Shown here one piece after another: positions 1 through 32,957 of a stretch of 32,957 nt of DNA (position 1 is the stretch's first letter; every line of letters starts with the position of its first letter). The notes beneath the pieces are model-generated. The model made no database searches and was not told the origin of the DNA. It saw only the letters and a program-made list of their open reading frames with translations. Both the position numbers and the translations under genes were made by a program. The stretch covers positions 1 to 32,957 of the forward strand of contig JAOPVX010000401.1 of NCBI GenBank assembly GCA_025965975.1, written 5' to 3'. Origin of the DNA: Mycobacterium sp. (GTDB lineage Bacteria > Actinomycetota > Actinomycetes > Mycobacteriales > Mycobacteriaceae).

Positions 1-242
1 CCGTTGAGCGTCATCGCCTCCGGCGGCTTGAAGTGGACGATGGTCCATTTGATCCGGTTAGCCATGCCCTTGACTTCGACGATCGACTCGACGACCGTGC
101 CCTTCTGCAGCGTCTCGGGCAGCTTGGTGCGCCAAACCCGGTGAATGGTCAACCATTCCTTATACCGCGAGAGGTCGGATGCGCACACCCATGCCGTCTC
201 CGGCGACAGTGGAACGTCGACGGAGACCGACAGTTTGGCCAT
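1..242 (-). CDS. SRPBCC-fold protein, Rv0910-like toxin (partial)
   Basis: The reading frame starts with ATG at 242 and runs off the left edge, so only the first 80 codons are visible. The N-terminus (MAKLSVSVDVPLSPETAW) followed by SDLSRYKEWLTIHRVW is typical of SRPBCC (START/polyketide-cyclase-like) proteins, which form a small hydrophobic ligand pocket. In M. tuberculosis the equivalent gene after ctpE, Rv0910, has been reported as the toxin of a pair with Rv0909. Here the start lies 3 bases after the stop of an Rv0909-like gene, so the two should be co-translated. Family membership is clear from sequence; the toxin role is transferred from position and family and is not visible in the protein itself. 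Confidence 0.85.
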   Translation of the reverse strand, partial: MAKLSVSVDVPLSPETAWVCASDLSRYKEWLTIHRVWRTKLPETLQKGTVVESIVEVKGMANRIKWTIVHFKPPEAMTLN

Positions 243-245
243 AGG

Positions 246-425
246 TCAGTTCTGTGGAGGCGTCGTGTCGACGGCCTTCTTTGCGGCGTCCTGCACCTTG
301 TCGACCTGCTGGGCGTACTTGCCCTGCGTCTTGGAGTCGACGACGTCGCCGGCCTTCTCGATCGCGGTGTCGACCGCACCCTTGTTCTTCGACGCCAGGT
401 CTTTCAGCTTGTCAAGGAATCCCAT
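246..425 (-). CDS. Rv0909-like small antitoxin
   Basis: A 59-residue protein beginning MGFLDKLKDLASKNKGAV and ending TTPPQN. It is Lys/Asp/Ala-rich, has no cysteine and only one aromatic pair, and should form a charged helix. Length and sequence match my memory of Rv0909 (also 59 residues), the proposed antitoxin of the Rv0909-Rv0910 pair. The ATG at 425 lies 9 bases after the ctpE stop and the stop lies 3 bases before the toxin ATG, which gives the antitoxin-first order usual for such pairs. Its position inside a fatty-acid/calcium operon, not a stand-alone module, is the odd point. An alternative is that it is simply a MT0933-like helical protein of unknown role. Confidence 0.85.
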   Translation of the reverse strand: MGFLDKLKDLASKNKGAVDTAIEKAGDVVDSKTQGKYAQQVDKVQDAAKKAVDTTPPQN

Positions 426-434
426 GGGGCCACC

Positions 435-2816
435 CTACCGTTGCTTCCACAGGCGTCGTCGCTCTCCGAGAGTCCTTCCCTGGACCCACCAGATCACCTC
501 GATCGCGGCGGCGCCGACCAGACCGATACCCAGCCCCATCGACGTGAGCGCGATGTTCGAGGAATCCAGCATGACCGCCTTCTGAGCCGCCGGAATGGAG
601 AAGATCACGACGTACGCCAGGCCGGACAATGCGACCAGCGCAACCCGCCACCACTCATAGGGCCGCGCCACGACGGCCAGCACCCACACCATCGTCACCA
701 GCAGCGTGATGAGCGCCGCCGTCGACGCCTGCGTCTGCTCAATCTCGGTGGCCTCACGGCCCTGATACGCCGCCAGGTATGAGATGAACGTCGCGACACC
801 CACCACCAAGCCCGACGGCAGCGCTGACGTCATCACCCGGCGCACGAAGCCGGGATGCGCGCGTTCATTGTTCGGCGCCAGCGACAGAACGAACGCAGGA
901 ATGCCGATGGTGAACCAGGCCGCGATCGTCACGTGGATCGGCTGGAACGGGAACAGCAACGGATCGGACCCAAAGATCTTGGCCGACAGGCCCGCCAGAC
1001 CCACCAGGACTGCGAGCAGCACCGAGTACACGGTCTTGGTGAGGAACAGGTTGGAGACCCGCTCGATGTTGCCGATCACCCGGCGGCCCTCGCCGACGAC
1101 GTGCGGCAGCGTCGCGAACTTGTTGTCCAGCAATACGATCTGGGCAACGGCTCGCGACGCGGAGCTGCCGGAGCCCATCGCGACACCGATGTCGGCATCC
1201 TTGAGCGCCAGCACATCGTTGACGCCGTCGCCGGTCATCGCGACCGTGTGCCCGCGTGATTGCAGGGCATGCACCATGGCACGCTTCTGGTCCGGGCGCA
1301 CCCGGCCGAACGTCGTGTACTCCTCGAGAGTGTCGGCCAGCTCCTCGACCTCGTTGGGCAGCTGGCGGGCGTCCATCGTCTCGCCCTCAAGTCCGAGCGA
1401 ACCTGCCACCGCCCCCACCGACACCGCATTGTCGCCCGAGATCACCTTGATCGAGACCTTCTGGGAGGCAAAGTAATCCAGCGTATCGCGGGCGTCCGGG
1501 CGGACGCGCTGCTCAAGCACCACCAGTGCTGCTGGTTTGACGATGCCGGGGGCGTCGGGGTGGTCGACGGGCACGTCGCTCGAGCCGAGCAACAGCACCC
1601 GCAATCCCAGCGACCCGATCTGCTCGGCTTCCTCGGCGACCACGGACGCCGGTTCGAGCAGCACGTCGGGCGCGCCGATCACCCAGTTGCCGTGCTCGCC
1701 GTAGGACGCGCCGCTCCATTTGGTGGCCGACTTGAACGGCGCGGTCGCGGTGGCGGTCCAGCCCGGCGGCATCTTGTAGGCCTCCGCGATGGCTTGGACG
1801 CTGGCGTTTGGCCGGTCGTCATCGGAGGCGAGCTGGGCCAGGATGTCGGCCACGGCCCGTTCGTCTAACTTCTTGAGATCCGATACCCGCATACCGTTTT
1901 CGGTGAGCGTGCCGGTTTTGTCGGCGCACACCATGTCGACGCGGGCGAGTCCCTCGATGGCGGGCAGCTCGTTGACGAGGCACTGGCGCCTGCCGAGCCG
2001 CACCACCCCGACGGCGAATGCGATCGAGGTCATCAGCACCAGGCCCTCGGGCACCATTGGCACCAGCGCTCCGACCATCGCCAGCACCGCTCGCCGCCAG
2101 CCGACATCGGTGGTGAACAGCTGCGTATAGATCGTGAGCAGGCCGGCCGGCCACAGCAGGTACGTGATGAACTGCAGAATCTTGTTGATACCGCTGCGCA
2201 GTTCGGATTTCACCAAAGTGAACTTGCTGGCCTCCTCGGACAGCTTGGCGGCGTAGGCCTCGCGGCCCACCTTCGTGGCCCGATACGCCCCGCTCCCGGC
2301 GACGACGAAGCTGCCCGACATCACGGTGTCTCCCGCGTCTTTCGACATCGGGTCGGCCTCACCCGTGAGTAGGGATTCATCGACCTCGAGGTTGTTCTCC
2401 TCGAGGACTTCGCCATCGACAACGATCTGATCGCCGGCACCGATCTCGATGATGTCGTCGAGAACGACATCACTGGGCAGCAGCGCTGCGGTGCTGGATT
2501 GCCTGCGCACCAAGGGTTTCGCCAGCCCCACAATGGCCAGCCTGTCCAGTGTCTGCTTGGCGCGCAGCTCCTGGATGATACCGATGCCACTGTTGGCGAT
2601 GATGAGCAGACCGAAGAGGCCGTTGATCACCGATCCGGTGGCCAGCACGATGACCAGCAGCACACCCAGAATGGCATTGATGCGGGTGAACACGTTGGCT
2701 CGGACGATGTCGGACACGCTGCGGGCCGCACGGGTCGGCACGTCGTTGGTCTTGCCATCAGCAACCCGCTCGGCGACTTCGGCATCGGTGAGTCCGGTGG
2801 CGACTGACGTGGTCAT
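435..2816 (-). CDS. ctpE: P-type cation ATPase CtpE
   Basis: A 793-residue P-type ATPase, close to M. tuberculosis CtpE (about 797). Visible landmarks are the actuator loop LLTGEADP near 149-156, the phosphorylation motif [11 protein letters not shown] with Asp299, and the hinge [18 protein letters not shown] near 527-544. Hydrophobic pairs lie at about 50-80 and 210-270 and a cluster of membrane spans follows residue 590. The conserved transmembrane PEGL (after residue 255) precedes the catalytic loop as in calcium-type pumps. CtpE has been described as a calcium transporter in M. smegmatis; the ion cannot be proved from sequence alone. The ATG overlaps the preceding serine-hydrolase stop by 4 bases (ATGA), indicating translational coupling, and the antitoxin follows 9 bases downstream. 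Confidence 0.93.
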
Positions 2817-4366
2817 CGTGTGAATGTTCCTTTGCCGAAAGTGTCGTAGTACTCGATGGTCAGTCTGTTGCCGTCGAACGTCGCCTTGGAAATCGTTCCC
2901 GGCGGGGCGTTTTCAGAGACCCATGAGTAGGTGAAGACGTTGGCCTCCCAATGGTTCAGGGGCACATCCAGTTTCGTTCCTAGCTCGAGCTGCAGCCTGC
3001 CGTCCTTCTCGGTGATTCGCGCCGGGCCCCAGTAGTCGTTGTTGTAGGTGCCGACGTATGAGGCCAGCGGCGCGGCGGGCGCGGGGTTGGCCGGCGGCTT
3101 CTGACCGACCGACGAGCCGGTCGGCTGCTCCATCTGCTTGAAGATGTCGCTGTAGAGCTTGTACCAGTGCTCGCGCACCTCGCCGAACTGAACGAGGTCG
3201 GCGAACTCGGCGGTCAGCGCTTCAGGCACACCGGATGGCGTGGCGTTGGTCAGTGCGACGATCGCCACGTCGGCGGACGGCAGGATGACGAAGTTCGTGC
3301 CTGAGCCGAGCTCGAATGCTCCGGAGTGGCTGAGCTCCATCCGCGCCGCCGATGTCGAGCCGACGTTGAAGCCGTAGCCGTAGAAACCCGACCGCATCGC
3401 GGGCTCTGTCGCGCGGCTCGCCACGATCTGTGGTGTCAGCGCAGGCAGCAGCGCCTTCGGGTCGACGATCTGCTTCCCCTCGTTGCCGCCGTTGGCCAGC
3501 ACCATCGTCAGCCAGCGCGTCATGTCGTTCACCGATGAGCTCGCCCCGCCCGCGGGGGCCTCGGGGTCGGCGTCGCGGGCGTAGAGCGGTTCGTAGCGCC
3601 CGTCGACGTGAATATGGCCGACCGTGCGGTCCGGCCTTGCGCTGTAGTCAGCGAACCGGAAGCTCGTCGACGCCATGCCCAGAGGACGGAACAGCGCCTC
3701 GTCGGCGAGGTCCTCCCAGGATCTGCCTGCGCTCGCCGCGACCGCCTCTGCACCCGCCGTCAACCCAAAGTTGGTGTAGGCGTAGGAGATTCGGAACGGC
3801 TCGAGCGGAAGCTGCCGCAGTCTGTCCAGCACATACCGCCGGTCATAACCAAGATCCTCCAGCATGTCGCCTGCGTGCTCGGGTAGCCCGGAGCGGTGCG
3901 AGAACATGTCCCCCACGCTGACCGTCTGTGTGACCGTCGGATCGGAAAGGGCGAACCATGGCAGCTTGGCCACGATTGGCGTGTCCCAGCTGATCGCGTT
4001 GGTGCCCACCTGGTGGGCGACCACGGTCGCGCTCACTGGTTTGGACAGTGACGCCAGTTGGAAGACCGTGTCCGGGTCGATCTTGTCGCCGCTGCGCACG
4101 TCCTTGACTCCGAAGCCCTTGGCGTACACGGTCTTCCTGCCGTGCACCACGGCGACGGCCAAGCCGGGAATGCCCGACTTCTTCATCAGCTCGTCGGCCA
4201 ACCCGTCCAGTTTGGCGACCGCGTTGTCGACGGCGTTGTCAGGCAGCGGCATGGCTGGCACCAACGGCGGCGGCACGTCGGATTGCGGCGACGCGGCCTG
4301 CTTGTCCGAGCTGCACCCTGCGATCAGCAGGAACGCGATCGCAATGGCCGAAAGCGCGCGTTTCAC
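2813..4366 (-). CDS. Beta-lactamase-family serine hydrolase lipoprotein (Rv0907-like)
   Basis: A 517-residue protein with an N-terminal hydrophobic signal ending in a lipobox LIAGC (Cys18), so it is probably lipid-anchored outside the cytoplasmic membrane. The class C beta-lactamase/penicillin-binding fold is shown by SLSK (Ser106 and Lys109), the YTN triad (Tyr197-Asn199) and a later [10 protein letters not shown] segment that fits the third active-site motif. A low-complexity Pro/Ala linker leads to a C-terminal domain of about 90 residues ([17 protein letters not shown]) of the type often seen after such hydrolases. It lies 18 bases after the MBL gene and overlaps ctpE by 4 bases. Substrate is unknown: peptidoglycan peptides or an ester are both possible; resistance to beta-lactams is not implied. 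Confidence 0.88.
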
Positions 4367-4384
4367 AGCCGCAACGCTAGCCGG

Positions 4385-5506
4385 TTACAGCTGCCACCAC
4401 GGTTCGAACGTCGGGGTCGCGTCGGGATCGACGCGCTGGCCCGGCTTGGGCACAACCACGCGCACGCCCGCCGGATCCGCGGCGGCAACCAGTCGCTCGG
4501 CCGGTTCGGCCCACGGATGAGGCGCCAGCCGGAACGTGGCCCAGTGAATCGGCACCAGCAACCCCGAGTCGGCCTCGGCGATGTCGAGGTGCGCGCGGAC
4601 GGCATCCTCGGGGTTCATGTGGATGTCCGGCCACGCCGGGTGATACGCCCCGATCGGCAGCAGGGTCAGGTCGAAAGGCCCATGGTCCATGCCGATTTCG
4701 GCGAAGCTCTTCGTGTAGCCGGTGTCGCCGCCGAAGAACGCGCGGTGCCGCGGCCCTGCGATCACCCACGAGGCCCACAACGTGGTGTTGCGGGAGAACA
4801 GCCGCCCGGAGAAGTGCCGGGCCGGCGTGCACACCAGGGTCAGCTCACCGATTTGGTGGCTCTCGTGCCAGTCGAGCTCGACGATGCGGCTCTCGGGAAT
4901 CCCCCACTTGCGCAGGTGCGCGCCGACGCCGAGCGGCACGACGAACGGGGCCCGTTGGGTCCTGGCCAGGCCAAGGATAGTCTCGATGTCGAGGTGGTCG
5001 TAATGGTCATGGCTGATCAGGACCGCATCGACGGCGGGCAGAGCCTCAAGGGGAGCCGGGACCTCGTGCATCCGCTCCGGGCCGACCATCTGCGACGGCG
5101 AGCAGCGTCGACTCCATACCGGGTCGGCCAACACGTGATACCCGTCGACTTCGATCAACGCCGAGGAGTGGCCGAACCAGCAGACCGACAGCCGGGCCGA
5201 GGCGGCTTCCGTTGGCGCGGGCACAGCCAACGGGATTGGCGCGGGCGGTCTTGACGCGTCGCGCGAGCCGATCAGATCCCAGATGATCTTCCTCTGCTCC
5301 TCGCGGTCGAGGTTGATGCCGGACGCAGGGTCGATGTTGACGAACGCACCGTCGGAGAAGTTCGGCGATCGCCGAGCAACCGCCTCGATCTCGGCCGGCG
5401 ACGCCCCAAGCGCGGCGGGCGCGCCGCGCAGCGCACGCAACACCCAGCTCCCTGCCAGCAGGGATGCCGTGCCGAACCCGAAGCGCAGCGCCGCACGCAC
5501 CACCAT
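4385..5506 (-). CDS. MBL-fold hydrolase, NAPE-PLD/UlaG-like (Rv0906-like)
   Basis: A 373-residue metallo-beta-lactamase-fold protein. The metal site HDHYDH is at 166-171, preceded by WFGHSSALIEVDGYHVLADPV (about 110-130), and GGDTGY lies further on; this pattern is that of N-acyl-phosphatidylethanolamine phospholipase-D-like enzymes. The first 25 residues are hydrophobic and basic and could be a signal or membrane anchor. The start ATG at 5506 is chosen because it shares one base with the echA6 stop (TGATG) and gives the length of Rv0906 (about 372). An open frame continues upstream to 5701 but only inside echA6. Co-transcription with echA6 suggests a lipid-related substrate; that is an inference. 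Confidence 0.9.
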   Translation of the reverse strand: MVVRAALRFGFGTASLLAGSWVLRALRGAPAALGASPAEIEAVARRSPNFSDGAFVNIDPASGINLDREEQRKIIWDLIGSRDASRPPAPIPLAVPAPTEAASARLSVCWFGHSSALIEVDGYHVLADPVWSRRCSPSQMVGPERMHEVPAPLEALPAVDAVLISHDHYDHLDIETILGLARTQRAPFVVPLGVGAHLRKWGIPESRIVELDWHESHQIGELTLVCTPARHFSGRLFSRNTTLWASWVIAGPRHRAFFGGDTGYTKSFAEIGMDHGPFDLTLLPIGAYHPAWPDIHMNPEDAVRAHLDIAEADSGLLVPIHWATFRLAPHPWAEPAERLVAAADPAGVRVVVPKPGQRVDPDATPTFEPWWQL

Positions 5507-6237
5507 CAGGCCCCCTGGAACTTCGGCGGTCGCTTCTCGATGCGTGCCACCTGCGCTTCCATCACGTCGTGGCTGGACCACGCCTTGTCGAACAGTTCCT
5601 TGTGCTCGGGCCACTGGTCCTCGTAGGCACCGTCGTCGTTGAGCACTCGTTTCGCATGCTGCAAGGCCAGCGGCGCGAAGCCCGCGAGCTCTGCGGCCCA
5701 TGCCTGCGCGTCGGCCAGCGTTCCGATGCGGTTGGCCATTCCGGTCTGCAGCGCGACGTCGGCGGTGAGCCGTTCCGCGGCGAACAGCATGCCCCGCGCA
5801 CGGCCCGCTCCAACCAACGAGGTCAACCGGCGAATACTCCAGTTATCCAGCGCCAGCCCATATTTCGCGACAGGGAATTGGAAGTACGCCTCGGGTGCGA
5901 CGACGCGCAGGTCGCAAATCATCGAGAGAATGACGCCGGCCCCGATCGCGGGTCCGTTGATCGCTCCGATGACCGGGACCGGCGCTTGGTCGATGGCCAG
6001 GTTCAGTGCAAGGGCCTTGTCGGGCAGCTCCTCGGCTACTCGCGCAGCAGAGAGGTCCGCGCCCGCGCTGAACACCGCGCCCTGGCCGGTCAGCACGATC
6101 GCGCGGACGTCTTCGGCGGCGGCTTTCTCAATGGCTTCGCGCACGGCGTCGACGAGCTCGCAGTTCAGCGCGTTGCGGCGCTCTTCGCGCTGCATCTCCA
6201 GGGTCGTCACATGGCCGTCGCGGGTCACTCCGATCAT
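5506..6237 (-). CDS. echA6: EchA6, non-hydratase crotonase-fold acyl-CoA binding protein
   Basis: A 243-residue crotonase-fold protein, the same length as M. tuberculosis EchA6, which is reported to bind long-chain acyl-CoA and feed it to FAS-II for mycolic acid synthesis, and to be the target of THPP inhibitors. The CoA-binding/oxyanion segment [13 protein letters not shown] is at 55-67. Where active hydratases carry the two catalytic glutamates, this protein has Ile103 (in [11 protein letters not shown]) and Val123 (in FQFPVAKYG). That agrees with the published lack of hydratase activity. It is the first gene of a tight minus-strand run down to the toxin, and lies only 26 bases from the divergent accD3 start. 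Confidence 0.93.
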
Positions 6238-6263
6238 GCGCCCAAGCCTATTAGGGTCGTCCT

Positions 6264-7739
6264 GTGAGCCGGATCGGCGCCCTGCAGCTGCGCGACTCCG
6301 TGCTGGACGAGGGCTCGTTCCGCAGCTGGGACACCCCGCCGCTTGAGGTCGACACGACCGAGGCGTACCAGCGCGAGCTGGCGGCCGCGAAGGCCGCCAC
6401 CGGCCTTGACGAATCCGTCGTGACCGGGGTAGGCCGGGTGTTCGGCCGACACGTCGCGCTGGTGGCGTGCGAGTTCGACTTCCTTGCCGGATCGATCGGC
6501 GTTGCGGCCGCGGAGCGGATCACATCGGCGGTGCAGCGGGCGACCGCCGAGCGGCTGCCGCTGCTGGCGTCCCCGAGCTCTGGCGGCACCCGTATGCAGG
6601 AGGGAACCGTCGCGTTCCTGCAGATGGTCAAGATCGCGGCGGCCGTCGAACTGCACAAGCGGGCGCACCTGCCCTATCTCGTCTACCTGCGCCATCCGAC
6701 CACCGGCGGGGTGTTCGCGTCCTGGGGTTCGCTCGGTCACGTCACCGCGGCCGAACCGGGCGCGCTCGTCGGATTTCTCGGCCCGCGCGTCTACGAGCAC
6801 CTCTACGGCGAGCCGTTCCCTGCCGGCATCCAGACCGCGGAGAACCTGCACCGGCACGGTGTCATCGACGGCGTGGTGCCGCTCGAGGCCCTGCGCTCGA
6901 CGCTGGATCGCACGCTGAAAGTGGTCGCCGACGCGCCGGGGTCGCCGCCGCCTGTCCCAGAGGCCGAGACGCTGCCCGACGTGCCCGCTTGGGAGTCGGT
7001 CGAGGCGTCGCGGCGCCCTGACCGCCCCGGCGTCGGATATCTGTTGCGGCACGGCACCACCGAACGGCTGCTGCTGTCAGGCACCGAGCGCGGCGAGGCG
7101 GCCACGATGATGCTGGCGCTGGCCCGCTTCGGCGGCCAGCCCGCCGTGGTCCTCGGCCAGCAGCGCGTCGTCGGAGGATTGGTGGGTCCGGCGGCACTGC
7201 AGGAGGCCCGGCGCGGCATGGCGTTGGCGGCGGGTTTGAAGCTGCCGCTGGTGCTCGTGATCGACACCGCGGGCCCCGCGCTCTCCGCCGAGGCCGAACA
7301 GGGCGGGCTGGCCGGCGAGATCGCCCGCTGCCTCGCCGAACTCGTCACGCTGGACACGCCGACCGTCTCGGTGCTGCTCGGCCAGGGCAGCGGCGGGCCC
7401 GCGCTGGCGATGGTGCCCGCCGACCGGGTGCTGGCCGCGCTGCACGGGTGGCTGGCTCCGCTGCCACCGGAGGGAGCCAGCGCGATCGTCTTCCGCGACG
7501 TCGATCACGCGCCGGAACTCGCCGCGGCGCAGGGCATTCGGTCGGCCGACCTGTTGCGCCACGGCATCGTCGACGCGATCGTGCCCGAGCGTCCTGATGC
7601 CGCCGACGAGCCGATGGAGTTCACGCAGCGGCTGTCGGCAACGATCGCCAATGAGCTGCACCGGCTGCGTGCGATACCCGAAGGGCAGCGCTTGGACGCC
7701 CGGCTGACGCGCTACCGGCGGATCGGTCTCGCCAAGTGA
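6264..7739 (+). CDS. accD3: AccD3-like acyl-CoA carboxylase carboxyltransferase subunit
   Basis: A 491-residue carboxyltransferase (AccD3 of M. tuberculosis is about 495). Both halves of the crotonase-type fold are present: an N-terminal half with [10 protein letters not shown] (about 110-119) and [11 protein letters not shown] (about 151-161), and a C-terminal half with [23 protein letters not shown] and [19 protein letters not shown]. These glycine-rich turns form the oxyanion holes that transfer carboxyl from carboxybiotin. The GTG at 6264 has a TAGGG Shine-Dalgarno-like stretch seven bases upstream. The acyl-CoA substrate and the matching biotinylated alpha subunit are not encoded in the window. 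Divergent from echA6, in agreement with the M. tuberculosis order. Confidence 0.92.
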
Positions 7740-7754
7740 TGGCATTCTGGGCTT

Positions 7755-8447
7755 GTGGAAGCTCTGCTTCATTTCGCGGGGAACTTCTGGTGGCTGGTCT
7801 TTCCGCTCGGCGGAGTCATCGGCGGGGGCGTTCGCGCGGTGGTGGCCGCCAATGAGCGACGCGCCCAGCGCAGGCTCGAGCGGTATCGCATCAAGCAGCA
7901 GACCAAGGTCGCGCTCGCCGAGGCGTCGGGCCGGGCCCGCACCAACGAGGCCGGCTACAAGCGCGAGGTGACCAAGGTGCTCGAGCGCCACGATCGCACC
8001 GATGCGCGCTGGCTCGACTACGAGATCGACATCGCCAAGCTGCTGGACTTCCCGCTGATGACGGACATGCGGGATCCGCTGACCATCGCCTTTCACAAGG
8101 CCAAGAGCCGGGCTGACCTGATACGGCCCGATTCCATCGACGACATCCTTGGCGACCGCGCCGCCCAACTCGAATATCGCGACACGGTCGGTGAGTACGT
8201 GGCCGCGTTCGACGTCGCGGAGTCGGAGGCGATCCGGCGGCGGCGCAGCGATTTCTCCGCCGAAGCGCAGGAGCGGCTGGCGCGGGCCCAGCATCTGCTG
8301 CGGCTGGCGTCCGACGGCGGTGCCACGCCGCAGGAGCGTCAGAACGCGTACGCCAGGGCGAGGAAGGAACTCGACGGACTCGTCGTGCTGCCTGCGACCA
8401 CGCGGGCCAGCATCGAGCGCAAGATCGCAGGCGAGATCGAGGCGTAG
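7755..8447 (+). CDS. Membrane-anchored protein of unknown function
   Basis: A 230-residue protein I do not recognise. A hydrophobic segment at about 8-32 (FAGNFWWLVFPLGGVIGGGV) is followed by an Arg/Lys-rich stretch and then a long, charged, mostly helical region with no membrane segment, so it is probably an N-terminally anchored protein with a cytoplasmic helical domain. The GTG at 7755 lies 15 bases after the accD3 stop, so it is likely in the accD3 transcript. Codon use is like its neighbours. It contains no cysteine and no obvious enzyme motif. Shorter starts are unlikely because the anchor would be lost. Confidence 0.75.
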   Translation: MEALLHFAGNFWWLVFPLGGVIGGGVRAVVAANERRAQRRLERYRIKQQTKVALAEASGRARTNEAGYKREVTKVLERHDRTDARWLDYEIDIAKLLDFPLMTDMRDPLTIAFHKAKSRADLIRPDSIDDILGDRAAQLEYRDTVGEYVAAFDVAESEAIRRRRSDFSAEAQERLARAQHLLRLASDGGATPQERQNAYARARKELDGLVVLPATTRASIERKIAGEIEA

Positions 8448-8495
8448 CGGTCGGGCGGGCAGCGGCTGCGGTTCGGCTGGGTGGATCTCTTCGGC

Positions 8496-8519
8496 GTTGA
8501 TATCGCATGCGATATCAAC
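8496..8519. repeat. 24-base perfect palindrome
   Basis: The half-site GTTGATATCGCA is followed without a spacer by its exact reverse complement. It lies in the 132-base gap between the ends of two convergent genes. Possibilities are a protein-binding site or a hairpin acting as a two-way terminator; no T-run follows on either strand and a loop would require opening the central bases, which favours a binding site. The partner is unknown. Confidence 0.8.
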
Positions 8520-8579
8520 TTTGCGAGTGCATAGCGCCACACTGCGCGGTGCTCGCGTGACCAGCGTGGCCGCAGGGAC

Positions 8580-9050
8580 CTAGGCGCTCGCCAAGGCCGC
8601 GAGCATCGCCGCACACGTGATCAGGTCGAGCGGAACGCGCAACAGGCTGCGGCGGGTCCACCGGACCGCGGTCGCCTCGTCGACGGTGGCGGGGTCGGCC
8701 TTCTCGAAGGCCAGCGCCTTCGGGACGAAGTCGACCAACGACCACACCCGCAGCAGGGCGTGACTGACCAACGCGATCAGCAGCGCAACCCGCACGTTCG
8801 CGTCGCCCCACGCGACCACCAGCGTGATGATGAGCAGCACCTCTAAGGCCGTGTGTGCAGGCAGCCAGAACCGCACCCGCGAGATGCCGCCGTTGCGCGG
8901 CTGGATGATGCCGGGCCGCTTGGGCCACGCTGGGTCGACGACGAGGAATTCGTACAGGCCTCCCCCGAGCGTGACGCAGGCCGCGAGCGTCGTGACGGCG
9001 ATGAGGAGGAGTGAGATTGTCGAGTTGACGTCACCGATCGGCCCCAACAC
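8580..9050 (-). CDS. Small four-span membrane protein, possibly DUF1772-like
   Basis: A 156-residue protein with hydrophobic segments at about 10-32, 62-80, 86-102 and 136-155, so four membrane spans are expected. The segment WPKRPGIIQPRNGGISRVRF, followed by a conserved-looking tryptophan and histidine at the start of span 2, resembles DUF1772/anthrone-oxygenase-like membrane proteins, but this is a weak recollection. The start is GTG at 9050; no better downstream start keeps the first span. It is convergent with the preceding gene and precedes a pseudogene region upstream. Function unknown. Confidence 0.7.
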   Translation of the reverse strand: MLGPIGDVNSTISLLLIAVTTLAACVTLGGGLYEFLVVDPAWPKRPGIIQPRNGGISRVRFWLPAHTALEVLLIITLVVAWGDANVRVALLIALVSHALLRVWSLVDFVPKALAFEKADPATVDEATAVRWTRRSLLRVPLDLITCAAMLAALASA

Positions 9051-9096
9051 AGTTGATAGGAAACCACAGCCGTCAGCACGCCCGCATAGGCCGTCC

Positions 9097-9517
9097 CTAG
9101 CCGAAACTACGCGGCAAATTGGATATGTTGGGCGGCGCCGTCGTCGTCACCGGGGGCGGCGCCATATTCGGTACAGAAACTTGTGCCGGAGGCTGCCATG
9201 GCGTATCGGCGAGCTGGCTTCCCCCGGCGGCGCATGGCAGCCGTTGTCCCCCGACCCCCAGACACCGCCCGTCGATTCACAACACCACCGCTCGTGGTCG
9301 AGCACATCTTCGGTGGTGTACTGGGGCGGGTGGTTGTTCATGCAGAAGTCGTATGCGCCGATGTCCCACGCGGTGTTGTTGCCCCCGTTGTTGGGTCGGC
9401 AGCGGCAATGCTGGGGTAGCCGACACCGATGGTGGAGTATCCGACACCGATGGTGGAGTATCCGACCGGGATTGCGCCCGCGGCGACGAGGGAGCAAAGC
9501 CGGTAGTTGTTTTTCGT
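9097..9517 (-). pseudogene. Decayed small secreted Cys-rich protein
   Basis: Three pieces of one secreted protein can be read in different frames. The N-terminal piece is a signal peptide (KNNYRLCSLVAAGAIP, then GVGYSTI repeats, then PSIAAADP). The middle is NTAWDIGAYDFCMNNHPP followed by ERWCCESTGGVWGSG and CHAPPG, the C...CC...C pattern of small mycobacterial exported proteins. The tail is DTPWQPPAQVSVPNMAPPP ending in LPRSFG and a stop at 9097. Adding one G to the G5 run at 9382-9386 and one to the G5 run at 9221-9225 (minus strand) joins all three. The expected ATG is ACG at 9515-9517, five bases after the TetR stop. Either a real pseudogene or partly a sequencing artefact. Confidence 0.7.
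9420..9461. repeat. Two perfect 21-base tandem copies
   Basis: Two identical 21-base units (9420-9440 and 9441-9461) lie in the signal-peptide part of the decayed secreted gene and encode GVGYSTI twice on the minus strand. A third, diverged unit (GVGYPSI) adjoins on the low-coordinate side, so the array grew by in-frame duplication. Confidence 0.85.
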
Positions 9518-9522
9518 GGCCG

Positions 9523-10071
9523 CTAAGGCGGTGGCGCCACCAAATATCGCTGAACCGTGGGTCCAAGCCAGGCGACTAGCTCATCGCGTGACATGCCGAC
9601 GACGGGCGGCACCTGCAGGATGTAGCGGCACAACGCCATGCCCAGAACCTGGGTCGCGACCAGGCCGGCGCTGCGGGCGGGCGCGTCGGGATTGATCTTC
9701 GCGATCGCGGGCAGCAGCTGACCCGCGAAGATCTCCCGCATCCGTCGCGCCGCCTCGGGATTCGTGGTGCTCGACCTCAGCAGCACGATCAGCGCCTCGT
9801 CGCCTTCCCATCGATTCATGAAGTGGGCGACGACGCGCTCGCCCACTTGGTCGCGGTCCACGTCGGACAGATCCGGGATATGCAGGTTGAAGTCGGCCGC
9901 CGCGGCGAACAGTTCGTTCTTGTTGCCGAAGTACCGCATGACCATCGACGGATCGATGTTCGCGTCCGCGGCGATCGCCCGGATGGTGGCGCGCTCGAAT
10001 CCGGATGCGGCGAATCTCTCGCGCGCCGCGGCGAGGATCACCCCCTTGGTTTCCGCTGAGGATCTACCCAT
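9523..10071 (-). CDS. TetR-family transcriptional regulator
   Basis: A 182-residue TetR repressor. The helix-turn-helix is at about 28-50 (ATIRAIAADANIDPSMVMRY, then FGNKNELF), followed by an all-helical ligand/dimer domain ending in YILQVPPVVGMSRDELVAWL. The ATG at 10071 is preferred to an open extension to 10137, because the family consensus begins just before the ETKGVILAAARERF helix and the extension would run through operator sequence. It is divergent from a flavin monooxygenase gene, with palindromic sites in the 93-base gap, so it very probably represses itself and that enzyme. The inducing ligand is unknown, perhaps the enzyme's aromatic substrate. Confidence 0.9.
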   Translation of the reverse strand: MGRSSAETKGVILAAARERFAASGFERATIRAIAADANIDPSMVMRYFGNKNELFAAAADFNLHIPDLSDVDRDQVGERVVAHFMNRWEGDEALIVLLRSSTTNPEAARRMREIFAGQLLPAIAKINPDAPARSAGLVATQVLGMALCRYILQVPPVVGMSRDELVAWLGPTVQRYLVAPPP

Positions 10072-10083
10072 GCCAACAAGTGT

Positions 10084-10103
10084 AGGCCAACAACTGTTGA
10101 CAT
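10084..10103. promoter_or_regulatory. Putative TetR operator, TetR-proximal
   Basis: An imperfect 8-4-8 inverted repeat, AGGCCAAC-AACT-GTTGACAT, with 6 of 8 arm positions paired. The core CAACA-AC-TGTTG (10088-10099) is perfect. It shares CCAAC/GTTG with the stronger site at 10128-10147. A third, weaker copy (ATGCCAAC-AAGT-GTAGGCCA, 10070-10089) overlaps the tetR start codon. Confidence 0.6.
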
Positions 10104-10127
10104 GCCGGAGATCGCGCGGCATAGTTG

Positions 10128-10147
10128 ATGCCAACAAGCGTTGGCAT
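10128..10147. promoter_or_regulatory. Putative TetR operator, monooxygenase-proximal
   Basis: A perfect 8-4-8 inverted repeat, ATGCCAAC-AAGC-GTTGGCAT, five bases upstream of the AAGGAG ribosome-binding site of the monooxygenase gene. Size, symmetry and location between divergent tetR and target genes are as expected for a TetR dimer site that blocks the monooxygenase promoter. Confidence 0.75.
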
Positions 10148-10164
10148 ATGGCAAGGAGCTACAG

Positions 10165-11304
10165 ATGTTCGACACAGATGTCCTCATCATCGGAGCGGGC
10201 CCGAGCGGACTCACGCTGGCCGCGTCGCTGGTCAAGGACGGTATTGTGACGACCGTGGTGGACCGGCAGGCCGCAGGCGCCAACACGTCGCGCGCCGCCG
10301 TCGTAAACGCCCGCACGCTCGAGGTCCTCGAAGACCTCGACGTGGCCGGGCGGCTGGTCAAGAAGGGGATCAAGGCGCCGCGGTTCAGCATCCGCGACCG
10401 GGCCCGCACGCTTATCCCGATCGACTTCAGCGAGCTGCCCACCGACTACCCCTACTCGCTGATGGTTCCGCAGTCGACGACCGAGAAGCTGTTGCTCGAT
10501 CGGCTGCTCCAGCTCGGTGGCTCCGTCATCAGGCCCAAGACGCTGACCTCGATCACGCAGGGCGCGGACGCGGTGACTGCCACGTTCGACGACGGCGACA
10601 TCATCCTGGCCCGCTACGCGGTCGGCGCCGACGGCATCCACAGCACCGTGCGGGAGCAGTCGGGTATCGGATTCGAGGGTGGTGTGTACGGCGAATCATT
10701 CGTGCTCGCCGACGTTCGGCTCAGTGGCGAAGCACCTGCCGACGAGGTCATCCTGTTCTGGGCCAAGGCGGGCCTTACGGTGGTGGCGCCGCTTCCCGGC
10801 GACATCTTCCGCATTGTCGCGCCGGTCGCCGACGCGCCGGAGGAGCCGTCGGCGCAGTACATCCAGCAGATCCTGGATAGCCGCGGCCCCGGCGCCGGAC
10901 GAATGGTCGTCACGGACGTCGTCTGGGGCTCGCGCTTCCGGATCCACCACCGCGTTGCCAACACCTACCGGGCCGGGCGACTTCTGTTGTCCGGCGATGC
11001 CGCTCATGTACACAGCCCGGCAGGAGGCCAGGGCATGAACCTGGGCATCCAGGACGCTGTCGCATTGGCCGACGCCCTTGCCTGCGTGCTCGGGGGCGCT
11101 CCCGACAGCACGCTCGATGATTACAGCGCCGCGCGCCGCCCGATCGCACAGCAGGTCGTCGAAATGACCGACCGGCTAACGCGACTGGCGACGCTGCCGC
11201 AAGCCGCTCGCCCGGTGCGCAATGCCGTCGGCGGTTTGACCGGGCGGGTTCCTTCGGTTCGGCGTGCGCTGGCGATGCGGCTCAGCGGGCTGGTTTACCG
11301 CTGA
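10165..11304 (+). CDS. FAD-dependent aromatic-ring-type monooxygenase
   Basis: A 379-residue flavoprotein of the PHBH/FAD_binding_3 group. It has the dinucleotide motif GAGPSG at 10-15, the DG motif GADGIHS at 154-160, and the GD motif SGDAAHVHSPAGGQGMNLG from about 276. It would use NAD(P)H and oxygen to hydroxylate an aromatic or polycyclic compound. The start ATG at 10165 has a strong AAGGAG six bases upstream; an in-frame TTG at 10141 lies inside the operator and is rejected. It ends soon after the FAD domain and lacks the extra C-terminal domain of longer homologues. Control by the divergent TetR is likely. Substrate unknown; antibiotic inactivation is possible but not shown. Confidence 0.9.
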   Translation: MFDTDVLIIGAGPSGLTLAASLVKDGIVTTVVDRQAAGANTSRAAVVNARTLEVLEDLDVAGRLVKKGIKAPRFSIRDRARTLIPIDFSELPTDYPYSLMVPQSTTEKLLLDRLLQLGGSVIRPKTLTSITQGADAVTATFDDGDIILARYAVGADGIHSTVREQSGIGFEGGVYGESFVLADVRLSGEAPADEVILFWAKAGLTVVAPLPGDIFRIVAPVADAPEEPSAQYIQQILDSRGPGAGRMVVTDVVWGSRFRIHHRVANTYRAGRLLLSGDAAHVHSPAGGQGMNLGIQDAVALADALACVLGGAPDSTLDDYSAARRPIAQQVVEMTDRLTRLATLPQAARPVRNAVGGLTGRVPSVRRALAMRLSGLVYR

Positions 11305-11698
11305 TCAGCTGCGCGTGCCCGCGGGTGCGGTAGGACAGCACCGCCACGGCGGCGGCCACCTCGACCGCCGCCACCAGGGTCGCCAGACCCATCAGCGTCG
11401 ACTGCTGACCCGTTGTCGCCGTGTGCAATCCGTGGTGATGCGACGGCGCGGGCAGGTGCACCGCGATCATCGCGATGTTCATCAGCCCGACGACGCACCA
11501 GGCGCGCAGTGTCCCGCGCAGCCACAGGTCGCGGGCGCAGTACACGCAGGCGGCGATCATCGCGGCCAGCAGAAGGCCCGCCACGACGTTGGACGCATGG
11601 CCGAGCATCGCGGCATGCAGACCCGCCGAACTCAATGCGAGTACTGCACACGCCCGACGCCCGAACACTGGGCCCCCGCGCAAGCTGGGGACGGACAT
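11282..11698 (-). CDS. Small membrane protein of unknown function
   Basis: A 138-residue protein with four hydrophobic segments (about 15-33, 36-57, 66-85 and 104-126) and a histidine cluster PAPSHHHGLH between spans 3 and 4 that could bind metal. ATG at 11698 is chosen because AGGAG lies four bases upstream; a GTG at 11710 is the alternative. Its last 23 bases overlap the end of the convergent monooxygenase gene. No family is recognised with confidence. Confidence 0.65.
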   Translation of the reverse strand: MSVPSLRGGPVFGRRACAVLALSSAGLHAAMLGHASNVVAGLLLAAMIAACVYCARDLWLRGTLRAWCVVGLMNIAMIAVHLPAPSHHHGLHTATTGQQSTLMGLATLVAAVEVAAAVAVLSYRTRGHAQLISGKPAR

Positions 11699-11797
11699 CT
11701 CGCTCCTCACACAGGTACAGACTCATCGAACGCGCGATTCTCATCGCTGCCGCTCGAGAATTTCCATCCTCGCAGCAATGGCGGCGTGTGTCGCTGC

Positions 11798-13411
11798 TTA
11801 CAGCCCGAGGAACTTGACGGTCTCCTTGCGCATGTCGACCTTGCGGACCTTGCCGGTGATCGTCATCGGGAACTCGTCGACGATCTGGACGTAGCGCGGG
11901 ATCTTGTAGTGCGCCAACTTCCCGGTCGCGAAGGCTTTGACGGCGTCGGCATCGAGCGCGGGCCGGCCCGGCTTCATCCGGATCCACGCGCAGATTTCCT
12001 CGCCGTACTTCTCGTCAGGGACCCCGATCACCTGAGCGTCCTCGATGTCGGGATGGGTGTAGAGGAACTCCTCGACCTCGCGGGGATAGACGTTCTCCCC
12101 GCCGCGGATCACCATGTCCTTGATGCGCCCAACGATGTTGCAGTAGCCGTCGTGCCGCATGATCGCCAGATCGCCGGTGTGCAGCCAGCCGTCATGGTCG
12201 ATCGCCTCGCGCGTCTTCTCCTCGTCCTGCCAGTAACCGAGCATTACCGAGTAGCCACGGGTGCAGAACTCGCCTGGCTCGCCGCGCTCGGCGACGGCGC
12301 CGGTGGCCGGGTCGATGATCTTGATCTCCACGTGCGGATGAGCACGGCCGATCGAGGCGGTACGCCGGTCGAGGTCGTCGTCGACCCGGGTCTGGCAGGA
12401 CACCGGCGATGTCTCGGTCATCCCGTACGCGATGGAGAACTCGGCCATGTTCATGTCGTTCATGCAGCGCTTCATGACCTCGACGGGACAGACCGACCCG
12501 GCCATGATGCCGGTACGCAACGACGACAAGTCGCGGTTGGCGAGATCGGGGTCGCCGAGCATCGCGATGAACATCGTCGGGACGCCGTAAACGGCGGTGC
12601 ACCTTTCGGATTCGAGCGCATCGAGCGTCAGCGCCGGATCGAATCCTGGCGCGGGTATGACCATAGTTGCCCCGTGGGCGGTGCAGCCGAGATTGCCAAG
12701 CACCATGCCGAAGCAATGGTAGAACGGCACAGGGATGCAGAGTTTGTCGTCGGGCCCGAGATTCAGTAGCTCGGTGGTGAAGAATCCGTTGTTGAGGATG
12801 TTGCGATGCGAGAGCGTCGCTCCCTTCGGGAAACCCGTTGTGCCCGAAGTGTATTGGATGTTGATCCGTTGGTTGTTGTCGAGTGCGGCCGTTCTCGCGC
12901 GCAGATCGTCGACGGGTACGGTGTCCGCGCGGTTTTTCAGGTCCTGCCAGTCGTCGGTGTCGAGGAACAACACTTCCTGCAGTTCGGCCGTCTCGGTACG
13001 CACCTCGTCGACCATGCTGACGTAATCCGAGGTCTTGAACGCCGTGGCGGAGATGAGGGTTCGGGCACCCGACTGCCTCAACACATAAGCGAGTTCATGC
13101 GTGCGGTACGCGGGGTTGATGGTAACCAGGATGGCGCCGATCTTGGCGGTCGCATACTGCACGATGGTCCATTCGGGACAGTTCGGCGCCCAGATGCCCA
13201 CGCGATCACCGTGCTCAAGGCCGAGCGACATGAGACCGCGTGCGATCACATCGATTTCGTCGTTGAGTTCGCCGTACGTCCATCTGCGGGTGCTTGCCAT
13301 GTCAACGAGCGCCTCCGCGCCGGGATTCGCCCGAACGGTCCGTTCGAAGTTCTCGCCGATGGTCTCTTCCAGGATCGGGATGTCGGTCGGTCCTGCGTCG
13401 TACGACTTCAT
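11798..13411 (-). CDS. Fatty-acyl-CoA synthetase (FadD-type, AMP-forming)
   Basis: A 537-residue ANL-superfamily enzyme that activates a carboxylic acid to an acyl-AMP and then an acyl-CoA. Motifs are the P-loop YTSGTTGFPKG (187-197), YGMTETSPVS, GWLHTGDLA, the hinge GRIKDMVIRGGENVYPREVEE, and the catalytic lysine in MTITGKVRK (about Lys521). Short length without a long insertion suggests a medium- or short-chain FadD rather than a FAAL. The ATG at 13411 has GGGAGG seven bases upstream; an open extension to 13447 is rejected. It is divergent from the epoxide hydrolase across 94 bases containing inverted repeats. It could activate acids made by the neighbouring oxidative enzymes, but this is only a contextual guess. 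It resembles FadD35, but I do not assign a symbol. Confidence 0.9.
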   Translation of the reverse strand: MKSYDAGPTDIPILEETIGENFERTVRANPGAEALVDMASTRRWTYGELNDEIDVIARGLMSLGLEHGDRVGIWAPNCPEWTIVQYATAKIGAILVTINPAYRTHELAYVLRQSGARTLISATAFKTSDYVSMVDEVRTETAELQEVLFLDTDDWQDLKNRADTVPVDDLRARTAALDNNQRINIQYTSGTTGFPKGATLSHRNILNNGFFTTELLNLGPDDKLCIPVPFYHCFGMVLGNLGCTAHGATMVIPAPGFDPALTLDALESERCTAVYGVPTMFIAMLGDPDLANRDLSSLRTGIMAGSVCPVEVMKRCMNDMNMAEFSIAYGMTETSPVSCQTRVDDDLDRRTASIGRAHPHVEIKIIDPATGAVAERGEPGEFCTRGYSVMLGYWQDEEKTREAIDHDGWLHTGDLAIMRHDGYCNIVGRIKDMVIRGGENVYPREVEEFLYTHPDIEDAQVIGVPDEKYGEEICAWIRMKPGRPALDADAVKAFATGKLAHYKIPRYVQIVDEFPMTITGKVRKVDMRKETVKFLGL

Positions 13412-13432
13412 CGGTCCGCCTCCCGCCCGGAT

Positions 13433-13447
13433 GTGCACCAATTGCAC
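13433..13447. promoter_or_regulatory. Inverted repeat in a divergent promoter region
   Basis: GTGCA-CCAAT-TGCAC, a perfect 5-5-5 inverted repeat between the divergent acyl-CoA synthetase and epoxide hydrolase starts. It could be an operator; no regulator gene is adjacent, and short repeats of this size also arise by chance. Confidence 0.35.
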
Positions 13448-13448
13448 G

Positions 13449-13470
13449 CCGCCGTCGCGCGACGCGGCGG
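13449..13470. repeat. GC-rich imperfect palindrome
   Basis: CCGCCGTCGC faces GCGACGCGGCGG with one unpaired base. It lies two bases after the preceding inverted repeat, in the same divergent gap. It could form a hairpin in the epoxide hydrolase leader or be an operator. Confidence 0.35.
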
Positions 13471-13505
13471 ATTTTGCCGGAAATGGTCCGTGACAAGATC
13501 AGCGC

Positions 13506-14609
13506 ATGGCACCGATCAACCCGTTCCGCATCGCAGTTCCCGACGCTGATCTCCACGACCTGCGGGCGCGGCTGGTTCACACGCGATGGCCGGAGGCCGA
13601 ATGCGTCGACGATTGGAGTCAGGGCATCCCGCTGAGCTACACCCGTGAGCTGGCCGACTATTGGGCAGGTGAATACGACTGGCGCGCACGCGAAGCCGCG
13701 CTGAACAGGTTCGACCAGTTCAGCACCGAGATCGACGGCCTCGACATTCATTTCATCCACCAGCGTTCGGCTGATGACGACGCGTTTCCGCTGCTGATCA
13801 CGCACGGCTGGCCCGGATCCGTCGTCGAGTTCCACAAGGTGATCGAGCCGTTGACCGCCGCGGGGTTTGACGTGGTGTGCCCGTCGCTGCCCGGATACGG
13901 CTTCTCCGGTAAACCGGCGGGCACCGGTTGGGGTGTCGCCAAGATCGCCGAGGCGTGGGAGACGCTGATGGGCCGGCTTGGCTACGAGCGCTACGGCGCG
14001 CAGGGCGGCGACTGGGGCGCCGCGGTCACCACGCAAATCGGGCGCAACGGCGGCCGCTGCGCGGCGATCCACGTGAACATGCCGCTCGGCACGCCGCCCG
14101 GCAGCCTGGCCAATCCGACCGACGAGGAACAGCAGGCGCTTGCCCGCCTCGACTACTACCGCAAATGGGACAACGGCTACGCCAAACAGCAGTCGACGCG
14201 GCCGCAGACCATCGGCTACGGGTTGGTCGACTCCCCCGTCGGGCAGCTGGCGTGGATCGTCGAGAAGTTCTGGTCGTGGACGGACTGCGACGGTCATCTC
14301 GAGAACGTGCTCACCCGTGACGAGCTTCTCGACAACGTGATGCTGTATTGGGCGACCGCGTCGGCGGCGTCGTCGGCCCGGCTGTACTGGGAGAGCTTCA
14401 CCGTCTTCGGCGGGGGCGAACCCGTCAAGCTGCCCACGGGTGTCGCGGCCTTCCCGAAGGAGATCCTTCGCGCGCCGCGCAGCTGGTGCGAGGCCGGCTA
14501 CAACATTACCCATTGGACGACGATGCCGCGCGGCGGGCACTTCGCTGCGTTCGAGCAGCCCGAGCTATTCGTCGACGACGTGAGTGCCTTTTTCGCTACC
14601 GTGCGCTAG
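13506..14609 (+). CDS. Epoxide hydrolase, microsomal (EHN) type
   Basis: A 367-residue alpha/beta hydrolase with the N-terminal EHN domain of microsomal-type epoxide hydrolases (NPFRIAVPDADLHDLRARL, then TRWPE). The oxyanion motif HGWPGS is at 100-105, the nucleophile is Asp169 in QGGDWGAA, and the base is His345 in PRGGHFAAFEQPELF. A likely epoxide-activating tyrosine is in the YWATASAASSARLYWE segment. It converts epoxides to diols by a covalent ester intermediate. Length is normal for bacterial members. The stop codon directly abuts the ATG of the following FAD/NAD(P) protein, so the two are probably one operon that makes and opens an epoxide or handles its product. Confidence 0.92.
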   Translation: MAPINPFRIAVPDADLHDLRARLVHTRWPEAECVDDWSQGIPLSYTRELADYWAGEYDWRAREAALNRFDQFSTEIDGLDIHFIHQRSADDDAFPLLITHGWPGSVVEFHKVIEPLTAAGFDVVCPSLPGYGFSGKPAGTGWGVAKIAEAWETLMGRLGYERYGAQGGDWGAAVTTQIGRNGGRCAAIHVNMPLGTPPGSLANPTDEEQQALARLDYYRKWDNGYAKQQSTRPQTIGYGLVDSPVGQLAWIVEKFWSWTDCDGHLENVLTRDELLDNVMLYWATASAASSARLYWESFTVFGGGEPVKLPTGVAAFPKEILRAPRSWCEAGYNITHWTTMPRGGHFAAFEQPELFVDDVSAFFATVR

Positions 14610-15992
14610 ATGGGGAGGACGATCGAGGCCGATTACCTGGTGGTCGGTGCGGGCGCGATGGGCATGGCGTTCGCCGACACCCTGGTCAGTGAGACCAACG
14701 CGACCGTGGTTGTGGTCGACCGCAACCACCAACCCGGCGGGCACTGGACTGTGGCTTATCCCTTCGTGCGGCTGCATCAACCGTCGGCCTACTACGGCGT
14801 GAACTCACGGGATCTCGGCAGCGACACCATCGATCACAGTGGCCTCAACGCCGGCTACTACGAGCTGGCCAGCGGCGCCGAGGTGTGCGCGTACTTCGAC
14901 GCGGTGATGCAGCAGCAACTGCTGCCGACGGGCCGAGTCACCTACCTGCCGATGAGCGAATACCTCGGCGACGGCCGGGTCCGCACGCTCGGCGGGGACG
15001 AGATCGAGGTGTCCGCACACCGGGTGGTCACCACTCACGTTGACATCGTGGTGCCGTCGATGCGCCCGCCGTCCTACGACGTCGACCCCGATGTCGACTG
15101 CGTGCCGCCCAACGAGCTGCCGCGAATCCGCGAGGCAAGAGACCGCTACGTGATCGTCGGCGCGGGCAAGACCGCGATGGACGCGTGCCTGTGGCTGCTG
15201 CGCCACGGCATCGAGCCACGGCGGTTGACCTGGATCAAACCCCGTGACTCCTGGATATTGGACCGCGCCACGATCCAGCCCGGTCCGCAGTTCGCAAAGC
15301 GGGTGCTCGCCGACTTCTCCGGACAACTCGCGGCGGTGCTCCAGGCCGAATCGCTGCCGGATCTATTCGACCGGCTGGAAGCCAAGGGCAGCCTGCTGCG
15401 CATCGACACCTCCGTTGACCCGACCATGTACCGGTGCGCCATTTTGTCCCTTGCCGAACTCGATGCGCTGCGGGACATCGACGATGTGGTCCGCGTTGGC
15501 CACGTCCAGTCGATCGAGCCCGGCCGTGTCGCGCTGGCCGGCGGGACGCTCGACCTCGACGGCTCAGCCCTCTACATCGACTGCACCGCAGACGGTTTGG
15601 GGCGGCGGGAACCGACCGCGGTGTTCAGCGGCGGCCACATCTCGCTGCAGACCGTGCGGACCTGCCAACCCGCGTTCAGCGCGGCCGTCATCGCCCACGT
15701 GGAAGCGACGTACCCCGACGACGCCACCAGAAATGCGTTCTGCAACCCTGTCCCCTACCCGCACGAGCCGACCGACTGGCTGCGAATGATGCTGACGTTC
15801 AACCGAAATCAACTACAGTGGTTCTCCGATCCCGACATGATGGCGTGGGTCGACGCCGCAAGGCTGAACGTCCTGCACCACGTGACCGCGGCAGTCAGCG
15901 AGCGGGCGCGCGAGAAGATCATCTCCGTCCTGAGTTCGCAGCTGCCCGCCATCAACGACAAGCTGGAGAAGCTGCTCGCGCATGCCGGTTGA
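14610..15992 (+). CDS. FAD/NAD(P)-binding oxidoreductase
   Basis: A 460-residue protein with two dinucleotide-binding sites: VVGAGAMGMA at the N-terminus (glycines 13, 15 and 18), followed by VVVVDRN and PGGHW, and a second one VIVGAGKTAMDACLW from about 181. This two-site layout resembles flavin-containing monooxygenases, although the family fingerprint between the sites was not seen. It starts on the base right after the epoxide hydrolase stop. Reaction unknown; by context it may oxidise the substrate or product of the hydrolase. Confidence 0.82.
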   Translation: MGRTIEADYLVVGAGAMGMAFADTLVSETNATVVVVDRNHQPGGHWTVAYPFVRLHQPSAYYGVNSRDLGSDTIDHSGLNAGYYELASGAEVCAYFDAVMQQQLLPTGRVTYLPMSEYLGDGRVRTLGGDEIEVSAHRVVTTHVDIVVPSMRPPSYDVDPDVDCVPPNELPRIREARDRYVIVGAGKTAMDACLWLLRHGIEPRRLTWIKPRDSWILDRATIQPGPQFAKRVLADFSGQLAAVLQAESLPDLFDRLEAKGSLLRIDTSVDPTMYRCAILSLAELDALRDIDDVVRVGHVQSIEPGRVALAGGTLDLDGSALYIDCTADGLGRREPTAVFSGGHISLQTVRTCQPAFSAAVIAHVEATYPDDATRNAFCNPVPYPHEPTDWLRMMLTFNRNQLQWFSDPDMMAWVDAARLNVLHHVTAAVSERAREKIISVLSSQLPAINDKLEKLLAHAG

Positions 15993-16049
15993 TATTCGAG
16001 TCGCACGCTACTCGCGTGTCACCGGCCGACTTTGGTCATCATCGACGCC

Positions 16050-16121
16050 ATGACGACGACACCCGACGATCAGGACTGGCTGCGCCTGGCCGACGAAGCC
16101 TTCATCCCTCTTGGTCGTTGA
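16050..16121 (+). other. Short open frame, possible gene remnant
   Basis: A 23-codon frame, MTTTPDDQDWLRLADEAF then IPLGR and stop. The start looks like a normal acidic mycobacterial N-terminus that breaks off. It lies in the 200-base gap between the FAD protein and the ABC exporter, and may be the 5' stub of a deleted gene. It could equally be chance. The rest of the gap shows nothing. Confidence 0.25.
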
Positions 16122-16192
16122 CCCTGCGCTGAGGGCGTGGATCCTCGAGTGGGCAGGGCCGTGTACGCAGAGTCAATCAACTCGCCGATGAC

Positions 16193-18046
16193 TTAGGCAA
16201 GCGACTCCACCCACGCCCGGTGCAACGCGGCGTACCGCCCGCCGGTGTGACCGATGAGTTCGTCGGGAGCGCCGTCTTCGACGATGCGGCCATGGTCGAG
16301 AACCAGCACCCGATCGGCCACCTGCACCGTGGACAGCCGATGCGCGATGACGAGCGCGGTCCGGTCGGCCAGCACCGTTTCCAGCGCCCGCTGCACCATC
16401 CGCTCGCTGGGGATATCCAGCGACGACGTCGCCTCGTCGAGGATCAGCACCGCCGGGTCGGCGAGGAAGGCTCGGGCGAACGCGACCAGCTGCCGCTGTC
16501 CAGCCGAGAGCCTGCCGCCGCGCTTGGCGACGTCGGTGTCGTAGCCGTCGGGCAGCGCGTCGACGAACCGGTCCGCGCCGACCGCGGCCGCCGCCAGGCG
16601 CACCGCCTCGTCCGTGGCGTCGGGCCTGCCGAACCGGATGTTGTCGGCGACGGTCCCGTCGAACATGAAGTTCTCCTGGGTGACCATGACGACGTGGCGG
16701 CGTAGCTCGCTTTGCGAAAGATCCCTCAGGTCAACGCCATCCAGCGTCACCGAGCCCGCAGTCGGGTCATAGAAGCGCGCGATCAGCTTGGCGATCGTGG
16801 TCTTGCCCGCGCCGGTGGTGCCGACCAGCGCGATGGTCTGCCCGGCCGGAACCGAGAAGCTCAGGTCGGGCAGCACCGGCCGCTCCGACACGTAGGAGAA
16901 CCGCACGTCGTGGAAGGCGACGCCGCCGCGCACCCGCTCGAGCGTGACCGGCCGCTCCGGATCCTTGATGCCCGGCCGCTCGGCCAGCACACCGGCCAGC
17001 TTCTCCAGCGCCGACGACGCGGACTGGAAGGTGTTGAAGAACTGCGAGATCTCCTGCATCGGTTCGAAGAACATCCGCAGATACAGCAGAAACGCCGCCA
17101 GCGTGCCGATGGTCATCTGGCCGTGCAGCACGCGGTAGCCGCCGTAGAGCAGCACCACGCCGGTAGTGAGGTTGCCGACCAGCTTCACACCAGGCATGAA
17201 GATCGCGAGCAGCCGGAACGTCTCCTCGTTGTCCGCCTTGTAGCGATCGGCGACGTCTTCGAAGATCTCCTGGTTGCGCGGCTCGCGCCGGTAGGCCTGC
17301 ACCGCCTTGATGCCGGTCATCGTCTCGACGAACTGCACGATCACCAGCGCGGCGCTCTCCCGCACCCTGCGGTACGTCTTGGCCGACTCGTTGCGGAACC
17401 ACCACACGAGCGCCACCAGAACGGGGAACCCCGCCAGACACATCAGGCCAAGCCGCACGTCGAGCGTGACGAGAAGGATCGCCGTGCCGATCAGCGTGAG
17501 CGCGGCGGTGATGAGGCTGTCGAAGCCGGTCTCCAGCATGTCCTGGATCGCCTCGACGTCGTTGGTGGAGCGGCTCACCACCCGGCCCGACGTGTACCGC
17601 TCGTGGAACGCGATGTCGAGCCGCTGGAAATGCCGGAACACCCGCCGCCGCAGCTCGAGCAGCACCTTCTGGCCGATCCGGCCCGAGCGCTGCAGGAAGA
17701 ACATCCGGCTGGTGGCCTGGATCAGCACCACCCCGCACAGCACGCCGATAATGATCATCAGCGTGTGCGCCGGGCCGCCGGCCTGGATCGGCGGGATGCC
17801 GCGGTCGATGCCGCGTTGCACGAGTAGCGGAACCGAAAGGCGCGCAAGGTTTTCCACCACGACGACGAGCGCAAGCAGCGCGACCGTCAGACGGAAGGGC
17901 CGCAGCAGCGAGCCGAGCAGCGCCCTGGCCTCGCGGCGAAGCGGCACGCTCTCGTCGATGGGCAGCTCGTCGTTTTGGCTGTCGGTGACCCGCCCGCGCC
18001 ACTCGTCCTCACCGACGTCGACTGGCTGGGTGTCGGTTGCGGTCAT
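16193..18046 (-). CDS. ABC exporter half-transporter, catalytic subunit
   Basis: A 617-residue exporter with an N-terminal six-span domain (about 50-340) and a C-terminal nucleotide-binding domain. Walker A GTTGAGKT is at 409-416, Q-loop Gln457, signature LSAGQ at 513-517, Walker B LILDEATSSLD with the catalytic Glu538, and H-loop His569. The signature deviates from LSGGQ. Its ATG overlaps the stop of the 647-residue ABC gene by 4 bases, so the two should form a heterodimer. It resembles the Rv1272c/Rv1273c type of mycobacterial exporters. Substrate unknown: drugs or lipids are usual for this class. Confidence 0.92.
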   Translation of the reverse strand: MTATDTQPVDVGEDEWRGRVTDSQNDELPIDESVPLRREARALLGSLLRPFRLTVALLALVVVVENLARLSVPLLVQRGIDRGIPPIQAGGPAHTLMIIIGVLCGVVLIQATSRMFFLQRSGRIGQKVLLELRRRVFRHFQRLDIAFHERYTSGRVVSRSTNDVEAIQDMLETGFDSLITAALTLIGTAILLVTLDVRLGLMCLAGFPVLVALVWWFRNESAKTYRRVRESAALVIVQFVETMTGIKAVQAYRREPRNQEIFEDVADRYKADNEETFRLLAIFMPGVKLVGNLTTGVVLLYGGYRVLHGQMTIGTLAAFLLYLRMFFEPMQEISQFFNTFQSASSALEKLAGVLAERPGIKDPERPVTLERVRGGVAFHDVRFSYVSERPVLPDLSFSVPAGQTIALVGTTGAGKTTIAKLIARFYDPTAGSVTLDGVDLRDLSQSELRRHVVMVTQENFMFDGTVADNIRFGRPDATDEAVRLAAAAVGADRFVDALPDGYDTDVAKRGGRLSAGQRQLVAFARAFLADPAVLILDEATSSLDIPSERMVQRALETVLADRTALVIAHRLSTVQVADRVLVLDHGRIVEDGAPDELIGHTGGRYAALHRAWVESLA

Positions 18047-19986
18047 CGGCCCTCGGCCTCCGACGTCACGAATCGGTTTCTATCGGAGGCAGCGGGCGCC
18101 TTGTTCAAGGCCTCCTGCTCCTCATACGCCAGCCCGAGCCGGTTGCGGTCCTCGTCGTCCTGCCACGCGCACTCGCGCTCGACACCGTCGTCGAGTTCGT
18201 CGTCGGCGGCCAGCAGGTAGCGGTACTGCGGAACGCTGGCCAGCAGCTCGGCGTGCGTGCCGATGTGCGTGATCGTGCCGTCGCTCAGCAGCGCCACCTT
18301 GTCGGCGAGCAGCACCGTCGACGCCCGATGCGCGACAACGATGCCGGTGACGTGGTGCAACACCCGGCGCAGCGCCTCCTCGACGACGGCCTCGGTGTGC
18401 ACGTCGAGCGCCGACAGCGTGTCGTCGAGCACCAGGATCTTGGGCGCGGCGAGAATGGCGCGCGCCAGCGACAGCCGCTGCCGCTGACCGCCTGACAGGC
18501 TCATGCCCTGCTCGCCGATGCGGGTGTCCAAACCGAACGGCAGGTCGTAGACGAACTGCGCGGCGGCGATCTCGATGGCCTGCGCCAACTGCTCGTCGGT
18601 CGCCGGATCTTTCGAGGATCGGCCCAGCGCCAGGTTCTCCGCCACCGACATCGAGAACAGCGTCGGATCCTCGAACGCGGTGGCCACCGCGTGGCGCAGC
18701 GCAGCCAGGCTCAGCTCGCGGATGTCGCGGCCGTCGATGCGGATCTCGCCCTCGGTGACGTCGTACAGCCGTGACAGCAGCGCGGCGAGCACCGACTTAC
18801 CCGAACCCGTCGACCCGACCAGCGCCAGCGTCTCACCCGGCTCGACGGTCACGCTGACATGGCGCAGCGCCCAAGTGTCCGAGTCGGGGAAGCGAAAGCC
18901 GACGTCGACGAGCTCGAGCCGCCCGCCGCGCGGCGCCTCGTTCGACGGTCCGTCGGTGATTTCCCGTGGTGCGTCGAAGATCTCGGCGATCCGGTTGGCG
19001 GCGGTGAACGACTCCTGCGTCATCGACAACAAGAAGCCCAGCGACGCGATGGGCCACACCAGCGACAGCATCATCGTGATGAACGCGACCAGCGTGCCCA
19101 TCGTGACGTAGCCATGGCCCGCGGCGTAGGCGCCGAGGCCCAGCACCACGATGAGCGTCAGGTTCGGGATGACCTCCAGCAGGGTCCAGAACTTCGCGGA
19201 CACCAACACCCTGCTGACCTGCGTGTCGTACAGGTTGGTGAGCTGCTTATCGAACCGGTCGTACACGTAGTCCTCGCGGCCGAACGACTTCACCACCCGC
19301 ACACCGAGCGCGGATTCCTCGACATGCGTTGCGACGTGGCCGGACTGGTCCTGGGCCAGCCGCGACAGCCGGGTGTAGGACTGCTGGAAGTGCAGCACGA
19401 TCAGGGTGATCGGCACGATCGAGATCAGCACCACCACACCCAGCGGCCAGTACATCGCGAGCAGGATCGCCGTCACCACGGTGATCTGGAGGATGTTGAG
19501 CAGCAAGAACACCATGCCGAACGACATGAAGCGGCGAATGGTGCTCAGGTCGTTCATGATTCGCGACAGCAGTTGGCCGGACTGCCAGCGGCCGTGGAAC
19601 GACATCGGCAGGATCTGCAGCCGCGCGTAGAGGTCCTTGCGGATATCGGCCTCGACGCCCATCGTCGCGCGGGCGACCAGCCACCGGCGAATGAACCACA
19701 GCACCGCCTCCGAGATGCCCACCCCCATCGCGGCGGCGCCGAGCACCCACAGGCCGCGCTGGTCCTGATGGCGCACCGGCCCGTCGATCACGGCCTTGGT
19801 CATCAGCGGAATCGCCACGGTGGCAACGAGGCTGACGAGCGCCACGACGACCATGGCGACCCACCGGCCCCGGTATGGCATCAGGTAGGGCAACAACCGC
19901 CACAGATCCGAGCTGGTACGTTCGCGGGCCGGCGGTCGCGCGATCGCCGGCGCCGAGCGCAACGTATCCACAGTCGATTCAGTCAA
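18043..19986 (-). CDS. ABC exporter half-transporter, degenerate-site subunit
   Basis: A 647-residue exporter: six spans in about 40-320, then Walker A GSTGSGKS (391-398), signature LSGGQ (497-501) and H-loop His553. In Walker B (KILVLDDTLSALD) the catalytic glutamate is Asp522, and the Q-loop position is Glu439 (ATAFEDPTLF). These changes are typical of the non-catalytic half of heterodimeric exporters such as TM287/288. The start is TTG at 19986, near a -10-like GATAAT; GTG at 19971 is an alternative. A C-terminal extension of about 60 residues after the H-loop region is acidic and of unknown role. First gene of the pair. Confidence 0.9.
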   Translation of the reverse strand: MTESTVDTLRSAPAIARPPARERTSSDLWRLLPYLMPYRGRWVAMVVVALVSLVATVAIPLMTKAVIDGPVRHQDQRGLWVLGAAAMGVGISEAVLWFIRRWLVARATMGVEADIRKDLYARLQILPMSFHGRWQSGQLLSRIMNDLSTIRRFMSFGMVFLLLNILQITVVTAILLAMYWPLGVVVLISIVPITLIVLHFQQSYTRLSRLAQDQSGHVATHVEESALGVRVVKSFGREDYVYDRFDKQLTNLYDTQVSRVLVSAKFWTLLEVIPNLTLIVVLGLGAYAAGHGYVTMGTLVAFITMMLSLVWPIASLGFLLSMTQESFTAANRIAEIFDAPREITDGPSNEAPRGGRLELVDVGFRFPDSDTWALRHVSVTVEPGETLALVGSTGSGKSVLAALLSRLYDVTEGEIRIDGRDIRELSLAALRHAVATAFEDPTLFSMSVAENLALGRSSKDPATDEQLAQAIEIAAAQFVYDLPFGLDTRIGEQGMSLSGGQRQRLSLARAILAAPKILVLDDTLSALDVHTEAVVEEALRRVLHHVTGIVVAHRASTVLLADKVALLSDGTITHIGTHAELLASVPQYRYLLAADDELDDGVERECAWQDDEDRNRLGLAYEEQEALNKAPAASDRNRFVTSEAEGR

Positions 19987-19996
19987 AGCAATTCCA

Positions 19997-20023
19997 ATTA
20001 TCCGCTGAGCGGCAAATCAATAA
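19997..20023 (-). promoter_or_regulatory. Putative promoter of the ABC exporter pair
   Basis: On the minus strand TTATTG (20023-20018) and GATAAT (20002-19997) are 15 bases apart, shorter than ideal, but GATAAT is close to the mycobacterial SigA -10. The start codon is 10 bases beyond it, so the transcript would have almost no leader. This would let the pair be transcribed independently of the dead gene upstream. Confidence 0.35.
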
Positions 20024-20040
20024 CGGCCGCCATGAGAGTC

Positions 20041-20429
20041 TCATGCCGCTACGACATCTTCGGGATCCGGCTGGCTGCCAAACTGGGTTTCGTACAGCTC
20101 GGCGTAGCGCCCGCCACGGGCCATCAGCTGGTCGTTACCGAGCCTGCTGACCAGGGCGCCGGTGCGGGTGCGGGTGCGGGTGAAGAACGCGACTGGCATC
20201 CGCTGCACGTGGTCGAACACCGCGGTGCGCAGATCGAGGATGAGGCCCTCGCCGATGTTCGATGACAGCCACCGCGTCACCAGCGATATCCCGGCCTCGG
20301 CGACGGCGATCGCCGCGGCCAGCGCCAGATCCGGCCGAGCAGCTTACGGTCGGCCAGCGACCGCAGGTCACCGCCACGTGCGCGAACCTGCCGGTACAGG
20401 GTTTGCCTGGCTACTGTTTCGAAGCTCAT
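20041..20429 (-). pseudogene. Internally deleted ABC exporter remnant
   Basis: Three segments of one ABC exporter follow in order. The first is a normal start (MSFETVARQTLYRQVRARGG, then DLRSLADRKLLGR). Then, in another frame, comes part of the membrane domain (AEAGISLVTRWLSSNIGEGL, then ILDLRTAVFDHVQRMPVAFF and TGALVSRL). Finally, after GND, the extreme C-terminus (QLMARGGRYAELYETQF). The remaining membrane spans and the whole nucleotide-binding domain are missing, so at least two deletions occurred, one of which changed frame. A full gene of this type is about 600 codons; 130 remain. It lies upstream of the intact exporter pair on the same strand and may be a former third member or an older paralogue. 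Confidence 0.8.
20161..20182. repeat. Hexanucleotide repeat in the ABC remnant
   Basis: GGTGCG occurs three times in a row and is followed by GGTG, giving a run of Thr-Arg pairs (FFTRTRTRTG) on the minus strand. It lies in the membrane-domain fragment and is a likely slippage product. Confidence 0.75.
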
Positions 20430-20443
20430 TTAATCACCGTAAA

Positions 20444-20463
20444 ACCTCAACAATGGATGAGGT
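20444..20463 (-). terminator. Possible weak terminator of the chromate/PLD operon
   Basis: On the minus strand ACCTCA and TGAGGT pair as a 6-base stem with an 8-base loop, followed by TTTA, about 20 bases after the chromate transporter stop. The stem is short and the T-run poor, so this is a weak call. Confidence 0.35.
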
Positions 20464-20485
20464 CAACGACTTCCCCGGCGAGTCG

Positions 20486-21031
20486 TCAGACGATGCCGAA
20501 GTAGCCGAGAACGCCTGCAGCGAAAACCACGATCAGGGGATTTGTCTTGGTGAGCACGAAGATCGCCGTGCAGATCGCGGTGAGCAGGTAGGCCCGCCAG
20601 TCGTGGTCGGCGGCCCTGCTCATCACCAGCGACGTGGCCATGATCAGGCCGACCGTCAGCGGCGCGAAGCCCTTCTCGACGGCGATTCTCCACTTCGACT
20701 TCTGCGCCTTCTGCCAGAACAGCGTGACGGCGTACATCAGTGACGCCGCAGGCACGATCATCGCGACGGTGGCGATCACGCCGCCGAGGATCGCGCAAGG
20801 CACTCCCCCGACCCTAAGTCCGGCGCCGTAGCCGACCAGTGTCACGATCAGGATGCTGGGCCCCGGCGCGGTTTGGGAGATCGAGAAGATGTCGGCGAAC
20901 TGCGAGTCGGTCATCCAGTGATGCCCGCGGACCGCCTCTAGGTGCATTTCGGGCAGCACCGCATTCCCGCCGCCGATCGACAGCAGGGACAGCGAGGCGA
21001 ACAATCCCGCGAGCTGTAGATAGGTGGTCAT
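20486..21031 (-). CDS. Chromate transporter, second half-protein
   Basis: A 181-residue membrane protein of the chromate transporter (CHR) family in its short form. The start LAGLFASLSLLSIGGGNAVL is followed by a segment ending in SQTAPGP, which matches the family signature region (FxxFGGG ... QxxPGP). About five membrane spans follow. Short CHR proteins usually occur as pairs that together equal one long ChrA; the partner is directly upstream, six bases away. Members export chromate, though many homologues have not been tested and another oxyanion is possible. Confidence 0.88.
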   Translation of the reverse strand: MTTYLQLAGLFASLSLLSIGGGNAVLPEMHLEAVRGHHWMTDSQFADIFSISQTAPGPSILIVTLVGYGAGLRVGGVPCAILGGVIATVAMIVPAASLMYAVTLFWQKAQKSKWRIAVEKGFAPLTVGLIMATSLVMSRAADHDWRAYLLTAICTAIFVLTKTNPLIVVFAAGVLGYFGIV

Positions 21032-21037
21032 AGAGAC

Positions 21038-21625
21038 CTACACCGCACGTTCTCTCGGCCACGCCCAGAACAGGCTGATCGGCGCAAGGATGGCCAGCAC
21101 CACCGGAAGTGGCCACCGCAGAAGGCCGTTCAGGGTGAAGGCCGCCGCGAAGAGCAACACCGGCATCAGCGCCGTCAGGCATTTCCTGCCGGTTTGGATG
21201 ACCATGGCCAACGTCAGTGCCACGGCGGCCGCCGAGGCGCCGTGAAGGACACCCTTCACCGCGGGTATCTCTTTGAACCGGAAGTAGAAGAAGCCCGCCA
21301 CCATGATCAATACGACCGGCAGGAGGCACAGCCCGAACAGCGCCGCCACCGCGCCGGGGAGACCGCGGATCTTCGACCCGGCGAAGACCGCCATGTTCAC
21401 CTGATTGGCCCCCGGCAGGATCCGGCACATCGTCATGGCGGACAGAAACTCTGCCTCACCCATCCACTGCTTCTCGACCACAAGCACTTCGCGTGACCAC
21501 GCGGACAGCCCGCCGCCGAACGAGGCGAGCGCGATGTGGTTGAACGTCAACGCGAGCTCGTACAGGGAGACCTTCTCGCGCCGCGGGTCGATCTCGCTCT
21601 CGCGCGGAGGGTCGACCTCACTCAT
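21038..21625 (-). CDS. Chromate transporter, first half-protein
   Basis: A 195-residue CHR-family protein. After a charged N-terminus (about 1-20) comes FNHIALASFGGGLSAWSREV, then MTMCRILPGANQVNMAVFAG; the FGGG and LPGxNQ motifs identify the N-type half. Hydrophobic spans follow at about 85-115, 125-145 and 150-190. The ATG at 21625 overlaps the stop of the PLD-like gene by 8 bases, so the three genes 22607-20486 form one transcription unit. It probably pairs with the 181-residue protein. Confidence 0.88.
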   Translation of the reverse strand: MSEVDPPRESEIDPRREKVSLYELALTFNHIALASFGGGLSAWSREVLVVEKQWMGEAEFLSAMTMCRILPGANQVNMAVFAGSKIRGLPGAVAALFGLCLLPVVLIMVAGFFYFRFKEIPAVKGVLHGASAAAVALTLAMVIQTGRKCLTALMPVLLFAAAFTLNGLLRWPLPVVLAILAPISLFWAWPRERAV

Positions 21626-22607
21626 GCATGAGGTCTTTGTCGTGCGGGAAGTCGTCCTCGTGATGCTGGGAGGGATCGAGCGGATCCGGCGCCTCGTAGT
21701 GGTGCGAAAGGTCCCAGTCGGCGTCGAAGACGTCTTTGAGCCGCCCGACGATGGCGGGGTCGTCGGTCATGATGCCCAGTTCGCGGCGCAGATCAAATGC
21801 GCTGCGGTCGATATTCATCGAACCCACGAGGGCGTGTTGGTTGTCGACGACGATCAACTTCGCATGCACCCTCAGGTTCTTCTGCTTGTGCACCTTGACG
21901 CCGAAGCGGTTCAATGTCCGCAGCGATGCGAAGGTGTCGAGAATGTCCCATTCGCTGATGCCGTGCCTGCCACCGCAGAGGACATGCACGTTGACGCCGC
22001 GATCAGCGGCACCGGCGAGCCGTTCGAGAATGACCGCATCGACGAATTTGGGATGCTGAACATCCAGACGTTCGGTGGCCGTGTCGATGAATTGCGCCAT
22101 GTGGTATCGCGAATTGGAATTGCTCCACAGCAGGCCTTCATATGCTCCGCAGTCCCAATCGCGATGCTCCCAGTCGGCGTAGAAGACTTCGGCGATCTGC
22201 GCGACGTGGTAGGGATTGTCGGTGATAATGCCGTAGTCGCGGGTCAGTGTGAAGTATTTCTCGCACAGGTTAAAGGTCGCGACCAGTGCGGCTTTTTCGT
22301 CGACCACGATCGATTTTTCGTGCGTAACGTAGAACTTGGGGTTGGACCACTGGACCGCTATCCCGGCATTCAGGAATTGCTCATAGGTATCGTCATTGGC
22401 GCGGTCACCGCCGGATCGTTGCGCATTGAGCTGGACACGCACTTCGACGCCGGCTTTCTTGCGATCGATGACGGCCGCGATCAAACTCGGCTCGGTAAAC
22501 GTGAATTGTTTGATCAAAAGCAAATTTTTGGCTGAGTTGATGAATTCACGGACGGGTTCCAAGCCGTCATCGGGCTCGACAATCAGACGAGGAGAGAGCG
22601 GGAGCAT
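21618..22607 (-). CDS. Phospholipase-D-like protein with two HKD motifs
   Basis: A 329-residue PLD-superfamily protein. Its two catalytic motifs are THEKSIVVD (His96, Lys98, Asp103) and VHAKLIVVD (His248, Lys250, Asp255), the second followed by GSMN (262-265). The first lacks the usual GSxN, having ATFN. One polypeptide therefore contains a full active site. No membrane span or signal peptide is seen, unlike cardiolipin synthases, so a cytoplasmic phosphodiesterase is more likely. The ATG at 22607 has no Shine-Dalgarno sequence; a TAGCAT hexamer (22622-22617, minus) lies about nine bases upstream, so a short-leader transcript is possible. First gene before the chromate transporter pair; a functional link is not obvious. 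Confidence 0.85.
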   Translation of the reverse strand: MLPLSPRLIVEPDDGLEPVREFINSAKNLLLIKQFTFTEPSLIAAVIDRKKAGVEVRVQLNAQRSGGDRANDDTYEQFLNAGIAVQWSNPKFYVTHEKSIVVDEKAALVATFNLCEKYFTLTRDYGIITDNPYHVAQIAEVFYADWEHRDWDCGAYEGLLWSNSNSRYHMAQFIDTATERLDVQHPKFVDAVILERLAGAADRGVNVHVLCGGRHGISEWDILDTFASLRTLNRFGVKVHKQKNLRVHAKLIVVDNQHALVGSMNIDRSAFDLRRELGIMTDDPAIVGRLKDVFDADWDLSHHYEAPDPLDPSQHHEDDFPHDKDLMHE

Positions 22608-22767
22608 GATTTCGGGATGCTAGCACCGGGGGAATGGCGGCGCTTTGCTATCGGACGAACGTTCAGCTCGCCGTGACACGGCGGTGATGAGAACGCCGCA
22701 ACGGTGATACCTACGTTGCTCCCGCGCCTGTCACATCCCTGGCACAGGATCAGGCAAGATTGCGGGC

Positions 22768-23469
22768 ATGGACAGTGGAGCGGCTTCGCCCCGGGTGCTC
22801 GTAGTGGACGACGACCCCGACGTGCTCGCGTCCCTCGAGCGTGGCCTGCGGCTGTCCGGATTTGACGTGGCGACGGCCGTCGACGGCGCCGAGGCGCTGC
22901 GCAGCGCCACCGAGACCCGGCCCGACGCGATCGTGCTCGACATCAACATGCCGGTACTTGACGGCGTCAGCGTGGTGACCGCGCTGCGGGCGATGGACAA
23001 CGACGTGCCGGTCTGCGTGCTCTCGGCACGAAGCTCCGTCGACGACCGGGTCGCCGGGCTGGAGGCGGGGGCCGACGACTATCTGGTCAAGCCGTTCGTG
23101 CTGGCCGAGTTGGTGGCGCGGGTCAAGGCGTTGCTGCGCAGGCGAGGTGCGACGGCGACGTTCTCGTCGGAGACCATCACGGTCGGCCCGCTGGAGGTGG
23201 ACATCCCTGGCAGGCGTGCCCGCGTCAACGGCGCCGACGTCGACCTGACCAAGCGAGAATTCGACCTGCTCGCGGTGCTCGCCGAGCACAAGACCGCGGT
23301 GCTGTCCCGCGCCCAGCTGCTTGAGCTGGTGTGGGGCTACGACTTCGCCGCTGACACCAACGTCGTCGACGTGTTCATCGGCTACTTGCGCCGCAAGTTG
23401 GAGGCCGGCGGTGCGCCGCGGCTGCTGCACACCGTTCGCGGCGTGGGGTTTGTCCTGAGGACGCAGTGA
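22768..23469 (+). CDS. prrA: Two-component response regulator PrrA
   Basis: A 233-residue OmpR-family regulator. The receiver domain has the acidic pocket DDDP (14-17), the phosphoacceptor Asp58 in VLDINMP, and the conserved YLVKPF lysine; the C-terminal winged helix ends in [20 protein letters not shown] then [15 protein letters not shown]. Length and position next to accD3/echA6-type genes agree with M. tuberculosis PrrA (about 236), part of the essential PrrAB system linked to early intracellular adaptation and, in M. smegmatis, to respiration and ammonium response. Its TGA overlaps the ATG of the first 32-base repeat unit that separates it from prrB. Confidence 0.95.
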
Positions 23470-23559
23470 TGAGCGCTCGCGCGAAGAACAAACAGGGATG
23501 ATGAGCGCTCGCGCGAAGAACAAATAGGGATGATGAGCGGTTGCGCGAATCAACGACAG
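23469..23559 (+). repeat. Three 32-base tandem units with overlapping minicistrons
   Basis: Units begin at 23469, 23501 and 23533. The first two differ at one base (CAG versus TAG); the third is diverged. Each begins with ATGAGCG. Unit 1 encodes [10 protein letters not shown] and its start overlaps the prrA stop (TGATG); its own TGA overlaps the ATG of unit 2 (MSARAKNK, stop TAG at 23525). A third short frame from 23530 (MMSGCANQRQTR) stops at 23568, four bases before prrB. The layout recalls the MIRU repeats between senX3 and regX3 of M. tuberculosis, but the sequence is different as far as I can recall. Confidence 0.85.
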
Positions 23560-23572
23560 ACGCGGTAGTCCG

Positions 23573-24913
23573 ATGAACCTGCTGTCGCGGATCTTCCGAC
23601 GCACACCCTCGCTGCGGGCCAGGGTGGTGGTCGCGACGGCCATCGGCGCCGCGATTCCCGTGCTCATCGTCGGCACGGTCGTTTGGGTCGGCATCACCGG
23701 TGACCGCAAGGAACGGCTGGACCGCAGGCTCGACGAGGCAGCGGGCTTCGCGATCCCGTTCCTACCGCGCGGGCTCGACGAGATCCCCAAGACGCCGAAC
23801 GACCCGGACGCCGTCATCACGGTGCGCAAGAACGGGCAGGTCACGTCCAACTCGAACGTGGTGCTGCCCGAGCTGCCTGCCGGCTACGAAGACACCTATG
23901 TCAACGGCGTGCGGTATCGCGTGCGCACAGTGGAGATCCGGGCGCCAGAGCCGATGGCGGTCGCCGTCGGTGACACCTACGACGCGACCATCGCCGACAC
24001 CAACAACCTGCACCGCAGGGTGATCATCATCTGTTTGTTCGCTATCGTCGCCTCGACCGTGTTCGGCTGGGTGCTGGCCGCATTCGCTGTGCGACCGTTC
24101 AAACAGCTGGCACGACAGACCAGTCAGATCGACGCGGGCGACGAACCACCCGATATCGAGGTGCGCGGCGCCACCGAGGCCGTCGAGATCGCAGACGCGG
24201 TCAAGGGCATGCTCGAACGGATCTGGGAAGAGCAGGGCCGCACCAAGGCGGCGCTCGCGTCAGCGCGCGACTTCTCCGCGGTGTCGGCGCACGAACTGCG
24301 CACCCCACTGACCGCGATGCGCACCAACCTCGAGGTGCTGTCCACCCTGGATCTGCCCGACGAACAACGCAAAGAGGTGGTCAACGACGTCATCCGCACC
24401 CAGTCGCGCATCGAGGCCACGCTGGGCGCACTGGAGCGGCTGGCGCAGGGCGAGCTGTCGACCTCCGATGACCACGTGCCGGTCGACATCACCGAACTGC
24501 TCGACCGCGCCGCGCACGACGCGATGCGGGTGTACCCCGATCTGGACGTGTCCCTGGTGCCTGCGCCGACGGTGATCATCGTCGGGCTGCCCGCTGGGCT
24601 TCGGCTGGCCGTCGACAACGCGATCGCCAACGCGGTCAAACACGGCGGGGCGACCAGGGTGCAGTTGTCGGCGGTCAGTTCGCGCGCCGGTGTGGAGATC
24701 GCGATCGACGACGACGGCGTTGGCATCCCCGAAGAAGAGCGCAAGGTGGTGTTCGACCGGTTCTCCCGCGGGTCGACGGCGTCGCACTCCGGCTCGGGGC
24801 TTGGCTTGGCGTTGGTCGCCCAGCAGGCCGAATTGCACGGCGGCACAGCCTCGTTGGAGGACAGCCCGCTGGGCGGAGCGCGGCTGCTGCTTCGGCTGCC
24901 CGGTCCTCGTTAA
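23573..24913 (+). CDS. prrB: Sensor histidine kinase PrrB
   Basis: A 446-residue membrane sensor kinase. Membrane spans at about 17-41 and 148-172 flank a periplasmic domain of about 105 residues; a HAMP domain follows (AVRPFKQLARQTSQIDAG). The H-box is FSAVSAHELRTPL with His240. The catalytic domain has the N-box AVDNAIANAVKHGG, the G1 box DDDGVGIP and the G2 box GSGLGLALV. It phosphorylates PrrA. Length equals M. tuberculosis PrrB (about 446). The 103-base spacer with repeat units separates it from prrA, an unusually long gap for this pair. Convergent with the FKBP gene, 8 bases away. Confidence 0.95.
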   Translation: MNLLSRIFRRTPSLRARVVVATAIGAAIPVLIVGTVVWVGITGDRKERLDRRLDEAAGFAIPFLPRGLDEIPKTPNDPDAVITVRKNGQVTSNSNVVLPELPAGYEDTYVNGVRYRVRTVEIRAPEPMAVAVGDTYDATIADTNNLHRRVIIICLFAIVASTVFGWVLAAFAVRPFKQLARQTSQIDAGDEPPDIEVRGATEAVEIADAVKGMLERIWEEQGRTKAALASARDFSAVSAHELRTPLTAMRTNLEVLSTLDLPDEQRKEVVNDVIRTQSRIEATLGALERLAQGELSTSDDHVPVDITELLDRAAHDAMRVYPDLDVSLVPAPTVIIVGLPAGLRLAVDNAIANAVKHGGATRVQLSAVSSRAGVEIAIDDDGVGIPEEERKVVFDRFSRGSTASHSGSGLGLALVAQQAELHGGTASLEDSPLGGARLLLRLPGPR

Positions 24914-24921
24914 TTCCCCGG

Positions 24922-25284
24922 CTAGCGGGTGGCCAGCAGGTCGATGACAAATATCAACGTCTTGCCGGACAACCGGTGCCCACCGCCGGTGGGACCGTAG
25001 GCCTGCTCCGGCGGGATAACGAGCTGGCGACGGCCGCCGACATTCATACCTGGGATGCCGTCCTGCCAGCCCTGAATCAGCCCGCGCAGCGGGAACTCGA
25101 TGGACTCGCCGCGGTTCCACGAACTGTCGAATTCCTCGCCGGTGTCGTACTCGACGCCCACGTAGTGCACCTCGACGGTGCCGCCTGGCACGGCCTCCGC
25201 ACCGTCGCCGACCACCAGGTCCTTGATGACAAGCTCCGTCGGCGCTGGCCCGTGAGGAAATTCGATCTCTGGCTTGGTACTCAC
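24922..25284 (-). CDS. FKBP-type peptidyl-prolyl isomerase
   Basis: A 120-residue FKBP domain: VSTKPEIEFPHGPAP at the start, then VHYVGVEYDTGEEFDSSW, PLRGLIQGWQDGIPGMNVG, RRQLVIPPEQAYGPTG and LIFVIDLLATR. These contain the aromatic pocket residues (Tyr, Phe, Trp of GLIQGW, Tyr of AYG, Phe of IFVIDLL) that bind proline peptides and FK506-type ligands. No signal peptide, so probably cytoplasmic. GTG at 25284 is chosen; GTG at 25293 is an alternative and the open frame to 25386 is not used. It lies where M. tuberculosis has the ompATb genes. Only 31 bases separate it from the divergent DUF2630 gene. Confidence 0.9.
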   Translation of the reverse strand: MSTKPEIEFPHGPAPTELVIKDLVVGDGAEAVPGGTVEVHYVGVEYDTGEEFDSSWNRGESIEFPLRGLIQGWQDGIPGMNVGGRRQLVIPPEQAYGPTGGGHRLSGKTLIFVIDLLATR

Positions 25285-25315
25285 CGCACTCACCGTAGTC
25301 GGGCAGACTGGAGCC

Positions 25316-25564
25316 GTGGCTAAGGACCAAGACATTCTCGTGCAGGTCAACAAGCTGGTCGCCGAGGAGCAGGAGCTGCGCACCAAGCTGCAGCACCGCG
25401 AAATCGACGAATCCGAGGAGCACCAGCGGCTGCGCGCCGTGGAAGTGGAACTCGATCAGTGCTGGGATCTGCTGCGGCAGCGCCGGGCGTTGCGCGAGAC
25501 CGGTGGCGATCCCCGAGAGGCGCGGGTGCGCCCGGCAGGCGAGGTCGAGGGTTACCTTGGCTGA
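25316..25564 (+). CDS. DUF2630-family protein (Rv0898c-like)
   Basis: An 82-residue, highly charged, helical protein (AKDQDILVQVNKLVAEEQEL, then RTKLQHREIDESEEHQRLRA) that should form a coiled coil. Length and position upstream of a CrtI-like oxidoreductase match Rv0898c (about 87 residues). The GTG at 25316 is preferred as family members begin directly before this motif; an open frame to 25274 is not used. Its stop is followed after 3 bases by the oxidoreductase GTG, so the two are co-translated. Function unknown. Confidence 0.87.
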   Translation: MAKDQDILVQVNKLVAEEQELRTKLQHREIDESEEHQRLRAVEVELDQCWDLLRQRRALRETGGDPREARVRPAGEVEGYLG

Positions 25565-25567
25565 CCT

Positions 25568-27121
25568 GTGACAGGGCCAGACGTCGTCATCGTCGGTGGC
25601 GGGCACAACGGCCTGGTGGCCGCCGCCTATCTGGCTCGCGCCGGGCGCACGGTGCAGGTGCTCGAGCGGCTGGATCACGTCGGGGGTGCCGCGGTGTCCG
25701 CACACGCCTTCGACGGAATCGACGCGCGGCTGTCGCGCTACTCATATCTGGTCAGCCTGTTGCCGCGCCGCATCGTCGACGAACTGGGTGTCCGGGTGCG
25801 GCTGGTGCGCCGCCGCTACTCGTCGTACACGCCCGATCCGGCGACGGCGGGGGGCACGGGCCTGCTGATCGGGCCACACTCGACGTTCGCGGCGATCGGG
25901 GCCTCCGACGACGAGCCGGGGTTCGCCGAGTTCTACCGTCGCTGCCGCATCGTCACCTCTCGGCTGTGGCCGACGTTGACCCACCCGCTGCGCACCCGCG
26001 ACGAAGCGCGCCGCAATGTGCTGGCCGGAGGTGATCCCGACGCCGATGCGGCGTGGCATTCGATGATCGGGCGCCCGATCGGACACGCCATCACCGAGGC
26101 GGTTGGCGACGACCTGGTTCGCGGTGTGATGACGACCGACGCGGTGATCGGCACTTTCGCCCGCGCCGACGACGCGACGCTGACGCAGAACGTGTGTTTC
26201 CTCTATCACCTGCTTGGCGGCGGCACCGGTGACTGGGACGTCCCGGTCGGCGGCATGGGCGCAGTCAGCGGCGCACTGGCCGCGGCGGCTGCCGGTCATG
26301 GCGCCGAAATTCTCACGGGTGCAGAGGTTTACGCCATCGACCCGGACGGTGAGGTGCGGTATCGCCGCGACGGCCAGGACCATCGGGTGCACGCCGATTT
26401 CGTATTGGCCAATGTGACACCGGTTGTGCTGGCCAGGCTGCTGGGTGAGCCGGAGCCTACGCTGGCCCCCGGGGCGCAGGTCAAGGTCAATCTGATGCTG
26501 CGGCGGCTACCGCGGCTGCGCGACGACAGCGTCACACCCGAGCAGGCATTCGGCGGAACGTTCCACATCAACGAGACGTTCAGTCAGCTCGACACCGCCT
26601 ACACCCGCGCCGAGCACGGGGTGGTGCCGGACCCGCTACCCTGCGAGATCTACTGCCATTCGCTGACCGACCCGAGCATCTTGTCGGACCGGCTGCGCGA
26701 ATCTGGTGCCCAGACGTTGACGGTGTTCGGGCTGCACACGCCCCATCGACTGGTGGCAGGGGGCGACCCAGACCGAATGCGTGACACGCTGACCTCTGCC
26801 GTGCTCAACTCTCTCAATTCCGTTCTGGCCGAGCCAATTCAGGACGTGCTGATGGACGACTCGGCGGGGCGGCTGTGCATCGAGGCCAAGACCACTCTCG
26901 ACTTGGAGCGCACGCTGGGCATGACGGCCGGCAACATCTTCCACGGCGCGCTGAGTTGGCCGTTCGCCGAGGACGACGAACCGCTCGACACACCGGCGAT
27001 GCGGTGGGGGGTGGCGACAGCCCATGATCGAATCATGATGTGCGGCTCGGGGTCTCGACGTGGCGGTGCGGTGTCGGGGATCGGCGGCCACAACGCCGCG
27101 ATGGCGGCGCTGGAGAGCTAG
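25568..27121 (+). CDS. CrtI/phytoene-desaturase-like FAD oxidoreductase (Rv0897c-like)
   Basis: A 517-residue flavoprotein with GGGHNGLVAAAYLARAG (10-26) and the second-glycine ERLDHVGGAAVS of the FAD-binding amine oxidase/phytoene dehydrogenase group, and a C-terminal SGIGGHNAAMAALES that caps the FAD. It matches Rv0897c in position. It probably reduces or desaturates a hydrophobic substrate; no other carotenoid gene is nearby, so carotenoid synthesis is not implied. The stop codon shares the tetramer CTAG (27118-27121) with the stop of the convergent cyclase-like gene. Confidence 0.9.
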   Translation: MTGPDVVIVGGGHNGLVAAAYLARAGRTVQVLERLDHVGGAAVSAHAFDGIDARLSRYSYLVSLLPRRIVDELGVRVRLVRRRYSSYTPDPATAGGTGLLIGPHSTFAAIGASDDEPGFAEFYRRCRIVTSRLWPTLTHPLRTRDEARRNVLAGGDPDADAAWHSMIGRPIGHAITEAVGDDLVRGVMTTDAVIGTFARADDATLTQNVCFLYHLLGGGTGDWDVPVGGMGAVSGALAAAAAGHGAEILTGAEVYAIDPDGEVRYRRDGQDHRVHADFVLANVTPVVLARLLGEPEPTLAPGAQVKVNLMLRRLPRLRDDSVTPEQAFGGTFHINETFSQLDTAYTRAEHGVVPDPLPCEIYCHSLTDPSILSDRLRESGAQTLTVFGLHTPHRLVAGGDPDRMRDTLTSAVLNSLNSVLAEPIQDVLMDDSAGRLCIEAKTTLDLERTLGMTAGNIFHGALSWPFAEDDEPLDTPAMRWGVATAHDRIMMCGSGSRRGGAVSGIGGHNAAMAALES

Positions 27122-30100
27122 GCCATGGCCGCGGCCCACGCCATGTGGCCCTCGAAGCCGAGGTCGTTGGCCATGGCACGGTAGCGGTCCCTGAAGTCGC
27201 GGTAGTTGGCTTCGTCGCCCCGAGCGTTGGCCACCAGCGCCCGTAGTTGCAGTTCGGTGAGATCTCGCACCACCAAGTCAGCGATGGGCGCGGCGGCCAG
27301 CCGCTCGATTGCAGACTCGGCTTCCCGCACGTCACCCTCGCCGCCACGGTCCAACAGCACACCCACCAGTAGCTTGATTGCATAGATGCAGAACCCGAGC
27401 TGGCCGTTCTCAAAGAGCCTGTCGACCGCCTCGCGCATCGTCGGTAGCGCTGCTTCGGCGTCTCCGTTCAGCGCCATTTCGCGACCAGTGAGTACGTCGA
27501 TGACTGGAAGTTCGGTCCTGAAGAACTGCCCGCGTTCACACATCTCTCGGATTTCCGCCAGCAGCTGCATGCCTCGCCCAATGTCAGCGCGAGACTCCAC
27601 GAGCGCGCAACCCAGCACGTACTTGATGAGCCCGAGTGCGTGGTAATCACCGAAATCAAGGGCTATCTGCAGTGCTTCCTCCATTTCGCCGATCGCGAAG
27701 TCGTCGATGACGTGCAGCCCGTGCTGTAGGACGGCCCCATATTTGTACGAGACCGAGGTGGCGAAACCCGGCGGATCCTTCTCGCGTGCCATCGCGAGAC
27801 CGTCGTTGAAGTCTTCACGCCAACCGGGAAGCCCCAGGACTGCCCGCGCAAAGCCGCGAAACACCAACGCCACGGCCAACGGCGACATCACAAAAAAGTC
27901 GGCTTTGGTCGGATTGCCGTCGGCTAGGTCGATGGCCATCTGCGACCACCGCAGGATGTCAGCGAACTCGCCGGACTCCTGCTTGATTACCATCGGCCCG
28001 AAGGACAATCCCAGCGTGAACTCTGGATCTCCGATCGACTCCAGCAGCTGTTCGTACTCGGTGGCGAGCTGCGAAGCCTCACGCGCTCGAGCCTTTGCCA
28101 TGATTTCGGTCATCTGCCCGTACATCCCCATGGCCAGTGAGCGCTTGTCACCCGCGGCGGCGCACAGCTCGCGCAGCTCCTCGAAGCCCGAGTCGGACAT
28201 GCTCGCCGCTGATCGATACGACGTTGCACAGAGAATCATTCGTGGCGCGATTTGCATCGCAAGTCGTTCCGGATCGTCCGTGGATAGCGCGTCGGCCACT
28301 TGCCGCGCCCGTTCCCAGCTCGTCCGCGCTGCGGAGACATCACGAACCCTCGACCATTCGCCGGCCCGCATGTGCCATGCGTAGGCGGCACGGGAGTCTC
28401 CCGCGCTCTCGAGATGCTCGGCGATCAGTGCGGCATTTGCGTCGTCCTGTTCGAGACTGGCGGCGAACCGCCGATGCAACTGCGCGCGGTCCGATTTGAG
28501 CTGCGACTCGTAAGCGACCGCACGGAGCAGCGCATGGCGGAAAGCGTATTGAGGTCGCGAGCCGAACACGGTTTGATCGATCAATTCCGCCAGCACGAGG
28601 TCGTGCAGTACAGGTTCGATCTCCAACGCGCCGAGCGTTTCAGGGTTGAACTGAGATCCGATCACCGCCGCGGCGTTCAACGTGCGTTTCGCGGCGGGAT
28701 CGAGGCGATCGATGCGCGCGGCTATCACCGCCTGCACCGTGCTGGGCACACTGACGTTGGTCGCCGGTTCGACGCACAGATAGCATCCACGGCCTCCGAT
28801 CAACACATCTCGCTCTGTCAAGTCCCGAACAATCTCTTCGGCGAAGAAGGGATTGCCCGCGGCACGCTCGGCGACAAGGTCGGCAAGACCGTTCACCGAC
28901 CCGTCGTTGCCGAGCAGTTCAGTACTGAGTTGCGACATCTGCGAGTCGTCCAGCGGTTCAAGCGCTATGGTTTGTGACCTCGGCGCATGTGCAAGCGCGC
29001 CAACGTATTCCGGACGATATGTGATTATGACGAGCGACCGCGTCCTTGGCACGACAGAAAGAAAGTCCGCAAGCATCGATTCGCTGATCCCATCGATCCA
29101 GTGCGCATCCTCGATGAAGTAGACCGTTGGCATGCTCCTGGTAAGCGCCGCCGCGTTCACCATTGCAGCCAACCGACGCCGACGGGCGTCGGGGTCGATC
29201 TGCGGCAACGTAGCCGCTGGATCGCCGATGCCAAGGAGATCCTCCAGAATCAACAGATCCTCATCGTCCGCCCCAGAAAACCGCGCCCGGACCTGAGTCC
29301 GGGTCGCAGCGCCGTCCAAACTGTTCGAACCGGTGATGGCTCGCACCAGACCAGCAGCAGCATGGAATGGGACGTCGGTGGTGTGAGATTCACAGTAGGT
29401 CGTGAACGTCTCGAAACCTGCATCCGTTGCACGCGAGGCGATTTCGCGGACAATGCGGCTTTTGCCGATTCCTGGCGGGCCGACCACGCCGACGACACAC
29501 CCATTGCCGTTGACTGCCCGGTCGAGAAGTCCGCGCAGCGCGCCCATCTCCCACTGACGGCCAACGAAACTTGTCTCCACTCGGTTCGGCCCACGGCCCG
29601 TGGAGACCGCGAGTAGACGGCGCGCGGGCACAGGATGATCGGCGCCCTTGATGCTCACCAGCTCCACCTCGCCCAAGATGGCGGCGTTCTCGACCAGGCG
29701 TGCAGTCGACTCGCTGATCATCACCCCACCGGGCGTTGCCACTGACTCCATCCGCTGCGCCATGCCGACCTGTTCGCCGATGGCGGTGTAACCCACCGGA
29801 CCCGAACCGATCTCGCCGGCGATCACCTCACCCGAATTCAATCCGATGCGCAACTGGAGCTTGACCCCGTCGCTGTTCTCGAGCGCGGTTGCCAGGTGTT
29901 TGACGTCACGGTGGATGTCCAGCGCCGCTCGGCACGCGCGCACGGCGTGATCCTCCAGAGCAATCGGCGCGCCGAACACCGCCATAATGCCGTCTCCGGT
30001 GAACTTGTCCACCGTGCCGCCGTATCGCTGGACGACCTTCGAGGACCGGTTGAACAATTCGGCCATGACTTCGCGCAACCGTTCGGCTCCCAGTGTCGCC

Positions 30101-30249
30101 GCGATGTCCATGGAGTGGACGACGTCGGCGAACAACACCGTGACTTGCTTGTACTCGGCGTGACTGGCCATGGCGGCGACGGGCGACCCGCACGCGTCAC
30201 AGAATCGGGCGCCGTCCCGCAACTCGGCGCCGCACGCACCGCACGACAT
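27118..30249 (-). CDS. Zinc-ribbon, class III cyclase-like, P-loop ATPase regulator
   Basis: A 1043-residue multidomain protein. An N-terminal zinc ribbon has Cys3, Cys6, Cys17 and Cys20. A class III nucleotide cyclase domain (about 33-215) has the metal Asp42 (LFADVVH) and Asp86 (DKFTGDG) and the substrate lysine Lys82, but GYTAIGEQVGMAQR puts Gly153 where the canonical substrate Asp is, and Gly162 where the canonical transition-state Asn is; Arg166 is kept. A P-loop ATPase has Walker A GPPGIGKS (257-264) and Walker B VYFIEDAHW (376-384). The rest is helical and TPR-like. It resembles the Rv0891c/Rv1358/Rv2488c/Rv0386 group but ends without a LuxR DNA-binding domain. ATG at 30249; GTG at 30255 is possible. 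Confidence 0.88.
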   Translation of the reverse strand: MSCGACGAELRDGARFCDACGSPVAAMASHAEYKQVTVLFADVVHSMDIAATLGAERLREVMAELFNRSSKVVQRYGGTVDKFTGDGIMAVFGAPIALEDHAVRACRAALDIHRDVKHLATALENSDGVKLQLRIGLNSGEVIAGEIGSGPVGYTAIGEQVGMAQRMESVATPGGVMISESTARLVENAAILGEVELVSIKGADHPVPARRLLAVSTGRGPNRVETSFVGRQWEMGALRGLLDRAVNGNGCVVGVVGPPGIGKSRIVREIASRATDAGFETFTTYCESHTTDVPFHAAAGLVRAITGSNSLDGAATRTQVRARFSGADDEDLLILEDLLGIGDPAATLPQIDPDARRRRLAAMVNAAALTRSMPTVYFIEDAHWIDGISESMLADFLSVVPRTRSLVIITYRPEYVGALAHAPRSQTIALEPLDDSQMSQLSTELLGNDGSVNGLADLVAERAAGNPFFAEEIVRDLTERDVLIGGRGCYLCVEPATNVSVPSTVQAVIAARIDRLDPAAKRTLNAAAVIGSQFNPETLGALEIEPVLHDLVLAELIDQTVFGSRPQYAFRHALLRAVAYESQLKSDRAQLHRRFAASLEQDDANAALIAEHLESAGDSRAAYAWHMRAGEWSRVRDVSAARTSWERARQVADALSTDDPERLAMQIAPRMILCATSYRSAASMSDSGFEELRELCAAAGDKRSLAMGMYGQMTEIMAKARAREASQLATEYEQLLESIGDPEFTLGLSFGPMVIKQESGEFADILRWSQMAIDLADGNPTKADFFVMSPLAVALVFRGFARAVLGLPGWREDFNDGLAMAREKDPPGFATSVSYKYGAVLQHGLHVIDDFAIGEMEEALQIALDFGDYHALGLIKYVLGCALVESRADIGRGMQLLAEIREMCERGQFFRTELPVIDVLTGREMALNGDAEAALPTMREAVDRLFENGQLGFCIYAIKLLVGVLLDRGGEGDVREAESAIERLAAAPIADLVVRDLTELQLRALVANARGDEANYRDFRDRYRAMANDLGFEGHMAWAAAMA

Positions 30250-30318
30250 CGCCACCAGGTAATCCTCACGCCGAGGCAGAAGCCAGGGCTGTGAAATCGC
30301 CGGATTAGCGACCGGGAA

Positions 30319-30345
30319 TGTCCCCCGCAAGCGGGAGGTGCCCCC
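30319..30345. repeat. Dispersed-type hairpin repeat
   Basis: A sequence with CCCGC-AA-GCGGG as its core hairpin, flanked by TGTCC and AGGTGCCCCC. I recall this 27-base unit as common between genes in mycobacteria, where it gives false GAPPACGG or GGTSRLRG peptides. It lies between the marR stop and the cyclase-like gene. Confidence 0.6.
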
Positions 30346-30349
30346 AATT

Positions 30350-30766
30350 TCAGCGCGCAAGCTTGGTCAGAATTGACCGCAGTTGTTTGAGCTCGGCGTT
30401 GTCGAGTTCGCCCAGCACATTGGGCGCCGGATCGTCGATCGTGTCGATCTGCTGGACCATCTCGCGGCCGGCATCGGTGAGCGAGACCACCTTGCACCGT
30501 CGATTGGTCGGATCGGTTTCGCGCACCACGAGCCCGCGATCTTCGAGGTCGTTGACGGCGACCGTCGTCGCCGGAGCGTCCATCGCCGCGGCGTGCGCCA
30601 CCTGCTTGACGGTCATCGGTCGCCGACTCAGCCGCTTGAGGATTCGAATCCTGCTGAACGGCAGCCCTGTCTGTTCGATGACCGCGCGCGTCCAACCGTC
30701 GCGGTTGTCGATCACCAGAGCGGCCAGCGCCCGCCAAACCTCGTCGGCCAGATCACTACCTGACAT
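30350..30766 (-). CDS. MarR-family transcriptional regulator
   Basis: A 138-residue MarR protein with the winged helix at about 40-95: LPFSRIRILKRLSRRPMTVK, VAHAAAMDAPATTVAVNDLE, then RGLVVRETDPTNRRCKVVSL, where DPTNRR is the wing. The C-terminal helices form the dimer. ATG at 30766 has GAGG seven bases upstream and overlaps the end of the MFS gene by 11 bases; ATG at 30787 is an alternative. Translation coupled to the efflux pump gene, and the inverted repeats at the pump's start, suggest that it represses the operon until an efflux substrate binds. Confidence 0.9.
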   Translation of the reverse strand: MSGSDLADEVWRALAALVIDNRDGWTRAVIEQTGLPFSRIRILKRLSRRPMTVKQVAHAAAMDAPATTVAVNDLEDRGLVVRETDPTNRRCKVVSLTDAGREMVQQIDTIDDPAPNVLGELDNAELKQLRSILTKLAR

Positions 30767-32216
30767 CGGCAGCCTCGAATTGTGCATGAGAACCGGCGAC
30801 CAATGGGGCAAGCCGCTCGGCCGAGCGCAACGCGCGTCCTGACGTCGAATAGAGGCCAAGGGCAAAGATCGCCACACCAAGCGCAGCGCATACCAGCCAC
30901 AGCGGCCGGGACGCTGCGGCGAAGTCCACCCCGACCGCCGCCAGCGCGGGACCCGCAACTGAACCACACAGCGCCACACCGAGACTCACGCCCACTTGCC
31001 GGCTCGTCGAGGCCACCGCTGAGGCGGCACCGGCCCGATCGGTCGGCATGCCACTGACCGCCGCGTTGGTGACCGGCGCGTTCACCATCGAGAACCCGAC
31101 GCCGAACACCGCGAAGATCGTCAGCAACATCCACACCGGCGTGGTCGCCGTCAGCCCGGCCAGCATCAACGTCGCCGCAGTGATCAGTGTGCCGGAGACC
31201 AGCAGCGACGGGCGGCTGCCGAACCGGCCGACCAACCTCCCAGACAGGGGCGAAAAGATCAGTGCGCCAATGGCTACCGGCAAATAGATCAAGCCGGTGT
31301 GCATGGCCGAGTAGCCGCGCTCGTCCTGCAGGTACAGCGACATCATGAACAGGAACGCGCCCCACGCGGCGAACGCGCAGACCGCGATCACGGTCGCGGA
31401 CGCGAACGGGATGCTGCGGAAGAACCGCAGATCGATGAACGGGTCGTGACGCAGCGACTCGTAGCGGACGAACGCCACGAAGGCCAGCACAGCGACCGCG
31501 GCGACGGCGAGGGTCCGGATGTCGGTCCAGCCCAAGCCCGGACCCTCGATCAGCACGAAGACGATGCCGAACAGGAACGCCATGCCCAGGCCCTGCCCGA
31601 CGGGGTCGAGATTGCGCATGGTTCTGGACTTGGATTCGGGGACGAAGGTCGCCGTGAGGACGAATGCCAGGAGACAGATCGGCAGGTTGATCCAGAACAC
31701 CGCGCGCCAGTCGACAAGCTGGATCAGCGCGCCACCCACGATCGGACCGAGCGCCATCGAGATGCCGACCACGCCACCCCAGACACCGATCGCGCGGGCC
31801 CGTTCCACCCTTCCGGTGAACACCTGGGTGATGATCGACATCGCGACCGGGTTCATCATCGAGCCCCCGATGGCCTGCACAAACCGCGCGGCGATCAGCG
31901 TCTCGATGTTCGGCGCCAAGCTGCACAGCAGTGAGCCAACGGCGAAGACCGTCAGCCCGATCTGGAATGTGCGCCTGCGCCCGAACCGGTCGCCGGCCGC
32001 GCCGGACAGCAACAGCAGCGACGCCAGCACCAGGGTGTAGATGTCTATCACCCACTGCAGCTGGGACGCGGAAGCCCCGAGGTCGGCGCGAATGTTCGGG
32101 ATCGCGACGTTGACGATCGTCGCGTCCATCGACACGATCAGCAGGCTAAGGCAGCAGGACATCAGGATGATGCCCTTGCGCCGAGCGCTCAGCGACCGGA
32201 CGATAGTTTCATTCAC
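30756..32216 (-). CDS. DHA2-family MFS multidrug efflux transporter
   Basis: A 486-residue protein with about 14 membrane spans, the layout of EmrB/QacA proton antiporters. Motif A is LSGAAGDRFGRRRTFQIG after span 2; NIRADLGASASQLQWVIDIY and FVQAIGGSMMNPVAMSIITQ are typical of this family, as is WGGVVGISMALGPIVGGALI (motif C region). It would pump hydrophobic cations or drugs out of the cell. Its start GTG at 32216 lacks a Shine-Dalgarno sequence and lies inside inverted repeats. The CACAAT hexamer six bases upstream could be a -10 for a leaderless transcript. First gene of an MFS-marR unit that may also include the cyclase-like gene. Confidence 0.92.
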   Translation of the reverse strand: MNETIVRSLSARRKGIILMSCCLSLLIVSMDATIVNVAIPNIRADLGASASQLQWVIDIYTLVLASLLLLSGAAGDRFGRRRTFQIGLTVFAVGSLLCSLAPNIETLIAARFVQAIGGSMMNPVAMSIITQVFTGRVERARAIGVWGGVVGISMALGPIVGGALIQLVDWRAVFWINLPICLLAFVLTATFVPESKSRTMRNLDPVGQGLGMAFLFGIVFVLIEGPGLGWTDIRTLAVAAVAVLAFVAFVRYESLRHDPFIDLRFFRSIPFASATVIAVCAFAAWGAFLFMMSLYLQDERGYSAMHTGLIYLPVAIGALIFSPLSGRLVGRFGSRPSLLVSGTLITAATLMLAGLTATTPVWMLLTIFAVFGVGFSMVNAPVTNAAVSGMPTDRAGAASAVASTSRQVGVSLGVALCGSVAGPALAAVGVDFAAASRPLWLVCAALGVAIFALGLYSTSGRALRSAERLAPLVAGSHAQFEAADVR

Positions 32217-32234
32217 ACAACTATTGTGAAACTA
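32204..32234. promoter_or_regulatory. Putative MarR operator at the MFS start codon
   Basis: Two nested inverted repeats: outer TAGTTTCA (32204-32211) and TGAAACTA (32227-32234), and inner CACAA-CTA-TTGTG (32216-32228). They cover the GTG start of the MFS gene and its first codons. A dimer of the MarR protein encoded in the same unit is the obvious candidate to bind. Confidence 0.6.
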
Positions 32235-32287
32235 CAACTGTCCGCGGGGCAAGCCTCAACCACCGTGAGATGCGTCGCAACCAGCTG

Positions 32288-32957
32288 CTAGCGGCCGTTT
32301 AATTCCTTGTAGTCCCGCTCGGTGTAGCCGGTGTAGATCTGGCGCGGACGGCCGATCTTGCCGCCGGGCTCGTCGTGCATCTCGCGCCAGTGCGCGATCC
32401 AGCCGGGCAGCCGGCCGAGCGCGAACAGCACGGTGAACATCCGTGTCGGGAACCCCAGGGCGCGGTAGATCACACCGGTGTAGAAGTCGACGTTCGGGTA
32501 CAGCTTGCGTTCGATGAAGTAGTCGTCGGTCAGCGCGACCTCTTCGAGCGCCTTGCCAATGGCCAGCAGGTCGTCGTCGCCGCCGAGCTTGCCGAGGATC
32601 TTGTCGGCCTGTTCCTTGACGATGCGTGCCCGCGGGTCGTAGTTCTTGTAGACCCGGTGGCCGAAGCCCATGAGCTTGACGCCGTCTTCCTTGTTCTTGA
32701 CCTTCTTGACGAAGTCGTGGACGTCGCCGCCCTCCTGACGGATGTCCTCGAGCATCTCCAGCACCGCCTGGTTGGCGCCGCCGTGCAGCGGGCCCCACAG
32801 CGCATTGATGCCGCCGGAGATCGACGTGAACAGGTTGGCCTGCGACGAGCCGACCAACCGCACCGTCGACGTCGAGCAGTTCTGCTCGTGGTCAGCGTGC
32901 AGAACCAGCAGCATGTCCAGCGCCCGCACGATCTCGGGATCCACCTGGTAGGGCTCG
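32288..32957 (-). CDS. gltA2: Citrate synthase GltA2 (C-terminal part)
   Basis: The last 222 codons of a type II citrate synthase; the start lies beyond the right edge. The catalytic histidines are in [16 protein letters not shown] and [16 protein letters not shown], and the catalytic aspartate in YPNVDFYTG; the C-terminus [14 protein letters not shown] is that of the mycobacterial enzyme. It condenses oxaloacetate and acetyl-CoA in the TCA cycle. An apparent start at 32944 is an internal Val codon: the frame continues upstream ([10 protein letters not shown]) to the window end. In M. tuberculosis gltA2 (Rv0896) is also next to the Rv0897c-type genes; here the cyclase/MarR/MFS unit lies in between. 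Confidence 0.95.

Follow-up and report, generated by a model that had tools for sequence, protein, structure and literature searches.

The prrA-prrB junction

The window, by which we mean the whole stretch of DNA analysed, consists of 32,957 bp of contig JAOPVX010000401.1 of Mycobacterium sp. (GCA_025965975.1), and the features of the prrA-prrB junction described from it lie on the plus strand. An OmpR-type response regulator with Response_reg and Trans_reg_C domains is encoded at 22768..23469, and a sensor histidine kinase with HAMP, HisKA and HATPase_c domains at 23573..24913. We take these to be prrA and prrB, names which were carried over from the original prediction; the domains themselves were confirmed using Pfam. 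Among its best 25 rows NCBIfam had no model at its cut-off for either product. The gap between the genes is filled by two near-identical 32-nt units (23467..23498 and 23499..23530) and by a decayed third (23531..23565) which reaches the old junction. Tandem Repeats Finder describes 23467-23549 as 2.6 copies with a period of 32 and 94% matches, and its score of 145 is the highest among the 27 rows reported for the window. Units 1 and 2 differ at a single base, C in the first and T in the second, and the change introduces an early TAG into unit 2; the period and the one-base difference noted in the original prediction are thereby confirmed. A 20-mer allowed ≤3 mismatches was matched twice in the window, against 0.03 matches expected. 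The window also contains a second tandem array at 9408-9466 (period 21, 2.8 copies, 92% matches, score 97). The Rfam model sR28 gave 20.3 bits over 23526-23593, below its cut-off of 39, and this was taken as chance.

Three minicistrons run through the array. Minicistron 1 (23469..23501, 10 codons) begins at an ATG having one base in common with the prrA stop, and minicistron 2 (23501..23527, 8 codons) at an ATG having one base in common with the stop of minicistron 1, both contacts being TGATG. Minicistron 3 (23533..23568, 11 codons, reading MSGCANQRQTR and stop) is followed by TCCG and the prrB ATG at 23573. Each GGGATGATG junction makes two in-frame ATGs available, at 23498 and 23501 for minicistron 2 and at 23530 and 23533 for minicistron 3. 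Since the TAG of unit 2 is located 2 nt upstream of the ATG at 23530 and 5 nt upstream of that at 23533, the step from minicistron 2 to minicistron 3 is adjacent, without overlap. The original prediction had described this layout, namely a 10-codon frame overlapping the prrA stop, an 8-codon frame overlapping the first, and a third short frame stopping four bases short of prrB, and all three frames are present as described.

History of the insertion site

No element is found at this junction in the four relatives nearest in prrB identity (L064 to L067), where the prrA TAG is followed by 3-5 nt and the ATG of prrB; in L064 it reads TAG-TCCG-ATG. In the window the element is inserted just ahead of TAGTCCG (23566..23572), the ancestral prrA stop and a spacer which matches that of L064. 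The prrA gene now stops at a TGA supplied by the element and the former prrA TAG is the stop of minicistron 3, so that the old stop-to-start distance to prrB survives. In L084 and L104 the last unit likewise ends, by eye, on the old TAG.

A total of 80 named relatives were retained from 254, and by pattern the core of the element is present at the prrA-prrB junction in nine of these 80, L101, with a decayed element start only, being counted as empty. A quick prrB tree with 81 rows requires seven changes between filled and empty, six of them forced by starred branches, which points to the element having been gained or lost here more than once. The 41-row clade of the slow growers contains none of the 10 filled rows.

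Four species (L073, L093, L105 and L111) carry at prrA-prrB a GC-rich second repeat (TGTGGGGG...GCGGGGGACG or similar) immediately preceding the core, possibly another mobile repeat nested with the element. A variant unit (ATGACGAGCGCTTGCGCGAGGAATC...) is found at the same junction in L086, in L089 and in L095, with 2 copies, a number hidden by an N run, and 3 copies, respectively.

A repeat family in the genome

A search for the 21-nt core with ≤3 mismatches located 110 places in the genome (7.44 Mb, 449 contigs) and a reversed-pattern control none. Fifty-five stretches were fetched around the listed places, which numbered 100 of the 110, so that up to 10 places were left out. After three clusters without a match at ≤2 mismatches had been dropped, 57 arrays were kept, including that of the window, with 1 to 6 units each and 27 of them single; since the left flanks are identical within each of the pairs L012/L014 and L051/L052, these are probably the halves of two arrays broken by contig ends, and the 57 may be 55. 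Contigs C24, C50, C5, C7 and C169 of this genome end in, or a few hundred bases from, arrays of the element; the assembly apparently breaks at the repeats, which renders the unit numbers at those ends uncertain.

The consensus of the 48 units which run 32 nt into the next ATG is ATGAGCGCTTGCGCGAAGAGC followed by a looser AGAGGGCACCG. The core is constant, and the tail is conserved at 54-79% per base until its invariant final G; the last 8-12 bases vary among loci and mostly agree inside one array. Outside family f2 (see below) the period of the other arrays is 24-33 nt. Neither the core nor its complement (five strings) matched the open-access literature, and among the matches listed from that literature no title or abstract start contained a description of the 32-nt repeat.

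Of the 57 arrays, 28 are not in the sense orientation between co-directional genes: six are antisense, six lie between divergent and six between convergent genes, five are inside predicted genes and five are at contig edges. Many of the 27 single copies have a TCGCGC core preceded by GCG or CAGCG and are located away from operon junctions; the single copies are perhaps a recent burst with a looser choice of site. At L021 (minus strand) six 30-nt units are found within a predicted gene, where the repeat seems to lengthen a protein in frame, and the opposite strand of that locus carries another array with a 24-nt period.

Insertion at other loci was followed by comparison with 1.6 of the 6.4 Mb of M. 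moriokaense GAS496, in which 14 array loci had both flanks. By eye, eight of these are empty, four hold one unit and two are ambiguous. The number of units is not the same in the two species, the ratios at the four occupied loci being 4:1, 3:1, 2:1 and 2:1 in favour of the present genome, with one genome per species. At L027 the insert is a clean one of 32 nt; for L036 and L039 the relatives have empty sites in the form of ATGA overlaps, into which exactly 96 and 64 nt, respectively, have been inserted. Inserts without a contact of the ATGA type occur at L024 and L035. A target-site duplication as the source of the locus-specific tails was suggested by L043 and L062, and by L104 compared with the empty L106, the tail matching the flank; the tails of L036 and L039 are missing from the empty sites, and such a duplication is therefore not general.

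Distribution in the genus and the order

The core was searched at ≤1 mismatch in 148 genomes of the genus and is present in 105; copy numbers range from 0 to 108 per genome, the control being 0 in all rows listed. The search of the genome and its relatives that had been proposed with the original prediction thus clearly dismisses the notion that the unit has no other copies. At an equal threshold the present genome has 108 copies, compared with 15-30 in its four nearest relatives. Among 31 named genomes, picked by the analyst from the 80 named loci, those of the slow-grower clade, 16 in number, have at most one copy each, and 8-82 copies are present in the other 15; a further eight named genomes, all outside that clade, contain 10 to 30.

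Across the order 46 of 200 genomes carry the core (the control pattern gave one match, in one genome of the 200). Eight genomes of other genera of the same family had none, and copies occur in families f2, f4, f6 and f12. Two of these other families, f12 and f6, show the same architecture: 11 of their 13 arrays lie between sense genes, and all 11 have the -4 overlap. In a genome of family f12, 19 units of 32 nt stand between two sense genes (L297). In family f2 (L307-L313) the core occurs within compound units of 81-98 nt, with GAGCGGAGCGAAT... wording ahead of it.

Placement and possible translational coupling

Placement was classified for 111 arrays: 57 from the present genome, 20 from G082, 21 from G037 and G020, and 13 from families f12 and f6; the seven f2 loci were left out. 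For G082, G037 and G020 listed exact-match places alone were used and for the other families a selection among the listed places, so that the sample favours intact copies. Gene borders are the predictions of the analyst's own gene finder, and an insertion meeting the upstream frame at its TGA was scored as an overlap. The p-values are nominal, since the arrays are not independent and certain flanks are common to loci from different genomes (e.g. the left flank of L271 and L284).

Between co-directional genes 75 arrays are in the sense and 9 in the antisense orientation (nominal p 4e-14). Among the 75 sense arrays, 54 have an upstream stop that overlaps the ATG of the element by 1 or 4 nt, compared with 184 of 926 ordinary co-directional pairs, and for 28 of these 54 the downstream start is predicted at exactly 32 nt past the ATG of the last unit. 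The 71 internal junctions of coupled arrays include 45 with an overlap of 4 nt and 15 with one of 1 nt. A period of 2 mod 3 was found for 26 of 31 coupled multi-unit arrays, compared with 12 of 28 others (nominal p 0.0013). A period of this kind allows minicistrons to be chained by ATGA or TGATG, but a fixed insert length of 32 nt would favour it by itself, which counts against reading it as a sign of coupling.

Early stops are found in one of 73 distinct units against 4.6 expected, a marginal deficit (101 of 2000 shuffles were as low), and the sole unit concerned is unit 2 of the window. Words resembling a Shine-Dalgarno sequence occur in 23 of 49 tails, 20.4 being expected (sd 3.0), and are thus not above shuffles.

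The Pfam scan covered 10 of the 16 listed coupled gene pairs, and in seven of the 10 the products are functional partners as judged by domain. These are a methylmalonyl-CoA mutase with a B12-binding protein, His_biosynth with PRA-CH, a cytochrome P450 with a ferredoxin, two pairs of acyl-CoA dehydrogenases, two FtsX permease parts, and a response regulator with a kinase. The other three comprise an acyltransferase with a polyketide cyclase, a CDP-alcohol phosphatidyltransferase with a DUF881 protein, and an unassigned protein with a solute-binding protein.

Interpretation

We consider it probable that the prrA-prrB array is a copy of a mobile minisatellite of about 32 nt which settles in the sense orientation at stop/start contacts and expands in tandem, and we infer that it may relay ribosomes. 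The element would land where the stop codon of one gene touches the start codon of its downstream neighbour, oriented with the operon, and tandem expansion would follow. Ribosomes which have finished prrA might then reinitiate along the minicistrons in turn and, the last of these stopping at the ancestral prrA stop, would still be 4 nt away from the prrB start, just as they were before the element was inserted. Provided that each step loses ribosomes, the number of units would lower the amount of PrrB and tune it against that of PrrA. That such a design is nearly harmless in operons may be the main reason why the family persists.

The chances are not far short of even that the array is instead a neutral passenger, in other words a selfish repeat which is tolerated in the sense orientation at stop/start contacts, is made harmless by its minicistrons and whose unit number has no regulatory role. 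This would suit a repeat that is widely spread with a patchy copy number (0 to 108), that has been amplified in the present genome relative to its four nearest relatives, and whose arrays occur in many unrelated operons and also outside operon junctions. MIRU have been read in this way in the accessible part of a review (PMC12548453), according to which they are seemingly mobile, insert at start codons with a -4 spacing and probably have little effect on expression. A neutral passenger predicts no effect of unit number, however, and in M. tuberculosis the length of the VNTR3239 (ETR-F) array between rnc and fpg1 goes with the level of the downstream fpg1 mRNA, as described in the available portion of PMC2734929. 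The latter observation implies that an effect on transcripts is also possible.

That the element is a true MIRU, i.e. a shortened and diverged branch of that family, strikes us as unlikely. The two have a common anatomy, the compound units of family f2 carry the element core, and when the consensus of the element was aligned locally with MIRU292 the score over the ATGA-bearing ends was 33 (shuffles 19.4, sd 4.5; 12 of 1000 as high), a weak similarity which may be the product of a shared constraint. Against this stand the unit of 32 nt, MIRU units being 40-100 bp in the portion of PMC2734929 available, and the results obtained with a MIRU motif, which is consistent with the 53-nt MIRU292 unit given in the accessible part of PMC7977185. 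Places matching this motif are 53-nt arrays ahead of ATG starts, and MIRU292 itself reads as an 18-codon frame from its ATGA. At ≤2 mismatches the motif was not found in the present genome, and the original prediction that the sequence seems to be unlike that of MIRU is upheld, with the weak alignment to MIRU292 as a qualification. At the same threshold it was matched in 76 of the 148 genomes of the genus (a control pattern in one of the 148), and the distribution is opposite to that of the element: the copy numbers of the two are negatively correlated (Spearman -0.73 over 148 genomes, with a p-value that is nominal because the genomes share ancestry), and at least five copies of both are present in 2 genomes, of the element only in 73, of MIRU only in 38 and of neither in 35. 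The MIRU between senX3 and regX3 is stated in the accessible part of PMC4213456 to be limited to M. leprae and the tuberculosis complex; the scope of that statement and that of the 76 genomes may differ.

A role in transcription, in which a promoter or binding site within the array drives prrB apart from prrA, appears improbable. In M. tuberculosis the gap between senX3 and regX3, which contains MIRU, is reported to have promoter activity (PMC4213456, accessible part), but a promoter leaves the chaining of stops and starts and the 2 mod 3 period unexplained. Least of all do we expect that folded units affect the stability or processing of the messenger, for although an 81-nt stretch of the L297 array folds better than 200 of 200 shuffles (z -2.74), 176 of 200 shuffles folded as well as or better than the window unit (z +1.00) and 102 of 200 as well as or better than the 121-nt junction.

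Comparison with MIRU and other known repeats

REP elements, which are associated with RAYT (Y1) transposases, are short, intergenic and present in many copies. The element described here resembles them in these three respects, and differs in that the window unit has no palindromic fold, that there is no association with Y1_Tnp and that the sense orientation is strong. Y1_Tnp was found in 27 of the 148 genomes of the genus, with 3 matches in the present genome; as a partner of the element the Y1 transposase was rejected, being present in 15 of 75 genomes with at least five copies of the element and in 12 of 73 with fewer (p 0.67).

The site occupied by the element is the contact seen in overlapping ATGA and TGATG gene pairs, which together with termination-reinitiation are an established subject (PMC6728339, accessible part); such ordinary pairs have no repeat, whereas the element multiplies the contact. 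In VNTR3239, as in the prrA-prrB array, variable tandem repeats fill a gap which amounts to a few bases in most other species, according to the available portion of PMC2734929. Its compound units of 55 and 79 bp differ from ours. The copy number of promoter repeats in M. tuberculosis varies within populations, as stated in the accessible part of PMC12817950.

The original prediction had likened the array to the MIRU between senX3 and regX3, and the likeness is supported by the anatomy and orientation of the two, by their insertion at stop/start contacts and by differences in copy number between species. The orientation of MIRU is that of the operon, and the element is also predominantly in the sense orientation (75 against 9). 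Like MIRU it is both interspersed and tandem, with 57 arrays of 1 to 6 units in the present genome. Insertion at start codons is seen for the element in the empty sites of L036, L039 and L027, the window insertion itself being at the prrA stop, 4 nt ahead of the prrB ATG. A small ORF coupled to its neighbours is described for MIRU in the accessible part of PMC12548453 and corresponds to the upstream overlaps of the element (54 of 75). Both are situated between the genes of a two-component pair (PMC4213456, accessible part), and the MIRU periods, 53 and 77 nt, leave a remainder of 2 when divided by 3, as does the 32 of the element. The two differ in these unit lengths, 32 nt against 53 or 77 (40-100 bp in the available portion of PMC2734929), and the element is found beyond its own genus in other families of the order. 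As its unit size is outside the MIRU range, we call it a new MIRU-type family and not MIRU.

A second, shorter and apparently sequence-distinct family with the anatomy of MIRU amounts to an independent natural replicate, and the features common to both, namely the stop/start contact, the sense orientation and the 2 mod 3 period, are for that reason probably functional. The element is common outside the slow-grower clade and occurs in other families, it provides empty and filled sites and pairs of differing copy number among related species, and it makes the idea of a ribosome relay testable. We suggest, as a speculation which we hold to be rather doubtful, that MIRU and the element represent two competing lineages within a single class of mobile DNA which is directed specifically at the points of translational coupling in actinobacterial operons. 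Their near-exclusion within one genus would then reflect competition for the same sites or the same mobilising machinery, and array length would be an inherited means of setting, in many species of several families, the stoichiometry of subunits and that of two-component partners.
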